NCBI RefSeq assembly: GCF_002879855.1
Contig: NZ_PNYB01000001.1
Span: 62,001 to 126,000 of the forward strand
Reading direction: 5' to 3'
DNA: 64,000 bases
Source: Trinickia soli
GTDB taxonomy: Bacteria; Pseudomonadota; Gammaproteobacteria; Burkholderiales; Burkholderiaceae
In this document: piece after piece, positions 1-64,000 of the stretch
Numbering within the stretch: the first letter of the stretch is position 1
How the letters are laid out: every line of letters begins with the position of its first letter
Notes under the pieces: model-generated
The model's database searches: none
The model's input: only the letters and a program-made list of their open reading frames with translations
What the model was told of the DNA's origin: nothing
Made by a program: the position numbers and the translations under genes

Positions 1-203
1 GCTCACAGCGATTTCGCTCATATGGTGCCGAAAGCCTCGCAAGGTTGTCTGCGTGGCTGGGCAAAGCAGCCACGAAGAACACCGTGGCGCAAGCACTGCG
101 ACGGTTGCAGGCGGAGAACATCGTCGCCCGCCTGGGTGTGGGGCACTATCGCGTCGAGGATGAAGCATTTGCGGAGTGGCTGCGGCGCAGAAGACAGCGG
201 TAG
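1..203 (+). CDS. C-terminal fragment of an ATPase-like protein (partial, 5' end outside window)
   Basis: An open frame runs in from the window edge (phase set by the stop at 201-203) and gives about 66 residues. They end in a short winged-helix-like segment (KNTVAQALRRLQAENIV then RLGVGHYRVEDEAFAEWL) and a basic tail RRRRQR. This pattern resembles the C-terminal winged helix of P-loop ATPases of the archaeal-ATPase type, where a small HTH follows the AAA core. The catalytic part lies outside the window, so the identity is an inference from the tail alone. It converges on the LysR gene that ends at 256. Confidence 0.45.
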   Translation, partial: SQRFRSYGAESLARLSAWLGKAATKNTVAQALRRLQAENIVARLGVGHYRVEDEAFAEWLRRRRQR

Positions 204-255
204 CACCGCATGCGCGATGCCGGCGAACCCGGTGCGAATTCGCGCGTACCGGCCG

Positions 256-1182
256 TCACGATGGACTCGCCACTGCGTTTTGCGCGCACGCGCCGAACAA
301 CCACCGCCTGAATGCAGGCGCCGCTGGCGCTTCGGGACGTGCCTGAGGGCAGACCAGGAAATACCCGCGCGACGTGGTAACGGGCCCGTCGAACAGCGTG
401 ACGAGCTGCCCGCTGCTCAGGAGCTCATCGATGAGCGGTAGCCATCCGAGCGCGACGCCCTGGTGCGTCAGTGCCGCGTGCATGACGAGCGCGTAGCTGT
501 TGAACGTCGAACCCTGTTCGTCGGACGGCGCGGCCAGCCCATGCGCCGCGAACCAGCCGTTCCAGCCGAGCCAGCGTTCGGGCTCGGTGGGCTGCACGTG
601 CAGCAACGGCGCCGCACGCAAATCGGCGGGCTCGACGATCTCTGGATGGGCCTCGCGAAACGCCGGCGAGCAAACGGCGACGACCTGCTCTTGAAAGAGG
701 CGCGTGGCCGTGCAAGGCGACCAATCGCCTTCGCCGAACGCGATCGCGACGTCTGCATGGTCGCGACGCGGATCGAAGGCCGACTGCGAGGTGACGACCT
801 TGACGTTGATGTCAGGCAACCATCGTCGCAAATCCATCAGGCGCGGCACGAGCCAATACGTTGCAAAACCCGCATCGGTCAATATCGTCAAAGCGCCGTT
901 CGCGCGAGCCGCGCGAATCTCGGCGACCGCGCCACGAAGGGTCTCGATGCTTTGCCGCACTGCCTCGTAGAGCCGCCGACCATCAGCCGTCAGCGTCACG
1001 CCCCGATGCCCGCGATCGAACAAGGGGGCGCCGAGTTCCGCTTCCAACTGCACGATGCGCTGACTGACGGCCGGCTGCGTCGAGCCGAGTTCGCGCGCGG
1101 CGGCAGTGAAGCTCGCCAACCGGGCCGCGGACTCGAACACCGACAGCATCTGCAGCGGTGGCAAACGGTCTTGCTCAGACAT
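256..1182 (-). CDS. LysR-family regulator of choline sulfate genes
   Basis: 308 residues, normal for the LysR family. The N-terminal winged HTH (about residues 8-67) contains LQMLSVFESAARLASFTAAA and STQPAVSQRIVQLE. The substrate-binding domain follows from about residue 95 and is of the GcvA-like type. The gene diverges from betC across a 188-bp gap, the usual arrangement for a LysR protein controlling its neighbour, so it is probably the choline-sulfate-responsive activator. The gap (1183-1370) should hold its operator; no unambiguous T-N11-A site could be singled out by eye. Function as regulator is firm; the inducer is inferred from context. Confidence 0.9.
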   Translation of the reverse strand: MSEQDRLPPLQMLSVFESAARLASFTAAARELGSTQPAVSQRIVQLEAELGAPLFDRGHRGVTLTADGRRLYEAVRQSIETLRGAVAEIRAARANGALTILTDAGFATYWLVPRLMDLRRWLPDINVKVVTSQSAFDPRRDHADVAIAFGEGDWSPCTATRLFQEQVVAVCSPAFREAHPEIVEPADLRAAPLLHVQPTEPERWLGWNGWFAAHGLAAPSDEQGSTFNSYALVMHAALTHQGVALGWLPLIDELLSSGQLVTLFDGPVTTSRGYFLVCPQARPEAPAAPAFRRWLFGACAQNAVASPS

Positions 1183-1370
1183 AAGCGGGCCTTATGGGGC
1201 TATAAAAAACGGCCGTCTTCACACGCGAATTGTGGGTCGACATATTGGCGTCACGCGCTTCGAACGCCGCCTATCGTGCAGTGCAACGATGTTTTCGACG
1301 AATCCGAAGCGCCGGGCCTCGCAGCACGCCCTTCCGTTCCGACGAACCAATGCATTGTAAACACCCGCTC

Positions 1371-2921
1371 ATGAAGCCCACCACAGGAAAAAACATCCTC
1401 ATTCTCATGGCCGACCAGATGACGCCGTCTGCGTTGCGCGCTTACGGCAATCAGGTGTCGAAGACGCCTCGCATCGATGAGCTCGCCCGCCACGGGGTGG
1501 TGTTCGACTCGGCCTATTGCGCGAGCCCGCTGTGCGCACCGTCGCGCTTTGCGCTCATGGCGGGCAAGCTTCCGTCGAAGATCGGCGCCTACGATAACGC
1601 GGCCGAATTTCCCGCGCAAACGCTGACGTTTGCGCACTACCTGCGGGCGGCGGGCTATCGGACGGTGCTATCGGGCAAGATGCATTTTTGCGGCCCCGAT
1701 CAATTGCACGGTTTCGAAGAGCGGTTGACCACCGATATTTATCCGGCGGATTTCGGTTGGGCGCCTGATTGGGACAATCCCGAAGTGCGTCCGAGCTGGT
1801 ACCACAACATGAGTTCGGTGCTCGAGGCGGGACTCTGTGTGCGCACCAATCAGCTCGACTTCGACGACGAAGCGACCTTCGCCGTTCGCCAGAAGCTCTA
1901 TGACATTGCACGCGAACGCCAGGCGGGCCTTGATGCGAGGCCGTTTTGCGTCGTGGCGTCGCTGACGCATCCGCACGACCCTTATGCGATTTCCTCCGAC
2001 TATTGGAATCTGTATCGCGACGAAGACATCGACCTGCCGCGCACGACGTTGAGCTTCGAACAGAGCGATCCCCATTCGCGGCGCCTACGTCATGTCTGCG
2101 AGACCGACCGCACGCCGCCGACGCAGCAGCAGGTGCGCAATGCGCGTCATGCCTACTATGGCGCACTGTCGTACGTCGACGCGCAGTTCGGTTCGATCCT
2201 CGATGCGCTCGAAGCCACGGGCCTTGCCGACGACACGATCGTCGTCGTCACGTCCGACCACGGCGATATGCTCGGCGAGCGCGGGCTTTGGTACAAGATG
2301 ACGTTCTTCGAGAACGCGTCGCGCGTACCGCTGATCGTGCATGCACCGAAGCATTTTTCTGCGCGGCGGGTGGAGGGATCGGTGTCCACGATCGACCTGT
2401 TGCCGACGCTCGTCGAACTCGCAACGGGGAAGCGCGAGACCGCATGGCCCGATCCGGTCGATGGCCGAAGCCTCGTGCCGCACTTGCGCGGCGACGGCGG
2501 ACATGACGACACGTTCGGAGAATATCTGGCCGAGGGAGCCATCGCTCCGATCGTCATGATTCGTCGCGGCCGCTACAAATTCATTCATACGCCTGTCGAT
2601 CCCGATCAGCTGTTCGACCTCGAAGCCGACCCGCATGAGCTCGTCAATCTCGCCGATGACCCCGCCCATGCGGACACGGTGGCCGGTTTTCTTGTCGAGG
2701 TGCGGCAACGTTGGGACCTCGATGCGCTGAATCACGCAGTCATCGCCAGCCAGCGCCGTCGGCGTTTCCATTACGCGGCGACGACGCAAGGGCGAGTCCA
2801 GGCATGGGACTGGCAACCGTTCAACGACGCGAGCCAGCGGTACATGCGCAATCACATCGAACTCGACACGCTCGAAGCGATGGCGCGATTTCCGCGCGTA
2901 ACTCAAGTGAAGAACGAATGA
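1371..2921 (+). CDS. betC: Choline-sulfatase
   Basis: 516 residues. It hydrolyses choline-O-sulfate to choline and sulfate. The sulfatase signature C-x-P-S-R appears as CAPSRFALMAGK; Cys55 is the residue expected to become formylglycine. Metal ligands include Asp near LILMADQM and the later DHGDMLGERG motif. The C-terminal choline-sulfatase region (about 460-516) is complete. The start at 1371 (MKPTTGKN) was chosen because sulfatase homology begins there; an in-frame ATG at 1230 would add 47 unlike residues. The gene is followed by a choline-binding protein and a porin and diverges from a LysR gene. Confidence 0.93.
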   Translation: MKPTTGKNILILMADQMTPSALRAYGNQVSKTPRIDELARHGVVFDSAYCASPLCAPSRFALMAGKLPSKIGAYDNAAEFPAQTLTFAHYLRAAGYRTVLSGKMHFCGPDQLHGFEERLTTDIYPADFGWAPDWDNPEVRPSWYHNMSSVLEAGLCVRTNQLDFDDEATFAVRQKLYDIARERQAGLDARPFCVVASLTHPHDPYAISSDYWNLYRDEDIDLPRTTLSFEQSDPHSRRLRHVCETDRTPPTQQQVRNARHAYYGALSYVDAQFGSILDALEATGLADDTIVVVTSDHGDMLGERGLWYKMTFFENASRVPLIVHAPKHFSARRVEGSVSTIDLLPTLVELATGKRETAWPDPVDGRSLVPHLRGDGGHDDTFGEYLAEGAIAPIVMIRRGRYKFIHTPVDPDQLFDLEADPHELVNLADDPAHADTVAGFLVEVRQRWDLDALNHAVIASQRRRRFHYAATTQGRVQAWDWQPFNDASQRYMRNHIELDTLEAMARFPRVTQVKNE

Positions 2922-2987
2922 CGGGGCAGCGGTTCCGCGGATGTATCAAACCACACGACAAACCAGTATCGATTGAAGGAGCAGGAG

Positions 2988-3956
2988 ATGAATCGAAACG
3001 TGTACTTATGGTCCAGGCGCTTCATATCGATGACCCTGACCGCAACGCTTGCCGCCGTCTCGCTCGCGACTCAGGCAGGGGAGCCGGGCACTTGCACGCA
3101 AGTGCGCATGGCCGATCCCGGTTGGACGGATATCGACGCGACGAATGCGATCACGGGTGTCTTGCTCAAAGCGCTCGGCTATCAGCAAACCGTTGCGAAT
3201 CTATCCGTGCCGATCACCTACGAAGGATTGAAGAAAGGTCAGGTCGATGTCTTCCTTGGCAATTGGATGCCTGCTCAAGGGCCGCTCGTCAAGCCGTTCG
3301 TCGAGAGCCATGCGATCGACGTGCTGCACGCAAACCTGAGCAATGCGAAGTTCACATTGGCGGTGCCCGATTACGTCGCCGCGGCCGGGGTCCATTCGTT
3401 CGCCGATCTGGCGAAGTACGCCGACAGGTTCGGCGACAAGATCTACGGCATCGAGCCCGGCGCGCCCGCGAATCAGAACATTTCGAAGATGATCGGCGAC
3501 AAGGCGTTCGGCCTCGGCAATTGGACGCTCGTCGCATCGAGCGAAACGGCGATGCTGACGCAGGTGGAGCGGGCCGTGCGCGACAAACGATGGATCGTGT
3601 TCCTCGCGTGGGAGCCGCATTTGATGAACACGAAGTTTCACCTGACCTATCTCTCGGGCGGGGACGCGTACTTCGGCCCGAACTACGGCGGCGCGACGGT
3701 CAACACCGTCACGCGGGCGGGATTTGCCAGCCAGTGCGGCAACCTCGGCCGTCTTTTCAAGCAGATGACGTTCAACGTCGACCTTGAAAATCACATCATC
3801 GCCAGCGTGCTGCAAGACAAGGTCAATGTGAATGCAGCTGTGCGCGACGCCTTGAAGGCACACCCGGAATTGCTGAGCGCATGGCTTGACGGCGTCACGA
3901 CGACGAGCGGGGCGAACGCTCTGCAAGCCGTCGATCACGCACTTGCCGATCATTGA
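2988..3956 (+). CDS. choX: Choline ABC transporter periplasmic binding protein
   Basis: 322 residues with an N-terminal signal peptide (hydrophobic LTATLAAVSLATQAG, cleavage near residue 30). The OpuAC/ChoX-type fold is indicated by conserved aromatic ligand segments: PGWTDID, FLGNWMP and LAWEPH, which in ChoX-type proteins form the aromatic box around the trimethylammonium group. The start at 2988 follows AAGGAGCAGG. It lies 66 bp after betC, so choline freed by BetC would be captured here. The permease and ATPase genes normally next to choX are absent; a porin follows instead. The symbol is given by family resemblance. Confidence 0.87.
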   Translation: MNRNVYLWSRRFISMTLTATLAAVSLATQAGEPGTCTQVRMADPGWTDIDATNAITGVLLKALGYQQTVANLSVPITYEGLKKGQVDVFLGNWMPAQGPLVKPFVESHAIDVLHANLSNAKFTLAVPDYVAAAGVHSFADLAKYADRFGDKIYGIEPGAPANQNISKMIGDKAFGLGNWTLVASSETAMLTQVERAVRDKRWIVFLAWEPHLMNTKFHLTYLSGGDAYFGPNYGGATVNTVTRAGFASQCGNLGRLFKQMTFNVDLENHIIASVLQDKVNVNAAVRDALKAHPELLSAWLDGVTTTSGANALQAVDHALADH

Positions 3957-3991
3957 ACCGAGACCATTCACCACACTACGAGAGCGGCACC

Positions 3992-5140
3992 ATGAAACGA
4001 CCTTATGCACCGGTCCGATCGGCACTGGCACTGGCACTGGCGCTAGCCGGCCTGCCCACTGTCGGTCACGCCCAAAGCAGCGTTACGCTGTACGGCATTC
4101 TCGATGCGGGCGTGACGTACGCCAGCAATACCGGCGGTTCGCATGTCGTCAGGTTCGACGATGGAATTTCGTACGGCAACCGTTGGGGCTTGAAGGGGAC
4201 GGAGGATCTTGGCGGTGGATTGTCCGCGGTTTTTGCGCTCGAGAGCGGCTTCAAGATCGGGACGGGGCGCCTGATATTGGGCGGGGCTCAATTCGGGCGG
4301 CAAGCCTACGTAGGACTCTCGAGCCGTTGGGGAACCGTGTCGTTCGGCAATCAGCTCGATATGACCGAGGAAATGGTGTACCTGTACAACGTCTCGGCAT
4401 GGGCGAGCGGCTATGCCATTCACCAGGGGGATTTCGACAGATTCAACGGCGATCGTCTCCCGAATTCCGTCAAGTTTTTGTCGAACGACATCGACGGCTT
4501 CAAATTCGGCGGTATGTGGTCGTTCGGCAATACGGCCGGCAATTTCCATCAAAACAGCGCCTATAGCGTGGGGGCGCACTACGCGCACGGCAGCTTCACG
4601 ATGGGCGCTGCCTATACGCAGTTGAACAATCCGTTTGGCATCTATGCGTTCGATCCCTATGCGATGATCGGCACGCATACGTTCCTGGGCAGGCCGACAG
4701 TCAGCGTCGATCCCGCGACGGGCGGCATCACCGATCTGTATTCGGCCACCTCGTTCCCGGTGGACAAGCAAGGTACGTTCGGCGTCGGCGCGAGCTATGC
4801 GCTCGGGCCGGTCACGTTGATGGGCAATTTCTCGTACACGACGATCAAAGCGTTCGGGCAATCGTCGCACATGCAGGTCGGCGAGGGCGGCGCGTCATGG
4901 CGGATGACGCCTGCGCTGAGCGCGATCGGCGGCTACCAGTACACGCACTTCGAGGGGCATCATTGGAATCAGATATCGGCGGGGTTGCATTACCTGCTGT
5001 CCAAACGCACCGATGTCTATATCTCGGGAGACTATTTGAAAGCGTCGAACGGCGTCGATGCCGTGATCGGATATAGCTTTGCACCGTCGACCACGACGAC
5101 GCAGGCAGATCTGAGAATCGGCATGCGCCATTCGTTTTAA
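3992..5140 (+). CDS. Gram-negative porin, OmpC/Omp32-type trimeric beta-barrel
   Basis: 382 residues, typical of the Burkholderiales porin_4 family. A signal peptide (about 1-24, LALALALAGLPTVGHAQ) is followed by SSVTLYGILDAGVTY, the classic N-terminus of these barrels, and the protein ends in a strand terminating in Phe (RIGMRHSF), the recognition signal for outer-membrane assembly. The start at 3992 (MKRPYAP) gives the intact signal peptide; an in-frame ATG at 3953 overlaps the preceding gene. It is the last gene of the choline sulfate cluster and is followed by a hairpin terminator. Its last 23 codons and 3' flank are duplicated at 31132-31369. Confidence 0.93.
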   Translation: MKRPYAPVRSALALALALAGLPTVGHAQSSVTLYGILDAGVTYASNTGGSHVVRFDDGISYGNRWGLKGTEDLGGGLSAVFALESGFKIGTGRLILGGAQFGRQAYVGLSSRWGTVSFGNQLDMTEEMVYLYNVSAWASGYAIHQGDFDRFNGDRLPNSVKFLSNDIDGFKFGGMWSFGNTAGNFHQNSAYSVGAHYAHGSFTMGAAYTQLNNPFGIYAFDPYAMIGTHTFLGRPTVSVDPATGGITDLYSATSFPVDKQGTFGVGASYALGPVTLMGNFSYTTIKAFGQSSHMQVGEGGASWRMTPALSAIGGYQYTHFEGHHWNQISAGLHYLLSKRTDVYISGDYLKASNGVDAVIGYSFAPSTTTTQADLRIGMRHSF

Positions 5141-5310
5141 GCAGCGAACTCCTCGTCGTACTTGGGCGGGCGTGTCAGTGGCACGCGCCGCCGTTTTTTT
5201 GGGGGTGTCGGTATTTCGCGGGTGAATTGCGCGCTATCTAGACAGTTTTAAAGCCGTATTCTGTAGCTGAAGGGCGAGCCGGTCGAGTATCTGGCCGCCG
5301 ATAGCCTCCA
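5071..5310 (+). repeat. Direct repeat copy A: porin 3' end plus terminator and flank
   Basis: 240 bp covering the last 23 porin codons, the terminator and about 110 bp of flank. It recurs in the same orientation at 31132-31369, with a handful of substitutions and a 2-base indel after the T-run. Copy A is the functional one, because it completes the porin gene. The two copies bracket about 26 kb of accessory DNA. Confidence 0.92.
5165..5200 (+). terminator. Rho-independent terminator of the choline sulfate/porin cluster
   Basis: A GC-rich stem (GGCGGGCGTG paired with CACGCGCCGCC, one bulged base) around loop TCAGTGG is followed by CG and seven T residues. It sits 24 bp after the porin stop codon. 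Confidence 0.75.
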
Positions 5311-5375
5311 CGGTTATGTGACTTTGCTTTTATGTTCCCCTTACCTTAAAGTATGGATGACTGGAGGTGTGATCC

Positions 5376-5621
5376 ATGGCGGCAGCAACTATCAATTCAA
5401 AGGGCAAGGTCACGATTCCGGTGGACGTGCGCAATGAGCTTGGCCTTCGGTCTGGCGACCGGATCGAATTCAGCTTCAACGAGGCGACCGGCCGGTATGA
5501 GGTCTGTCGGGCCACGCGCTCGCTCGCGTCGCTCAAGGGCATCGTGAAGAAGCCGGCGAAGCCAATGTCGATCGAGGACTTGAACAGGGCCATCGCCGAG
5601 CAGGGGGCCTCCGCGCAATGA
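5376..5621 (+). CDS. AbrB/SpoVT-type antitoxin
   Basis: 81 residues. The N-terminal swapped-hairpin domain is clear: NSKGKVTIPVDVRNEL then LGLRSGDRIEF, the AbrB/MazE DNA-binding signature. The start follows GGAGG at 5364-5368. The stop overlaps the ATG of a broken PIN-toxin frame, the usual layout of an antitoxin-toxin pair. Because the toxin is damaged, this is probably an orphan antitoxin. A short promoter region lies in 5311-5375, just beyond the end of the porin-derived repeat. Confidence 0.85.
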   Translation: MAAATINSKGKVTIPVDVRNELGLRSGDRIEFSFNEATGRYEVCRATRSLASLKGIVKKPAKPMSIEDLNRAIAEQGASAQ

Positions 5622-5848
5622 TGGAAGTCGCGCGGGTGTTCGGGCGCTGCTATGTCGTTGAGGGCGAGCAGATGAAGGACATCATCGATTTTATGACCGA
5701 CACGAAGGAACTGGTCGTTGAAACTGCCGACACGATTCGAAAGGCGCTTCGTGTTTTCGTGGCGTCTGCGAAGGCCGATTTCGGGGACTAGCTTATCGAG
5801 CGTTCGGGGTATGTCGCCGAGTGCGAGTACACAGCGACACGCGCGATT
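5618..5848 (+). pseudogene. Decayed PIN-domain toxin
   Basis: The frame starting at 5618 encodes MEVARVFGRCYVVEGEQ and, further on, VETADTIRKALRVF and KADFGD, then hits TAG at 5789. After the stop, the same frame continues LIERSGYVAECEYTAT, which matches the conserved PIN segment ADFADCLIERSG. The N-terminal strand with the first catalytic Asp is missing and a Cys codon has become TAG, so the toxin is dead by two lesions. It is directly coupled to the AbrB antitoxin, as in intact AbrB-PIN pairs. Homology is by recognition of conserved motifs, not alignment. Confidence 0.7.
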
Positions 5849-5865
5849 GCGATCTTGACGTTTGA

Positions 5866-6175
5866 AAGTACCAGGGCGCCGAGTACGTCACCGGACTGTT
5901 TGTCGATGATCCGAACGCGGAATCGATTCACTACATAGCGGTCGATTCGAGCGACCGCTAAGATTCGGGAAAGCGCTGAGGCCCACGAAATTGACCACCG
6001 GTTGCCCGCACTGTCCGTGGTCAAAGCGGGATTCTCTACGGACGTTACGTTTAACGCGCAGCGGCCTTATTCGTGGAATGGCCGCGGCGTGGATATTGAG
6101 AATTACACGCTCACGGCCGAGGCCAGTCCGAAGTGTCTGGATTGCGGCAAGTCCGTTCGGTCGAACTTCAGCTAG
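5866..6175 (+). pseudogene. Remnant of an unidentified accessory gene (frameshifted)
   Basis: Two coding-like pieces lie in different frames. The first (from 5866) reads KYQGAEYVTGLFVDDPNAES and stops near 5960. The second (about 5939-6175) reads RESAEAHEIDHRLPAL and ends with a Cys pair (KCLDCGKSV) before TAG. They look like one small gene with a frameshift. I do not recognise the family. The stop is followed at once by an AGGAAAAC box, like the genes of the 15-21 kb array, which suggests a common origin. Confidence 0.4.
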
Positions 6176-6208
6176 GAAAACGTCGACGAAGAAACCGCAA
6201 GGGTGAAA

Positions 6209-6430
6209 ATGATAGACGAAGCTAGATGGCGAATTGTTACGAACCAAATGCAGTTGATGCCCGATGAGGCCCTGCTTATCAACAACCTAATGACGGCGGT
6301 CTTGGCTGAGTTTGATCGAAGTGGGAGCCTTGAGGGCGGCGTGCCGCTGTCAGCTCTGCTGCCGAAACCCGAAGGCGGATTACCCCCGATGGATTTGCCC
6401 CCGTACTTCCGGACACCGCCTCACACTTGA
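6209..6430 (+). CDS. Small hypothetical protein, truncated by IS3 debris
   Basis: 73 residues beginning [16 protein letters not shown]; no family recognised. The ATG at 6209 is preceded by AAGGG at 6199-6203 with good spacing; GTG at 6203 is an in-frame alternative. It follows a GGAAAAC box at 6174. The last codons run into sequence antisense to the 3' end of an IS3-family transposase, so the natural C-terminus is probably lost and the tail [10 protein letters not shown] is not original. Confidence 0.4.
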
Positions 6431-7178
6431 GTTGATGATTCGGTTCTGCGCCGAAATTCGCGTGGCGAACGGTATTTCAGCGCGCTATGGGGATGCTGCT
6501 CGTTGTAGTGCTCGAAGGCGACTGCAAGATTGCGTGCCGCCGTCGCGGCATCGGACGTTTTATCTTCGGCAGCCGCAAGTACAGTAGGCTGCCGATCACC
6601 CGTCAAGGTTTGCAGACGTGCAATTGATGACGAAACAGCGCACCGGCGTTGGGTAAACCCGGGACAAAAAAACGGCCTTTGAGGTCAGTCCACTTATTGG
6701 GAACCGAGCGCGCATATCCCATCATGGGCCGCCAAAAGCGGCTGACTCGCGAGAGGCCGGATACATTTACGCAAACTGTCTCGTCAGAGAACGCCCGCTT
6801 GCAACGCCGGGGCGGACCATACACTTTTTTTGCGCGACCGTACTCCACGGCTTCACGCAGGATTTCGACCTCCATCGTCTTTTTACCCAGCATCCGTTGC
6901 AGTTCGCGAACCTACTTGAGGGCCTCGGCCAACTCCGAGGCCGGCACCACTTCCTCGCCAGCGCTCACCGCCGAAAGGCTACCGCCCTGATAAAGCTTTC
7001 TCCAATGAAACAGCTGATTCGGATTCACGCCGTGCTGGCGCGCCACCATCGAGACCGTCTTGCCCGGCTCGAAACTCTCTTTGACCATCGCCAGCTTCTC
7101 TTCGGCGGACCACCGTCGGCGGCGCTCGGGTCCCGTCAACACTTCCATCACTTCGTGCTTGCTGTTAGTCGTGAACAC
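6421..7178 (-). mobile_element. IS3-family (IS2-like group) insertion sequence remnant
   Basis: The OrfA start is at 7178: an HTH containing [17 protein letters not shown] and [23 protein letters not shown] at 6912-6914 interrupts it; the same frame resumes as [18 protein letters not shown]. Most of OrfB, including the DDE residues, is deleted. Only its C-terminal tail ([20 protein letters not shown]) remains at 6421-6550. The piece between about 6600 and 6830 does not look like transposase and may be foreign. The element is dead. Confidence 0.8.
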
Positions 7179-7242
7179 AGTCTTATGCCTATCCGCTATC
7201 GTAAGTGGGGGACTGTGTCCGGAGATTCAGGGGGGCGCTCCA

Positions 7243-7338
7243 GTGAGACTGTCCACGATGACGAGCGTTGTCTGGCCCGCGTACTGCCGGGGCAATACGG
7301 ACGATGAGGTCGACGGCCTAACGCAATGGGCAGCCCTG
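7243..7338. repeat. Folded-back double scrap of vgrG
   Basis: Bases 7243-7281 match 29658-29696 of vgrG in direct orientation, and 7281-7338 match 29573-29630 as reverse complement. The two pieces share one G at the joint, so 96 bp are stitched from vgrG segments that lie only 27 bp apart in the intact gene but in opposite orientations. The remainder of 7190-7480 holds no gene that I can see. Confidence 0.85.
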
Positions 7339-7480
7339 GCCCGGCGTACCTACGTGCATCGCCCAGCCAAAACACAGCCGCGCCCAACGCGACCCAGGCC
7401 CCACAAGTTCATGGCGTTCAAAACATGCTGACGTCACGATCGCTTAAGTTGGGTGGATTGGCCCGTGAGCGGTTGCCGAT

Positions 7481-7786
7481 TCAAGCAGGCTGCGGGCCGT
7501 CGTATCCCTCGACAATAACCATATCGAGTGTCGGGGCCGGCAGCCTCAGTTTGATTGCCGCCTGATATTCCGGCGAGTGCCAGCAATCGACCGCAGCCTG
7601 AAACGACGGGAATTCGACGATAACGTTGCGCGCGCGTGTCATCCCTTCCGGCACTTCAAACCGGCCGCCCCGAGCCAAAAAGCGCCCGCCGTATTTCTTG
7701 AGCGGTTCGGCGTTTGCCGCCACATACGCTTTGTACTGCTCTTGATCGGTTACATCGACGCGAACCATCCAGTAGCCTTTCTGCAT
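7481..7786 (-). CDS. DUF1330 family protein
   Basis: 101 residues, the usual length for this ferredoxin-like dimeric alpha-beta barrel family. Characteristic segments are KGYWMVRVDVTD, LKKYGGRFLARGG and IVEFPSFQAAVDCW. Its biochemical role is unknown. The start ATG at 7786 is preceded by AGGAGA on the minus strand. It stands alone, separated from the diverging DUF2167 gene by about 280 bp, and looks like ordinary chromosome between two junk regions. Confidence 0.88.
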   Translation of the reverse strand: MQKGYWMVRVDVTDQEQYKAYVAANAEPLKKYGGRFLARGGRFEVPEGMTRARNVIVEFPSFQAAVDCWHSPEYQAAIKLRLPAPTLDMVIVEGYDGPQPA

Positions 7787-8067
7787 TGGGCTCTCCTGTG
7801 ATGGCGAGTATTACGACATGAAAACGGGTTGTACCGGAATTATCGCTCAAACCGGTCTGTCTTTTTTTAGCCGACGGTTATATCTCTGATGGGCGAAGCG
7901 GGCATCGGCTGCGTTGTTCTTGGTGCAATGCATACATAGAGACCACGGTCGAATCGAAATTGAACGATAATGTCTCGCTATCCTTCTGCGTCGTCCGGAA
8001 TTTCATCGCCTTTCAATACGTGGGAAGGATAGGTATAGCCGCGTGCCACAACAACATACACATTATT

Positions 8068-9087
8068 ATGGCTACATTCGTTATTCCGAGGAAATCTGCC
8101 GTACCCGCCGTATCTTTTGCGCTTTTGCTGGCCGCGCTTCCAAGCCATGCATCGCCGGCGAGCGCCCATCGCATTGTTCGCCACGACGTCGCCGCAAGCC
8201 GTGCGGCTGCGGCTGGCCCGGCATCGGCGCCGCGTGATGCCGATATCCCGTCCGAACTCTGGCACGATCCCCGCTGGGTGCAAGGGCCGGCGGCCGTACA
8301 GCTCGGGCAGGTGGCATCATTCGCCGTTCCCGCCGGCTTTCGTGCGTTGCCGCCGTCGCAACACGCGGGAAACGGCGCGTCCGATCCTGCCGCAGATTCG
8401 GTGAGCGACGAGGACGAGCCGATCACGGCGTTGGTCGCACCGAACGATGGCAGCTGGTCCATGGGGCTTCAAATCGACCGGGTAGGCTACATCGATACGA
8501 GTTCGGTCCATCTCGATCCGGCGGATCTCGCGTCGACGATGGACTTTCGCGGCGCCCCCTCTGTATTCGATGCCTCGGCGCGCTCGCAGATTTCCAACAT
8601 GAAGGTGGTGACATGGGTGCGGGAGCCGCGATGGGATGCGGGCCAGCGCCGGCTCGATTGGATCGATAAGGAAACGGTGGTCGGCACGGGAGCGATTTCG
8701 GATACCACCTATCTGAACGCGGTGAAGCTGGGACGACGTGACGCGGTCAGCATGCAGCTCGAACTCGATGGCGACGACAGCAAGAACCGCGCGATCGCCT
8801 TGACGAAGACCTTCGATGAACTTGTCGGGCGGTTATCCTTCCGTCCCGGACAAGCCTACGCTGACTATCGGGACGGCGACGCCACCGCCACCCTCGCGCT
8901 GACCGATTACATCACGGGGCCCAAAACCGATCAGGAAAAGGCCGACGAAGCGAGAATTGCCAACTCCCTCGGCTTCGACTGGACAGGCTTTTTCGAGCGT
9001 ATCTTGCCGTTGGCCGGCGTCGCGTTCGCGGGCCTTGGCGCACGGCGCTGGCGGCAGACTCGGCGCAATGGGGGCAGTGCGGGCTGA
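8068..9087 (+). CDS. DUF2167 family membrane protein
   Basis: 339 residues. An N-terminal signal peptide or anchor (about 10-33, VSFALLLAALPSHA) is followed by the DUF2167 domain, with VQLGQVASFAVPAGF, then WVREPRWDAGQRRLDW and YLNAVKLGRRDAVSM. One C-terminal transmembrane helix (LPLAGVAFAGLGA) precedes basic residues. The start at 8068 (MATFVIPRK) puts the signal peptide at the N-terminus; an in-frame ATG at 7960 adds 36 unlikely residues. Function of the family is not known to me. It lies 48 bp before a histidine kinase gene on the same strand. Confidence 0.85.
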   Translation: MATFVIPRKSAVPAVSFALLLAALPSHASPASAHRIVRHDVAASRAAAAGPASAPRDADIPSELWHDPRWVQGPAAVQLGQVASFAVPAGFRALPPSQHAGNGASDPAADSVSDEDEPITALVAPNDGSWSMGLQIDRVGYIDTSSVHLDPADLASTMDFRGAPSVFDASARSQISNMKVVTWVREPRWDAGQRRLDWIDKETVVGTGAISDTTYLNAVKLGRRDAVSMQLELDGDDSKNRAIALTKTFDELVGRLSFRPGQAYADYRDGDATATLALTDYITGPKTDQEKADEARIANSLGFDWTGFFERILPLAGVAFAGLGARRWRQTRRNGGSAG

Positions 9088-9135
9088 ACGTGCGTGAATC
9101 GGCGCGCGAGAATAATGTCAATGTGAACGACCACC

Positions 9136-10581
9136 ATGTACTCGTTATTGCCCGCATTCGTGTCGGCGTTGTTTCTTGGCTTCGGCCTTTACGTGTTGAT
9201 CACGGAGGGCGTGACGCGCGTTTCGGTTCCTTTCGTCGCGATGTGCGCAACGACGTTCGTATGGCAAGGGGCTTGGGCCTTCTTGTTTCAAACCACCCAT
9301 GCGGACACGGCGGCTGTGCTGGTGAAGGTCGGATATTTCTTCATCCTGTTCCTGCCTACCACGCTCTATCATTTTTCCGTAGAAGTGGTTTCGCGCCGCA
9401 GCGAGCGCTCCGCGCTGCTCGCGTCGTACGCCCTGTGCATCGTGCTCGCGATACTCTTGATCACCAGTAATCGCATCGTCGACGGTTTCAATTCGCACTT
9501 CTTCGGCGATTACCCGAGGGCCGGCCGGCTTCACCCCATCCACGTGATCCAGACGGTCCTGGTGGTGAGCCGCAGTGCGTGGCTGATCTTCACTGCCCGC
9601 CGCGATGCACGGGCGGCGGGCGTGCGCAAGCTGCTGAGCTTTTGCCTGCTGGGCGTCGTCATCTATTCGTTTGCGGCGGTCGACTACGCCGTCAACTACG
9701 GGTATGGCTTTTATCCGTCGGGATTCGTTTTCATCACCCTCAGTTTGGGCATTCTCGCCGTCGCGATCGTTCGCTATGGTTTGATGGGGCCGTACTTGTT
9801 GCTGGCGACGATGGCGCATGAGGTCGCCACTCCGCTCGCGACGATCGGCATGCATGCCGACGAGTTGCGCAGCGCGCTTCCCGAACTGATGCGCGGATAT
9901 CGATTGGCGGTGCAGCATCGCCTGTGCGAGGACAAGCTGTATTCGTTGGATGAGCCGGATAGACTGCCGGGCCTCGCGTCGGCTATCCGTCGTCAGGTCA
10001 ACAGCACGAGCGTGGTGATGGAGATGTCGCTCGCCTTGCTGACCTTGCGGCGATTGGACAAACGCAGTTTCGCGGCCTATTCCATCAAAGCGTGTGTCGA
10101 CGCGGCGCTTGACCGATTTCCGTTTCGTGCCGGCGAACGAGAGCTGGTGTCCACGGTTCGGATCGATCCGGGGCTTCAGTTTTCAGGTTCGGATTCGCTG
10201 CTGATCTTCGTGCTCTTCAATTTGTTGAAGAACGCGCTCCAGGCGATTCAGGCGAGCGGAAAGGGCGACATTCATATCGAGGCGCAAAGTAGCGACGGTT
10301 TCGGCGTCCTGCGCTTCAGCGACACGGGGCCGGGCATCGCGCCCGATGTGCTAGCGCAGATCTTCGAGCCGTTTTATTCCACCAAGGCACCTGGCCGCGG
10401 ATCCGGTGTGGGTTTGACGTTCTGCCGGCGCGTGTGTGAGGCATTCGGGGGCAGCATCGCTTGCGAGTCGGAACTGGGCGAGCATACAACCTTCATCTTG
10501 CGGCTACCCGAGCCCGGTTCGGCGATGGATCGCGGACGGCACGATCCATCGCCTTCATCACGACGCTATCGCCTCGGGTAA
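9136..10581 (+). CDS. Membrane sensor histidine kinase of the CqsS/LqsS type
   Basis: 481 residues. Residues 1-222 contain about seven hydrophobic helices with almost no periplasmic domain, as in 7TMR-type and CqsS/LqsS/JqsK kinases. The H-box is MAHEVATPLATIG with phospho-acceptor His228. The ATPase part shows NLLKNALQAI, DTGPGIAPDVL, IFEPFYSTK and GSGVGLTFCRR. No receiver domain is fused. An atypical response regulator lies 0.8 kb downstream, with a convergent thioesterase gene between. In the Lqs, Cqs and Jqs systems such kinases detect alpha-hydroxyketone autoinducers; that ligand is an inference here. The ATG at 9136 has no strong Shine-Dalgarno. Confidence 0.85.
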   Translation: MYSLLPAFVSALFLGFGLYVLITEGVTRVSVPFVAMCATTFVWQGAWAFLFQTTHADTAAVLVKVGYFFILFLPTTLYHFSVEVVSRRSERSALLASYALCIVLAILLITSNRIVDGFNSHFFGDYPRAGRLHPIHVIQTVLVVSRSAWLIFTARRDARAAGVRKLLSFCLLGVVIYSFAAVDYAVNYGYGFYPSGFVFITLSLGILAVAIVRYGLMGPYLLLATMAHEVATPLATIGMHADELRSALPELMRGYRLAVQHRLCEDKLYSLDEPDRLPGLASAIRRQVNSTSVVMEMSLALLTLRRLDKRSFAAYSIKACVDAALDRFPFRAGERELVSTVRIDPGLQFSGSDSLLIFVLFNLLKNALQAIQASGKGDIHIEAQSSDGFGVLRFSDTGPGIAPDVLAQIFEPFYSTKAPGRGSGVGLTFCRRVCEAFGGSIACESELGEHTTFILRLPEPGSAMDRGRHDPSPSSRRYRLG

Positions 10582-10591
10582 ATCAGCTCGT

Positions 10592-11098
10592 TTAGTTCGT
10601 TTGCTTCGTCCCCGGCGGGGCGATCAGTTGGTACTCCATGAACCGCTCGCCCATGTTGCCGGGCATCCGTCGAATGCGTTTGTCCGGGCCCGCGAACACG
10701 ACTTGCTGATACCCCATCGAAACGGGCCGGCCGTCCACGTAAAAGCGGAACAACAAATAGGCCGAGCATTGCTTGACCTCGAGCGTGTTGAGGTAGCAAT
10801 CCACGCGCTGGAACGGGAACGTCTCCTGGACGTACTCTTGATGCGCGCGCTTGGTGACAAATGCCCCCTTGATGCCGAGCATGTCGTCATTCACGCATTG
10901 GTGAAACCAACGCTCGCGGCAGATGCCCTGCCATTCGAAGTAGCGAGAGAAGTAAGTGTTCATATAGGCGTTCGAATCCTTCAGATAGATGTCGATGACA
11001 TGATGAAAGGTCTTGTTGGCTGCAACGTCCGCCGCGAGGGGCGTCAGCAATGCGGCGCCGGTGGACAGGAGTTGGGGAATTGCGTCACGTGTCGACAT
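10592..11098 (-). CDS. Hotdog-fold thioesterase-like protein
   Basis: 168 residues. The segment FHHVIDIYLKDSNAYMNTYF followed by SRYFEWQGICRERWF matches the 4HBT/hotdog signature in which an Asp and the long helix (here YFEWQG) shape the acyl-CoA or acyl-ACP site; enediyne-type thioesterases read similarly. The start at 11098 is preceded by AGGA at 8 nt. It is convergent with the histidine kinase (10-bp gap) and diverges from the response regulator. This placement suggests a metabolic step linked to the signal, but substrate and role are unknown. It could also be an unlinked housekeeping thioesterase. Confidence 0.65.
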   Translation of the reverse strand: MSTRDAIPQLLSTGAALLTPLAADVAANKTFHHVIDIYLKDSNAYMNTYFSRYFEWQGICRERWFHQCVNDDMLGIKGAFVTKRAHQEYVQETFPFQRVDCYLNTLEVKQCSAYLLFRFYVDGRPVSMGYQQVVFAGPDKRIRRMPGNMGERFMEYQLIAPPGTKQTN

Positions 11099-11404
11099 GA
11101 AATAGTCCTGCAAAAAAATCGCTACTAGCGGTAGCGGCCCGTTCCCCGGAAGTGGGGAATGCGCGATTCTTGCAGTTCATGCAACATTTATCTTGCGGAC
11201 AGCGCAAAAATGCAGATGATCCAATTAAGTTGGCGTGAACGCAGGCTGTGCATCGGCCTTTGTGATGTGGATATTTGCATAAAATGATAGGATTGCCTGA
11301 TCTAGACGGGGTACGGGATAATCGCCCCGTCGGCTCTTTGCGTACGGCCGGCGGCCATTGTTTAGGCCATCCGGTCGATACCCGTCCCTTTGGTTGAGGT
11401 TGGA

Positions 11405-12361
11405 ATGAGTCCGTTTGTCAGGCAGCCCATGCTTCACCCTGCATCGGTCGTTTTTCTGGACGACAGCGAGGATTTCCTGCACGGTTTGCAGGGGATCTTT
11501 CGCGATCGCGAGTTGAACTGGTTTTTTTCGAAACCGCAGGCCGCGCTCGATTTCATGGCGTCTCGCCATCGCCGCCCGCCCGCTGTCCGCATTGCGGGAA
11601 CCAACGTTTCGGAAATCGAACGGGCCTCCAATGCATTGGGCCGGGACGCACTCAGCGATGAATCGAGGTTTGAAGAGATCGCCGCGGTGGTGGTGGACTA
11701 CGAAATGCCGGAAATGGATGGCATCCGGTTTCTCTCGTCGATCGGCGATGTGGAATGCACCAAAATCTTGCTCACCGGTGCGGCAGGTTATCGGGAGGCG
11801 GTGGATGCCTTCAACGCAGGGTTGATCGATGTGTATTTAAGAAAAACCGATGCCGATATGCCTGGCAAGCTGGCGGCCGTGCTGGCCGAAGCGAACAAAA
11901 AGCATTGCGCGGCGAGAGGCCACATCGGTGTGCACGATATCGGGACTGCCTACGCCGATCCGAGGGTCCTCGACTTGCTCGGCGAATTGGCTGCTCGCGA
12001 AAAACTGGTGGAGTATTACTGGCGTCCTGAACAGAACGCGGTGTTGATGTTCGACGCCATGGCCAACCCGAGTGTTTTCATTGCTTGGGATGCGGAGGAA
12101 TGGGCGTTTCAGATCGACACGGTGGCGGACGCGGACGGTCCCAAGTGGTTGCGACAGGGGCTGGAAGATCGCTCGATCATACCGCTGTTTTGGCCGTATC
12201 AGGCATATCATCCCGCGCTGACGTTCATTCCAACGGCGAAGCCCATTCCCGTTCCGGGCTGGGAAGGCGCGTTATATAGTCTGACGCGGCTCGACGCATC
12301 CGAGATCGATGCGGGGCTGACCACGTTCGCACAATGGCGGAGGTCGAAGCGCGAGGCTTGA
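11405..12361 (+). CDS. LqsR/JqsR-like atypical response regulator
   Basis: 318 residues. The receiver domain begins with ASVVFLDDSEDFL (acidic pair Asp19-Asp20) and carries a phospho-acceptor in VVVDYEMPEMDG (Asp98). About 40 extra residues (near 50-90) separate strand 2 from strand 3. LqsR of Legionella also has a displaced acceptor (Asp108). The segment LLTGAAG holds the conserved Thr. The C-terminal half (about 170-318) is not a standard HTH output; it resembles the LqsR-type output region. The start at 11405 has GAGG at 11396-11399. The gene pairs with the upstream CqsS-type kinase. Confidence 0.75.
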   Translation: MSPFVRQPMLHPASVVFLDDSEDFLHGLQGIFRDRELNWFFSKPQAALDFMASRHRRPPAVRIAGTNVSEIERASNALGRDALSDESRFEEIAAVVVDYEMPEMDGIRFLSSIGDVECTKILLTGAAGYREAVDAFNAGLIDVYLRKTDADMPGKLAAVLAEANKKHCAARGHIGVHDIGTAYADPRVLDLLGELAAREKLVEYYWRPEQNAVLMFDAMANPSVFIAWDAEEWAFQIDTVADADGPKWLRQGLEDRSIIPLFWPYQAYHPALTFIPTAKPIPVPGWEGALYSLTRLDASEIDAGLTTFAQWRRSKREA

Positions 12362-12390
12362 GGCCTTAGTCCTTAGACGCGGTAGGCGCA

Positions 12391-12409
12391 GGCGGCCGTG
12401 AGGGCCGCC
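12391..12409 (+). terminator. Possible hairpin terminator after the response regulator
   Basis: A perfect 7-bp GC stem (GGCGGCC/GGCCGCC) with a 5-nt loop lies 30 bp after the stop. The U-tract is weak (CGATTCTT), so this is tentative. Confidence 0.4.
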
Positions 12410-12452
12410 CGATTCTTGATGCAGATTTAAAGCGCCGGCTAAACGAGTCGAT

Positions 12453-12747
12453 TTAAAAGCGCGGTTCAGCCTCGAGCATGCGGTCTCGCGGGCTCGTAGC
12501 GTGCTCGACCCCGTCGCGAATGGCGGCCACGCGGCGCGTCAAGCGCGGATGCGTGCGCGAGATCTCCGTGAGAAAACCGAAGATCGGCGGCACCATGCTT
12601 CCTTGTTCCATCCGAGCATCTGCAGCGCGGTGCGCGATGCGTGCAGATCCTTCGAAAGATAGGCGCCGATGCTGTCGCAGGTGTATTCGCGCGAGCGCGA
12701 ATAGGCTTTCCCGAGGAACGGAATGAACAATGCGGGCAGTATCGATT
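12453..12747 (-). pseudogene. Fragment of an M48-type metallopeptidase
   Basis: On the minus strand the frame SILPALFIPFLGKAYSRSRE followed by YTCDSIGAYLSKDLHASRTA is typical of the membrane-proximal part of HtpX/M48 peptidases. A frame change then leads into PPIFGFLTEISRTHPRLTRR, another conserved M48 segment, and the stop at 12453. The HExxH active site and N-terminal membrane helices are missing, and a TAA lies just upstream of the first piece. It is a dead remnant. Nothing codes convincingly between 12748 and 12916. Confidence 0.75.
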
Positions 12748-12916
12748 ACAGCATGCCGAAATCTCGTTACGGCTCGTGTATAGTGCGCTCGCTGCCTCGC
12801 AGTCGCTTCCGCCGAATGTGTGGCTGCGATTGTTTTTCTTGGATCGATCCGATCGAAGTGGCAAGCCGGTGGGCGCCGGTAAGCGTCGGTAAGCAAACCC
12901 ATGCAGATTTCCATTC

Positions 12917-13453
12917 ATGAATCAGCAGCCGAAAACCACGTTGATCGACACGACGCTAGAGCGCATTGAGGCCAACCTCGTCCTCAGCCGCGCCGACGAG
13001 AAAACCGTCGAACTCTATCGTGTAACGACGCGCGACGGTTGCTATTTCGCCGCTCGCGGCGACCTCGATCGAGAAGCCTTCCAGCATATCGAGCAATTGC
13101 AGCCGGGCATGGCGGTGCGAGTCTGTGCCTTCGACGAGCGCGGCCGGCGCCATATCGCGTGGATGAGGGGCATCGAACGCAGCTTGCCTCCTTATGATTT
13201 GCTCGGGCAAAGACAGCGGAATTTGACGCTGCTGCCCATTTCATTGGCGTTGCTCTCGCTGAGTGTTGTCGCCGTGGGGATTCCCGCGTCGACGATTACG
13301 TTTCTGGCTCTGCTCATAGCGATCATCAGCTTATTCGGTTGCGCGATCGCGATCGGTGGACTGATCAGTTCGCTCAATCCGGCACGGATCGAAGCTCAGG
13401 AGCGCTGGCAGAGCGAACCGTACCGGTTTGTTGCGCAAGGGAGCGATCGATGA
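12917..13453 (+). CDS. Hypothetical two-helix membrane protein
   Basis: 178 residues. The N-terminal ~95 residues are soluble and strand-rich (TVELYRVTTRDGCYFAARGD). Two transmembrane helices follow near 102-122 and 124-150 (LTLLPISLALLSLSVVAVG and FLALLIAIISLFGC). I do not recognise the family. The stop overlaps the start of the next gene by 4 bp (ATGA), so the two are translationally coupled and probably act together. The soluble domain would face the cytoplasm if the positive-inside rule holds. Confidence 0.6.
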   Translation: MNQQPKTTLIDTTLERIEANLVLSRADEKTVELYRVTTRDGCYFAARGDLDREAFQHIEQLQPGMAVRVCAFDERGRRHIAWMRGIERSLPPYDLLGQRQRNLTLLPISLALLSLSVVAVGIPASTITFLALLIAIISLFGCAIAIGGLISSLNPARIEAQERWQSEPYRFVAQGSDR

Positions 13454-14052
13454 CGATCGATACTGTCCAAATCATTTCGGGGGGCGTGATATCGGCGAGC
13501 CAGAAGCCGATCGTCATTGACGTCTGGAGTCCGAATCTGGGGCCCACGACCGATCAGGACGAACAAATCACGGTACGGCTCGATTCGATCGATCGGCCGC
13601 TGATACTCAAGACGGGCACGACGCGCGAGCTGTTCATCGGCACGGGCGATCGATTGGATGTGGCATACATCGAGCTTCCCGATCGTCTGGCGATCCTGGG
13701 TATCCGGAATGTGAAGGATGGCTCGGTGTATCTGGTGCGCACCGCGGACGTCGTTAGCGCCCGCCGGGAAATCTATACGACGCTTTCTGCCCAGATCGTT
13801 TGCGCGATCGTTGCCGGGCTGATGGGTTTCGTCAAACGCAGCATCCATGTCGTCGTCGAGCCATTGCTCCTCGGTGTGGCGGTTTGCGCGGGTTTGGGCG
13901 CGGTGAGTGCCATCGTGCGCACGGTGTCCGGACGCAGTGTATGGCCCGACGTCAGAAAACTCGTGCAACCGGGTGGCAAACGTGAGATGGACGCAGCGCG
14001 CAAAGCACTTGTGCTCGAACCCGACGAAGTGCGCGCGATTCGGTTTCTTTGA
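13450..14052 (+). CDS. Hypothetical membrane protein coupled to its upstream neighbour
   Basis: 200 residues starting MTIDTVQIISGG; the ATG overlaps the previous stop (ATGA). Residues 1-100 form a soluble, strand-rich domain (DEQITVRLDSIDRPLILK). Two hydrophobic stretches (about 113-126 and 137-158, VVVEPLLLGVAVCAGLG) follow, then a basic C-terminal tail. The architecture repeats that of the upstream protein (soluble N-domain plus two helices), which suggests an ancient duplication or a heteromeric complex. No family recognised. The unusual start spacing rules out the longer frame from 13339. Confidence 0.6.
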   Translation: MTIDTVQIISGGVISASQKPIVIDVWSPNLGPTTDQDEQITVRLDSIDRPLILKTGTTRELFIGTGDRLDVAYIELPDRLAILGIRNVKDGSVYLVRTADVVSARREIYTTLSAQIVCAIVAGLMGFVKRSIHVVVEPLLLGVAVCAGLGAVSAIVRTVSGRSVWPDVRKLVQPGGKREMDAARKALVLEPDEVRAIRFL

Positions 14053-14242
14053 AATCGCCCGCGCCTCTCGGCGGTTCTTCTTTGGCGGCGCGCGCGGCAC
14101 TGCCCGCAATGCTGGCTAATAGTCTGGTTGGCCACAGCGCAGGCTAGGTAGTCGGACCTGAACAATCCTGTGAGGCATGTGCAATCAGGCCGTGAGGGCG
14201 AAACGGTGTTGTTGGATTTGCAGGAAGCAGGCATATTGACGC

Positions 14243-15169
14243 GTGAATCCTGCAAATCCTGACGAGGTGTGGATGGGTTCGAAGACGCCGGTGCCACAGG
14301 GAGATTTTTTCCGTCAACCGCTGCGCGAGCAGATCAACTTGAAGCATCCGTTGATTGGCCTTGCCGATCTGATCGACTGGGATCGGTTGAGCACGGCGAT
14401 GAGCGCGAGCTTTGTGTCGCCCCGCGGGCGACCGGCAACCTCGCCGCGTTTGATTGCAGGGCTGCTGTACTTGCAGCACGCGTTCAATCTGTCGGACGAG
14501 GAGGTCGTTTGGCAATGGCTTGAGAACCCGTACTGGCAAGTGTTCACCGGCGAGACGTTCTTACAGACGCAGCCGCCGATCGATCCGTCGAGCCTGACGC
14601 GCTGGCGCAAGCGGCTAGGCGAGGCTGGTGTGGAAGAACTGCTGGCCGAGACCATCGAGGCGGCCAAACGAGGGAACGTCATCAAGACGTCGAGCCTGAA
14701 GCGGGTAATCGTCGATACGACGGTCATGGAGAAGGCGTTTGCGCATCCCACCGATTCGCGCTTGCTCGAACGTTGCAGAGAACATTTGGTGAAGGCTGCT
14801 GCGCGGCATGGCCTGAAGCTGCGGCAGAACTACAACCGTGAAGCGCCACGACTGGCGGGCCGGATTGGCCGCTACGCGCATGCGAAGCAGTACAAGCGGA
14901 TGAAGAAAGCGTTGCGCACTTTGCGTTCGCGATGTACGCGCTGCATGTCGGATCGAGGCGATTGGCTGGCAGAGGCTTTTTTTCGAGCCGTTTTCGACGG
15001 TGACTACGAGTACTGCGGCCCTTGGGACGAGGTGCGTCGGCGCCACGGCTGTTTCAAAGTGGCGAATGCCTACGAATGGGCTAGAGGCACCAACGAGATT
15101 ATCGGCATCTTGAATACGTTGCCCAGGCCATGCTCGAGAGTCGAGTTGATCGAGGCCTTCGGGCTGTAA
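14243..15169 (+). pseudogene. Truncated IS5-family transposase fused to the 3' end of an unrelated gene
   Basis: From a GTG at 14243, about 230 residues match IS5-family transposases: PLIGLADLIDWDRL, SPRLIAGLLYLQHAFNLSDE, PPIDPSSLTRWRKRLGEAG and the first DDE Asp in VIVDTTVMEKAF. Near 14935 the transposase ends abruptly. The same frame continues into unrelated sequence (DWLAEAFFRAVFDGDYEYCG to ELIEAFGL) until TAA at 15167. The second and third catalytic acidic residues are missing, so it is inactive. The tail looks like the 3' end of an array gene cut by the IS, since a GGAAAAC box follows its stop. Confidence 0.75.
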
Positions 15170-15187
15170 ATGGTACGTCGGAAAACT

Positions 15188-15625
15188 ATGGCAAGGTCGA
15201 TCGAAGATGTATTCATGGTGCTGACCGCCAACTCGGTCGAAGAGATTGTCCGCCGAGGAGGCGTCGCGTATTGGATCGCGGACGCTCAGCGCGTGGGCGG
15301 ATGCCGGTATGTGATTGCCGCGCGCAACCGCAACGATCGCCACGAGGAGCCCGGGGGAGAGGAAGAGCACGGTGCAGCGTTCTTCATCGGGGAAATCGGG
15401 AAGGGCATTTACACGCGCGACGAGCCTGGGTACGAACGACGCATCATTGTCGGCGTGACGCGCTTCGCTAGAGTGGATATCCCGGGCGTTTGGGCGCCAC
15501 GTGGCAGTAATCCCGTGCGGTACGGTTCGATGAGCGAACTGCCCGTCGAACTCGATAGCCTCAGGTGGGTACCGTGGCCCCGCGCCCGCGCGGTTCGGGG
15601 TCTCGTCAAGGTAATAGAGCTCTGA
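15188..15625 (+). CDS. Hypothetical protein of the accessory array
   Basis: 145 residues beginning MARSIEDVFMVLTANSVEEI; the middle is rich in charged residues (RHEEPGGEEEHG) and precedes a strand-rich half with FFIGEIGKGIYTRDEPGY. No family recognised. The ATG at 15188 lies directly after a CGGAAAAC box (15179-15186), whose GGA may serve as the ribosome-binding site; an ATG at 15170 is an alternative that begins right after the previous stop. Another GGAAAAC box (15638) follows its own stop codon. Confidence 0.55.
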   Translation: MARSIEDVFMVLTANSVEEIVRRGGVAYWIADAQRVGGCRYVIAARNRNDRHEEPGGEEEHGAAFFIGEIGKGIYTRDEPGYERRIIVGVTRFARVDIPGVWAPRGSNPVRYGSMSELPVELDSLRWVPWPRARAVRGLVKVIEL

Positions 15626-15660
15626 TCAAGGTTTCGCAGGAAAACCTCGCGTACCGACTT

Positions 15661-16023
15661 GTGGCGCGGCATGGCGTCACTACCACTCCTGCCGCGTATC
15701 GCGGGCTCGACCCTCATAGCCCTCTGCTTAGGGCTGGCGACGGCGAGCCATTCACGTTCACGCGGCGCGTCACTGGAAGCGGCGCGATCAGCTATTCATG
15801 CGAGTCCTTGACGGAGATTGTCCGGCGATTGCACCAGCAGGCAGGCATCGAAGGCGGTGACGCTTCGGCTGCCCGGCGCAGCTTTGCTGTCCAACTTCAC
15901 CGGCAAGGTCGGTCGCTGAAACTCATCCAGACGCTGATCGGCGTTTCTAGCCTGTCTGCCGTTAAAAACCTCATCGAGGCCGATCCGGTGCGGCTGGCAG
16001 CGATTGTGAGCGGGGTGATCTAG
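15661..16023 (+). CDS. Short tyrosine-recombinase-like protein (C-terminal domain only)
   Basis: 120 residues from GTG 15661. The C-terminal half, SLTEIVRRLHQQAG followed by SAARRSFAVQLHRQGRSLKL and IQTLIGVSSLSAVKNL, follows the pattern of the catalytic end of phage-type integrases: an R-R-S/T-F-A segment, then helix and LIG. The nucleophilic Tyr and the first active-site Arg box are not evident. It is a degenerate integrase piece or a small DNA-binding protein derived from one. It begins after a GGAAAAC box (15638) and sits before the FitAB pair. Confidence 0.45.
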   Translation: MARHGVTTTPAAYRGLDPHSPLLRAGDGEPFTFTRRVTGSGAISYSCESLTEIVRRLHQQAGIEGGDASAARRSFAVQLHRQGRSLKLIQTLIGVSSLSAVKNLIEADPVRLAAIVSGVI

Positions 16024-16118
16024 GCTGGCCTGCGGAGCGCGAAAGGCGCAGCCGTTTGGAGCCGTAACTTGTCAGGTTGGCACTCGCGCGCAGCGCGTGA
16101 TGGCGTGTCGCCTGAATT

Positions 16119-16166
16119 TGCTATCAATGCTTGCACTTCTCGCGCGGCATGCTATCATTGATAGCA
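16119..16166 (+). promoter_or_regulatory. Palindromic operator of the FitAB-type module
   Basis: The near-perfect palindrome GCTATC-ATT-GATAGC (16151-16165) lies 22 bp before the antitoxin start. Its right half, ATTGATAGCA, is the exact reverse complement of TGCTATCAAT at 16119-16128, so three half-sites are present. Autorepression by the RHH antitoxin with toxin as co-repressor is usual for this family. Confidence 0.7.
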
Positions 16167-16187
16167 ATTCGAATGTTGGGGTAAATC

Positions 16188-16421
16188 ATGGCAAATCTCC
16201 TGGTTAGAAATGTGGATGAGGGACTTGTCCAAAGCCTGCGCGAGCGGGCCGCAGCCCATGGGCGCAGCGCCGAAGCCGAGCATCGCGAGATTTTGGCAAA
16301 GGCGCTACGCGCTCCACAGCGCAAGACGTTCGCAGAAGTGTTGATGAGCATTCCGAACGTCGGAACTGATGCCGATTTTGCGCGCGTGGATGACGGTGAG
16401 GCAGCGAATGTATTTGGTTGA
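16188..16421 (+). CDS. FitA-like ribbon-helix-helix antitoxin
   Basis: 77 residues. The N-terminal RHH motif is MANLLVRNVDEGLVQSLRER followed by AAAHGRSAEAEHREIL, very close to the FitA/VapB pattern. The C-terminal third would wrap the toxin. The stop (16419-16421) overlaps the toxin start at 16408 by 14 bp. The palindromic operator lies just upstream. Confidence 0.9.
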   Translation: MANLLVRNVDEGLVQSLRERAAAHGRSAEAEHREILAKALRAPQRKTFAEVLMSIPNVGTDADFARVDDGEAANVFG

Positions 16422-16827
16422 TACCAACGTCATCAGCGAAATACGGAAGCGGGATCGAGCGGACAAGGGCGTAATGGCTTTCTTCCGCAAGGCGGCGCAG
16501 GATGATGCCGATCTGTACCTCTCGGTGGTAACGATTGGCGAACTGCGGCGCGGTGTGGAAATCATTCGTCATCGTGGCGACAAGCCCCAGGCAACGCGAC
16601 TTGAAAAATGGCTCGATGGCGTGCGTCGGGAGTTTGCTTCGAACGTTCTGGCGGTGGACGAGGAGATAGGGCAGCTATGGGGACGCCTGCGCGTCCCTCA
16701 TCCCGAACACTCGCTCGACAAGTTGATCGCGGCAACTGCGTTGATTCACGACCTGATTGTGGTGACGCGGAACGTCGATGATTTCGCTGGAACAGGTGCC
16801 CGCGTGCTGAACCCGTTCAAGGGGTAG
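16408..16827 (+). CDS. FitB/VapC-type PIN-domain toxin
   Basis: 139 residues with an intact PIN core: LVDTNVISEIRKR (first Asp), VVTIGELRRGVEII (Glu) and LDKLIAATALIHDL then VVTRNVDDF (C-terminal acidic residues). It is expected to be an RNase neutralised by the upstream RHH protein. The start at 16408 (MYLVDTN) begins the first strand exactly; an upstream ATG at 16369 lies inside the antitoxin frame. It is the only intact toxin-antitoxin pair in the window and may stabilise the accessory array. No GGAAAAC box follows it, unlike most of its downstream neighbours. Confidence 0.92.
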   Translation: MYLVDTNVISEIRKRDRADKGVMAFFRKAAQDDADLYLSVVTIGELRRGVEIIRHRGDKPQATRLEKWLDGVRREFASNVLAVDEEIGQLWGRLRVPHPEHSLDKLIAATALIHDLIVVTRNVDDFAGTGARVLNPFKG

Positions 16828-17003
16828 TGCCAGGACGGTATTGTCAAGTTGTTCGGTAGGCGCAGGAGCGAGGGCGAAGGGAGAAGGTAATGGATCGGCT
16901 TACGCGGGCATGCGGACGCACGAAGCCTTTTCCCAGGCCGCGAAGGCCTGTGCGCGTGCTTGGCGTTTGTGTTGCGCGTTGCCGTGGTAGCGGCAGCCCA
17001 TGA

Positions 17004-17198
17004 ACAGATTGGAAATCCGCTATTCCCGATTTGACGGTTGCCGATGCCATTCGACTCGCGATCAACGCGCTACGGGACGTTGCCGAGTCGCACAAGATGC
17101 CCTCGGGCATCGAGCTGGATAAGGCAACGGCCGAGCTGCACGCGAGCGCGGCCGATGTGCTGGATGAATCGCTCAAGCAGCTGCGCGGGCACGAATAG
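17004..17198 (+). pseudogene. 3' end of an unidentified accessory gene
   Basis: An open frame after TGA 17001 reads DWKSAIPDLTVADAIRLAIN and continues to LDESLKQLRGHE, stopping at 17196-17198. It is amphipathic-helical and coding-like but lacks a good start codon. I take it as the remaining 3' part of a gene. TAGGAAAAG follows its stop, a variant of the array box. Bases 16828-17003 show no gene. Confidence 0.4.
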
Positions 17199-17208
17199 GA
17201 AAAGCCAG

Positions 17209-17892
17209 GTGACGCCGACAATACGTTGCTTCGATCCGAACGCGCCCCTCTATACGAAAGGTGGCCGACCGCTTCCTGATACGGAGGACCGGACATTTAG
17301 CGCCTTCGTATTGCGCGCGTTGCGTGACGCGCGCTCAAAGAGCGAGGTGCCCCCAGCATGCCCGCACTGTGGGAGTCGTGAGACCATTCTCGCTAGCCGC
17401 CCGCACACGCGCCTGCCCCGTCCGACGTTCCTGTGCCGCGACTGTTGGCGACGCTATAACCGTCTCACAGGCACGCCGCTCGCACGTCTGCGCCACGAGA
17501 CGAAGCTACCGGCCTTTGTGAGGCTGCTTTCTCAACAGATTTCGTATGCGAAAGCGGCCGACAGGTTGGGGGTCGACTACACTGCGATCGCGAACTGGAC
17601 GGCCAAGTTTCGAGCCTGGTTTCGCGAACTCGACCCGACGTGCGAGTGGGAAAGGCGCGTCCGCCTGGGCCTGAAACCTCGCGCGCTGGGGGCATGCCCG
17701 AACTGCACAGCTCAAGCGCTGCGTTTTTACGGCTTTGCTTCCGAGTCTGGCGACCGGCGCTTAAGCTGCGTCGCCTGTGGCAGCGTTTTTTCGCTCAGCA
17801 AACTGGGCGGTGAACTCCAGTGCGCGGTGAGCTACGATCCGGCGGTCGCATCTGGCCGACTCGACTTGCCGCGCATGCAGCGCGTTGATTGA
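17209..17892 (+). CDS. DUF746 protein with zinc-ribbon and HTH
   Basis: 227 residues from GTG 17209. Two Cys4-type zinc ribbons: CPHCG (about residue 48) with CRDC about 27 residues later, and CPNC (about 165) with CVAC about 26 residues later. Between them lies a helix-turn-helix-like stretch, ISYAKAADRLGVDYTAIANW. This is the DUF746 family, which resembles the N-terminal part of transposases but lacks a DDE catalytic core. It is a likely DNA-binding accessory protein. The start follows a GGAAAAG box by 5 nt; a CGGAAAAC box lies 1 nt after the stop. Confidence 0.8.
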   Translation: MTPTIRCFDPNAPLYTKGGRPLPDTEDRTFSAFVLRALRDARSKSEVPPACPHCGSRETILASRPHTRLPRPTFLCRDCWRRYNRLTGTPLARLRHETKLPAFVRLLSQQISYAKAADRLGVDYTAIANWTAKFRAWFRELDPTCEWERRVRLGLKPRALGACPNCTAQALRFYGFASESGDRRLSCVACGSVFSLSKLGGELQCAVSYDPAVASGRLDLPRMQRVD

Positions 17893-17915
17893 TCGGAAAA
17901 CGACGGGAAGGGAAT

Positions 17916-18335
17916 ATGAAGCGAGATTGGGACTTACTGCGAAAGCAGCTGACGGACATAGAAGAAGGCCGGGACGTGCTCGCGGATATCCCAGACGCAC
18001 CGAAATGGACAGACGACCTGACGTGGGAAGCCTACGATGATCTCGCGAAAGATCAAAGGGCTATCGAAGAGCGAATTGCCGGGCACTTGGAACTGCTCAT
18101 CGACAGTGGCTACGTGGAAGGCCCGCAAGTACTCCGAGGTGCCGACAATCACTTTGCGTACGGCTCGTCTGCGCCGCGCCTCACTATGGCTGGCCACGAT
18201 CTGCTCGATACCATGCGATCCACCACAATTTGGGAATCGATCAAATCGACCGCTCGGACAAAGGGCATAGAGCTGACGTTCGACGCTATCAAGGCACTCG
18301 CTGGATACGCTTTGAAGCACGCGTTGGGCGCATAG
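17916..18335 (+). CDS. DUF2513 family protein
   Basis: 139 residues. MKRDWDLLRKQLTDIEEG at the N-terminus and the central segment HLELLIDSGYVEGPQVLRG then LTMAGHDLLDTMRS match DUF2513, a winged-helix-like family common on prophages and islands; its role is unknown. The start has GGGAAGGGA directly upstream. The stop codon is part of TAGGAAAAC. Confidence 0.85.
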   Translation: MKRDWDLLRKQLTDIEEGRDVLADIPDAPKWTDDLTWEAYDDLAKDQRAIEERIAGHLELLIDSGYVEGPQVLRGADNHFAYGSSAPRLTMAGHDLLDTMRSTTIWESIKSTARTKGIELTFDAIKALAGYALKHALGA

Positions 18336-18384
18336 GAAAACGGGAAAAAAGCAGGGCAGATGCCATTACACATCGGGGATAAAA

Positions 18385-18819
18385 ATGGCTTGGGGAATAT
18401 TTTGGCGGGTCTGGCTCAGCGAATTTTGTGCGTCGCTGGCATTGATGGCACTTTTCCTGGTAACGCCGTTGAAGCCCGTGTTGTATGCGGGCCGGTGGAC
18501 GCTCTGGCATCCAACCATCGTGTTCGCCTGGTTCGCGCTGCTTTTGTTCGCGAGCTTGCTGCGCGGCGGTAACGGGCTGCTGTACCTGGCATGGGGACGT
18601 TTGCTTGACAGGCCGGAATCTTTTTGGAGACGACTCAACGCTTGGACCGGGGGGCTCTACGTTGCGCTCGCGATAGCGAATATCGCTGTAGCCCACGCAG
18701 TTTCGTTCCGCATCTGGCTGCATCTGAAAAATTTCGGACCGCTCCTAATCCTGCTTGGTTTTTCGGTTTGGGCTGCTTGCCACCTTACCAACAACGGCCG
18801 AGCCACCGCGGTCGCTTGA
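18385..18819 (+). CDS. Hypothetical four-helix inner-membrane protein
   Basis: 144 residues with four predicted transmembrane helices (about 9-28, 43-60, 85-107 and 115-133; for example FCASLALMALFLVTPL and GPLLILLGFSVWAACHL). No family recognised. The ATG at 18385 follows GGGGAT with good spacing. An ATG at 18361 in another frame has no coding support. A CGGAAAAC box lies 5 nt after the stop. Confidence 0.65.
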   Translation: MAWGIFWRVWLSEFCASLALMALFLVTPLKPVLYAGRWTLWHPTIVFAWFALLLFASLLRGGNGLLYLAWGRLLDRPESFWRRLNAWTGGLYVALAIANIAVAHAVSFRIWLHLKNFGPLLILLGFSVWAACHLTNNGRATAVA

Positions 18820-18841
18820 TACAACGGAAAACGCGGGAAAG

Positions 18842-18937
18842 ATGGCCGGTTTGACGCACGTTTTGATGTTGATGAGTTCTCTGGGCGCTGCTCAAATTGC
18901 AGAGCAACAACCAATCTTACGAGGAGCGTCAAAATGA
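18842..18937 (+). CDS. Mini-protein, 31 residues
   Basis: The frame MAGLTHVLMLMSSLGAAQIA continues to RGASK. It starts 9 nt after a CGGAAAAC box, with GGGAAAG as ribosome-binding site, and its TGA overlaps the ATG of the next mini-gene (ATGA). This coupling is the main reason to take it seriously. It may act as a leader peptide for translation of the next gene. Confidence 0.4.
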   Translation: MAGLTHVLMLMSSLGAAQIAEQQPILRGASK

Positions 18938-19050
18938 TGAGCAAATTCGACAAGCTTTTCTGGGCTGGCATGTTCGTCGCGCTCATAGCGCTGGCGATCA
19001 TGGCGAATACGCGGTGTCCTGAGTGGCTGAGTGCGGCGCTGTTTGGTTAG
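18934..19050 (+). CDS. Single-helix membrane mini-protein, 38 residues
   Basis: MMSKFDKLFWAGMFVALIAL continues AIMANTRCPEWLSAALFG. One transmembrane helix spans about residues 9-25. GAGGAG lies 8 nt before the ATG and the start overlaps the stop of the upstream mini-gene. CGGAGAAT, a possible degenerate array box, follows directly after its TAG. The family is unknown; it is too short for homology claims. Confidence 0.55.
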   Translation: MMSKFDKLFWAGMFVALIALAIMANTRCPEWLSAALFG

Positions 19051-19233
19051 CGGAGAATATCTCCAACAGGAATCGCCGGCCTCGCCAGTGCAAGGGAAAA
19101 TGCGATGAAGACGATTCGATGGATGCTCGCGACGCACAGTTCGCGCTCGAGCAAGCGTGATGGCGTGTGATTAAGGACAGCACGGAAAACCGCTCGCTTA
19201 TGTCCCTTCAGCGTCGCGGATACAACAAGGCAG

Positions 19234-19503
19234 GTGCTATCACCCAGGAGGGACGCGAAGCGCTCGTGGGAGGTCTGGGCAACAAGGTGGCGAACGACGC
19301 AACATGCATCGGATGCGGATGCGGATGCGGATGCACGGATAGCCACGCTTGCCACGACGAGCTCGAGGGCGGACCAGTGCCACTGGCACCGCGTCGACCG
19401 CGGCGCGCGTATCGGTGTCCGCAGTTCATGCAGGGAATTGGAGAGTGCCTGGGACGCCGGCGATCGCGCGATGCGGGTGCCGCTCGAGCAGGCTGGCCGG
19501 TAA
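19234..19503 (+). CDS. Hypothetical protein with Asp-Ala repeat
   Basis: 89 residues from GTG 19234. The frame was chosen over a longer one that reads through to 19895 because its stop (TAA, 19501) is followed after 3 nt by the array box TGGAAAAC. The coding pattern RVDRGARIGVRSSCRELESA is helix-like. A GGATGC tandem repeat at about 19312-19336 encodes four Asp-Ala units. The start is uncertain: residues before the repeat may belong to a different remnant. No family recognised. Confidence 0.4.
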   Translation: MLSPRRDAKRSWEVWATRWRTTQHASDADADADARIATLATTSSRADQCHWHRVDRGARIGVRSSCRELESAWDAGDRAMRVPLEQAGR

Positions 19504-19532
19504 CAGTGGAAAACGAAAAACGGGAGCTTTTG

Positions 19533-19895
19533 ATGTTCACACTGATTGCGAAAGTCGCCTATAAAGGCGAGCTGCTCGAAGTGATGGAAACGGAAGTGTC
19601 GGAAACCGAGCGTAAGCGGTTGATCGCCGCGGCGCTCAGCGACGATCGCGCCTTGCCGAACAACGGTCAGGAAATGGAAGACGGCGAGGTCTGGATCGAC
19701 CTGCACGACAAAGACGGCGATATCGTGTCCGATGAGCCGGTTTGCTTCCATAAGGCCGATGCAGCTGACGCCTTGGTGCTGCACTTCGGCGCGCCGGCGA
19801 GCGTGGCAACGGATTGCCTTTCGAAACGCAACGTCGAGGCGCACTACGCAGACCATCGAGCGGGCGTTCGCTTCGCTGTCAGCGGCTCCCGTTAA
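19533..19895 (+). CDS. Hypothetical acidic protein of the array
   Basis: 120 residues beginning MFTLIAKVAYKGELLEVMET. It is acidic, with EVSETERKRLIAAALSDD and EDGEVWIDLHDKDGDI. No family recognised; a small alpha/beta fold is likely. The ATG at 19533 is preceded by GGGAG at 8 nt and by a TGGAAAAC box. The stop is followed after 2 nt by CGGAAAAC, which leads directly into the next gene. Confidence 0.6.
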   Translation: MFTLIAKVAYKGELLEVMETEVSETERKRLIAAALSDDRALPNNGQEMEDGEVWIDLHDKDGDIVSDEPVCFHKADAADALVLHFGAPASVATDCLSKRNVEAHYADHRAGVRFAVSGSR

Positions 19896-19910
19896 ATCGG
19901 AAAACGGACG

Positions 19911-20333
19911 ATGATCTACTTCACAACGCAGATCGGCCCCGAGTGGACCAAGGTTCTTCTCGGGCAGCAAATCGAGGCGCAGGTGGATGGTTGGATTGCA
20001 GAGGAGGCCGACCGTCTGAGCGACGCACAGCAGGCACAGGCACGCAGGGCGCTCGATGACTTCCACGCAGGCCTGAGCAGACAGTGGATCACGATTCAGT
20101 CCACGGACGACAAGGTGGCCGGCGTGTTTCGCTACATGCTCTCGTTCCTCGTCGAATTCACCGAGCCAGGTCGAAACGGAGACGAGCACCGCGAGGCTCT
20201 GATCCGCGACGCCTACGGGCCGGGTGCCGTTGATCAAAACGTCCTCGCGAAGCTGCGCGAGGAAGGCGAGCGCCTCCACCCTGCGCTTCATGGCCTCGCG
20301 CATGTCATCGAGCAGGTCGCGCCAGGCCAATAA
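19911..20333 (+). CDS. Hypothetical helical protein of the array
   Basis: 140 residues, mostly helical, with an acidic middle (WIAEEADRLSDAQQAQARRA) and LSFLVEFTEPGRNGDEHREA. No signal peptide or membrane segment. The ATG at 19911 follows CGGAAAACGGAC, so the box and ribosome-binding region touch. A further box lies 5 nt after its stop. Family unknown. Confidence 0.6.
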   Translation: MIYFTTQIGPEWTKVLLGQQIEAQVDGWIAEEADRLSDAQQAQARRALDDFHAGLSRQWITIQSTDDKVAGVFRYMLSFLVEFTEPGRNGDEHREALIRDAYGPGAVDQNVLAKLREEGERLHPALHGLAHVIEQVAPGQ

Positions 20334-20351
20334 CGGGACGGAAAACAAGGT

Positions 20352-20909
20352 ATGAAGATCAATCTTGCTATGGTGGTCGTGGTCGTCGCAGTTTTTGTCA
20401 TACTTGCCGCACTGGCTCGGCTGAAGGCCAATGGCCGCACCGGGAGCTACAAGCGTCGAAACCTCCTGACTGACAACGAGCTGGAGTTTTTCGACAGGTT
20501 GGTCAAGGCGCTGCCTGCGCACTACATTTTCCCCCAGGTCGCCATGTCGGCTCTGCTGGAAGCATCGAGCGGCGATAAAAAGATCGCACATAGTGATCGC
20601 CTACGGATCGCGCAACAGCGTGTTGATTATGTCATCTGCGATTCGCGATGCAAGGTGGTTGCTGTCGTGGAGTTGGACGACAGGACACATTCACGCACAA
20701 AGGACAACGTACGCGATAGTCGGCTTGAAAAAGCTGGAATCCGGACCGTCCGCTTCCAGTCGCGGAACAAGCCGACTATCGATCTCATCCGCACCTCAGT
20801 TTTGCACGCAGACCGTGAGAGCGAACAGGGATGTGGGATCGGCACGAGCGATGTGAAGCCGGGGGCGTTGGTCGAGATCGCGTCGGTGCCGTCGAAATCG
20901 GCCAACTAA
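20352..20909 (+). CDS. DUF2726 family membrane-anchored nuclease-like protein
   Basis: 185 residues. One N-terminal transmembrane helix (about 5-22, LAMVVVVVAVFVILAAL) precedes a DUF2726 domain: LLTDNELEFFDRLVKALP, QQRVDYVICDSR, VVAVVELDDRTH and DNVRDSRLEKAGI. The D-x-V-I and V-E-L-D-D acidic residues resemble the core of PD-(D/E)XK nucleases, to which DUF2726 is thought to be related; activity is not shown. AAGG precedes the ATG, itself after a CGGAAAAC box. Confidence 0.85.
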   Translation: MKINLAMVVVVVAVFVILAALARLKANGRTGSYKRRNLLTDNELEFFDRLVKALPAHYIFPQVAMSALLEASSGDKKIAHSDRLRIAQQRVDYVICDSRCKVVAVVELDDRTHSRTKDNVRDSRLEKAGIRTVRFQSRNKPTIDLIRTSVLHADRESEQGCGIGTSDVKPGALVEIASVPSKSAN

Positions 20910-20971
20910 ACGATTCGGAAAACAGGCGCGCGAGCGCTCCGCAGCGGCCGGTAGCCGATGAAAACGAAAGC

Positions 20972-21250
20972 ATGCCGACCTACAAAGAATTACTAGCCAA
21001 GCAACGAGAACTTGACGCTCAGATCGCAGCGGCGAGGAATGAGGAGCGGAGTCACGCAATCGCGACGATTCGCGAACTGATGCAGCAATTTGACATTACC
21101 GCGGGCGACCTCGCTGCGAAGCGAGACGCGTATAAGCGGGGCGCTTCGCAGGCGAAGTACCGCGATCCCGTGAGCGGCGCAACGTGGAGCGGGATGGGCC
21201 GCGAACCCCGGTGGATCGCAGGCAAAGATCGCACCGCCTTCGCCATCTGA
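20972..21250 (+). CDS. H-NS family nucleoid protein
   Basis: 92 residues. A coiled-coil oligomerisation region (LLAKQRELDAQIAAARNEER, about 6-45) is followed by the C-terminal AT-hook-like DNA-binding domain, YRDPVSGATWSGMGREPRWI, in which T-W-S-G-x-G-R-x-P-x-W is the H-NS/BpH1 signature. The start at 20972 gives the standard length; an upstream in-frame ATG overlaps DUF2726. It probably silences horizontally acquired DNA, perhaps the array itself. A box precedes it at 20916. Confidence 0.9.
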   Translation: MPTYKELLAKQRELDAQIAAARNEERSHAIATIRELMQQFDITAGDLAAKRDAYKRGASQAKYRDPVSGATWSGMGREPRWIAGKDRTAFAI

Positions 21251-21273
21251 AAGACCGGAAAACCGAAAGCGTA

Positions 21274-21852
21274 GTGAAACAGTTTACGATCGCCGTCCTC
21301 GCAACGGCAGGCTTGCTGTGTACAAGTGCATACGCCGCACGCAACGCCGGCGGTGTGGACGACGCGGAAGGAGCTTATGGTGTTCTGTTCCCGCTGTCGC
21401 AAGCGGCCCCGAATTCCCGGATGACGCCGGGCGCGTTGAATCGCGATGTGACGCAATCGACAATTCATTCGACGATCTGCGTGAAGGGGTATACGCGCGC
21501 GATTCGGCCGGAAGAAGGTTACACGGAGCGCCTGAAGCGTGAACAGATTGTGGCCTATGGCTACAGTGACCGTCGGCTGCGCGACTACGAGGAAGATCAC
21601 CTCGTGAGTCTCGAACTCGGTGGGTCGCCGACAGACCCGCGAAACCTGTGGCCCGAGCCGCACCATGTCGTTGGAGGATGGGGATCGTATGCCAAAGATC
21701 GCCTCGAGAACAAGCTGAAACATCTGGTGTGCAGTGGGCGGATGTCGCTCGCCGACGCGCAGCGGGCGATCGCGAACGATTGGATTAGTGCCTATAAGCA
21801 GTTCGTCAGTCAGGTGCCGGCCGAGAAGCGCCGGCACCGCGACGATGACTGA
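21274..21852 (+). CDS. Secreted HNH-like protein
   Basis: 192 residues from GTG 21274, which places a signal peptide at the N-terminus (FTIAVLATAGLLCTSAYA). The mature part has CVKGYTRAIRPEE and the segment DYEEDHLVSLELGGSPTDPR then NLWPEP. The E-D-H-L-x-x-L-E-L-G-G-x-x-x-D-x-x-N-L-W-P pattern is that of HNH-like nuclease folds seen in secreted proteins of unknown function. It could be a periplasmic nuclease. It follows the H-NS gene by 23 bp with a CGGAAAAC box between. Confidence 0.7.
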   Translation: MKQFTIAVLATAGLLCTSAYAARNAGGVDDAEGAYGVLFPLSQAAPNSRMTPGALNRDVTQSTIHSTICVKGYTRAIRPEEGYTERLKREQIVAYGYSDRRLRDYEEDHLVSLELGGSPTDPRNLWPEPHHVVGGWGSYAKDRLENKLKHLVCSGRMSLADAQRAIANDWISAYKQFVSQVPAEKRRHRDDD

Positions 21853-21871
21853 CGCCAAGGGAAGCTGAATT

Positions 21872-22180
21872 ATGGTGAAAGGACGAATTCCCGACGAAGA
21901 GGCTCGCGAGCGCCTGATCTTGTGGATTCGACGTCGCATGGATGAGTTCGGCATTACGCCGCAAGCCATCGCTGATTCCATCCAGCAGGATCTGGAGAAC
22001 CGCCCCGTCTTTCGCGATGCTCGCGGCAACGAGTGGAACGGCCAAGGCGAGATGCCGACGTGGCTACGCGCCGCGAAAAATGCCGGGGTGAGCCCCGACT
22101 TCTTTCGCATCGATCGAGCGCCATCCCCAACGGCCGAGGACGGCGAGATTGATCCTCGCCAGCTCGATCTTTTCTTTTAA
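21872..22180 (+). CDS. Atypical H-NS family protein
   Basis: 102 residues. The DNA-binding domain is in the middle to C-terminal part: FRDARGNEWNGQGEMPTWLR then AAKNAGVSPDFFRID, the H-NS signature (W-N-G-x-G-x-x-P-x-W-L) followed by a helix. The N-terminal part (ARERLILWIRRRMDEFGITP) is short and lacks the usual long coiled coil. The tail is acidic. With the normal H-NS gene two places upstream, this gives two silencer-type proteins in one array. Confidence 0.8.
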   Translation: MVKGRIPDEEARERLILWIRRRMDEFGITPQAIADSIQQDLENRPVFRDARGNEWNGQGEMPTWLRAAKNAGVSPDFFRIDRAPSPTAEDGEIDPRQLDLFF

Positions 22181-22354
22181 CCGACGACGGGAAAGTGCAG
22201 TCGAGCGCGACGATGATCGTTGAACTGCGCACGACGCAACGCCGGGACTACCGCCTTTGCGTCGACGCTCGATACCGTCACGATGATAAAGCGACAGCGT
22301 TGGAGGTGGGATGGCCGAGCTCGGGCGTGGCACCTTACGGAATGAGGAGAACCA

Positions 22355-22456
22355 TCAGCCGGCAACGCCGATCGTTTGGATCGAACCGCAACCAGCAATG
22401 GTTATCACAAGAGCCAAAGTCATCATTATTCCAATCAACGTGCGCATCATCATCAT
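22355..22456 (-). CDS. Micro-lipoprotein 1 (33 residues) of the T6SS cluster
   Basis: Four consecutive ATG codons begin the frame, which reads RTLIGIMMTLALVITIAGCG and ends SIQTIGVAG. The lipobox VITIAGC gives a mature lipoprotein of only 13 residues. AGAGGA lies 2-7 nt before the first ATG, a better distance to the later ones. It ends the minus-strand operon, 13 bp after the PAAR gene. It may be a small entericidin-like peptide or a second immunity factor; function unknown. Confidence 0.55.
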   Translation of the reverse strand: MMMMRTLIGIMMTLALVITIAGCGSIQTIGVAG

Positions 22457-22469
22457 TTCCTCTTTTGGT

Positions 22470-22757
22470 TTAGACCTCGATATACGACACCGACTGCGAC
22501 GCGACCAGCCGAGGCGGCGTTGGGCACTGGCAGGCGCAAAGGTCGTCGTTCAGCGCTGCTTGTCGCCCGTCCGGCCCGGTTGTTGAAATCCGCGGACCAT
22601 CGCACACGATCTTGCCCATCGCTTTGCAGGCAGGACACCAAACGGGATCGTTCTCGTATGCCTGTTCGCGATCTCCAATCAGATCCTTGCCGTCCCCGCT
22701 CTGCACGATGCCGCCAGCGGTCGTGCTGTCGCCCTTGACAATATCGTACCGGCGCAT
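22470..22757 (-). CDS. PAAR-domain T6SS spike-tip protein, copy 2
   Basis: 95 residues. MRRYDIVKGDSTTAGGIVQS at the N-terminus and the Cys-rich segment (CPACKAMGKIVCDGPRI, then CACQCPTPP) match PAAR-like proteins that cap the VgrG spike; the repeated Cys and His-free design suggests a metal-binding tip. It differs from the other copy (24218-24505) at six residues. It lies 12 bp after its immunity gene, in the order immunity, PAAR, lipoprotein. Confidence 0.85.
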   Translation of the reverse strand: MRRYDIVKGDSTTAGGIVQSGDGKDLIGDREQAYENDPVWCPACKAMGKIVCDGPRISTTGPDGRQAALNDDLCACQCPTPPRLVASQSVSYIEV

Positions 22758-22769
22758 AGGCGACTCCCT

Positions 22770-23810
22770 TTACACCGCGCCGGGGCGCAGATGCAAGCTG
22801 TTCAACAACGTGTCCCACACTTGAAGCGCGCCGGCTTCGTCGACAGGGGCGGTGGCTTGTTCTGGCGTCAGATCGGGACTGCTTGCGCCAAGCAATAGTT
22901 GAACGGCGGTGTGGGGCTTCGCCAACGTGCTCGGGTCGCCCGGTGCGAGCAAGTAAAACCGATAGGAAGTGATCCCGCCGTCTTGGATCTCGAACAAGAC
23001 TTCTTCTGCATTCATGCCGGCGATGGCGCGCTTGCCCTCGCGAAGAATGCGGTAGTGCCCCGGCTGCCGGGACAGTTGGGCACGCAGAGCGGGTAATGTC
23101 TTGGTCAGGGGCTCGTTTTGATCCTGTTCGACTGAATCGCGCATCTGAATTACGAGTAGCGCGGGGCGTCCGGGCATCAGCGCGAACGACTGGCTGGCTT
23201 CCTCTGTCGTCGTCGACGAGCCTGTCACGATCCCACCGTCAAAGCAGAAGCCAGATTCCGCTGGTACTGTCCAGTTATCGCGAGCCTTGAAGCGACGAAT
23301 CTCGTCGTCGTAAATGCTGGCTGCCTTGTCGATTGCCGTCGATCCGATTCGGCCGGTGATCCTAAAAAGCGTGCCGCCTGCGTATACATAGCTCTCTGTA
23401 TCGAATGGGAGGTCAACCCCCTCGGTTTCAGCATCCTGGTAAATGAATACGCGCGAGTAATGAGTCGGAGAAAGTATTTTCTCCAACCAAGCATGATTCG
23501 TTTCGTTGTTTCGATTTCCAGGATCTATACGTTTCTTGCTGCGCAATTCATGCTCTCGGGCCCCGACTCTCGCCTGGAACGATTCAAGCGATACGTTATA
23601 CTGGGTTTGGAGGCTGTCTCCGTCATATTCATACCGTTGATTTGAAATCTCGCTTGCAGCGGGTCGGTTGAACATAAACCGGCCGATGCACCAGGGCCGC
23701 AGGTTGGACAGCAAGGGATTTGTAGTTATCGTCGGCTCACCGGAGAATGCGGTCGAGCAAGCACACGCGCTCGCCGCGAATAACAAAATTTTTGACAGGT
23801 ATTTCAGCAT
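22770..23810 (-). CDS. tli4: Tli4-type periplasmic immunity protein, orphan copy
   Basis: 346 residues with a signal peptide (LLFAASACACSTAFSGE). The N-terminal half (RPWCIGRFMFNRPAASEISN) and C-terminal half (ESGFCFDGGIVTGSSTT) match the two-domain Tli4 immunity family, which binds and blocks Tle4-type lipases in the periplasm. Its second half is almost identical to the copy at 24518-25549; the first half is clearly diverged. Upstream, only the tail of a lipase gene remains, so this immunity gene has lost its partner. Such orphans can protect against rivals. Confidence 0.85.
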   Translation of the reverse strand: MLKYLSKILLFAASACACSTAFSGEPTITTNPLLSNLRPWCIGRFMFNRPAASEISNQRYEYDGDSLQTQYNVSLESFQARVGAREHELRSKKRIDPGNRNNETNHAWLEKILSPTHYSRVFIYQDAETEGVDLPFDTESYVYAGGTLFRITGRIGSTAIDKAASIYDDEIRRFKARDNWTVPAESGFCFDGGIVTGSSTTTEEASQSFALMPGRPALLVIQMRDSVEQDQNEPLTKTLPALRAQLSRQPGHYRILREGKRAIAGMNAEEVLFEIQDGGITSYRFYLLAPGDPSTLAKPHTAVQLLLGASSPDLTPEQATAPVDEAGALQVWDTLLNSLHLRPGAV

Positions 23811-23893
23811 GATGGCTCCGGCGCGTCCTGCGCAATTTGGACAACGCTATAGAGCAAAGCCCACCGTGTCCAAGGATGGCTGTAACTAAATTG
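23804..23893 (-). pseudogene. 3' scar of a second Tle4-like lipase gene
   Basis: The frame ending in TGA at 23804-23806 reads SHPWTRWALLYSVVQIAQDA and PEPSC, matching the last residues of the intact effector (MHPWVRWALLYSIVQIAQDA, PEPTC). It overlaps the start of the orphan immunity gene by ATGCTGA, exactly as in the intact pair. Homology fades beyond about 23893. The effector body was deleted, leaving about 30 codons. Confidence 0.9.
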
Positions 23894-23955
23894 GAGGCTG
23901 TAACAGAAACAGGCCGTCAAAATGTAATGAGTTGACTGAGCGCGACTCCCTCTGT

Positions 23956-24003
23956 TTGGTCGCGGTAGGGACGATGGTTACCCATCGCCCCTACCGCGAC
24001 CAA
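23956..24003. repeat. 21-bp near-perfect inverted repeat
   Basis: Arms 23956-23976 (TTGGTCGCGGTAGGGACGATG) and 23983-24003 pair at 20 of 21 positions around a 6-nt loop, GTTACC. No T-run follows on either strand, so it is not an ordinary terminator. It lies in the 210-bp gap between the effector scar and micro-lipoprotein 2; nothing else was recognised there. Confidence 0.85.
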
Positions 24004-24105
24004 CGAAACCGGCGCACCGGCCGATGGCGGAACGGGGACCGAAGCTTTCTTCACGAACTCATGATATTCGCCGACATCTCCAACAACCTGACAGTACGAT
24101 TAACC

Positions 24106-24201
24106 CTAACCACACACCGGAATGCAATGTAATGACGCGCACCCAAACATTCCGACCGTAAGGACGAGCACCGTCGCGATTTCAATAAGCCTCTTGACCA
24201 T
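24106..24201 (-). CDS. Micro-lipoprotein 2 (31 residues) of the T6SS cluster
   Basis: MVKRLIEIATVLVLTVGMFG followed by CASLHCIPVCG. The lipobox is VGMFGC; the mature peptide has 11 residues, including two more Cys. The ribosome-binding site AGAGGGAG lies 3 nt upstream. It sits behind its PAAR gene in the same position as micro-lipoprotein 1, yet the two sequences are unrelated beyond the lipobox. Confidence 0.55.
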   Translation of the reverse strand: MVKRLIEIATVLVLTVGMFGCASLHCIPVCG

Positions 24202-24217
24202 TTCTCCCTCTTTGAGT

Positions 24218-24505
24218 TCAGACTTCGATATATGACACCGACTGCGACGCGACCAGTTGCGGAGGCGTTGGGCACTGGCAGACGCAGAGGTCGTCGCTTA
24301 GCGCTGCTTGTCTCCCATCCGGCCCGGTCGTTGATATCCGCGGACCATCGCACACGATCTTACCCATCGCCTTACAAGCAGGACACCAAACGGGATCGTT
24401 CTCGTAGGCCTGCTCGCGATCGCCGATCAGATCGTTACCGTCTCCGGCCTGCACGATGCCGCCTGCGGTTGTGGCGTCTCCCTTGACAATGTCGTACCGC
24501 CGCAT
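24218..24505 (-). CDS. PAAR-domain T6SS spike-tip protein, copy 1
   Basis: 95 residues, near-identical to copy 2. MRRYDIVKGDATTAGGIVQA opens the PAAR-like fold, with CPACKAMGKIVCDGP and CVCQCPTPP as Cys clusters. It lies 12 bp after the immunity gene that accompanies the intact lipase, so this is the PAAR most likely to travel with it. PAAR proteins sharpen VgrG trimers and often recruit the effector encoded beside them. Confidence 0.87.
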   Translation of the reverse strand: MRRYDIVKGDATTAGGIVQAGDGNDLIGDREQAYENDPVWCPACKAMGKIVCDGPRISTTGPDGRQAALSDDLCVCQCPTPPQLVASQSVSYIEV

Positions 24506-24517
24506 AGGTGACTCCCT

Positions 24518-25549
24518 TTACACCGCTCCGGGGCGCAGATGCAAGCTGTTCAGGAGCGTGTCCCACACTTGAAGCGCGCCGGCTTCGTCGACAGGGGAGG
24601 TCGCTTGCTCCGGCGTCAAATCGGGACTGCTTGCACCGAGCAATAGCTGGATGGCGGTGTGGGGCTTCGCCAACGTGCTCGGATCGCCCGGTGCGATCAG
24701 GTAAAACCGATAGGAAGTGATCCCACCGTCTTGGAGCTCGAACAAGACTTCTTCGGCATTCATGCCGGCTACGGTCCGCTTGCCCTCGCGAAGAATGCGG
24801 TAGCGCCCCGGCTGCCGGGACAGTTGCGCACGGAGGGCGGGCAGTGTCTTGGTCAGGGGCTCGTTTTGATCCTGTTCGACTGAATCGCGCATCTGGATTA
24901 CGAGTAGTGCGGGCCGACCGGGCATCAGCGCGAACGACTGGCTGACCTCCTCCGTCGTCGTGGACGAGCCCGTCATGATCCCGCCGTCGAAGCAGAAGCC
25001 AGACTCCGCCGGTACTGTCCAGTTATCGCGGGCCTTGATGCGACGAATCTCCTTGTCGTAAATGCTTACGACTTTATCAATTACCGATGATCCGATTCGA
25101 CCTGTAATATTGAACAGAGTGCCATTGTCGTACACATGAGCCTCTGAGTCGAACGGCAGATCAATCCCTTCTGCTGCCGTGTCTCGATAAATAAATACAC
25201 GTGAATCATTGGTCGGCGAAAATGCTTTTTCTAGCCAGGGATGATTCCTTTCCTTCCCATCACCCGGATACACTCGTTTTTTCGAGCGAAGTTCATTTTC
25301 CCTGTCCTCAATTTTTGCTCGGTACGCTGATAGCGACACGTTATATTGAGTTTGTAACTTATCGCCTTCAAACTCGTAACGTTGATTGGAGATTTCGCTG
25401 GCTGTCGGGCGATCAAACATGAATCGACCGATGCACCATGGACGCGATTTGGACAATAAAAGATTACTCATCATCAATTCCCCGGAGAATGCGATTGAGC
25501 AGACACTCACGCCTGCGATAAATAGTAGGGCTTTCGCGAAATTCAGCAT
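24518..25549 (-). CDS. tli4: Tli4-type periplasmic immunity protein
   Basis: 343 residues. The start at 25549 (MLNFAKALLF) gives a signal peptide (LLFIAGVSVCSIAFSGE); a longer frame from 25612 would lie inside the lipase gene. Tli4 N- and C-domains are present (RPWCIGRFMFDRPTASEISN; ESGFCFDGGIMTG). The start overlaps the lipase stop (ATGCTGA), coupling toxin and antidote translation. It neutralises the lipase in the periplasm, the compartment where Tle4 acts. Confidence 0.88.
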   Translation of the reverse strand: MLNFAKALLFIAGVSVCSIAFSGELMMSNLLLSKSRPWCIGRFMFDRPTASEISNQRYEFEGDKLQTQYNVSLSAYRAKIEDRENELRSKKRVYPGDGKERNHPWLEKAFSPTNDSRVFIYRDTAAEGIDLPFDSEAHVYDNGTLFNITGRIGSSVIDKVVSIYDKEIRRIKARDNWTVPAESGFCFDGGIMTGSSTTTEEVSQSFALMPGRPALLVIQMRDSVEQDQNEPLTKTLPALRAQLSRQPGRYRILREGKRTVAGMNAEEVLFELQDGGITSYRFYLIAPGDPSTLAKPHTAIQLLLGASSPDLTPEQATSPVDEAGALQVWDTLLNSLHLRPGAV

Positions 25550-27492
25550 GTTGGCTCCGGGGCATCCTGCGCGATTTGCACGATGCTGTATAGCAAAGCC
25601 CAGCGCACCCAAGGGTGCATGTAGCTGAGCTGATGAACATAGCCGTGTTGGACAAATGCCATCTGCACTCCGGTAGCCGGATCGCCCTTAACCCTTGGAT
25701 CCAAACCACGCGCCTGCGCTTCGGCAGACCAGACAGGCACCGTACCGTCACCCGCAATGATACCGTTCTTACTGTTGTACGGGGCTGGATCCGTAGGATC
25801 CGCGTCTGCGGGCAACTTGTTTACCTTCTGCACCTCGAACTCCACGGCCAGCTTGCGTGTTTCCAAGTACACTCGCAAGTTACCAGTGTGCGAGTCGTGC
25901 AAGAACCTTGCGGCGCGCAATTCCTCTTCGGTTACATCGGACGGGAAATTGCCCTTCCAGATCACCGTGCCCCAGGTCAACAAATCTTTGAGTTCGTTGC
26001 CTTCCTCAACGCTCTGCCTATTCTTTTTGCTACCAGTTGCTTGGGTGCTGGGTGACTTGGCCCTTAGCGCCCCGTCTCCGTACGAAGCAAACGTTTTTGG
26101 ATGATAGACGTTGGTGATTTTCCGCTGATTTTTTATCGCATTACCTACCGTCGTATAAAAATTCCCTAGCACAGTATCGCCATGATGAGTTTTGCCGAGC
26201 CGGGTCTTCACGATGCCTGCGGGATCGAGAACCTTCTCATCGGGTACTAGACCGAACCATTTTGAATTCGTATAAATCTCTTTATATGCGTCGCCGTTTT
26301 CCGGTAACTGCATTACTGGCGAGCCGTCGAGTCGCGAGAATATCCACCATGGTTTTCCGTTGTTGTAGTCCGGCATAGGAATTAGCTCAAGTGGCCCCGG
26401 CGCGTTCGCCAGCACGGCTGTGAACTCGTTCGCGTCACGTCCGAGAAGGCTACCGCCGACGAAGCTATTCAGTCCCCCCTCGTTTCCAGCGCCAGTCCTG
26501 AAGCGCTTGGCGGCAACAGGCGCCCCCGTTGCCGGCTGCACGCTGTGAAACACACCGTGCATCAGATCCGCGGCACCGTGCATGGCGATCGCCATCCGTG
26601 CCACGAGGCCGCCCATCGAGTGGGTCAAGATGATCGCCTTGCCAGTGTGGTTCTCAGCGCAGATCTCTCTGATGCCCATCAGCCGCGTCGTCTTCTTTGT
26701 CTTTGGGTCGTAGTAGTCCGAGCCCTCGATGACTTGCTTGCCCGAGTCCGCGTTCGATTGCAGCCAGTTGTAACCAATCGCGTATACGCGGTACCGGTAT
26801 TTCGCGAAGTGCTTGAATTCCGGCGAGTCCTCGGTAAGTGCATCCCCCTTACCGAACGCCCCATAATTCGTCGGATGGGTACCCAACAATGGTTTGAGCG
26901 TCCAGTCCTTCCCTTCGGGATCCGGGTCCACCCATGCGCCATGAACCTTGCCAAGCTTCATGGGTTGATTGAGTTGTTCTTCAAGCCACGCGAGGACCGG
27001 GTGATAGCTCGTCCGATGCACCGATCCCCAGCCACGTCGACGCGCTTCGTCCTCGTCGATGAATTGATCGTTGGTGTCGTCCTTCGCATGTTTGCCGACA
27101 TTGATCGGGCCGAGTGGTGTGACTGCTGCACGCGTCGGATCATAGGTCTTTTCCCGGGACGAGGCACTGGAGAACCACATTCCGATCAATGCCCCAAGCG
27201 CTCCGATGTCCGCGAGCACCGTGTCCGAGTTCGGCGCAAAGAGCATTTCGTCGCCGGTATCTTTGAATGTCAGCAAAGACCCCATCACGCCGGGCAAGAA
27301 AATCACCGGAATGATCGGCCGCACGTCGCACAGCATCTCTTTCGGCCGAGTGTCGCTCGCCGGCGTCAACGTCGCGTGCGCGTACGATGCCCCATCCTTG
27401 TCCGTGCGTCCCGCCAGCCGTACGACCTCTTGCTGCGCGCTGTCATCGAAGGGCGAACCGTTGCCCTGACTGTCTGCCTGGTTATCGCTCAT
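25543..27492 (-). CDS. tle4: T6SS phospholipase/lipase effector, Tle4-like
   Basis: 649 residues, alpha/beta-hydrolase fold. An early strand-turn PVIFLPGVMGSLL resembles LCAT/PGAP1-type lipases. The nucleophile elbow is LTHSMGGLVAR with Ser292, T-x-S-x-G in place of G-x-S-x-G. Late segments GIIAGDGTVPVWSAEAQ and FVQHGYVHQLSYMHP could supply the catalytic Asp and His. No signal peptide, consistent with T6SS delivery. It sits 33 bp after vgrG and overlaps its Tli4 immunity gene, the Tle4-Tli4 arrangement. It would degrade membrane lipids of rival bacteria. Confidence 0.85.
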   Translation of the reverse strand: MSDNQADSQGNGSPFDDSAQQEVVRLAGRTDKDGASYAHATLTPASDTRPKEMLCDVRPIIPVIFLPGVMGSLLTFKDTGDEMLFAPNSDTVLADIGALGALIGMWFSSASSREKTYDPTRAAVTPLGPINVGKHAKDDTNDQFIDEDEARRRGWGSVHRTSYHPVLAWLEEQLNQPMKLGKVHGAWVDPDPEGKDWTLKPLLGTHPTNYGAFGKGDALTEDSPEFKHFAKYRYRVYAIGYNWLQSNADSGKQVIEGSDYYDPKTKKTTRLMGIREICAENHTGKAIILTHSMGGLVARMAIAMHGAADLMHGVFHSVQPATGAPVAAKRFRTGAGNEGGLNSFVGGSLLGRDANEFTAVLANAPGPLELIPMPDYNNGKPWWIFSRLDGSPVMQLPENGDAYKEIYTNSKWFGLVPDEKVLDPAGIVKTRLGKTHHGDTVLGNFYTTVGNAIKNQRKITNVYHPKTFASYGDGALRAKSPSTQATGSKKNRQSVEEGNELKDLLTWGTVIWKGNFPSDVTEEELRAARFLHDSHTGNLRVYLETRKLAVEFEVQKVNKLPADADPTDPAPYNSKNGIIAGDGTVPVWSAEAQARGLDPRVKGDPATGVQMAFVQHGYVHQLSYMHPWVRWALLYSIVQIAQDAPEPTC

Positions 27493-27525
27493 TTCGGCTT
27501 ATCGAATTAGAGTTTTTATCGTGAA

Positions 27526-30306
27526 TCACGCTGAAGTTCCGCCGGTCTTCGGGCTCGGCCGCAGCGCGCGCAGCATGATCGACTCGACGTTTTCGCTCTT
27601 TTGCTCGGGCACATGTCCGAGCTCGTTCGTCATACCGGTTATCCGCGTGCCGTCCGCGCGAACGAGTTCGAACGGGTGGTTTTTCAAAACCTCGCCGGTG
27701 ATGCGATTGCGCAGCACATACGGATCGTTGAACTTCGTTTTCGGCAGGCTGTTCATGTGCTCCGCAACCGAGCTCGGCCCTTGTCGGCTGAAGGATGCCG
27801 ACTTGAACGTCCTGCCACCGCGCGTGCCATCCTCGATGCCGTCGGCCGTAATGCGGATATAGGAGCCGCCGCACTTGAACATCAATTCCTGTTTGGCCTC
27901 GATGACGATGCGGCCCTGGTTGCTCGTCAGCGTCATGTTCTGGTCGGCGTAGAGCGTCATCTCGTCGCTTTGAGCGGCAACTTCAACCTTGCCCTTGGCC
28001 GCAAAGATCTTCACGCCCGCTTGCTGAACGAATAGGCTGATCTTCTCGGCGGCCGCCATGATCAACGATTTCCCAGTGGCGACGGTCGCGTTTTCGCCGC
28101 TGACGACGCTGATCTGCTTATCCGCTGTGACCTGCGTCGATTGCTGCGTCGACAAGAGAATGCCCGCAGGACCGGCCACCGCGATCAGTGGGGCGGTGAA
28201 GCTATTGGCCTCGCCCATGCCGCCGCCTCCCGTGCGCCCGCCGGACGCGGTACCCGACGTGGTATGAAGCGTTGCGCTTGTCATCGCCTTCAGCACGCCT
28301 TGAGTCGCTTGCAGAGGCTCGGCCTGCGCCGTCGTGCTGGCGCTCGACAACGATTCGACAAGCATGCCCGTGCGTTCCAATTGATCCTGTAGTTCGTCGA
28401 CACCGAGTTGTTCACTGTCGTACGAGCCGGCATGCGTGCTGATATACAGGCCGCGGTTGGCGCGTACTGCGCCGTAGTCATCCGTGTGCAAGATAAAGCC
28501 GCTGCCCAGGTAGCGGCCCCGCCTGTTGCCGTCCTGCTGGATCAAGTAGCCCTGATGAAAGGCGCTATAGCTCTTGCCCGTATAGCTCGTGAAGCGCGTT
28601 CCGCCCTGGTTCGTCGCGTCGTCGTGAACCAGGGCGTTGTACGCGCCGGTGTTGCCGAATCCGCGCGAGCGGAAGCCTGACAGCAGGACGTTCGTATGCC
28701 ACGGCGGCTGCGTCGTGCCGCCAGCGAGTCGGCCAAGGATGAACGGGCGGTCGCAATCGCCTCCCCAGTGGCCGATCGCGAGCCACTCGCCTGCGCGAGG
28801 CACGTGAACGCCGCCGTAGCCGTTCCCGGTATCCGCTTGCATGGAGAGCAACAACGGCGACGAAACGAAGGCGCCCGCCGGTGTTTGCCGATCCCACGCA
28901 TAATGCACGCGGATCCGATTCAACGCGTCGGCCCAAGCTTCCTCGCCCTCCGGTGCAACGGCCTGCGCATGCTCGATCTGCATGACAGGTTTGTGGTGTT
29001 CGAAGGGGCTGCGATATTCGACGGATGCCGGTTGTGCTTCCAGTTCGACGACGAAATAGCCTGTCTGGCCGTCGGCTGCATGCGGTTTCGACACGAAGCG
29101 CTTGCCATGCGTGGCCCTGGCGTCTGCGATGACGCGCTGCAGACTGTGAGGGAAGGCCGCGTTGTGGAGCCCGATCGGCAAGTTGTTTTCGATGTGCCAA
29201 CGCAGTTCGATCGCAACAAACACGTTGTCGCGTGAATCCCCGCCCTTATGTCGCGGGTGGTGATTCAGCTCGAAATGCGACCCCGCATCGATCCATCGCA
29301 AAGCGCCGATGCCCGAATAGCGACGCGCTTGCGCATCCCAGGCTTCCGTACGCAGCCGCGCGCGGGCATATCCGGCGTCCGAACTGGGGTAGCCGTAAGG
29401 CAAGGACTCGAAAACTTCCATCGGCGCCGCGGGGATCTGCTGCGACTCCTCATAACGCCGTTGTTCAATGGTATAGGTCGTCGCCTTGAGCTGACTCGAC
29501 GCCTCGAAGTCATAGCTCGGTCGCATGTAGTCGAACGACCGATTTGTGTAGCGTACGCTTTGAAGGGTTTGCAGGGCTGCCCATTGCGTTAGGCCGTCGA
29601 CCTCATCGTCCGTATTGCCCCGGCAGTACTCAACCGAAGTTCCCTTCGGGAGGGCCGTGAGACTGTCCACGATGACGAGCGTTGTCTGGCCCGCGTTGTC
29701 GTCCGCATGCTCCCAATAGAAGTACCAGCCTTCGTCTTCGAGAATTCGATGGACGAAATTCAGATCCGATTCCGCTTGCCGACAGTACGAGCGCACCCGG
29801 GGCTCGGTCACGATGTTGAAACGAACCTGGCCTTGCAACTGCGAATACCGATCGAAGACGTCGTGCATGATTTCACGCGCGTTCTTCTCCAGCCAGTAAT
29901 AGTCGTTGCGCGTATGGCCGAGGAAATAAAGCGCCGACGCGAATTCCACTTGATAGACCGCGAGATCGCCGTCGCTTCCGAGCACGCTGACACGATGAAC
30001 GAAGCCGTGAATGGGGCGGTAACTTGAAGGGGAAGACGCCGTCGTTGTCTGCTGAAGCCACAGTGTCCCTGGCTGATGCATCAGCGACAACAGAGAGAGG
30101 TTTTTATTTATCGAAACGGCGTCTATCGTCCAGCGATAGTCGCGACCGATCTTTGCCCAGCCTTGTGCGCGCAGTGGAATCAGGACATCGGGGCCAAGCG
30201 GCGTATCGAGTTTGAGCAATCGCTCTCGTTGGAGAACGCCTCGCTGTATCGCGTCGTATATGTCGCTGTACTTCAGTTCCCCGGGCGAGGCGGATCTGAT
30301 TAGCAT
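27526..30306 (-). CDS. vgrG: VgrG spike protein of the type VI secretion system
   Basis: 926 residues. The Rhs/Vgr core (about 1-530) includes FVHRVSVLGSDGDLAVYQVE, then YCRQAESDLNFVHRILEDEG and GWYFYWEH. The gp5 OB region has VPRAGEWLAIGHWGGDCDRP. DUF2345 (about 650-800) is followed by a beta-repeat zone (VEVAAQSDEMTLYADQNMTL). A C-terminal extension of about 100 residues (FKSASFSRQGPSSVAEHMNS; FELVRADGTRITGMTNELG) looks like a transthyretin-like effector-docking domain. No structural T6SS genes are in the window, so this is an accessory vgrG island. Confidence 0.95.
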   Translation of the reverse strand: MLIRSASPGELKYSDIYDAIQRGVLQRERLLKLDTPLGPDVLIPLRAQGWAKIGRDYRWTIDAVSINKNLSLLSLMHQPGTLWLQQTTTASSPSSYRPIHGFVHRVSVLGSDGDLAVYQVEFASALYFLGHTRNDYYWLEKNAREIMHDVFDRYSQLQGQVRFNIVTEPRVRSYCRQAESDLNFVHRILEDEGWYFYWEHADDNAGQTTLVIVDSLTALPKGTSVEYCRGNTDDEVDGLTQWAALQTLQSVRYTNRSFDYMRPSYDFEASSQLKATTYTIEQRRYEESQQIPAAPMEVFESLPYGYPSSDAGYARARLRTEAWDAQARRYSGIGALRWIDAGSHFELNHHPRHKGGDSRDNVFVAIELRWHIENNLPIGLHNAAFPHSLQRVIADARATHGKRFVSKPHAADGQTGYFVVELEAQPASVEYRSPFEHHKPVMQIEHAQAVAPEGEEAWADALNRIRVHYAWDRQTPAGAFVSSPLLLSMQADTGNGYGGVHVPRAGEWLAIGHWGGDCDRPFILGRLAGGTTQPPWHTNVLLSGFRSRGFGNTGAYNALVHDDATNQGGTRFTSYTGKSYSAFHQGYLIQQDGNRRGRYLGSGFILHTDDYGAVRANRGLYISTHAGSYDSEQLGVDELQDQLERTGMLVESLSSASTTAQAEPLQATQGVLKAMTSATLHTTSGTASGGRTGGGGMGEANSFTAPLIAVAGPAGILLSTQQSTQVTADKQISVVSGENATVATGKSLIMAAAEKISLFVQQAGVKIFAAKGKVEVAAQSDEMTLYADQNMTLTSNQGRIVIEAKQELMFKCGGSYIRITADGIEDGTRGGRTFKSASFSRQGPSSVAEHMNSLPKTKFNDPYVLRNRITGEVLKNHPFELVRADGTRITGMTNELGHVPEQKSENVESIMLRALRPSPKTGGTSA

Positions 30307-30668
30307 TATTGTTCCAATCTCTCAGTTGCTCCCGACGGCCGCGGGGCGAGGGTATCCGCAAAATTCCATGCGGATTTGTTTATCATTCTGTGCTTGATTT
30401 TAACATAGGGCCTGGCATTCTCGTACCTCGTGGTTTCGACTGGGCGCGCTATTGAGGGCATCGGATTCGATGGACGCCTCAATGCCTACAACGCCGCGGC
30501 GCAGGATTCCCGCGAATACACCGCGCTCCATATCGGGCAACGGGATGCCTCTTGATACCAAGGTTGGTGCAATGCGGTGGCTCCCCCCTTCGCGCGAATG
30601 GAGGCCAGTAAGATCGCCGAGTCAATCGGAAAACTGAACCGGCCCGGGAATCGTGGAGGCTGGTTGGT
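30307..30668. other. Gap between vgrG and IS3 remnant
   Basis: 362 bp. The first ~110 bp upstream of vgrG are AT-richer (for example 30361-30410) and probably contain its promoter, but no clear -35/-10 pair stands out. A coding-like plus-strand scrap at about 30448-30555 reads GRLNAYNAAAQDSREYTALH and stops; it may be the end of a lost gene. An isolated CGGAAAAC lies at 30627, not next to an obvious stop. Confidence 0.4.
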
Positions 30669-31368
<700 letters not shown>

Positions 31369-31369
<1 letters not shown>

Positions 31370-31977
31370 ACTGGGCTCGTAAGCTCCAAGGCATGGGACA
31401 CACGGTTCGGCTGATTGCACCGCAGTTCGTCAAGCCGTATGTGAAGACGAACCAGAACGACGCGGCCGACGCCGAGGCGATCCGCGAAGCCGTCGCGCGA
31501 CCGAACATGCGCTTCGTGCCGATCAAGACCGTTGAGCAGCAATCGGTCTTGTCGCTGCATCGTGTCCGTCAAGGATTTGTGCGGGCGCGAACGGCGCAGG
31601 CCAATCAGATTCGCGGGCTGCTCGGCGAGTTTGGCATCATCATTCCCCAAGGAATCTTACATCTCATAAGCCGCGTGCCGGAGCTGCTCGAAGACGCCAG
31701 CAATGAATTGACGGGCTCCTTCCCGCTGCTCATTGAGCGTCTGATGGCACACCTGAAAGAACTCGACCGGCAAGCTCGGGAACTCGAAGCACAAATCCAG
31801 GCATGGCACCGCAGCAATGAGGCCAGTCGCAAACTCGCGAGAGACAAGGACCGCCGGTTAGAGGGTTTGCTTCAGCGCTGAAACCAGAACGTTGCGGCCG
31901 TCGCACTCGCGAACAAAAACGCGCGGATCGCGTGGGCACTCCTGGCTCACGGCGGCGAGTTCCGAGCTGATTACCCA
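31369..31977 (+). pseudogene. IS110-family transposase, truncated and internally deleted
   Basis: The frame begins without its N-terminus at ASNWARKLQGMGHTVRLIAP and continues KTNQNDAADAEAI, VEQQSVLSLHR and ASNELTGSFPLLIERL. After SRKLARDKDR it loses the transposase_20 middle part and meets TGA at 31879. The same frame then gives NVAAVALANKNARIAWALLA, the usual IS110 C-terminal region. Both the DEDD N-terminus and the central helix-hairpin-helix are gone, so it cannot transpose. Confidence 0.88.
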
Positions 31978-32234
31978 CGAGCGCAATCGGACATTCAGAC
32001 GCCCACTTCGCCTTAACGACGAACCATCATGTCGTGATCGAATTAAGGCCATCGAGCGGCGCCCCGGGAAACCCCTACCTCAAATAACCCTTTATGAATT
32101 AGGGTAAGACGCCGTTTACCTGCTTAATAGCGCTCGCCTAAAGGGGCGGGCGGGAAACAACGGGCGCCATCGCGCTGTCTCGATGGCTCCTTTCCACAGT
32201 ACCTCCGACTTGGCTCAACAACCGGGAAATCAGC

Positions 32235-33818
32235 GTGAAATCGAATATTGGCGCGCAGCTTTCATTCAGAGCCCAGATGATTCTGTTGATGGTGAGCTTT
32301 GCAAGCTGTTTCCTACTGTACGGTCTGTGCTCGATGTTCGTCATCAAGGAACTGCGCGTGAACGGGCCGCTCTACGACAAGATCGTCCAAAACAAGGATC
32401 TGGTATCGGATATTCTTCCTCCGCCGGAGTACGTGATCGAGTCATACCTCACATGCTTTCAGCTTGTCGGCGCGGAATCGGCGGACCAGTCGCGCCTGAT
32501 CGATCGGCTCAAGGCGCTCAAGGCGGATTACGACGATCGCCATCGATACTGGGCCGAGCAACGTCTGAATCCTGCCACTCGCAATGCCCTCATGGACAAG
32601 GCGCACCCTGCGGCGCTTGCGTTTTATCAGATTGTATTCACCGACTTCATTCCCGCCCTGCAGCGCGGAAACAAGGCCGCCGCGCTTGACGCACTGTCTC
32701 GCATCTCCCAGCAGTACGAAATTCACCGGAAGGCGATCGATCAGGTAGTCGAACTCGCGACGAAGAATTCCAAGGCCGTGGAAGCCGAAGCCCGTGAGCG
32801 CACGCAGGCGGGAAGCTGGACACTCCTCGCGATCTTCTTTGTCGCACTGGCCTCCAGTGTGGCAATTTCTCGTTTCATTGCCCGTCGCCTTCGCGCGCAA
32901 CTTGGCGGCGAACCGGCTTTGGCGACGAAAGTCGCCAGTCGGATCGCGGCCGGGGATTTGACGGTAAAGATCAGCGCGTCGGGGGATTCGCGCAGCCTGA
33001 TATCGACGATGCAAACGATGCGGGACAGTCTTACACGCATCGCAGCCGAAGTGCGGTCGGGCACCGAAAGTGTCACGACTGCCGCCAGCCAGATATCGGC
33101 AGGTAACTCCGATCTCTCGGCTCGCACCGAGGAGCAGGCCGCGTCGCTGGAGGAAACGGCGGCGAGCATGGTTCAGTTGACCGAAACAGTCAAGCGGAAC
33201 GCGGACAACGCGCATCAAGCCAGCGCCCTGGCTTTGCGAGCCACCAACATATCCGGCGCCGGCAACGATGCGGTGCAAGGGATGGTGCGGACGATCGGAG
33301 AAATCAGCGGCAGTTCGAGCAAGATCTCCGAGATTACGGGCACCATCGAAGGCATCGCGTTTCAGACCAACATCCTTGCATTGAACGCGGCGGTGGAAGC
33401 GGCACGCGCAGGCGAGCAGGGGCGAGGCTTCGCCGTCGTGGCGAGCGAGGTGCGCAGCTTGGCACAGCGCTCGGCCGCTGCGGCAAAAGAGATCAAGGAA
33501 TTGATCAACTCGTCTGTCGCCACGATCCAGGATGGCGCGCACCGCGCGGGCGAGGTGGGCGAAACGATGGGGCAGGTGATGCATGCGATCAAGCAAGTGT
33601 CGGACATCGTCGCCGAAATCGCCGCAGCATCCGAGGAACAAAGCCGCGGCATCGAGCAAGTCAACCGGTCCATCGGTCAGATGGATGAGGTGACACAGCA
33701 AAACGCGGCACTCGTCGAGCAGGCCGCCGCCGCTGCGCAGTCGCTCGAAGAGCAGGCGGTAAAGCTTAAGTCCGCTGTTTCTGTATTCCAACTCGCCGGC
33801 GACCGTGTGTCCTGCTAG
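32235..33818 (+). CDS. Methyl-accepting chemotaxis protein
   Basis: 527 residues from GTG 32235. TM1 at about 13-33 ([18 protein letters not shown]), a periplasmic helical sensor domain (about 40-190), TM2 at about 193-212 ([18 protein letters not shown]), HAMP ([15 protein letters not shown]) and a long signalling hairpin whose tip is [20 protein letters not shown] followed by [15 protein letters not shown]. It senses an unknown ligand and controls CheA. No che genes are nearby and no C-terminal CheR-binding pentapeptide is seen. Bases 31978-32234 before it show no gene. Confidence 0.93.
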
Positions 33819-34068
33819 CACGCAGGGGTTCGCGCGGATCGTACGCGTGATTGGTGCTCTCCGGCGAGCCATGCTCGCCAGCCGCCAACCATCCGTGATG
33901 TTGACCCCGGACTCCGGTCCATATGAACGCGTCGTCAATTACCACGTTCACGATCTCGGCGACCGAATTTTGGCTTCACCCAAAATAGCCCTTCTACCGT
34001 CGGCTGGTCTTTGTTCCAATTTCCCACGACGCTATGTTCCTGGTCTGCCCAGCCGATACGCAGCGTCA

Positions 34069-34622
<554 letters not shown>

Positions 34623-34667
34623 TCATCCTGATTGACGCGCGGCAAGAAGTGGCGTGCTGGACGACGC

Positions 34668-34811
34668 AACGGCCACGGGCCTGCAGACCTGCTGGTGGTC
34701 GATAAGCCCCCGAAGGCAGCGCGCGAGCGGACGCCATCAACACACGAACCGAAAAACTACACCGTAGACATATCAGCACTGGCGCGGTTGATCGAGGAAG
34801 GCGAGATCTGA
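34668..34811 (+). other. Possible 3' end of a lost gene
   Basis: The plus-strand frame GPADLLVVDKPPKAARERTP, later NYTVDISALARLIEEGEI, ends in TGA at 34809-34811. It is coding-like but has no start. It may be all that remains of a gene removed with the IS21 insertion. Confidence 0.25.
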
Positions 34812-34857
34812 CCCATTTCAACCACGAAATACGGATCTTTTTTTTGCAAAGCCCTGC

Positions 34858-37800
34858 TCACTCCGTCGTCGCAGTCTCGGTCTTCTTCGCAGGCGCTTTT
34901 TTCTGGGCCGCTATCGGGGCCGTCTTGAACACATAGGGGCTCGCTTCGTTACCCGTTTGTACTCCCGTGATGCGCAAAACATGAGTGCGCGTATAGATCG
35001 TCACTTCCGCATACGGGATTTCATAGGTGTCGAGAAATTCCTTGAGCGCCGCCGCACCGGACTCTGGATTGAAACCGGGCTCTCGCAGGATAAAACGCGT
35101 TTCGCCGGAAGGAGGTTTGGAGCCGGGGAAGGTGTAAAGGCTTCGATGATCGACGGTTGTGCGCACGTAGCCGACCGTCGTCGCGCGATCGGATTGGTAT
35201 TCCTCCGGTTGCTCTTTTTCGAGTTCGGTCAGCGTCTGTTCGTCGGCATCGTCGAGCGTCGTGCGCAACCAAAGCGGCGCGGCCGCCCGCAATGTCGGCG
35301 TATTGGTTTGATTGGCTTCGATATCGTCGACAAGCGGATTGTCGACCGTGACGGTGATGGGCTCGTAGTGGCCGCCCGTATTCCACAAGCGGATCACCTG
35401 CGGCGCCCCCGCATGGAGCGTTTCTCTGACTTGTACGAGGCCGCCCGAAGTCCATTCAGTGCGTACCTCGTACTGGCTCGGATCGACGCCGATCAATTGC
35501 AGTACCCGTTCCCCATGTTCGTGCGCCGACAAGTATTCGAGCGGGCGGGTTCGGCGCTCGCGGATCAATTGCTGACGGATGGCGGCGGCTTCCTGGCGCC
35601 GTGCGTCGGGAGCCAGGTTGGTGACATGCTGCAACAGCGAATCGATGAGGCAATTGTGGCCCAAGCCGGAAGCTTCATGCCGCTGCCAACTGCGCGGCAT
35701 CAACCCCCATTCGTTCGACGGCAGCGACCCCAACAGCAGTGCTCGCAAATTGGCGTCGCGCGATGAAAGCTGCTCTTCGAGCGCCGACACTTCGCCTTGC
35801 ACGGCTTCGAGATTGCCGTTCTTGTCCAGAGAGGCAAGGATGCGTGCGAGCTGCTCATTGAGTGCGCGCTTATCTTTATCCTCTTTGCCGTCGAGCAGCC
35901 GATAAAGATCGCTGATGCGCTCGTGTGGTTTGCGCACTGGCGCGCGCGCCCCGCGCTCGTTGAGCGCTTCACCTTGTTTCTGTTTGACCGCTTTTTGAAA
36001 ATCGTCGGGACTCAGGCTCTTATGCTCGCCGACCCAGGTGTGTCCGGCCCAATGGTTGCCGTTCTTCGTGAAGCTCGTGGGGCCGTCCTGGTTGGTCAGG
36101 CGGATCGTGGCCTTGCCATACAGAATCTGTTTCGAGCCTTTCGTTCTGCTGGCAACATCGTAAAGGCCGGTGCTTCTGAACGCTTTTTCCCAGTTGTGTC
36201 GAGACAATTCCGTCGCCAGCCGTACGCGGTCCGAGGGACTCAGCAAGACGATCGATGAATCGTCGACCGAACGCGAGGGAAACTGGAAGTCCTCGGGGAA
36301 ATGATCGCGTCTGGCCTTTTCGGTGAGATGGTCCTCGAGTCGAATCGTTTGCGGCTCGCGCACATGCACGCTCTTGGCCGCCTGCCGGTTCATGACGAAG
36401 ATGAGCATGTGCGCGAGGTCGTCGATGATGGGGCGGCAGGCCTCCAGGGTGGGCGAGGGGCCTAGTGCTTCGACGCGCTGCCTGACGTAAGCGGCCACGT
36501 CGAGCTTCAGCACGGAATGCGAAAACGCCGCGCGCAAAATCGCGCCTTCGCGGACAGCGGCCCGATCGGTCGCGCGATTTTCTTCCGGTTGGCCGGCAAA
36601 GCCCGGCCGATTGTCGATATGGCTGCCGCTTCCCGGGTCCGTGCTGCCGGTCGTCATCGTGAGCCCGGACGTAAAAACGTTTTTTTGATGGGCGTCGACA
36701 TCGGTGGTGACGCCCGACAGCGCGAGCACGAGCGAAACGATTTGCGGCCGATAGCGCGAAATTTCGGCGCCGATCGCCGCGATGAAAGTTGTCAGCCTGC
36801 CGGCGTCGAGTTGCGGGAGGTCGCCCGCGAGCATGTCCTCGATCACCGCCTTGAGATCTTTGTAGCTGAGTTCGTTGCGCGGGTAGTCGTAGGCGTTGAA
36901 ATAGGAGTCCGGTACGTCGACCAATTCGCCTTCGCGTCCCGACGTCTCATTCTTCAGCGGCGCCACATAGCGACCTTTGGCTTTGACTACGAAGTCCAGG
37001 TTGCTCCAGGTGAACACATTGCTGCCGCGCGAATGGGTGGATTGCCCGAGCAAGGCCGTCATATAAAGGCGCCGCAAATGCTGCAGTTCGAGCAGTATCT
37101 GCGTAACGGTCGCATTCAGGCGCTGACCGCTACCGGTTTCGCCCTGTAGTTTCTTGCGCGCTTCGTCGTGCGGAGAAGGATCCGGCTTCTTGTCAGCCTC
37201 GCTCTTTGACGACGCAGTCGGCTTCTTGGTTTTGGCGCTCGCTGTTTGGGCAGCTTTTTTCGCCCGCTTCGATTGCGTGTCGGATGGAGGGGGCCCTTTC
37301 AGCTTTTCAAGCGACAGGTTGCGCGCGTCGAACGGGACTTCTTCCTCGAAGATGTCGGCGACGCGGACAGCGACTTCATGAAGGATGCGATCGATCAGAT
37401 CCCCCGTTTGCGCCGCCTTTTCCGCTGCCCCTATCGTCAGCGGTTCGCTAACCTTCGGCAGCGTGGATAGGTCCAGCGCTGGCTCCGGTTCTGGCTCCGA
37501 TTCCGATTCCGATTCCGATTCGGCATCGTCCTCGCGTTCGTCATCGCTGCCGTTACGCTGGACCGGGCCGGACAACGCCTCCCCGAGCGGCGCCGTTTCA
37601 GCTTCAGTGGGGTCAGTGTCGGTATCGGCGCCGGTGTCGCCTCCGACGCGGACGGCCTGAGCGCCCATGACATCGGCTTCCTGCTCCAACGCCGAGTCGT
37701 CGTTGAGCGGGACCGCCCCCTTCATTTGCCGCGTGGCCGGCACGCGCCCCTGTGCCTGCTGCACCACGTGCCACGCTTCATGCGGAAGATGCCGTTCCTC

Positions 37801-38238
37801 CCCGGGCCCGAGATGAATCTGGGTACCTCGCGCATAAGCACGTGCCTGCATTCGAGCGGGCTCGGAGGAGTTGTAATGGACCTTCACGTGGTCCATGGAA
37901 AGGCCGGAAAGCGACTCGATGCCGGTCTTGAGACTGCCGGGTAGGCCTGTCGGGTTCGATGGCGCCAAGTGGTGCGAGACCGCCGCCTTCTGCTGCTGCA
38001 CGCGCGGGCTGCTATCGATGCTCTGCTGCAGCATCGCATGTTGCTGCACCACAGGGCTTTGCTCGATCATCTGCTCGTAGGCTTGCTGCTGCAGCACGCG
38101 AGGGCTTTGATCGATCAGCCGTTGATGCACGTGGCGGCCGCGGGCCGTGGCAGTGCTGTCTCCTTCACGAACTCCCTGCAGCGCCATCCCCGGGCGATTG
38201 GAGTCCGATTCATGCGCGACGGGCGTCTTTGCTTTCAT
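34858..38238 (-). CDS. eCIS-core (DUF4157) protein with candidate OTU-like cysteine protease region
   Basis: 1126 residues. Residues 38-88 contain three repeats around Ser-Pro-[RV]-V-[LQ]-Q-Q (IDQSPRVLQQ, IEQSPVVQQH, IDSSPRVQQQ). The DUF4157/eCIS-core domain (about 97-175) carries HLPHEAWHVVQQAQG with HExxH at His153-His157. An acidic Ser-Glu linker (about 235-255) leads into a large uncharacterised middle. Near the C-terminus SGLGHNCLIDSLLQ (Cys863) and LWNTGGHYEPI (His957) resemble the Cys and His boxes of OTU-type proteases. No CIS structural genes are nearby; the vgrG island is 4.5 kb away. The domain is firm; a toxin role is inferred. Confidence 0.8.
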   Translation of the reverse strand: MKAKTPVAHESDSNRPGMALQGVREGDSTATARGRHVHQRLIDQSPRVLQQQAYEQMIEQSPVVQQHAMLQQSIDSSPRVQQQKAAVSHHLAPSNPTGLPGSLKTGIESLSGLSMDHVKVHYNSSEPARMQARAYARGTQIHLGPGEERHLPHEAWHVVQQAQGRVPATRQMKGAVPLNDDSALEQEADVMGAQAVRVGGDTGADTDTDPTEAETAPLGEALSGPVQRNGSDDEREDDAESESESESEPEPEPALDLSTLPKVSEPLTIGAAEKAAQTGDLIDRILHEVAVRVADIFEEEVPFDARNLSLEKLKGPPPSDTQSKRAKKAAQTASAKTKKPTASSKSEADKKPDPSPHDEARKKLQGETGSGQRLNATVTQILLELQHLRRLYMTALLGQSTHSRGSNVFTWSNLDFVVKAKGRYVAPLKNETSGREGELVDVPDSYFNAYDYPRNELSYKDLKAVIEDMLAGDLPQLDAGRLTTFIAAIGAEISRYRPQIVSLVLALSGVTTDVDAHQKNVFTSGLTMTTGSTDPGSGSHIDNRPGFAGQPEENRATDRAAVREGAILRAAFSHSVLKLDVAAYVRQRVEALGPSPTLEACRPIIDDLAHMLIFVMNRQAAKSVHVREPQTIRLEDHLTEKARRDHFPEDFQFPSRSVDDSSIVLLSPSDRVRLATELSRHNWEKAFRSTGLYDVASRTKGSKQILYGKATIRLTNQDGPTSFTKNGNHWAGHTWVGEHKSLSPDDFQKAVKQKQGEALNERGARAPVRKPHERISDLYRLLDGKEDKDKRALNEQLARILASLDKNGNLEAVQGEVSALEEQLSSRDANLRALLLGSLPSNEWGLMPRSWQRHEASGLGHNCLIDSLLQHVTNLAPDARRQEAAAIRQQLIRERRTRPLEYLSAHEHGERVLQLIGVDPSQYEVRTEWTSGGLVQVRETLHAGAPQVIRLWNTGGHYEPITVTVDNPLVDDIEANQTNTPTLRAAAPLWLRTTLDDADEQTLTELEKEQPEEYQSDRATTVGYVRTTVDHRSLYTFPGSKPPSGETRFILREPGFNPESGAAALKEFLDTYEIPYAEVTIYTRTHVLRITGVQTGNEASPYVFKTAPIAAQKKAPAKKTETATTE

Positions 38239-38400
38239 TCGCGTTCGGCCTTAGGTTTTTTCGCGCTCAGCGTAGCACATTGGTATGGAGAATAACTCTT
38301 TCAATTTGCTAACGATGACAATCGGCGAAGGGCCGATGTGTTTATCGGCTTGCGATTCGATCTCAGCTTCCGTTTCCGAGCTTCCCTTTTCGGCAACAGA

Positions 38401-39288
38401 TCAACCCGACAGTATTTCGATCAAGCGCAGCGCATTACGCTGCGCAACATCGCGGTAACAGTTGTTGAAAAGCACATGAGTGCGTGCGACGCGCTTTGAT
38501 ATTTCCTGTATCTGCGGTGACAGCTCGCTGAGCTCATCGTCGTCGTATTCATAGTTGAACCGCTCGGCGGCCGATTCGGCGCCGCTCCATGTTTGCGCGT
38601 TGCGGCCATGCAGCCGTACGATGGCGAGTTCGTTCGACGTCGCCTCCCAAACGGTATGGGCGCGACGAGTGACGTCCGGCGGCGCATCGACGATGACATG
38701 CACGATGCCTCGTTCTCGCTCCATGCGCAGCGTCGATTCCCGGTGCTTCTCGTCGAACCAGCTCTCGTGCCTGAACTCGAAAGCCGTCAGGAACGGCTGC
38801 ATACGTTCGGCGCAGTGCATGACGTGTGCGATCGATTTGGGCGCGGGCGTGACCCAGTGAGGAAACTGGAACAGCACTGAGCCCAATTTGCCCGCTGCTC
38901 GCAATGGCTCAAGCGCAGCGAAGAAACGCGCCCACAGCTCTTCGACGATCGGTGTGGGCACGTCTTTGTAGTAAAGATTCTTTTTGTCGGTTTTCGGAAG
39001 CTCGGCTTGCAAATCGCGCGGCAGGACTTTGGGTTCGGTTTGATGGCCGGTAAACAGTCGAAATGCCTTGATGTCGAACACGAAGCCGGGCGGCGTTCGT
39101 TCGACCCATAGCGCGCTGTTCGCTGCAGTCGGTATGCCGTAGTAGGACGAGTCGACTTCGACGATCGGGAACAGGCTGGCGTAGTAACGCAGGCGAGCTT
39201 CGGCGGTATTGCAGCCGCGTGGGTAGAACGCGCCCGATTCGATCAGCGTTTTATCGGTCCACGACGCGGTGCCTACGAGAATGGACAT
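38401..39288 (-). CDS. DUF72 family TIM-barrel protein
   Basis: 295 residues from ATG 39288 (MSILVGTASWTDK). The family hallmarks are VGTASWTDKTL, VEVDSSYYGIPT, GFVFDIKAFRLFTG, VLFQFPHWV and FEFRHESWF, then LHGRNAQTW and a closing HVLFNNCY. DUF72 (YecE-like) proteins are beta/alpha barrels of unsettled function. An in-frame ATG at 39369 is upstream, but homology begins at 39288. It stands alone between the eCIS gene (163 bp away) and a LysR gene; it appears to be part of the core chromosome. Confidence 0.92.
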   Translation of the reverse strand: MSILVGTASWTDKTLIESGAFYPRGCNTAEARLRYYASLFPIVEVDSSYYGIPTAANSALWVERTPPGFVFDIKAFRLFTGHQTEPKVLPRDLQAELPKTDKKNLYYKDVPTPIVEELWARFFAALEPLRAAGKLGSVLFQFPHWVTPAPKSIAHVMHCAERMQPFLTAFEFRHESWFDEKHRESTLRMERERGIVHVIVDAPPDVTRRAHTVWEATSNELAIVRLHGRNAQTWSGAESAAERFNYEYDDDELSELSPQIQEISKRVARTHVLFNNCYRDVAQRNALRLIEILSG

Positions 39289-39425
39289 GACAGCCTCCGA
39301 TGGAGCGCAGCGGAGGCTATTTTGCCACGGGGTGGTATGGCGTGCGCCGGGTGCTTGAGCGTCCGGCACACGTCCATTCAGCGACGCGGGCTATGTAAAG
39401 CGGACGTTGCCACGGCCCGGTTTTT

Positions 39426-40352
39426 TCAGCCCGCTCCCATTTGTGCCATCAGCAACCATTCCCGAAACGCCACGAGCGCAGGGTGATTCCGCACGCGCTC
39501 CGGATAAATGAAGTAATACGAGCGCGAGCTCGTGACAGCTTCGAACGGGCTGCACAGCTTTCCATCTTTCAGCTCATCTTCAACGAGCATACGCGGCACG
39601 AGCCCCACGCCTATTCCTGCGATGACGGCCTGGATCAAATGCGAAGTGAGCTCAAAGCTGGGGCCGAGCCGCAGTGCATGGTGAGGCAGCCCAAAATGTC
39701 CGCACCATTCACGCCAGGCGTCGGGAAAGCTGCTTACCCTGAGCAAGGTCAGGCCGTTGAGCGCTGCGACTGTGGGGCGTGCGAGCCGAGTCGCATTGCG
39801 TCGGCGCTTGCCTGCCTGCCCGAGCGCTTGCGGGCTGCCGATGAGTACCAACTCCTCCGCATAGAGCCGATGCGCGATGACGTTCGGCCAGCGGCCATCG
39901 CCGACGGTGATCGCAGCGTCGAGCGGTTGCGTGGCGAAATCGACCTCTTCGATCCGGGAATGCAGATCGACCTGCAAATCAGGATGCTGCCGATAAAGCT
40001 GATGCAGTCGCGGTAACAGCCACTTGGCGCCGAACGTAGGCAGCGTAGCGAGGCGTAGGCGTTGGCTGAACGCGTCGGAGGCCAACACTTGCAGCGTCGC
40101 ATTGCGAATCCGCGCCAACGCGGTGCCGACCTCCGCCATATAAGCGCGTCCCGCATCGGTGGCGACGATGCGCTTGCCCTCTCGCACGAACAGCGCCACG
40201 CCGAGTTGAGCCTCCAACGTTTGAACCTGCCTGCTGACGGCACTTTGAGTGAGCGACAGCTCCCCGGCTGCGCGCGTGAAGCTTTCATGTCGCGCCGACG
40301 CTTCGAACGCCAGCAGCAGCGACATGGACGGCGTCAACTTTCGATAATTCAT
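39426..40352 (-). CDS. LysR/GcvA-like regulator next to the YdiJ-type dehydrogenase
   Basis: 308 residues. The HTH (about 8-67) includes LLLAFEASARHESFTRAAGE and LTQSAVSRQVQTLEAQLG. The effector domain is GcvA-like (WLLPRLHQLYRQHPDLQVDL; VGDGRWPNVIAHRLY). It diverges from the FAD-linked dehydrogenase gene across 172 bp and probably regulates it in response to a 2-hydroxy acid; the ligand is a guess from context. Confidence 0.9.
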   Translation of the reverse strand: MNYRKLTPSMSLLLAFEASARHESFTRAAGELSLTQSAVSRQVQTLEAQLGVALFVREGKRIVATDAGRAYMAEVGTALARIRNATLQVLASDAFSQRLRLATLPTFGAKWLLPRLHQLYRQHPDLQVDLHSRIEEVDFATQPLDAAITVGDGRWPNVIAHRLYAEELVLIGSPQALGQAGKRRRNATRLARPTVAALNGLTLLRVSSFPDAWREWCGHFGLPHHALRLGPSFELTSHLIQAVIAGIGVGLVPRMLVEDELKDGKLCSPFEAVTSSRSYYFIYPERVRNHPALVAFREWLLMAQMGAG

Positions 40353-40524
40353 TCATAAACCTCATGAACAACCCGTAGAACTTCCGTTTGCGGCGGGCGC
40401 TTCGCCCGGCGAGAATCGAAGAAACCTGGAATAGGGGTTGCCAGGGGTGCTTCGAAGCATTCGTAGTTTACATGGTTCACCGCAGGGGCAGCCCCGACCA
40501 CCGACGAATGCCGAGTACAGAACG

Positions 40525-43500
40525 ATGCCGATATCCCGCCTTCCCGTTGCAGATTCGCTCGCCCCTATCGACGCCCGCTTCCTGGACGAACTGAGGGCCG
40601 CTGGATTCGAAGGGGAGATCGATGACAGTCAAGCGCTGCGCACAGTGCTTGCGACTGATAACTCGATCTATCAGCGCTATCCGAAAGCCGCGCTGTTGCC
40701 GCGTCATGCGCAAGACGTGCAGTGCATCGCCCGGCTGCTCGGAAAAACGCAATTTCGCGAGGTCGTCGTGTCCGCGCGCGGCGGCGGGACGGGAACGAAC
40801 GGCCAGTCGCTGACCGACGGGATCGTCGTTGATTTGTCGCGGCACATGAATCGCATCCTCGAAATCGATCCTGGCGCGCGAACGGTCAGAGTCGAGGCCG
40901 GTGTCGTGAAGGATCAACTGAACGCGGCGCTCAGGCCTTACGGTTTATTCTTCGCGCCCGAGCTCTCGACGTCGAACCGTGCGACGATCGGCGGAATGGT
41001 CAACACGGATGCAAGCGGCCAAGGCAGCTGCACCTATGGAAAGACGCGCGACCATGTGCTGGCGCTCGAATCGATTTTGATCGGCGGTGAGCGTTTATCG
41101 AGTGCGCCGGTTGAGGAGACGGAGCTCGATGAACTCTGCGCGCGCTCCGATGCCGTCGGCCGCGTCTACCGCACGGCCCGTGAGATCGCCGTGGGCGAGG
41201 CGGATCTCATACGCGAACGCTTTCCCGCGTTGAATCGGTGCCTGACGGGGTACGACCTCGCGCATCTGCAAGACGCCGCGGGCCGCTTCGACATCAACAG
41301 CGTGCTATGCGGCTCCGAGGGCACATTGGGCTTTGTCGTCGAGGCGACGCTCAACGTATTGCCGATTCCTTCGCATGCGGCGCTCGTCAACGTCCGCTAT
41401 GCGAGCTTCATGGATGCGCTGCGCGACGCTCGCGCCTTGATGGCGCAGCGGCCGCTCTCGATCGAGACGGTGGATTCGACCGTGTTGGCGCTGGCGCGCA
41501 AGGACATCGTTTGGACGAACGTGGCCGAATATTTTCCCGATGTCGAACCGACGACGAATGAGGCGGGCGGCATCAACATGATTGAATTCAGCGGCGCTGA
41601 CGCAACTGAAGTTCGCGCGCGCGTGGCGGCTTTCGTCGAGTACCTGAAAGGCGAGTTATCGGTGCGGCGCACGTCCATCACGGTTGCCGACGGCGAGGCC
41701 GCAATCAATCAGGTCTACGCGATGAGGAAGCGGGCGGTCGGCCTGCTCGGCAATGTAAGCGGCGCGAGCCGCCCACAGCCTTTCGTCGAAGACACGGCCG
41801 TTCCACCCGAGCATCTCGCCGACTATATCGCCGCCTTCCGCGCATTGCTTGACGGTTACGGCTTGCGCTACGGCATGTTCGGGCATGTCGATGCGGGCGT
41901 GCTTCACGTCCGGCCGGCACTCGATATGCGCGATCCGCGGCAAGCGGCACTCGTCAGGCCGATCTCCGACGCAGTGACGGCATTGACGATGAAGTACGGC
42001 GGCCTGCTGTGGGGAGAGCATGGCAAGGGCGTGCGCTCGGAGTACGTGCCGGAATACTTCGGCCCCTTGTACCCGGCGCTCCAACGCATCAAGGCCGCAT
42101 TCGATCCTTTTAACCAATTGAATCCGGGCAAAATCGCGACGCCGGCGGGTAGCGGCGCTGCGCTGCTGAGGATCGATGCCGTGCCCCTGCGTGGCGAAGC
42201 CGATCGGCGTATCGACGAACGCGTGTGGCAGCGCAACGGCGATGCAGTCCATTGCAATGGCAACGGGGCCTGCTACAACTTCGACCCCGACGATGCGATG
42301 TGTCCGTCATGGAAGGCGACGCGACAGCGGGTTCATTCACCGAAGGGGCGCGCGTCGCTCATGCGCGAATGGCTGCGCCTGCAGGGCGAGGCGGGCACCG
42401 ATTTGACCGCGGAGCCAGCGGCGGCGGCGCTGCCGATCAGGATCGTCAATACGATGCGCAGATATCGCAAAGGCAGCGACTTTTCGCATCAGGTCTATGA
42501 CGCTATGGCGGGCTGTCTCGCCTGCAAATCGTGTGCGGCTGAGTGCCCCGTCAAGGTCAACGTGCCGGACTTTCGCGCTCGATTTCTCGCGCAGTACCAC
42601 ACGCGTTACGCGCGCTCGCCGCGCGACCATCTGATCGGATCGCTTGAATACAGTGTCCCCTACCTCGCGGCCATTCCTGGTGCGAGACGCCTTTATAACG
42701 CGTTGATGAGAGCCGCACCGGTTAAGACCGCATTGCGGCGAGTTGCCGGGATCGTCGACAGCCCGCTGCTGAGCACACTGTCGTGGCGCGAGATCGAGCG
42801 GCGTTGGGCCGTCGAAACCGCCACTGAAGAGAGGTTGGCGTCGCTGACTGCCGCTCATCGGGAACGCTGCATCATTCTGGTTCAAGACGCCTTCACGCGC
42901 TTCTTCGAGATGCAGGTGGCGGCTGCATTTATCGAGCTTGCGGCTCGGCTCGGCTACCGCGTGCTGCTCGCCCCCTACATGCCGAACGGAAAGCCGCTGC
43001 ACGTCCAGGGCTTCTTGCGCGCATTCGGGCGCGCAGCGAGGCGTAACGCCACGCAGCTGGCGGAGCTTGCCGAATTCGACGTGCCGCTGATCGGCATCGA
43101 TCCCGCCATGACGCTCGTCTATCGGCAGGAGTATCGAAAAGTGGCCGGCGCGCAAGCGTGCCCGCGCGTATTGCTACCGCAGGAGTGGCTGATCGGTGCG
43201 CTCGATACGGCTGTGCCCGCAAGGCGCAACAATGCTGCGCGAGCAAACTACCGCATGCTGCCGCATTGCACCGAGCGCACGAATGAACCGACTTCGGCCA
43301 TGCTTTGGCGCGAGGTCTTTGCGCGTGCGGGCCTCTCGTTGACGATTCCCGACAGTGGCTGCTGCGGTATGTCGGGCACCTATGGGCATGAGCTGCGCAA
43401 TGTCGAGACGTCGAAGACGATCTTCGAGCAATCGTGGGCGCGTCATGTGGACGAGTGGTTGCAGCCGGGCAGTGCGTCAAGAGCGAACGCCGAACGCCCC

Positions 43501-43650
43501 GAATTGCTTGCAACGGGGTATTCATGCCGATGCCAGGTGAGCCGCTTACGTGGGCGTCGGCTCAGGCATCCGGTCGAGGCGTTGGTTGCCTTCTATCGCG
43601 ACTGTGCGGACCCGCTGCTGCAGGGCCAGATGCAGCCACATCGGCAATAG
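40525..43650 (+). CDS. ydiJ: FAD- and FeS-dependent 2-hydroxyacid dehydrogenase, YdiJ-type
   Basis: 1041 residues, matching E. coli YdiJ (D-2-hydroxyglutarate dehydrogenase, about 1018). FAD_binding_4 domain: VVSARGGGTGTNGQSLTDGI, then STSNRATIGGMVNTDASGQG and LCGSEGTLGFVVEA. FAD-oxidase C-domain: MFGHVDAGVLHVRP and WGEHGKGVRSEY. FeS part: CNGNGACYNF and CLACKSCAAECPVKVN (4Fe-4S), and a CCG segment, DSGCCGMSGTYGHE. The start at 40525 gives family length; upstream in-frame codons add unlike sequence. It oxidises D-2-hydroxyglutarate or D-lactate-like acids at the membrane side; the exact substrate is uncertain. Confidence 0.88.
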   Translation: MPISRLPVADSLAPIDARFLDELRAAGFEGEIDDSQALRTVLATDNSIYQRYPKAALLPRHAQDVQCIARLLGKTQFREVVVSARGGGTGTNGQSLTDGIVVDLSRHMNRILEIDPGARTVRVEAGVVKDQLNAALRPYGLFFAPELSTSNRATIGGMVNTDASGQGSCTYGKTRDHVLALESILIGGERLSSAPVEETELDELCARSDAVGRVYRTAREIAVGEADLIRERFPALNRCLTGYDLAHLQDAAGRFDINSVLCGSEGTLGFVVEATLNVLPIPSHAALVNVRYASFMDALRDARALMAQRPLSIETVDSTVLALARKDIVWTNVAEYFPDVEPTTNEAGGINMIEFSGADATEVRARVAAFVEYLKGELSVRRTSITVADGEAAINQVYAMRKRAVGLLGNVSGASRPQPFVEDTAVPPEHLADYIAAFRALLDGYGLRYGMFGHVDAGVLHVRPALDMRDPRQAALVRPISDAVTALTMKYGGLLWGEHGKGVRSEYVPEYFGPLYPALQRIKAAFDPFNQLNPGKIATPAGSGAALLRIDAVPLRGEADRRIDERVWQRNGDAVHCNGNGACYNFDPDDAMCPSWKATRQRVHSPKGRASLMREWLRLQGEAGTDLTAEPAAAALPIRIVNTMRRYRKGSDFSHQVYDAMAGCLACKSCAAECPVKVNVPDFRARFLAQYHTRYARSPRDHLIGSLEYSVPYLAAIPGARRLYNALMRAAPVKTALRRVAGIVDSPLLSTLSWREIERRWAVETATEERLASLTAAHRERCIILVQDAFTRFFEMQVAAAFIELAARLGYRVLLAPYMPNGKPLHVQGFLRAFGRAARRNATQLAELAEFDVPLIGIDPAMTLVYRQEYRKVAGAQACPRVLLPQEWLIGALDTAVPARRNNAARANYRMLPHCTERTNEPTSAMLWREVFARAGLSLTIPDSGCCGMSGTYGHELRNVETSKTIFEQSWARHVDEWLQPGSASRANAERPELLATGYSCRCQVSRLRGRRLRHPVEALVAFYRDCADPLLQGQMQPHRQ

Positions 43651-43669
43651 CGGCTGCAATCGCCAACGC

Positions 43670-43697
43670 AAAAACGGGCGAGCGCGAACGCTCGCCC
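43670..43697 (-). terminator. Rho-independent terminator of the Lys/Ala-rich protein gene
   Basis: The stem GGGCGAGCG/CGCTCGCCC with a 4-nt loop is followed, read on the minus strand, by GTTTTTGCG. It lies 59 bp after the stop of the minus-strand gene and 20 bp after the YdiJ stop, so it may also slow transcription from that side. Confidence 0.75.
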
Positions 43698-43755
43698 CTC
43701 AAGGCATGCTCAGCGCGACGAAAACCGCGCTGGAAGCTGCCGTGAACCGATGCCG

Positions 43756-44109
43756 TTATTGCGTCTTCGTTGCCGTGTCGGTCTTCGTGTCCGCTTTGAT
43801 GTCGGCTTTCGTGTCGGCCTTGGCATCGGCCTTCTTGCTCATCTTGTGTGTACGCGTCTTCTTCATGTGCTTGACCGTATGCTTCGTGGCCTTGCCTTCG
43901 GTCGTCGCTTTGTCTTGCGCCGCGCTGGCGTCGTTCGTCGTCGTATCCGACTTGAGCGTGCCCGTTTGCGCCTGCGTGCCGGCCTTCAGATTGGCTTGGC
44001 CGGGCTGAACCGACGTGGCGGCACTGGCGGAGGCAGCGGGCGCCGCGGTTTGAGCGAAAGCCGTGGAAACGAGCAGAGCGGAAGCGAGGGCAGCGAACAT
44101 CGTCTTCAT
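43756..44109 (-). CDS. Secreted Ala/Thr/Lys-rich low-complexity protein
   Basis: 117 residues. Signal peptide MKTMFAALASALLVSTAFAQ, cleaved near AFA-Q. The mature part is low complexity: Ala/Ser-rich, then basic (KHTVKHMKKTRTHKMSKK), ending in A-D-[TI]-K repeats (ADTKADIKADTKTD). The codon pattern is normal and a terminator follows, so it is a real gene. Similar short periplasmic proteins in Burkholderia have no assigned role. It diverges from the lipoprotein gene at 44330. Confidence 0.7.
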   Translation of the reverse strand: MKTMFAALASALLVSTAFAQTAAPAASASAATSVQPGQANLKAGTQAQTGTLKSDTTTNDASAAQDKATTEGKATKHTVKHMKKTRTHKMSKKADAKADTKADIKADTKTDTATKTQ

Positions 44110-44329
44110 GAGTGAACTCCTGTGTAGGGCGGCTGAGAAAGTTCAGCGCTGCCGGTTTAACGTTGGGGCGATGACGGCAGTTGACGCTGCGCTGGTGACA
44201 AAACGTAAGCGCTGTGACGAAAAACAATTTAGCCCCTTGCGGTCTGTCTCGCGTATTCGAAGAAAAGGTGCGCTATCCTGTCGCGTCGATTGGCGATGCC
44301 ACGCTGCGCATCGATCGGGCTCACATCAA

Positions 44330-44887
44330 ATGAAAAACCGGTTCAACCTTCTTGCCGCCGTTTACATGAGCGCGACATTGGCGCTGACCGGCTGCGATAG
44401 TCATGAGAGCGAGCAAGTCGTGAGTAAACTCAAAGACTTTTTCAACGCGATCAAACCCGATGCGTTGTTGCTCAAAGGGCTGACACCCGGGGTGACGACA
44501 GAAGCGCAGGTGCGCGCCCAAATGGGTCGGCCGGACACGGAACGCACGCGCGCGGACGGTTCCAAACGCCTCGAATATCCCCGCGGCCCGCAAGGTACGA
44601 CCACTTATATGGTCGATATCGATGCACAAGGGAGGCTGGCGGCGGTGACGCAGGTGTTGACGGCCGAAAACTTCGCCAGGGTTCGTTTCGGCATGACCGA
44701 GGACGAGGTGCGCCAGTTGCTCGGTAAGCCAGGCGAAGTGGCCTTTTATCGGCTCAAGCCGGAGACGGTCTGGAGTTGGAAGTTTGAGGAGGGCGGCCCG
44801 ACGGGAGATGCGTTCTTCAACGTGCATTTCGACGCGTCGGGCGTTGTTTATAAGACTTCGCGGTCGGACATCATAAGGGGGCGTTAG
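44330..44887 (+). CDS. BamE/SmpA-like lipoprotein
   Basis: 185 residues with a type II signal: MKNRFNLLAAVYMSATLALT then GC, lipobox LALTGC. The mature protein has two BamE-like units: LLKGLTPGVTTEAQVRAQMG followed by RPDTER, and RVRFGMTEDEVRQLLGKPGE followed by KPETVWSWKFEEG. This is the SmpA/OmlA fold, often found in envelope lipoproteins. It is not BamE itself, because the pattern is duplicated and the length differs. Its end overlaps the end of prpF on the opposite strand by 17 bp. Confidence 0.75.
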   Translation: MKNRFNLLAAVYMSATLALTGCDSHESEQVVSKLKDFFNAIKPDALLLKGLTPGVTTEAQVRAQMGRPDTERTRADGSKRLEYPRGPQGTTTYMVDIDAQGRLAAVTQVLTAENFARVRFGMTEDEVRQLLGKPGEVAFYRLKPETVWSWKFEEGGPTGDAFFNVHFDASGVVYKTSRSDIIRGR

Positions 44888-46061
44888 GCACGCGCACCGC
44901 CCCTTCCATCAACACGCGCGCACTGCGGCTCATGATGGCTTTCTTGACGACCCACTGTCCATCGACCAGCGCCGCCTGCGCACCCACCCGCAAAGTGCCG
45001 GAAGGATGCCCGAATCGCACGGCCTCGCGTTCGCCGCCGCCGGCTGCGAGGTTGACGAGCGTGCCCGGTATGGCCGCCGCGGTGCCGATCGCGACAGCCG
45101 CCGTGCCCATCATCGCGTGATGCAGTTTGCCCATGGACATGGCGCGCACGAGCAGATCGACATCGCCAGCGCGCACCGTTTTCCCGCTCGACGCAACATA
45201 CTCGGCAGGCCGGGCGACAAACGCCACCTTCGGTGTGTGCTGCCGCTTCGCAATCTCGTCGATCCGTTCGATCAGGCCCATACGCATGGCCCCATGCGCA
45301 CGAATCGTCTCGAACATGGCGAGTGCCTTATCGTCGCCGTTGATCGTATCCTGCAGTTCGGTGCCCTCGTAGCCGATCGCTTCCGCTTCGACGAAGATCG
45401 TCGGAATGCCGGCGTTGATCATCGTTGCTTTAAGGGTGCCGATGCCGGGAACCTCGAGATCGTCGACGACATTGCCCGTCGGAAACATGGCGCCGCCCGC
45501 GCCGTCTTCATCGGCCGCCGGGTCCATGAATTCGAGCGCGATCTCGGCGGCCGGAAACGTGACACCGTCCAGCTCGAAGTCGCCTGTCTCTTGCACGGCA
45601 CCATCGGTCATGGGCACGTGCGCGACGATCGTCTTGCCGATGTTGGCCTGCCAGATTCTCACGGTCGCAATCCCGTTGCGAGGCAGGTTTGCCGCATCGA
45701 TGAGACCGTTGGAAATCGCGAACGGCCCCACCGCGGCGGACAGATTGCCGCAGTTGCCGGTCCAGTCGATGAACGCCTTATCGATCGCCACCTGACCGAA
45801 CAAATAGTCGACGTCATGGCCGGGACGCGCGCTCTTGGACACGATCACCGTCTTGCTGGTGCTCGAAGTTGCGCCGCCCATGCCGTCGATGTGCTTGCCG
45901 TAAGGGTCTGGGCTTCCGATCACGCGCAGGAGCAATGCGTCGCGCGCGGCGCCCGGTGTCTGCGCCGCTACGGGCAGGTCCTGCAGACGGAAGAACACAC
46001 CCTTGCTCGTGCCGCCTCGCATGTAAACGGCAGGGATCCTGATTTGCGGTGAATGCGTCAT
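44871..46061 (-). CDS. prpF: 2-methylaconitate cis-trans isomerase
   Basis: 396 residues, standard for PrpF. MRGGTSKGVFFRLQDLP at the N-terminus, GGATSSTSKTVIVSKSARP, the catalytic-region NCGNLSAAVGPFAI and the later SMGKLHHAMMGTAAV are PrpF hallmarks. It converts the AcnD product to cis-2-methylaconitate so that the next hydration gives 2-methylisocitrate. It lies 48 bp after acnD as the last gene of the prp operon and meets a lipoprotein gene tail to tail with a 17-bp overlap. Confidence 0.96.
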   Translation of the reverse strand: MTHSPQIRIPAVYMRGGTSKGVFFRLQDLPVAAQTPGAARDALLLRVIGSPDPYGKHIDGMGGATSSTSKTVIVSKSARPGHDVDYLFGQVAIDKAFIDWTGNCGNLSAAVGPFAISNGLIDAANLPRNGIATVRIWQANIGKTIVAHVPMTDGAVQETGDFELDGVTFPAAEIALEFMDPAADEDGAGGAMFPTGNVVDDLEVPGIGTLKATMINAGIPTIFVEAEAIGYEGTELQDTINGDDKALAMFETIRAHGAMRMGLIERIDEIAKRQHTPKVAFVARPAEYVASSGKTVRAGDVDLLVRAMSMGKLHHAMMGTAAVAIGTAAAIPGTLVNLAAGGGEREAVRFGHPSGTLRVGAQAALVDGQWVVKKAIMSRSARVLMEGAVRVPNAPL

Positions 46062-46109
46062 TCGTTAGATGTCCTTATCTTTGCGCGCTATCAGCCTTGG
46101 CCTCAGCCC

Positions 46110-48704
46110 TTAAGCCGCCATCGACGATTCCAGAAAATCCTGAGCGAAGCGCTGCAGCACGCCGCCTGCCTCGTAGATCGAGACTTCTTCAGCCGTATCG
46201 AGCCGGCAGGTAACGGGTGCCGTGATCCGCTCGCCGCTCTTGCGCTCGATGACGAGCGTGAGATCGGCACGCGGCGTGCGCTCGCCGATCACGTCGAACG
46301 TCTCGGTGCCGTCGATGCCCAGTGTCGTGCGCGTCGTTCCGGGCTTGAATTCGAGCGGCAAAACCCCCATGCCGACGAGATTCGTGCGGTGGATCCGCTC
46401 GAATCCTTCCGCCACGATTGCTTCGACTCCTGCAAGCCGCACCCCTTTGGCCGCCCAATCGCGCGACGAGCCCTGGCCGTAGTCGGCGCCCGCCACGATA
46501 ATGAGCGGCTGCTTGCGCTCCATGTAAGTCTCGATCGCTTCCCACATCCGCGTCACGCGGCCTTCCGGTTCGATGCGGGCGAGCGAACCCGCTTTGACCT
46601 GCCCGCCTTCGAGGACCATTTCGTTCTTCAACGTCGGATTCGCAAACGTCGCCCGTTGTGCGGTCAGGTGATCGCCGCGGTGCGTCGCATAGGAGTTGAA
46701 ATCCTCTTCGGGTAATCCCATCTTCTCGAGGTACTCGCCCGCGGCGCTGCTGCGCATGATCGCGTTCGACGGCGAAATGTGATCGGTCGTGATGTTGTCG
46801 CCGAGCACGGCCAGTGCGCGCATGTCCTTGAGCGTGCGTTCGCCCGCAAGCGCACCCTCCCAATACGGCGGCCGGCGAATGTACGTGCTCTGCGGCCGCC
46901 AGTCGTAAAGCGGCTTCGCTTGTTCGGTGCGCTGTGCGGCGAGCGCGAACATCGGTTCGTAGACGCGTCGGAATTGTTCGGGTTTGACGCTCGATGCAAC
47001 CACCGCGTCGATCTCTTCGTCGGTGGGCCAGAGGTCTTTCAGCTTGATCGGCACGCCATCGGGATCGAAAGCGAGCACATCGTTTTCGATATCGAAGCGG
47101 ATCGTGCCGGCGATCGCATAGGCCACCACGAGCGGGGGCGATGCCAGGAACGCTTGCTTCGCATAGGGGTGGATGCGGCCGTCGAAATTGCGATTGCCCG
47201 ACAGGACTGCCGTGGCGTAAAGATCCCGCTCGACGATTTCCTGTTGAATGCGCGGGTCGAGCGCGCCCGACATGCCGTTGCACGAGGTGCAGGCATAGGC
47301 GACCACGCCGAAGCCGAGCTGCTCGAGTTCGGGCAGCAGGCCCGCTTCCTCAAGATAAAGCGTGACGGCTTTCGATCCCGGTGCAAGGGAGGTCTTGACC
47401 CATGGCTTGCGTAGGAGTCCTAACCGGTTCGCGTTGCGCGCCAGCAGGCCGGCGGCAATCATGTTGCGCGGGTTGTTCGTGTTCGTGCAGCTCGTGATCG
47501 CGGCGATGATCACCGCGCCGTCGGGCATCTTGCCGGGCTCGTTCTCAACCTTGCCGCTGATGCCGCGCGCAGCCAGTTCGGTTGTCGGCACGCGTCGGTG
47601 CGGATTCGACGGGCCTGCGATATTGCGCGTCACGCTCGACAGATCGAAGCGCAACACGCGCTCGTACTGCACGTGCGAAAGCGAATCGGCCCATAGGCCG
47701 GCTTCCTTCGCATACGTTTCGACGAGCCTGACCAGCTTGTCGTCGCGGCCCGTCAGTTTCAGGTAGCGGACCGTCTGTTCGTCGATGTAGAACATCGCCG
47801 CCGTAGCGCCGAATTCGGGCGCCATGTTCGAAATCGTCGCGCGATCGCCCAACGTGAGACGCGATGCACCTTCGCCATAGAACTCGAGATAGGCCGATAC
47901 GACCTTCTCTTTGCGCAGAAACTCCGTCAGCGCCAGCACGATATCGGTCGCCGTGATTCCGGGTTGACGTTCGCCGGTCAACTCGACGCCGACGATGTCG
48001 GGCAGACGCATCCACGATGCACGGCCAAGCATGACGCTTTCCGCTTCGAGGCCGCCCACGCCCACGGCGATGACGCCGAGCGCGTCGACCATCGGCGTAT
48101 GCGAGTCGGTGCCGACGAGCGTGTCGGGAAACGCCACGCCATCGTGCACCTGGATGACAGGACTCATGCGTTCGAGGTTGATCTGATGCAAGATGCCGTT
48201 TCCCGGGGGGATCACGTCGACGTTCTTGAACGCCTTCTTCGTCCAATCGATGAAATGGAAGCGGTCTTCGTTGCGACGATCCTCGATCGCGCGATTCTTC
48301 TCGAACGCGTCCTTGTCGTATCCACCGCATTCGACGGCCAGCGAGTGATCGACGACGAGCTGCGTCGGCACGACCGGGTTGACGAGGGCCGGGTCGCCGC
48401 CGCGCGCCGCGATGGCGTCGCGCAGGCCGGCCAGATCGACGAAGGCGGTCTGGCCAAGGATGTCGTGGCAAACGACGCGTGCCGGAAACCACGGGAAATC
48501 GAGGTCGCGCTTGCGCTCGATGAGCTGCTTGAGCGCATCGGTCAGCATCGACGGTTCGCAGCGGCGCACGAGATTTTCGGCGAACACGCGTGAGGTGTAC
48601 GGGAGCGTGTCGTACGCGCCTGGCTCGATGGCTTCGACGGCTGCGCGTGCGTCGAAGTAGTCGAGCCCGGCGCCGGGCAATGCTTTGCGGTATTCAGTGT
48701 TCAT
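46110..48704 (-). CDS. acnD: FeS-dependent 2-methylcitrate dehydratase
   Basis: 864 residues. Aconitase architecture with cluster Cys in TSCTNTNNPRN and ACTSCNGMSGALDP; also GVVGTDSHT-like GTDSHTPMVDALGVIA and, in the swivel domain, YGQGSSRDWAAKG. Starts upstream of 48704 (MNTEYRKALPG) would overrun the promoter-proximal gap to the acyl-CoA synthetase, so 48704 is chosen. With PrpF it replaces PrpD in the 2-methylcitrate cycle. It is followed by prpF after 48 bp. Confidence 0.95.
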   Translation of the reverse strand: MNTEYRKALPGAGLDYFDARAAVEAIEPGAYDTLPYTSRVFAENLVRRCEPSMLTDALKQLIERKRDLDFPWFPARVVCHDILGQTAFVDLAGLRDAIAARGGDPALVNPVVPTQLVVDHSLAVECGGYDKDAFEKNRAIEDRRNEDRFHFIDWTKKAFKNVDVIPPGNGILHQINLERMSPVIQVHDGVAFPDTLVGTDSHTPMVDALGVIAVGVGGLEAESVMLGRASWMRLPDIVGVELTGERQPGITATDIVLALTEFLRKEKVVSAYLEFYGEGASRLTLGDRATISNMAPEFGATAAMFYIDEQTVRYLKLTGRDDKLVRLVETYAKEAGLWADSLSHVQYERVLRFDLSSVTRNIAGPSNPHRRVPTTELAARGISGKVENEPGKMPDGAVIIAAITSCTNTNNPRNMIAAGLLARNANRLGLLRKPWVKTSLAPGSKAVTLYLEEAGLLPELEQLGFGVVAYACTSCNGMSGALDPRIQQEIVERDLYATAVLSGNRNFDGRIHPYAKQAFLASPPLVVAYAIAGTIRFDIENDVLAFDPDGVPIKLKDLWPTDEEIDAVVASSVKPEQFRRVYEPMFALAAQRTEQAKPLYDWRPQSTYIRRPPYWEGALAGERTLKDMRALAVLGDNITTDHISPSNAIMRSSAAGEYLEKMGLPEEDFNSYATHRGDHLTAQRATFANPTLKNEMVLEGGQVKAGSLARIEPEGRVTRMWEAIETYMERKQPLIIVAGADYGQGSSRDWAAKGVRLAGVEAIVAEGFERIHRTNLVGMGVLPLEFKPGTTRTTLGIDGTETFDVIGERTPRADLTLVIERKSGERITAPVTCRLDTAEEVSIYEAGGVLQRFAQDFLESSMAA

Positions 48705-48753
48705 ATCGTGCAGGGCAGTGCGGTACGTGAATGAGTTAGGACAACGAACGTAG

Positions 48754-50397
48754 TCATACGTCGATCGCGGCCACCGATTTGGCGAGCTTACGCAGCTCGA
48801 ACTTCTGAATCTTGCCGGTAGAGGTTTTCGGTAATTCGAGGAATTCAATCGCGCGCGGCACCTTGAACCCGGCGAGATGCAGCTTGCAATGCGCGATCAA
48901 ATCGGCGGCCGTGGCGGTCGCGCCGTTTTTGAGTTCGACGAACGCGCAGGGCGTTTCGCCCCAGCGCGGATCGGGCTTTGCCACGACGGCGGCGGCCATC
49001 ACGGCCGGGTGTCGATAAAGCACGTCCTCGATCTCGATGCTGGAGATGTTCTCGCCACCCGAGATGATGATGTCTTTGCTGCGGTCCTTGATGCGGACAT
49101 AGCCGTCGGGGTAGGCAACGCCCAGATCGCCCGTATGGAACCAGCCGCCGCGGAACGCTTCTTCGGTCGCCGTTGCGTTCTTCAGATAGCCCTTCATCGT
49201 GATGTTGCCGCGGAACATGATCTCGCCGATCGTTTCGCCATCAGCGGGCACGGGCGTCATCGTGTCGGGGTCGAGCACGGCGCAGCCGTCCTGCAAGTGA
49301 TAACGCACCCCTTGGCGCGCATTCAGGCGGGCACGTTCGCCGATGTCGAGCGAACTCCACTCTTGCTGCTGCGGGCAGACGGACGCGGGACCATACACTT
49401 CCGTGAGCCCATAGACGTGCGTAAGCTCGAAGCCGAGGCGTTCCAGGCTTTCGATCAGCGCGGCCGGCGGTGCGGCACCGGCCACCATCGCATGGACGCG
49501 GTGCTCGATGCCGGCCTTCAGTTCGTCAGGGGCGTTCACGAGCAGGTTGTGAACGATCGGGGCGCCGCAATAGTGTGTGACGCGCTCCGACCGGATCAGA
49601 TCGAAGATCGCTTTCGCATCGACCTTGCGCAAACATACGTTGACGCCGGCACGCGCGGCGATGGCCCAAGGGAACGTCCACCCATTGCAATGAAACATCG
49701 GCAGCGTCCACAGGTAGACGGCGTGCTTGGGCATGTCCCATTCGAGGATGTTGCTGATCGCCGCTGTGTATGCGCCCCGATGATGATAGACGACGCCTTT
49801 CGGATTGCCCGTCGTGCCGGACGTGTAGTTCAGGCTGATGGCATCCCATTCGTCTTGCGGGGGCTGCCATGCATAGTTCGGGTCGCCGCTTGCGAGCAGC
49901 GCCTCGTACTCGATTTCGCCGATTCGCTCGCCGGGGCCGGTATAGAGCGGATCGTCGACATCGACGACGAAGATCGGCCGTTCCACGGCAGGCAGCACCG
50001 CACGCATGACCTCGGAGAACTCGCGATCGACGAGCAGCGCCTTCGCTTCGCCGTGGTTGAGCATGAAGGCGAGGGTGGCGGCATCGAGCCGCGTGTTGAG
50101 CGTGTTGAGCACAGCGCCGAGCATCGGGATGCCGAAATGGGCTTCGACCATGGCCGGCGTATTCGGCAACATGACGGCGACGGTATCGCCCGCACCGATG
50201 CCACGTGCGGCTAGCGCGGAAGCGAGGCGTCGCGCGCGTGCGTAGGTGTCCTGCCACGTTCTGCGAATCTCGCCGTGTATGACGGCCAGCCGTCTTGGGT
50301 ACACGCTTGCCGCGCGCTCGATGAAGCTCAGCGGTGTCAGCGCCGTATAGTTGGCGGCGGATTTGCCAAGGCCCGCCTCGAAAATGTCTGTGCTCAT
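48754..50397 (-). CDS. Acyl-CoA synthetase (AMP-forming) inside the prp operon
   Basis: 547 residues from ATG 50397 (MSTDIFEAGLGKS). Adenylation motifs: LNYTSGTTGNPKGVVYHHRG, YGLTEVYGPA, GWFHTGDLGVAYPDGY, IKDRSKDIIISGGENISS, and KTSTGKIQKFELRK with the catalytic Lys. It is shorter than PrpE (about 630) and lacks the ACS N-domain, and is closer to medium-chain or DmdB/AlkK-type ligases. Wedged between prpC and acnD (49- and 74-bp gaps), it may activate propionate or a related short acid for the pathway. The substrate is not decided by the sequence. Confidence 0.85.
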   Translation of the reverse strand: MSTDIFEAGLGKSAANYTALTPLSFIERAASVYPRRLAVIHGEIRRTWQDTYARARRLASALAARGIGAGDTVAVMLPNTPAMVEAHFGIPMLGAVLNTLNTRLDAATLAFMLNHGEAKALLVDREFSEVMRAVLPAVERPIFVVDVDDPLYTGPGERIGEIEYEALLASGDPNYAWQPPQDEWDAISLNYTSGTTGNPKGVVYHHRGAYTAAISNILEWDMPKHAVYLWTLPMFHCNGWTFPWAIAARAGVNVCLRKVDAKAIFDLIRSERVTHYCGAPIVHNLLVNAPDELKAGIEHRVHAMVAGAAPPAALIESLERLGFELTHVYGLTEVYGPASVCPQQQEWSSLDIGERARLNARQGVRYHLQDGCAVLDPDTMTPVPADGETIGEIMFRGNITMKGYLKNATATEEAFRGGWFHTGDLGVAYPDGYVRIKDRSKDIIISGGENISSIEIEDVLYRHPAVMAAAVVAKPDPRWGETPCAFVELKNGATATAADLIAHCKLHLAGFKVPRAIEFLELPKTSTGKIQKFELRKLAKSVAAIDV

Positions 50398-50471
50398 GAT
50401 TGTCTCCCCAGCCAGCCTCTGCGATACCGCGATGGCGGGCCGACGACGAAGACGCCGGCCCGCGTTCCCGA

Positions 50472-51638
50472 TCAGCGCTTGCCGATCGGCAGGAACTTCA
50501 GGTTCTCCGGACCGGTATAGTTCGCGCTCGGGCGAATGATCTTGTTGTCGATCCGCTGCTCGATGATGTGCGCGCTCCAGCCCGCCGTGCGCGAGATGAC
50601 GAACAGCGGCGTGAACATCGCCGTCGGCACACCCATCATGTGGTACGACACGGCGCTGAACCAGTCGAGGTTCGGGAACATCTTCTTGGCGTCCCACATG
50701 ACCGTTTCGAGCCGCTCCGCGACGTTGAACAGGCGCATGTCGTCGGCTTCTTTCGAGAGCTTGCGCGCGACCTCCTTGATGACCTTGTTGCGTGGATCGG
50801 AGATCGTGTAGACGGGGTGACCGAAGCCGATCACGACTTCCTTGTTCTCGACGCGACGACGAATGTCGGTTTCCGCTTCGTCGGGCGTCGTATAGCGCGT
50901 TTGAATCTCGAACGCCGCTTCGTTCGCGCCGCCGTGCTTGGGCCCGCGCAATGCGCCGATCGCGCCCGTGATGGCCGAGTAGATATCCGATCCGGTGCCG
51001 GCGATGACGCGGCCCGTGAAAGTCGACGCGTTGAATTCGTGCTCGGCATAAAGGATCAGCGACGTATGCATCGCTTCGACCCACGATTTGGACGGGGCCT
51101 TACCGTGCAGCAAGTGCAGGAAGTGGCCGCCGATCGAATCGTCGTCCGTCTCCACTTCGATGCGCCGGCCGTTGTGCGAGTAGTGATACCAGTAAAGCAG
51201 CATCGAGCCGAACGAAGCCATGAGGCGATCGGCGATGTCGCGTGCACCGGCGATGTTGTGATCGTCCTTCTCGGGCAGCACGGTGCCGAGCACGGATGCG
51301 CCCGTGCGCATGACATCCATCGGGTGCGCATGGGCAGGCAGCCATTCAAGCGCGGCCTTTACGTTGGCCGGCAAGCCGCGCAGCGTTTTGAGCTTCTTCT
51401 TGTAGGCGGCGAGTTCGGACACCGTCGGCAGCTTCTCGTGGACGAGCAGGTAAGCGATTTCCTCGAACTCGCACGTTTGCGCGACGTCGAGAATGTCGTA
51501 GCCGCGGTAGTGCAGGTCGTTGCCCGTGCGCCCGACGGTGCAAAGCGCCGTGTTGCCCGCAGTCACGCCCGACAGGGCGACGGATTTTTTCGGCTTGAAC
51601 GTGCCGGCGGCTGGCGCTTCCTTTACTGCATCACTCAT
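50472..51638 (-). CDS. prpC: 2-methylcitrate synthase
   Basis: 388 residues. Citrate synthase family with substrate motifs [33 protein letters not shown] (catalytic His), [19 protein letters not shown] and, near the end, [15 protein letters not shown]. It condenses propionyl-CoA with oxaloacetate. ATG 51638 begins [16 protein letters not shown]; 31 bp separate it from prpB. Context makes PrpC certain over GltA. Confidence 0.96.
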
Positions 51639-51669
51639 GGTGTTGTCTCCAGGCTTCGGATGGCGAATA

Positions 51670-52566
51670 TCACTTCTTGGCGGCGAACAGCGCGTCGAGC
51701 TTCTCCTCGTACGCGTGGTAGCCGAGATACTTGTAGAGGTCCGCGCGCGTTTGCATCGTGGGCACCGCAGCCTTTTGCGTGCCATCGCGGCGCAGCGTTT
51801 CGTAGAAGTTCAGCGCCGCCGCATTCATCGCACGATAAGCGCCGCAGCAGTAGAGCGCGATGTCGACGTCGGCCGTTTTCAATTCTTCTGTCGTGAACAG
51901 CGGCGTCGCGCCGAATTCGGTCAGATTCGCCAGAATCGGCACTTTCACGGCGGCCTTGAACCTGCGGTAATCGTCGAGCGTTTTCATCGCTTCGGGGAAG
52001 ATCATATCCGCGCCCGCTTCGACATAGGCCACGGCGCGCTCAATGGCCGCATCGAGTCCTTCGGAGGCTGCGGAATCGGTGCGCGCCATGATGACGAACG
52101 AGTCGTCGGTGCGCGCATCGACGGCCGCTTTGACGCGATCGACCATCTCTTCCTTCGGCACGCATTCTTTGCCCGGACGATGGCCGCAGCGTTTTTGCCC
52201 GACCTGATCTTCGATATGCACGGCCGCTACCCCGGCCTTGATGAACGAGCGGATCGTGCGGGCGATATTGAAGGCGCCGCCCCAACCGGTGTCGATATCG
52301 ACGAGCAGCGGTAGCGAGCAGGCGTCGGTGATACGGCGCGCGTCGATCAACACGTCTTCCATCGTGCTGATACCGAGATCGGGCATGCCGAGCGAATTGG
52401 CGGCTACGCCGCCGCCCGACAGGTAGACGGCTTTGAAGCCGGTGGCTTGCGCCATCTTCGCGGCATAGGCGGTGATGGCGCCGACGACTTGCAAAGGCGA
52501 TTCTTCGGCCACGGCGGCGCGGAATGCCGCGCCGGCACGCATGGGTTGCTGATTAGCTGTTTCCAC
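51670..52566 (-). CDS. prpB: 2-methylisocitrate lyase
   Basis: 298 residues from GTG 52566, chosen because GGAG lies 8 nt before it and the sigma-54 promoter ends just upstream; ATG 52542 (MRAGAAF) is a second in-frame option without a good site. Lyase motifs: [31 protein letters not shown] (metal-binding acids), and the KRCGH active-site loop ([11 protein letters not shown]). It cleaves 2-methylisocitrate to pyruvate and succinate. It is the first gene of the operon. Confidence 0.96.
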
Positions 52567-52594
52567 GTTAGCTCCAAGAAAGGTGTTGCAGTAG

Positions 52595-52611
52595 AGCAAG
52601 GTACGGGCCAA
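52595..52611 (-). promoter_or_regulatory. Sigma-54 (-24/-12) promoter of the prp operon
   Basis: Read on the minus strand, TTGGCCCGTACCTTGCT fits the consensus TGGCAC-N5-TTGCW with the exact GG-to-GC spacing. Initiation about 12 nt downstream (near 52584) leaves a leader of only about 18 nt, just enough for the GGAG site before the prpB GTG. Control by the divergent PrpR is expected. Confidence 0.82.
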
Positions 52612-52676
52612 CTGTAAAGATCGTCGATAAGCCCTTGATTTTCAACCTTCTCGCCGTTGCCGGCCGGGGTATGCGG

Positions 52677-52690
52677 TTTCATAGTTGAAA
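52677..52690. promoter_or_regulatory. Candidate PrpR upstream activator palindrome
   Basis: TTTCA-TAGT-TGAAA, a perfect 5-bp inverted repeat, lies about 70 bp upstream of the sigma-54 promoter, the normal distance for an enhancer-binding protein. A second partial copy (TCATT...AATGA) follows at about 52695-52713. Confidence 0.5.
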
Positions 52691-52768
52691 TCTGTCATTT
52701 CATATCTGGAATGATCGGCTCATAATGCGGCTGCTGCCCTGGGCAGCGCTTTTTTCGGAGTTTTTGCC

Positions 52769-54766
52769 GTGAGCCGTCTTTCTTCTGAACATTCGATGCA
52801 GCGCCCCAGGGTGTGGGCGTTCGGCATCAGTCGCTTGCGAGCGCTCCTGTTGGAGCTTGCCGGCGAATACGATGAGCGCGCCGATCTCCGTGTGATCGCG
52901 CGCGCGTACGACGATGCCGTGCGTGAAGTCGACGCGGCCGGCGCGCGGCGTCCCGATGTGATTCTGGCAGGCGGCTCGAACGCTGCATACCTCAAGTCAC
53001 GTTTGTCGGTGCCGGTGGTGCAGATCAATCCGACCGGTTTCGATGTCATGCATTCGCTCGCACGTGCGCGACGTCAGGGGCAGCAGAGCGTCGCGCTCGT
53101 CAGCCCCGGCGAGACGCCGCAGGAGGTGCGCGAGTTCGTGGCGGCCTACGGGCTCGACATCGTGTTCGAATCGTATCGTTCCGCGGAAGACGCCGATGTG
53201 TGCGTTCGAGCACTTCGCGAGCGAGGCGTCGGCGCTGTGGTCGGGCCCGGATTGATCGCCGACCTGGCTGCCGCTGCGGGCATCGATGCCGTGTTTCTCT
53301 ATTCGCACGGCTCGATACGGCAGGGCTTCGAGACAGCGCTCGAGCTGGCGCACGCGACGCGTGCCGAAGCCAAACGTCGTCAGCACATCGACAATCTGCT
53401 GCAGCATTTGCGCGACGGTGTCGTTGCGCTCGATGCCGACGGATGTGTCGAGGCCATCAACCGGCGCTTGGCCGAGGCGCTCGGTATCGATGCCGCGCGC
53501 GCCGTAGGTAAGCCGCTTGGCGATCTGGTGCCCGGCCTTGCCCGCAAACTGCCCGATGCGGATGGCGACGTGCTTGCGTCGATTCGCGGCGTGAGCTATC
53601 TGATCCATCGCAGTCCGCTCGTAGGCGAGCCCGGCGAAGACGGAACCGTGTTGACGTTTCAGGAATCGCGCGCGGTCGAGCGGCTCGATCGTACGCTGCG
53701 TTCGAAACAACTGACTCACCAGTTTGCGGCGCGTTATCGTCTCGACGATCTGATCGGCGAAAGCGCGTCGATGCTGCGCGTCAAAACGCTCGTCAGGCGC
53801 TACGCCAAATCGGACGCGACCGTGCTCGTGCTCGGCGAAAGCGGTACCGGGAAAGAGATGGTGGCGCAGAGCATTCACCGGCTCAGTGAGCGACGTGAAT
53901 TTCCCTTCGTGGCGATCAATTGCGGTGCGTTTCCCGAAGCGCTGCTCGAAAGCGAACTGTTCGGCTACGAGGAGGGGGCGTTCACCGGGGCGCGTAAGGG
54001 CGGTAAGGCGGGGCTGATCGAAGCGGCGCATCGCGGCACGCTGTTTCTCGATGAGATCGGCGAGATGCCGTTGCCGCTGCAGAGCCGTTTGTTGCGCGTG
54101 CTGCAGGAACGCGAAGTCGTGCGGCTCGGTTCGACGGAACCCACACGAGTCGATATTCGCGTCGTCGCGGCGACACATCGTGCGCTAACAGAGCGCATTG
54201 CGGCCGGCACGTTTCGCGCCGATCTGTACTACCGGCTCAACATCCTCAGCATGGCATTGCCGCCGCTACGCGAGCGTGCCGACGACATCATGCCGCTCGC
54301 AGTCTCGCTGTTCATGCAGATCGTGCAGCGCGAGCCGCGGCTCGCCTCGCAAATCAGCGGTCGCGAAGCGGCCATGCGACTCTTGGCCGGCGTCGAGGAT
54401 GTGCTATGCGCGTACGAATGGCCCGGCAATGTGCGCGAGTTGCAGAACGTCATCGAGAGGATTGCAGTGGATGTCGCCGATACGGAAGAGTCCGGTGCCG
54501 ACGTGAAGCCGCTTGCTGTCGAGACGATGCGCACGATTGCGCCTGAATTGTTTTCGTTCCATTCCAATGCGCGCGGTAAATCGGCGAATGCCAAAACACT
54601 GCGCGAGCGCAGCAAACATGTCGAAGCGGAGGAAGTGCGCTCGGCGTTGGAGGCCTGCAATGGCGATCGTGATGCCGCTTGTCGCGCATTAGGGATCAGC
54701 AAGACTACGTTGTGGCGCAAGCTCAGCGCCGGCCGTGGCCAGACGGGCGACGGTTTTTCAGAGTAG
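52769..54766 (+). CDS. prpR: Sigma-54-dependent propionate regulator
   Basis: 665 residues from GTG 52769. PrpR_N sensor domain (about 14-195, VWAFGISRLRALL and GGSNAAYLKSRLSVPVVQIN), a PAS-like part (about 205-300), an AAA+ domain with Walker A GESGTGKE, the sigma-54 contact loop EEGAFTGARKGG, Walker B TLFLDEIGEM and the arginine finger region, then a Fis-type HTH at the end (DAACRALGISKTTLWRKL). The inducer in the family is 2-methylcitrate. It diverges from prpB. Confidence 0.95.
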   Translation: MSRLSSEHSMQRPRVWAFGISRLRALLLELAGEYDERADLRVIARAYDDAVREVDAAGARRPDVILAGGSNAAYLKSRLSVPVVQINPTGFDVMHSLARARRQGQQSVALVSPGETPQEVREFVAAYGLDIVFESYRSAEDADVCVRALRERGVGAVVGPGLIADLAAAAGIDAVFLYSHGSIRQGFETALELAHATRAEAKRRQHIDNLLQHLRDGVVALDADGCVEAINRRLAEALGIDAARAVGKPLGDLVPGLARKLPDADGDVLASIRGVSYLIHRSPLVGEPGEDGTVLTFQESRAVERLDRTLRSKQLTHQFAARYRLDDLIGESASMLRVKTLVRRYAKSDATVLVLGESGTGKEMVAQSIHRLSERREFPFVAINCGAFPEALLESELFGYEEGAFTGARKGGKAGLIEAAHRGTLFLDEIGEMPLPLQSRLLRVLQEREVVRLGSTEPTRVDIRVVAATHRALTERIAAGTFRADLYYRLNILSMALPPLRERADDIMPLAVSLFMQIVQREPRLASQISGREAAMRLLAGVEDVLCAYEWPGNVRELQNVIERIAVDVADTEESGADVKPLAVETMRTIAPELFSFHSNARGKSANAKTLRERSKHVEAEEVRSALEACNGDRDAACRALGISKTTLWRKLSAGRGQTGDGFSE

Positions 54767-54906
54767 GGACGGAGCCTTCGGCGCTTCAAATCGGGGGTGC
54801 CACTACGGGTCACGGCAGGAACACGAGCGAAGATATATGCGATCGTCGTCGCCTTTGGCATCGGTGTAGCGGTGCGATGTTTTCAAAAGGCAAAAGAGGA
54901 ACCTCG

Positions 54907-56112
54907 ATGATTGCAAATCGGAAGCCGCGGCAATATTTCGTTTTGGCCTGTGCGTTGGCAACGCTCGCGGCGTGCGGCGCTGGAGGCGATGCTTCGGTGG
55001 GGCAGGCTGGATCGACTGCCACAGGCGCCGCGAGCGCGAGTTCGGGCTCAAGCGCGACGACAGCGAGCGGAACGGGGACGAATTCGGGCGCCGGTACGAC
55101 CGTCGCCGCAATCAATGCGCGTCCGAACGATGGCTCCGGATACTGGCCGGATTTCTCCAACACGGGCTACGCGCATACGCCCGCCAATGCGGGCGGGCTG
55201 GGTCTGCCGGCTTATCCCGGGCACCTGGACGACTTCGCGCCGGGCATGACCGACAGCCAGCCTTTGTTCGTGACCTATGCGAACGGCAGCGTCATTGCAT
55301 ATAAGCACTTCCGTGGTCTCAAGATCCTGATTTACGGCGACAACCTCACGTTCGTCGGTTGCTTATTCGAAGGCACGGACCCTAACGATAATCTCGTTCA
55401 AATCTATTCGCCGACCAACATATCGTTCCGCTATTCGACCTTCAAGCCTGCCGCCTATGCGATGCCGCCGGGAAACGACGGTCACGTGGCGTCGGCGCAT
55501 ACGCCCCCTGGCACGCCGTTCAACCAGTCCTGGCAGCTCGCGACAACGATGGACGAGGCCGTTGTCGTCATGGACCACAACGACATCTGGGGCAATGCAG
55601 GTCTGGAGATGGTGACGGGCTTTCCGGGCCGCCCGTCGACGTGGACCAACAACTATATTCATGACGCGGCCGATACGGCTAACAATGTTTATCACCACGA
55701 CGGCATCGGACCGCAAAGCGACGGCAATGGCGGGCCGATGTTGATCGACCACAATACGATCGCGTCGCTCGGGAACACGAACGGGCTCGCGCTGCAAGGC
55801 GGCGGCGTGTATGACCACATCGCATTCACGAACAACTACGTATCAGGATGGGGCTATGCGTTGGCTTTCGGCACGTCGAACAACGCAACGAATCTAACCG
55901 TGACAGGCAATGTGTTCTCCGCCGAGCTTGCCGAGCTCTGGGGGCCGCTGTACGGCAACCTCTGGGGCGGGCAGGCGCATGGCTCCCTTTGGCGAAACAA
56001 CCGGTTCCAGGTGCGGCGCGGCGACGACAACACATCCCTCTCACCATCCGATCAAGGGACGTATTGGTGGCCGACCGATAACGTCGGGCATCGCACAGAT
56101 TTCACGGGGTGA
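54907..56112 (+). CDS. Lipoprotein with right-handed parallel beta-helix
   Basis: 401 residues. Type II signal with lipobox LAACG (residue about 23), followed by a Ser/Gly/Thr-rich linker (STATGAASASSGSSATTASG). The mature part has repeated turns typical of pectin-lyase-like helices: LKILIYGDNLTFVGCLFEGT, TNISFRYSTFKPAAY, HNDIWGNAG, TNNYIHDAAD, VTGNVFSAE. Related proteins act on polysaccharides or bind carbohydrate, but no active-site motif was identified. The ATG at 54907 has AGAGGA upstream. It follows prpR by 140 bp. Confidence 0.75.
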   Translation: MIANRKPRQYFVLACALATLAACGAGGDASVGQAGSTATGAASASSGSSATTASGTGTNSGAGTTVAAINARPNDGSGYWPDFSNTGYAHTPANAGGLGLPAYPGHLDDFAPGMTDSQPLFVTYANGSVIAYKHFRGLKILIYGDNLTFVGCLFEGTDPNDNLVQIYSPTNISFRYSTFKPAAYAMPPGNDGHVASAHTPPGTPFNQSWQLATTMDEAVVVMDHNDIWGNAGLEMVTGFPGRPSTWTNNYIHDAADTANNVYHHDGIGPQSDGNGGPMLIDHNTIASLGNTNGLALQGGGVYDHIAFTNNYVSGWGYALAFGTSNNATNLTVTGNVFSAELAELWGPLYGNLWGGQAHGSLWRNNRFQVRRGDDNTSLSPSDQGTYWWPTDNVGHRTDFTG

Positions 56113-56206
56113 TTGACGGGGAGGGGCGCGTAGCCGTCGGTTCGTGCCGGCTTGAAGATACAATTCACGCCCCCAGATTCGCTCGGTCCAACAGGAAGGC
56201 GCCCCA

Positions 56207-56455
56207 ATGAAATCAAATCGTAAGAAGCGTTTGCTGTCCGTTGCGCTGCTCGCGCTCGCGGCCGTAGGAACGGCAAGTACTGCAGAGGCCAAAGGCTGTT
56301 TGAAAGGCGCGGCCGTCGGCGCGGTGGCGGGACACTACGCGGGGCATCACGCGGTGGTGGGTGCAGTCGGCGGGTGCCTCGTCGGCCGTCACATGGCGAA
56401 GAAGCAAGAGCAGGAACAGCGCGCGGCGCGGCAGCAGGCGGCACAAGTGCAATAG
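56207..56455 (+). CDS. Small exported glycine-zipper-like protein
   Basis: 82 residues. Signal peptide LLSVALLALAAVGTASTAEA, then a Gly/Ala/His-rich hydrophobic stretch, CLKGAAVGAVAGHYAGHHAV, VGAVGGCLVGRHMAKK, which fits a glycine-zipper motif, and a Gln/Ala/Arg tail. Such small envelope proteins occur in many Burkholderia; their role is unknown. Two Cys bracket the zipper. It is monocistronic. Confidence 0.7.
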   Translation: MKSNRKKRLLSVALLALAAVGTASTAEAKGCLKGAAVGAVAGHYAGHHAVVGAVGGCLVGRHMAKKQEQEQRAARQQAAQVQ

Positions 56456-56558
56456 CGCTGAAGTCTGAGCGGGCAAGCGCCCGTTATCGTCTGGCTACGC
56501 TTGCTTGCATCGATCGATAACGAAGCACGAGACAAGCGTAGTGGACGTACTGCTGCCG

Positions 56559-57263
56559 TCAGTCGCGGCTCGGAATGTTGAGTCCTTTGACCACGGCCGG
56601 CCGTGCGAGAAACACATCGAGTGCGCGCTTCACGTGCGGGAAATCGTCGAAACCGACGAGGTCGCCTGCTTCGTAAAAGCCGACCAGATTGCGTATCCAA
56701 GGGAAGGTGGCAATATCGGCGATCGTGTAATGCTCGCCCATGATCCATTGGCGCTCGCGCAGCCGGTCGTTCAATACGTTCAGCAGCCGCCGCGATTCGG
56801 CGACGTAACGATCGCGCGGCCGCTTGTCTTCGTAATCCTTGCCCGCGAATTTGTTGAAGAAGCCGACTTGGCCGAACATCGGGCCGATGCCGCCCATTTG
56901 AAACATCAGCCATTGAATCGTTTCGTAACGCCCGGCTTCGTCGGCGGGGATGAACTTGCCGCTTTTATCCGCCAGATAAATCAGGATCGCGCCCGATTCG
57001 AATAGCGCCAGCGGTTTTCCGCCGGGCCCGTTCGGATCGATGATCGCCGGGATTTTGTTATTCGGATTCAACGACAAAAACTCGGGCGACATCTGATCGT
57101 TCGTGTTGAAGCTCACGAGGTGAGGCTCGTACGGCAGCCCCGTTTCCTCGAGCATGATCGACACTTTCACGCCGTTCGGCGTGGGCAGCGAATAAAGCTG
57201 GATGCGGTCGGCGTGACGCGCGGGCCACTTGGCGGTGATGGGAAAGGCGGAGAGATCGTTCAC
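56559..57263 (-). CDS. Glutathione S-transferase, YfcG/YghU-like
   Basis: 234 residues. The thioredoxin-like N-domain has IQLYSLPTPNGVKVSIMLEE then TGLPYEPHLVSF, where T/P-N near the start is the nu-class (YfcG/YghU) glutathione contact; NPNNKIPAIIDPNGPGG and LFESGAILIYLAD complete the G-site. The helical C-domain starts with QWLMFQMGGIGPMFGQVGFF. Members have disulfide-bond reductase activity with glutathione. It stands alone; 168 bp separate it from the ABM gene. Confidence 0.92.
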   Translation of the reverse strand: MNDLSAFPITAKWPARHADRIQLYSLPTPNGVKVSIMLEETGLPYEPHLVSFNTNDQMSPEFLSLNPNNKIPAIIDPNGPGGKPLALFESGAILIYLADKSGKFIPADEAGRYETIQWLMFQMGGIGPMFGQVGFFNKFAGKDYEDKRPRDRYVAESRRLLNVLNDRLRERQWIMGEHYTIADIATFPWIRNLVGFYEAGDLVGFDDFPHVKRALDVFLARPAVVKGLNIPSRD

Positions 57264-57430
57264 GCGTTATCCTCGAAAAGAAGGTGGCGCTCGGTCACGA
57301 CATCGACCCGTCAGAAACGGCCGACGGTGAGTCCAAGGTCGACTGGCATTCTAACTGCCAGCCGTCAGCCTTGCAGAGTACGCAAGCGGTGCCTCCACGT
57401 CGCCCGGCTCGCCGATCGCACACCTGCCGA

Positions 57431-57787
57431 TCAATGCCCGGATTGATCGTGAACGTGCCGGCTATCGGCCGGCGCCTGATCCCGTTCATTCATGCCGTAA
57501 TCGCGTACCACGCCCGCAATGCGCAACCGGTAATCGGCGAATACCGACGCGCGGCCTTTCGCTTGCGCATGACGATGCGCTTCGATATTGCGCCATTGCG
57601 CCACGGCTTGTTCATCGGCCCAAAACGAAAGCGACAGTAACTTGTTCGGATCGCTCAAGCTTTGAAAGCGCTCGATCGAAATGAAACCCGGAATGTCCGT
57701 CAGCAGCGGCTTGAGTTTGGCGGCGATATCGAGATACTCCTCGCGATGGCCCGCGTTCGGCACGACTTCGAAAATGACGGCGATCAT
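57431..57787 (-). CDS. ABM-superfamily monooxygenase-like protein
   Basis: 118 residues from ATG 57787. The segments MIAVIFEVVPNAGHREEYLD, PGFISIERFQSLSDPNKLLS and LSFWADEQAVAQWRNIEAHR match antibiotic-biosynthesis-monooxygenase-type dimeric alpha-beta barrels. Its start overlaps the P450 stop (ATGA), so the two enzymes are translationally coupled and probably work in one reaction sequence. Some ABM proteins are heme oxygenases or quinone-forming oxygenases; which one is not visible. Confidence 0.88.
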   Translation of the reverse strand: MIAVIFEVVPNAGHREEYLDIAAKLKPLLTDIPGFISIERFQSLSDPNKLLSLSFWADEQAVAQWRNIEAHRHAQAKGRASVFADYRLRIAGVVRDYGMNERDQAPADSRHVHDQSGH

Positions 57788-58971
57788 GATTGTGCCTTTT
57801 CGGAAAAGGTGAACTTCGGAATGCGGGCGTTCAACGAGGGGCGGTAAGTCCAGCTCAGCGCGCACTGATCGCGATCGTATCTGCTTGCGATCAGTGCCGC
57901 AATGATGCCGGCCGCAATCGACTTCGCCAGCGTTTCGCCCGGGCACGCATGGCGGCCCGCGCCGAAACCTGGCAACGGCCTGTGCTCGCGATCCATGATG
58001 AAACGCTCGGCGTTCTCATACACCGCTTCATCGCGGCTTGCGGCGGCCAACAAGACAAGCACGACGTCTCCGGGCTGCAGCGCCACGCCTTCGATTTCAA
58101 CCGCTTCGCGCACAAAGCGCCGCGTATTGTGGACGGACGGGTCGAACCGCGCCACTTCGTGGACAAAGGTTTGAACGCTGCCATGCCCGGCGCGCATGCT
58201 TGCAGCGACATCGGGATACTGCAGGAGCGTTACGACGCCGTTGCCGATGAGGCCGGCCGTTGCATCGAAGGTTTGTGAAAACAGACCGAGCAGGTTCGAG
58301 ACGAGCGCGTTCGGTAGCGCGTCGCTTCGTGGAAGGCCGCCCGACACGATACGGTCGATCAACGCGGACGCATTGCCCGCACGCTGCGTAAGCGCCTGCA
58401 GTCGATGTTGCAATTGCAAGGCTGCCTCGTGCGCCGCGCGCAGCGATTCGGCACTTGACGCCGGAGACAGGCAGGCTACGAACTGTCGTAGCGTCGCTTC
58501 GAGGTTGTCGTCGGCGGGCAGCCCCACGAGCTCGGCAACGATATGCGCGGGCAGGGCGAACGCCAACGTGTCGAGCAACGCGGCGACGTTCGCGTCGCGG
58601 CGTTCGATGAGCGTGGCTGCCCGGTCGCGCGACGTGCGAAACACGGCTTCCGTATCGACAGCACCGAGGCCTGCGACGAGCGCCTGTCGCGCGATGCGAT
58701 GATCCTCGCCTTCGTTCATGCGGGCCAGCCGCGCAAAGACATCGCCAGCGGGTTCGCCTACGATTGCACGCGGGACAGGCTCACTGACGGGACGGACGGT
58801 CAATCGCTCATCGCCCAGCACGACGCCGACCGTCTGCGCTCGCGCAGCGATCCACAGCTGCGAAGCTTCGTCGCGCACGAGCGGCACATGTTCTCGAAGC
58901 GCTGCGTAGTAAGGATAGGGGTTCGCGTGCGTGACGGCTTGCAGGGGATCGGTAGGGTACGTCTGCGTCAT
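57784..58971 (-). CDS. Cytochrome P450 with altered I-helix
   Basis: 395 residues. Heme loop FGAGRHACPGETLA with ligand Cys343; ExxR as Glu272 to Arg275 (HEVAR). The I-helix reads FSQTFDATAGLIGN: Asp236 is followed by Ala237 where most P450s have the oxygen-activating Thr. The start at 58971 (MTQTYPTDPLQ) gives a standard bacterial length. It is coupled to the ABM gene and diverges from a LysR gene. No ferredoxin or reductase gene is near. The substrate is unknown. Confidence 0.93.
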   Translation of the reverse strand: MTQTYPTDPLQAVTHANPYPYYAALREHVPLVRDEASQLWIAARAQTVGVVLGDERLTVRPVSEPVPRAIVGEPAGDVFARLARMNEGEDHRIARQALVAGLGAVDTEAVFRTSRDRAATLIERRDANVAALLDTLAFALPAHIVAELVGLPADDNLEATLRQFVACLSPASSAESLRAAHEAALQLQHRLQALTQRAGNASALIDRIVSGGLPRSDALPNALVSNLLGLFSQTFDATAGLIGNGVVTLLQYPDVAASMRAGHGSVQTFVHEVARFDPSVHNTRRFVREAVEIEGVALQPGDVVLVLLAAASRDEAVYENAERFIMDREHRPLPGFGAGRHACPGETLAKSIAAGIIAALIASRYDRDQCALSWTYRPSLNARIPKFTFSEKAQS

Positions 58972-59171
58972 GAGTGCCTCGGCTATGTAGATGCGAACGC
59001 AGTGTAGGCCGCGGCATGACATCCATGTTTCAGCGTGAGCAAAAACGTGGAGCACATCGACGGTCAGCCATGCAGTCGATTACGTCCTGCTTACGGGGGA
59101 GCGGCCTGGGCGTAAAATGCCGCGGTCCAAGCCCCTGCATCGTCCATCTTCGCGAGACATCGTCGTCAATT

Positions 59172-60074
59172 ATGGAAATCAAGTGGATCGAAGATTTCAT
59201 TGCGCTCGCGCAGTATCAAAGCTTCTCGCGCGCGGCTGAGTTCCGTAATGTCACGCAGTCTGGATTCAGTAGACGGATTCAATCGCTCGAGCAATGGGTC
59301 GGCGCGGAGCTGATCGATCGCAGCAGCTTCCCGCCGGTGCTGACGCCGGCGGGCCGACTGTTCCGCGAAGTGGCGGAAGACCTCTTGCAGAAGCTGTTCG
59401 ACACGCGCGCGGTGATTCGTACCGAACAGCGTATCGGCGGCAAGAGCCTGCAGATTGCGGCGGGCCACACGATTTCGCTCAACTTCCTGCCGTCGTGGTT
59501 GAAGACGCTGGCCACGCATTTCGGCGATGTGCGCGCACGCGTGATCCCGACCAACGTCCATGATTCGATCCTGATGCTCGTCAACGGCAATTGCGAGTTG
59601 ATGTTCGCCTACCACCATCCCGAGCTGCCGCTGCATTTGGACCCCGTGCGCTACGAGCATCTGACCGTGGGCATCGATACCTTCATGCCCGCCAGCAAGC
59701 CCAACGCGCGATCCGCGCCGCTCTATCGTCTGCCGGGCACGGCCAAGCAGCCGCTGCCGCTCATTTCATACACGGAAACGAGTTACTTCGGCCGATGCCT
59801 CGCGCTACTGCTGGGCCGCGCCGGTACGGCCGCGGCGTTGCAACTGCATTACGAATCGGACATGGCCGAGGTGCTGAAAAAACTGGTCATCGAAGGTGAA
59901 GGCGTTGCGTGGCTGCCCAAGAGCGCCATCAAAGACGAACTCGCCAACGGCTCATTGGTGCCTGCGGGCCCGGGCAGTTGGAATCTGGAAGTCGAGCTTC
60001 GCGTCTATCGCGATGTGTCCAATCGCAGCGAGTTTCTCGACACGCTTTGGCAGCACCTGCGCACAAGCGGCTAG
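59172..60074 (+). CDS. LysR-family regulator
   Basis: 300 residues. HTH: IEDFIALAQYQSFSRAAEFR and VTQSGFSRRIQSLEQWVG. The effector domain (about 90-300) includes FLPSWLKTLATHFGDV and EGVAWLPKSAIKDEL, as in HypT/YjiE-type or dicarboxylate-responsive LysR proteins. It diverges from the P450 gene (200-bp gap) and precedes the symporter-racemase pair, so it could regulate either. Orientation and co-direction favour the symporter pair. A GC hairpin (60087-60105, no T-run) follows it. Confidence 0.88.
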   Translation: MEIKWIEDFIALAQYQSFSRAAEFRNVTQSGFSRRIQSLEQWVGAELIDRSSFPPVLTPAGRLFREVAEDLLQKLFDTRAVIRTEQRIGGKSLQIAAGHTISLNFLPSWLKTLATHFGDVRARVIPTNVHDSILMLVNGNCELMFAYHHPELPLHLDPVRYEHLTVGIDTFMPASKPNARSAPLYRLPGTAKQPLPLISYTETSYFGRCLALLLGRAGTAAALQLHYESDMAEVLKKLVIEGEGVAWLPKSAIKDELANGSLVPAGPGSWNLEVELRVYRDVSNRSEFLDTLWQHLRTSG

Positions 60075-60288
60075 CGGACAGAGCGGGCCGGCCGGGACGG
60101 CCGGCGGCGCAGTCCGAGGGTTTTCCCGGCTTATGCGAAAACCGCATAGCCCGATGCAGTACCAGCATCAATCGATTTTTGGCGACCAATACCATCTGTA
60201 CCGAATGATGAGCGGCGTACGGCCAACGGCGCTCGCTCCTTTAGCGTGTGCTGCGCCGGGTGAAACCATGCGCGCAATCAACGGACGG

Positions 60289-61569
60289 ATGACCATGAAA
60301 AATCGCCTTACCTTTTACATTGCCGCCGGCATGGTGCTCGGTGTCGTCGCGGGCTACGCGTGTCACGCCGGTGCGCCCGATGCCGCAGCCGCCAAAGTCG
60401 CGGCCGGCTATTTCTCGATCGTCACGGATATTTTTCTGCGACTGATCAAGATGATCATTGCGCCGCTCGTTTTCGTGACGCTTGTTTCCGGGCTCGCGGG
60501 TATGGAAAGCGGTCGCGACGTGGGGCGCATCGGTACGCGCACGCTCGGCTGGTTCATTTGCGCGTCGCTCGTGTCGCTGGCGCTGGGGCTGGTGTTGGCC
60601 AATGCGCTGCAACCCGGCGCCGGCCTGCATCTCGTGGCGTCGGCAGGTGAGGCGGGCACCGGCCTCAACACGTCTGCGCTCAATGTCAAAGACGTCGTGA
60701 CGCATGCGTTCCCGACCAGTCTGCTCGATGCAATGGCACGCAACGATATCCTGCAGATTCTCGTGTTTTCGCTGTTCTTCGGCCTCGGGCTCGGCGCGTT
60801 GAAGAGCGACCCGCGAGTCGCGAGCGTGGTGCGCGCGATCGACGGTATGGTGCCGGTCATGTTGCGCCTGACGGATTACGTGATGCGCGCAGCGCCGCTC
60901 GGTGTCTTCGGCGCCATCGCGTCGGCCGTGACACTGCGAGGCCTCGACGTGCTTTACACCTACGGCAAGCTCATCGGCGCGTTCTATCTGGGCTTGGTCG
61001 TGCTGTGGGCGGTGTTGATCGGTGTCGGTTATCTGTTTCTGGGCCGGCGCGTGGGCGCGCTGCTCAAACAAGTGCGCCAACCCGCGATGCTCGCCTTTGC
61101 GACGGCCAGCAGCGAGGCCGCCTATCCGCGCCTCGCGGAGCAATTGGAAAAATTCGGCGTCGATAAAAGGGTGGTCGGGTTCGCTCTGCCGCTTGGTTAC
61201 GCTTTCAATCTGGACGGTTCGATGATGTACCAATCGTTCGCGGCCATCTTCATTGCGCAGGCGTTTGGCATCGACATGCCGCTGTCTCAGCAGATCTTCA
61301 TGCTGCTCGTGCTGATGCTGAGCAGCAAAGGGATGGCGAGCGTGCCCCGCGGTTCGGTGGTCGTCGTGGCGGCCGTGGCACCCTTGTTTCATCTGCCGGC
61401 CGCGGGCGTCGCATTGGTGCTCGCCATCGACCAGATCCTCGATATGGGACGCACGATGACGAATGTGGTCGGCAACAGCGTCGCGACGGCCGTCGTCGCC
61501 AAATGGGAAACGTCGCGTCGGCGCAGCGAGCTTTCCGAATTCGATCAAACGCCCGTCCAAGCCAAATGA
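60289..61569 (+). CDS. Dicarboxylate/amino acid:cation symporter (DAACS family)
   Basis: 426 residues with eight or more membrane segments. Family motifs: FYIAAGMVLGVVAGY, DIFLRLIKMIIAPLVFVTLV, FATASSEAAYPRLAEQLEKF (serine-rich re-entrant loop), LPLGYAFNLDGSMMYQ, SSKGMASVPRGSVVVVAA and DQILDMGRTMTNVVGNSVAT. It takes up C4-dicarboxylates or aspartate/glutamate with H+ or Na+. Starts at 60268, 60289 and 60295 are possible; 60289 follows GGACGG. The stop overlaps the racemase start (ATGA), pointing to acidic amino acids as substrate. Confidence 0.93.
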   Translation: MTMKNRLTFYIAAGMVLGVVAGYACHAGAPDAAAAKVAAGYFSIVTDIFLRLIKMIIAPLVFVTLVSGLAGMESGRDVGRIGTRTLGWFICASLVSLALGLVLANALQPGAGLHLVASAGEAGTGLNTSALNVKDVVTHAFPTSLLDAMARNDILQILVFSLFFGLGLGALKSDPRVASVVRAIDGMVPVMLRLTDYVMRAAPLGVFGAIASAVTLRGLDVLYTYGKLIGAFYLGLVVLWAVLIGVGYLFLGRRVGALLKQVRQPAMLAFATASSEAAYPRLAEQLEKFGVDKRVVGFALPLGYAFNLDGSMMYQSFAAIFIAQAFGIDMPLSQQIFMLLVLMLSSKGMASVPRGSVVVVAAVAPLFHLPAAGVALVLAIDQILDMGRTMTNVVGNSVATAVVAKWETSRRRSELSEFDQTPVQAK

Positions 61570-63032
61570 AACGCGATCGCACTCGTCGATTCGGCGTCGT
61601 CGGCGGGCTCGGGCCGCTTGCAGGCGCCGATGTGTTGTTCAAGCTGATGAAAGCGGCGTCCACGCCCGCGCAGGCCGATCCGTTCGATGTCATCTTCGAA
61701 CAGCATGCTTGGCGCGGCGTCGGTCCGATCGACGTCGCGACCATCGAGCGCAAGCTGTATATCTTCGATCTGATTCGGGATTTCGAACAACGCGGCGTGA
61801 CGACCGTCGTGCTCCCGTGCTTTCTCAGTCATACGTTCATCGACGAACTGAAGGCGAATTCGCGGGTGGAGATCGTGGATCTCGTAGAAGGCGTGCGTCG
61901 GAGCGTCGCGAAGCAGTTTCCGGCCGCGAGGAGAATCGGGCTGTTGGCTTGCGCGTATACGCGCGAGCAAGGTCTGTTCGAACGGTATTTTGCCGCACCA
62001 CAGTTCGAGGCCGTTCACGCTCGCGCAATCGACGGCATCGATTGCGTGTCAGAGGCGGTCTACGGCGCTGACGGCATCCGAAACGGAAGCCTTGCGGGAC
62101 GCCCGGTCGAATTGCTGCGTCGGGCCTGCAACGATTTGATCGAGCAGGGCGTCGACGTGATCGTGTCGGGCGCGACCGAGATTGCACTCGTTATCGAGCA
62201 ACTGAGCGCGCTGGGCGTACCGGTCATCGATTCCAATCTGGCCTGTGCGCACTACGCTGCCGAAGCGGCGGGCGCAGCAGGGCGCGCTGCGATCAAGGTC
62301 GGCGTCGTCGGCGGCGTGGGACCCGCTGCGACAGTCGATTTTCTGCAAAAGGTCGTCCGCAACACGCCCGCGGCACGCGATCAGGATCACATCAAGTTGC
62401 TGGTCGAGCAGAATCCGCAAATCCCCGACCGTACCGAGCATCTGATCGCCAACGGGGCCGACCCCACGATTTCGCTCTATGCGACCTGCAAGAAGCTCGA
62501 ACAGGGCGATGCCGATTTGATCGCCATTCCGTGTAATACGGCGCACGCGTTCGTCGAGCGCATTCAGCCACGTCTCGGCATACCGATTGTCAATATGTTG
62601 ACGGTGACGGCCCGTCACCTGAGAGATGCCTATCCGGGGCTCCACGAAATCGGGCTGTTGGCCACGTCGGGCACGATCGAAAGCGGCGTCTATCGGGACG
62701 CACTCGCTGCACATGGCTTGCGTGAAGTCGTGCCGCCCGCGCATTTGCAAGCGCGCGTGATGGAAGCGATCTACGGCGAATGTGGCGTGAAGGCGGGGTA
62801 CACCGCCGGCCGGTGTCGGGAAGACATCGATGCGGCGATAGAAGGGCTGATCGAGGCCGGTGTCGAGGTGATCGTGCTCGGATGCACGGAATTGCCGCTG
62901 CTGCTTCCGGGAGGCATCTATACGAGCCGTACCGGCGTGAGCGTTGCACTGATCGACCCAACCGAAGTGCTGGCGCGGGAGTGCGTCGGGTATGCGATAT
63001 CCGGCGATCTTGCGACCTCCCTCATTGGATGA
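61566..63032 (+). CDS. Fused tandem Asp/Glu racemase-family protein
   Basis: 488 residues made of two racemase domains. Domain 1 (1-230): FGVVGGLGPLAGADVLFKLM, Cys85 in VVLPCFLSHTF, but SGATEIAL has Ala203 where the second catalytic Cys belongs. Domain 2 (243-488): VGVVGGVGPAATVDFLQKVV, with Cys323 in IAIPCNTAHAF and Cys440 in LGCTELPLLLP, a complete pair. Only domain 2 should racemise; domain 1 may be structural or hold another activity. It is coupled to the symporter, suggesting D-/L-aspartate or glutamate use. Confidence 0.9.
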   Translation: MKRDRTRRFGVVGGLGPLAGADVLFKLMKAASTPAQADPFDVIFEQHAWRGVGPIDVATIERKLYIFDLIRDFEQRGVTTVVLPCFLSHTFIDELKANSRVEIVDLVEGVRRSVAKQFPAARRIGLLACAYTREQGLFERYFAAPQFEAVHARAIDGIDCVSEAVYGADGIRNGSLAGRPVELLRRACNDLIEQGVDVIVSGATEIALVIEQLSALGVPVIDSNLACAHYAAEAAGAAGRAAIKVGVVGGVGPAATVDFLQKVVRNTPAARDQDHIKLLVEQNPQIPDRTEHLIANGADPTISLYATCKKLEQGDADLIAIPCNTAHAFVERIQPRLGIPIVNMLTVTARHLRDAYPGLHEIGLLATSGTIESGVYRDALAAHGLREVVPPAHLQARVMEAIYGECGVKAGYTAGRCREDIDAAIEGLIEAGVEVIVLGCTELPLLLPGGIYTSRTGVSVALIDPTEVLARECVGYAISGDLATSLIG

Positions 63033-63247
63033 ATACGGACTCGCAGCGGACCTTCTATCCATTGAAAGGGGAGCGCAAACGCCGGGTGATGCCCGGCCGA
63101 AGCCGCGCAATCCGCGTGCCGCGAGTCCGCCGCAATAAAGCGAATCCTACTGTTCGCAAAGCGTGGCTTGATCCGAATGGAATCGTCACGTAACTCAGTT
63201 AGAATCGCTCCAAATTCTGGATAACAACAGACCTGGGAGCGCGCTTC

Positions 63248-64000
63248 ATGCGACGCGGCATATTCAAACAACAATGCAAATGGATTGCCGCATCGGTTGC
63301 GGCGTTGGGTATCCTGTCGGCTACGACCTGGCAAGCGGATGCCGCGCGCATTACACGCGTCTCGCCGCAAGGCACGGTCGCAAAGGTGCGCCAGGTCGTC
63401 GTCAGGTTCGATGAGTCGATGGTCGCTTTCGGCGCCGCCGATTTGCCGGCGCCGGCTTCAATCAAATGCAATGACCCAAAAGCAAGCGCCGGCCAATCGC
63501 GTTGGATCGACGATAAAACCTGGGCCTGGGATTTCACCGACGATCTGCCGCCCGGCGTCGCATGTAGCGTCGATTTGAACGACGGTTTGAAATCGTCCGC
63601 AGGGACCGCCCTCACGGGGCCGAAACATTACGCATTTTCTACCGGTGGGCCGTTCGTCCAAAGCATTCGGCCATCCGGGGGGCAAATCGAAGAAGACCAG
63701 GCGTTTGTGGTCCGCCTCAATGGCCAGGCTACCGATGCCTCGGTGCGCGAACATATATGGTGCGAATCGAGCGCGTTGGGTAACCGCATTCCCGTCAAAA
63801 ACGTCGACGCTGCAACCCGCACCGCACTGCTCAAGCGCTTCGATATGCAGAAGCAAGCGGCACGCGTGTTGACGTTGCAATGTCAGCAGGCGTTGCCGTC
63901 CGGCACCAAGGCGCAACTCGTCTATGGCAAAGGCGTCGCGAGCCCGAGCGGTATCGCCAATGACGTCGAGCGCCGTTTCAACTTCACCGTGCGCGATCCG
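63248..64000 (+). CDS. Alpha-2-macroglobulin-family protein, N-terminal part (continues beyond window)
   Basis: 251 residues visible, open to the window end. Signal peptide WIAASVAALGILSATTWQA, then a domain with ITRVSPQGTVAKVRQVVVRF followed by DESMVAFG, and FVQSIRPSGGQIEEDQAFVV. This is the N-terminal region of large bacterial alpha-2-macroglobulins (YfhM-type), periplasmic protease traps that work with penicillin-binding protein 1C. No lipobox is seen, so it may be soluble in the periplasm. GGGAG precedes the ATG. The thioester motif would lie outside the window. Between 63033 and 63247 nothing else is coded. Confidence 0.8.
   Translation, partial: MRRGIFKQQCKWIAASVAALGILSATTWQADAARITRVSPQGTVAKVRQVVVRFDESMVAFGAADLPAPASIKCNDPKASAGQSRWIDDKTWAWDFTDDLPPGVACSVDLNDGLKSSAGTALTGPKHYAFSTGGPFVQSIRPSGGQIEEDQAFVVRLNGQATDASVREHIWCESSALGNRIPVKNVDAATRTALLKRFDMQKQAARVLTLQCQQALPSGTKAQLVYGKGVASPSGIANDVERRFNFTVRDP

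Follow-up and report, generated by a model that had tools for sequence, protein, structure and literature searches.

GGAAAA boxes behind stop codons as probable recombination cores of gene-cassette arrays linked to a small tyrosine integrase

Integrons are the textbook bacterial system for stockpiling and swapping single genes. In Acinetobacter plasmids, small gene modules are swapped between plasmids by Xer-type recombination at pdif sites, which are ~28 bp long and contain XerC and XerD arms. Phage genomes carry boundary sequences that are associated with gene starts and have no linked recombinase, and the FimB/FimE proteins are invertases acting at inverted repeats. ILEs at rulB and GInts are tyrosine-recombinase elements that are moved as whole islands with three recombinases, the ILEs residing in error-prone-polymerase genes, and the available portions of the reports describe no single-gene cassettes with a common box for them (PMC4542609, PMC5385486).

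The arrays analyzed here, one of which lies in a 64,000-nt stretch of the Trinickia soli genome (the window), resemble integrons (IntI/attI/attC) in that a tyrosine recombinase gene adjoins tandem, same-strand small genes, mostly of unknown function, which by sequence comparison are mobile as single-gene cassettes; as in integrons, arrays without a linked integrase also occur. They differ from integrons in that the integrase consists of the catalytic domain only, belongs to another clade and is encoded on the same strand as the array, in that a toxin-antitoxin pair follows the integrase in many loci, and in that the junction is a 6-7 bp box, where an attC-type pair was not found by a simple pattern. 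The exchange of small gene modules between plasmids recalls the pdif/Xer modules, but the site is 6 bp long and has no arms. As in phage boundary sequences, a short conserved sequence borders exchanged small genes, but here it is stop-associated and integrase-linked. The integrases are close to FimB/FimE in size (~200 aa, catalytic-domain size), but score only 20-27 bits against PRK09870/PRK09871 (NCBIfam, model lengths 198-200, cut-offs 221-222), which we take to be FimB/FimE-type small recombinases. Like ILEs and GInts, some of the arrays have a large recombinase nearby, and some adjoin imuA and polymerase genes. A literature search of titles and abstract openings, with bioRxiv and most subscription journals outside its scope, recognized no description of such a system, and an earlier one is possible.

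All boxes listed in a preliminary description of the window are present, namely eight CGGAAAAC, two AGGAAAAC, one TGGAAAAC and one AGGAAAAG, together with an orphan TAGGAAAAC (Table 1). The one-strand arrangement also held, with 11 GGAAAAC on the plus strand and none on the minus strand between 15,170 and 21,270. Over the whole window, GGAAAAC occurs 19 times, compared to a mean of 7.26 and a largest count of 14 in 100 dinucleotide shuffles. The chance rate originally assumed for an octamer, about one per 65 kb, was too low: CGGAAAAC was counted 278 times on both strands of the 6.1-Mb genome, or about once per 22 kb (reversed pattern, 176).

Table 1. Boxes and genes of the window's array, in window coordinates.
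Feature	Position	Strand	Remark
Orphan TAGGAAAAC	6173..6181	+	Behind a frame open from 5939
Box CGGAAAAC	15179..15186	+	Left edge of first cassette (gene 15188-15625)
Cassette gene, 145 aa	15188..15625	+	No Pfam match at E 0.01
Box AGGAAAAC	15638..15645	+	Separates cassette 15188-15625 from integrase remnant
C-terminal remnant, small tyrosine-recombinase-fold protein	15646..16023	+	Catalytically dead sister lineage
Antitoxin-like gene	16188..16421	+	Array head; blastn match H1 spans annotated DNA-binding protein gene beside VapC toxin
VapC-like toxin gene	16408..16827	+	Array head; from annotation of blastn match H1
Small cassette ORF, 55 aa	17031..17198	+	Cassette recurs in other arrays; three copies in G007
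Box AGGAAAAG at 17197 (GGAAAAG)	17198..17204	+	Overlaps TAG stop
Cassette gene	17209..17892	+	DUF746 and zinc-ribbon matches below Pfam cut-off
Box CGGAAAAC	17894..17901	+	
DUF2513 cassette gene	17916..18335	+	
Box AGGAAAAC	18334..18341	+	Overlaps TAG stop
Cassette gene, IspA-like (PF04279)	18385..18819	+	
Box CGGAAAAC	18825..18832	+	
Degenerate double-box-like site	19068..19101	+	AGGAAT ... GGAAAAT flanking GC-rich stretch; compared with intact double boxes
Box CGGAAAAC	19183..19190	+	No clear gene of its own upstream
Box TGGAAAAC	19507..19514	+	
Cassette gene	19533..19895	+	
Box CGGAAAAC	19898..19905	+	
Cassette gene	19911..20333	+	No Pfam match at E 0.01
Box CGGAAAAC	20339..20346	+	
DUF2726 cassette gene	20352..20909	+	
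Box CGGAAAAC	20916..20923	+	
H-NS-family cassette gene	20972..21250	+	
Box CGGAAAAC	21256..21263	+	
Last cassette-like gene, 192 aa	21274..21852	+	No Pfam match at E 0.01; exact box absent downstream

The boxes had been placed 0-12 nt after the upstream stop codon. For most window genes the box starts at -1 to +7 nt relative to the end of the stop; the exceptions are the box at 15638 (+13), that after 19050 (+44) and that at 19183, which has no clear upstream gene. Rather than being equally frequent after stops throughout the genome, GGAAAA was found within 25 nt of the stop in 10 of 12 array genes (one of them doubtful), a list picked by hand with no length limit that leaves out the integrase remnant, the toxin-antitoxin genes and gene 21872-22180, as against 2 of 336 control ORFs of at least 80 aa from 20 stretches of 20 kb (400 kb sampled) of the same genome; GGAAAAC was found after none of the 336. 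The doubtful gene, 19200-19505, has no stop codon at that end (an other-frame stop lies at 19501-19503), and frame 19167-19895 reads through the box at 19507; without this gene the score is 9 of 11. A mechanical choice of ORFs in the window placed a box after the stop in only 3 of 9 array ORFs, because longer opposite-strand frames displaced other genes, and in 1 of 57 ORFs outside the array, the sole match being the box at 15179. In 347 cassettes of related arrays, the median stop-to-box distance was 5 nt (quartiles 0-7, a spread bounded by design, since only stops within 35 nt of a box were counted), with the TAG stop overlapping the box in 84. The box-to-start distance had a median of 14 nt and quartiles of 5-181, with 3-7 nt as the commonest values, so that the box is tied to the stop and its distance to the next start varies, as had been proposed.

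The window's array is, on sequence comparison, one of many. Burkholderiales, Rhodocyclales and Pseudomonas contain related arrays, which lie downstream of a co-oriented gene for a small tyrosine integrase of 219-238 aa that comprises the catalytic domain only. Among genes downstream of the integrase, 140 of 492 had a post-stop box, compared with 3 of 733 genes upstream of it and 2 of 330 on the opposite strand; boxes are densest over the 4 kb that follow the integrase. Of 59 loci, a set without L064, 50 have one or more post-stop boxes behind the small integrase and nine have none at all, and enrichment was not found in four small groups. A toxin-antitoxin pair is located between the integrase and the first box in many loci; in several, the toxin gene is followed by the first box, and insertion at one fixed site was not seen. 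At the level of sequence, these counts demonstrate an enrichment of boxes after stops in arrays, and not in the controls examined, as well as the location of arrays downstream of the integrase family.

Comparison of related genomes for breakpoints revealed that single cassettes are gained, lost and permuted at the box. Homology blocks between arrays start and stop at a box far more often than expected; 70 of the 108 blocks have no end that coincides with a box in both loci. Whole cassettes common to two arrays formed 44 pairs, 66-100% identical inside, with unrelated flanks on both sides in 38. From the window, cassette 17895-18340 recurs in two B. ambifaria plasmids (86% identity) and cassette 19508-19904 in Paraburkholderia pBN3 (79%), each box to box and with unrelated flanks; 20918-21263 has a counterpart with 90% identity, likewise box to box, in a second genome of the window's genus. 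Homology to a Burkholderia ubonensis integrase gene starts at window position 15644, within the box at 15638..15645. In a natural empty/occupied site pair, the occupied site has a single cassette and a single box more than the empty one, and both in this pair and in a permutation of cassettes within one strain, one box is kept per junction. Fifteen adjacency rows had an exact GGAAAA at the junction in nine cases, a one-mismatch box in four, and neither in the stretch shown in two. The same 6 bp act as a breakpoint across several genera. Fixed gene order without conserved boxes was not encountered in related arrays, and two earlier suggestions, a cassette-joining site and a sequence that modular genes carry at their 3′ edge, find support here and amount to the same thing. 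Cassette mobility at the box is thereby demonstrated by comparison, and the cassettes appear to move among the plasmids and chromosomes of proteobacteria from soil, in what resembles a second, independent way to collect and swap genes. Two records of a B. vietnamiensis plasmid that were suspected to differ in length have the same gene distances, and the difference was not real.

A logo of 433 boxes, whose core is invariant by design because they were selected for the exact hexamer, showed only weak preferences outside the core (A/C at -1, T/A at -2, A at -3 and -7, and C as the seventh base), and extended recognition arms were rejected on this ground. To our knowledge, a 6-bp core without recognizable arms is unusual for a tyrosine recombinase. 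Double boxes enclose a GC-rich inverted repeat, and the two boxes themselves are direct repeats. GGAAA pairs 25-27 nt apart were found 22 times, compared with ~8 expected, and 19 of 55 distinct pairs spaced 22-38 nt contained a perfect stem of at least 5 bp. A folded attC-like site was also rejected, since most boxed junctions inspected have one box and paired boxes are direct, not inverted.

Four full-length small integrases matched the Phage_integrase family PF00589 (E 6.6e-22 to 1.8e-13), and the catalytic R-K-H-R-H-Y set is invariant in 20 members of the main lineage. The proteins have the tyrosine-recombinase fold, aligning from residue 1 onward with residues 100-237 of XerA (VIA-align, limited to the families on its list), and to the XerD model only from position 103 or later; an N-terminal core-binding domain, as in Xer and IntI, was not found in the 219-238 aa proteins. 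A sister lineage of array heads has lost the catalytic residues and still heads boxed arrays. By its sequence, what is left of the integrase in the window derives from this conserved, catalytically dead lineage. As the platform gene is broken, with the C-terminal piece of a dead relative left, the window's array is probably immobile unless served in trans. This genome contains a second integrase locus (C12, L021), also a remnant, beside which no array is evident.

Quite probably, the boxes act as recombination cores in a system of mobile gene cassettes, with the small tyrosine integrase encoded directly upstream on the same strand as the most likely enzyme, an assignment made by position. A cassette would be a unit of ~0.2-1 kb, usually with one small ORF, spanning from the base after one GGAAAA through the end of the next. 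The 6-bp core would be common to the junctions, the preceding base moving with the upstream cassette and the following base with the downstream one. With limits defined base by base, gain or loss would add or remove one cassette and one box and leave a single-box junction. The asymmetry of the core would make cassettes join in one orientation and thus account for the one-strand arrays. The small integrase would perform the exchange, presumably through circular intermediates and double-strand exchange at the core, and the toxin-antitoxin pair probably provides a promoter and guards the array against loss. Since the box often overlaps the stop (TAG/GAAAA) and is often spaced suitably for ribosome binding ahead of the next start, joined cassettes could be read as an operon, and the box may double as the ribosome-binding site for the next gene.

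A possible but unlikely alternative is that the boxes are real junctions at which another recombinase (a large GInt/ILE-type enzyme, Xer or a host factor) performs the exchange, the small protein only binding or regulating. Against the small integrase as the enzyme, one array with good boxes (L079) has no small integrase adjoining it in the neighborhood examined, three others (L077, L078, L080) have a large recombinase in its place, catalytically dead proteins head boxed arrays, and the plasmid of L010 carries only a dead-lineage protein. However, the main small-integrase lineage retains its catalytic residues, and relatives of three large array recombinases occur in just 18 of 67 loci, some of the matches short or distant, as against 50 of 59 loci with a box behind the small integrase; the large recombinase was rejected as the enzyme on this basis. 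Arrays without an integrase are explicable by action in trans or loss, as was proposed for integron cassette clusters that lack an integrase (PMC8618304).

We give little credence to the view that GGAAAA serves the translation of these small genes, as a Shine-Dalgarno-like or coupling element, and that homology blocks end there through survival of intact genes and recombination at short identities. The box contains GGA, and its commonest distances to the next start would suit such a role. Against this, the box lies at a more constant distance from the stop than from the start, is seldom seen behind other genes, both in the window's genome and upstream of the integrase, and serves as an identical 6-bp breakpoint in several genera; many junctions hold a second, separate GGAG-type site, and the double boxes around an inverted repeat carry GGAAAA as well. 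The earlier argument from stop anchoring holds, together with the breakpoints, against a plain Shine-Dalgarno as the whole explanation; ribosome binding is retained as a likely second role.

A decayed integron, with attC sites eroded to a short remnant, shares the layout of an integrase and tandem same-strand cassettes mostly of unknown function, but is highly improbable. The cassette integrases form one group in the tree and IntI another (support 99/82 and 100/99), the integrase is co-directional with the array, and the four full-length proteins scored 24-52 bits against TIGR02249 (cut-off 265) and 18-34 bits against NF011946 (cut-off 435), both integron integrase models. The window's remnant had no match to TIGR02249, and an IntI above cut-off was not found in its genome (best, 90.6 bits). 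The RYYYAAC...GTTRRRY pair, a simple consensus pattern, was found in 0 of 685 box windows, a test of little power because control windows likewise gave 0 of 685. A signal for mRNA processing or stability in long operons, which would suit one-strand arrays with a box at gene ends, is scarcely credible, since neither the breaks in homology nor the empty site nor the permutation at the box would be expected from it, and no finding requires it.

Returning to the integrase-linked cassette system, we lean, with less assurance, towards a second, IntI-independent cassette platform. A catalytic-domain-only recombinase would swap genes via a bare 6-bp GGAAAA that is both stop edge and ribosome-binding site, captured genes would be ready for expression behind the toxin-antitoxin promoter, and the dead sister would be a box-binding keeper or regulator. 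If this is true, gene-cassette capture arose more than once, by another enzyme lineage and a minimal site, and such a system would account for a stock of short, unknown genes that Burkholderiales, Rhodocyclales and pseudomonads carry on their plasmids and chromosomes. GGAAAA after a stop, downstream of a small integrase, provides a rule for finding and reading cassettes that puts the enzyme question within direct test, and the 6-bp core is of interest for how recombinases choose sites. The cassette pool appears to be largely unread biology, as 125 scanned proteins of 304 non-redundant ones matched only 25 Pfam families, all but one of them in a single protein; single proteins among the 125 match phage-defence models.

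The GGAAAA boxes, which usually lie just 3′ of a stop codon, are almost certainly the borders of cassettes, the small-gene units that run from box to box. An all-against-all comparison of the arrays gave 108 homology blocks inside the compared sequences, and block ends fell at a box in both loci 23 times on the left and 31 times on the right, compared with 0.32 expected for each from slid positions; both ends lay at boxes in 16 blocks. Scored one by one, 164 of 492 block ends were found at a box (9.2 expected). In the other 70 blocks, neither end coincides with a box in the two loci, which could reflect decay of genes, partial conservation, or imperfect boxes. Segments of 150–1500 bp between adjacent boxes in 68 arrays numbered 510; across different arrays, 44 pairs of them matched over at least 90% of both members. 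Identity in 38 pairs was 66–100% inside, versus 15–40% (unrelated) over the 60 nt outside each box, and the remaining six had a neighbor in common on one or both sides. One 261-bp cassette of B. ambifaria pBMC401 recurs in a B. anthina plasmid with 99.6% identity, and the DUF2513 cassette of the window occurs in two B. ambifaria plasmids with 86% identity.

Exchange events were also recognized. In B. glumae BGR1, cassettes ordered C1-C2-C3 on bglu_1p stand in the order C1-C3-C2 on bglu_4p (97–99.9% identity), with the blocks overlapping by 7–10 nt, which is the box; C2 occurs without C1 and C3 in B. vietnamiensis (97.4% identity). Two B. vietnamiensis plasmids whose flanks are 98% identical differ by the presence of a 669-bp cassette plus box; one box marks the empty site and two mark the occupied site. 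The reading of the box as a cassette-joining site, one of those offered in the preliminary description, is thus borne out by the breakpoints: homology blocks end at boxes, and a single cassette was gained or lost with one box. A scripted survey found overlaps of 5–14 nt between adjacent blocks in 14 of 15 adjacency rows, and a gap of 10 nt in one; such overlaps are too short for ordinary homologous recombination. The junctions contained an exact GGAAAA in nine rows and a one-mismatch form (GGCAAA or GGAAGA) in four, and neither was present in the stretch shown for the other two.

When close matches between cassettes are aligned, the base preceding GGAAAA varies with the upstream neighbor and that following it with the downstream one; the exchanged core, as judged from these alignments, is therefore GGAAAA. 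The 433 distinct post-stop boxes, gathered by exact hexamer, gave a logo with no arms and only weak preferences outside the hexamer. The 347 cassettes measured have a median length of 383 bp and a median ORF of 90 aa, and a TAG stop overlaps the box in 84 of them. Recurrent double boxes, 25–27 nt apart, flank a GC-rich GCCGGC-type inverted repeat, and may represent mini-cassettes, a terminator, or a more complete version of the site.

The window covers positions 62,001–126,000 of a contig of 514 kb, in a genome of 6.1 Mb. The boxes counted earlier in the 15.2–21.3 kb interval are all present, CGGAAAAC eight times, AGGAAAAC twice, and TGGAAAAC and AGGAAAAG once each, and all 11 GGAAAAC copies in the array region are on the + strand. 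GGAAAA lies within 25 nt of the stop in 10 of 12 array genes in a hand-made list, or 9 of 11 when a doubtful gene without a stop at the box end (19200–19505) is left out, and in 2 of 336 ORFs from 400 kb sampled in the same genome. Mechanically chosen window ORFs carried a post-stop box in 3/9 cases inside the array and 1/57 elsewhere. Pfam matches of the array products include DUF746, DUF2513, IspA-like, DUF2726, and H-NS-like families, and several have no match. The front of the integrase gene may have been lost through the transposase-like ORF, and the orphan TAGGAAAAC is perhaps a stranded cassette end; its region had no relatives among the compared loci at the threshold used.

Coordinates of array-associated features (L, compared loci; G, genomes; G000, the genome of the window)
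Feature	Locus	Position	Remark
C-terminal part of small tyrosine-recombinase-fold protein	window	15,646-16,023	upstream of array; sister subfamily
VapBC-like toxin-antitoxin pair	window	16,188-16,827	upstream of array; annotation of blastn match H1
Transposase-like ORF, judged by eye	window	14243-15169	ends just ahead of first box
55-aa cassette	window	17031-17198	three copies in one array, L104 (G007 contig 11, same genus)
Orphan TAGGAAAAC	window	5939-6181	range includes the short open frame that precedes it
Match to window	L042, Trinickia dinghuensis NZ_QRGA01000021.1	117,549-117,894	
Sister-subfamily protein	L010	6672-7331	
Sister-subfamily protein	L106	6444-7127	
Sister-subfamily protein	L123-L129		
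Sister-related remnant	L021, G000 contig 12	about 130764-131105	no evident array
Double boxes	L009	18302	
Double boxes	L012	14972, 16227	
Double boxes	L013	17113	
Double boxes	L077	9209, 9747	
Double boxes	others		
Large recombinase	L014	16614-18872	
Large recombinase	L018	17984-19537	
Large recombinase	L077	5633-7456	
Large recombinase	L078	3842-5668	
Second array	L017, Azonexus hydrophilus plasmid	16351-19500	upstream of integrase

A distant blastn search against plasmids matched single array genes, several matches stopping at boxes, and the same layout was found on plasmids of Burkholderia, Paraburkholderia, Pandoraea, Cupriavidus, Aromatoleum, and Azonexus: an integrase (219–238 aa in ten loci), in many a toxin-antitoxin pair, and then consecutive small genes on the same strand (over 20 in some plasmids), many of the junctions carrying GGAAAA. 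When an alignment of eight integrases was used to scan a single genome from each species, 50 more loci were obtained, some of them fragments, in Burkholderiaceae, Oxalobacteraceae, Comamonadaceae, Rhodocyclaceae, Pseudomonas, and Halomonadaceae. The 90 proteins encoded by the first two ORFs 3′ of the integrase included matches to MazE (15), PemK (11), PIN (7), HTH_3 (6), and PrlF (4), with 12 other families matched once or twice each.

Across 60 loci, GGAAAA lies within 25 nt past the stop in 140/492 downstream same-strand ORFs, 2/330 downstream opposite-strand ORFs, and 3/733 ORFs upstream of the integrase. On the + strand, its density per kb is 0.21–0.37 ahead of the integrase, 1.29 within 4 kb downstream of it, and 0.5–0.6 past 10 kb, while the − strand is steady at 0.17–0.37. 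Among hexamers that follow a stop, it takes one of the top two ranks in Burkholderia and its near relatives (60/146 genes), Cupriavidus/Rhodocyclales (28/101), Oxalobacteraceae (24/69), Pandoraea (8/40), and Pseudomonas (9/43); this top rank was not seen in four small groups (18, 4, 5, and 31 genes), and 9 of 59 loci lack a post-stop box. The predominant base 3′ of GGAAAA varies by lineage: Burkholderia has C, Cupriavidus and Rhodocyclales have G, Rugamonas has T, and Pandoraea has A, the last from few boxes.

The small integrase is probably the enzyme of cassette exchange. The integrases match Phage_integrase, score far under the thresholds set for the Xer and integron integrase models, to which they align only over the C-terminal catalytic part, and keep R, K, H, R, H, and Y invariant in 20 of 20 members picked for completeness. 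An AlphaFold model (mean pLDDT 83, falling towards the C-terminus) aligns, starting at residue one, to the XerA and Cre catalytic domains. When eight IntI and seven Xer-type references were placed in one tree with them, the 33 cassette integrases grouped together (99/82) and IntI formed a group of its own (100/99), the deeper order being unsure given long branches, including L010.

A second, sister subfamily (L010, L106, and L123–L129), with which the window remnant belongs, has the tyrosine-recombinase fold but no longer carries R1, K, the histidine of HxxR, or the tyrosine nucleophile, and heads the same kind of array as the active integrases. Its reading frame runs uninterrupted for about 219 aa in Burkholderia, Paraburkholderia, Massilia, Janthinobacterium, Pandoraea, and Trinickia, with the copy in L123 diverging at its end, and dN/dS values of 0.06–0.29 in the computed pairs (four saturated; pairs at ≤50% identity left out of the display) indicate purifying selection. 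Of four sister-lineage arrays inspected, L126 and L129 hold many boxes (13 and 15 on the + strand), L125 has six, and L128 has four. Three plasmids were searched with the active integrase, and that of L010 yielded the dead protein alone. This protein should not cut DNA by known chemistry, and its arrays would therefore be served in trans or frozen; it may bind the boxes and regulate. That catalytically dead proteins head boxed arrays is the main reason for presenting the small integrase as the probable, rather than the established, enzyme.

The system works in integron fashion, but its integrase, a defining integron feature, is not IntI; the test for attC sites had too little power to stand on its own. 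No description of such a cassette system was recognized in the open-access literature. We therefore regard the kind as new, with reserve for literature outside open access.

Five arrays (L010, L013, L079, L080, and L126) adjoin imuA, polymerase Y, and error-prone polymerase genes, four of them also an H-NS-family gene, and this neighborhood suggests a tie to the DNA damage response. Large recombinases of 500–770 aa lie near several array heads, with relatives in 18 of 67 loci examined. In the second L017 array, several gaps carry a different post-stop motif, about GCGTTACGA, possibly marking another cassette type.
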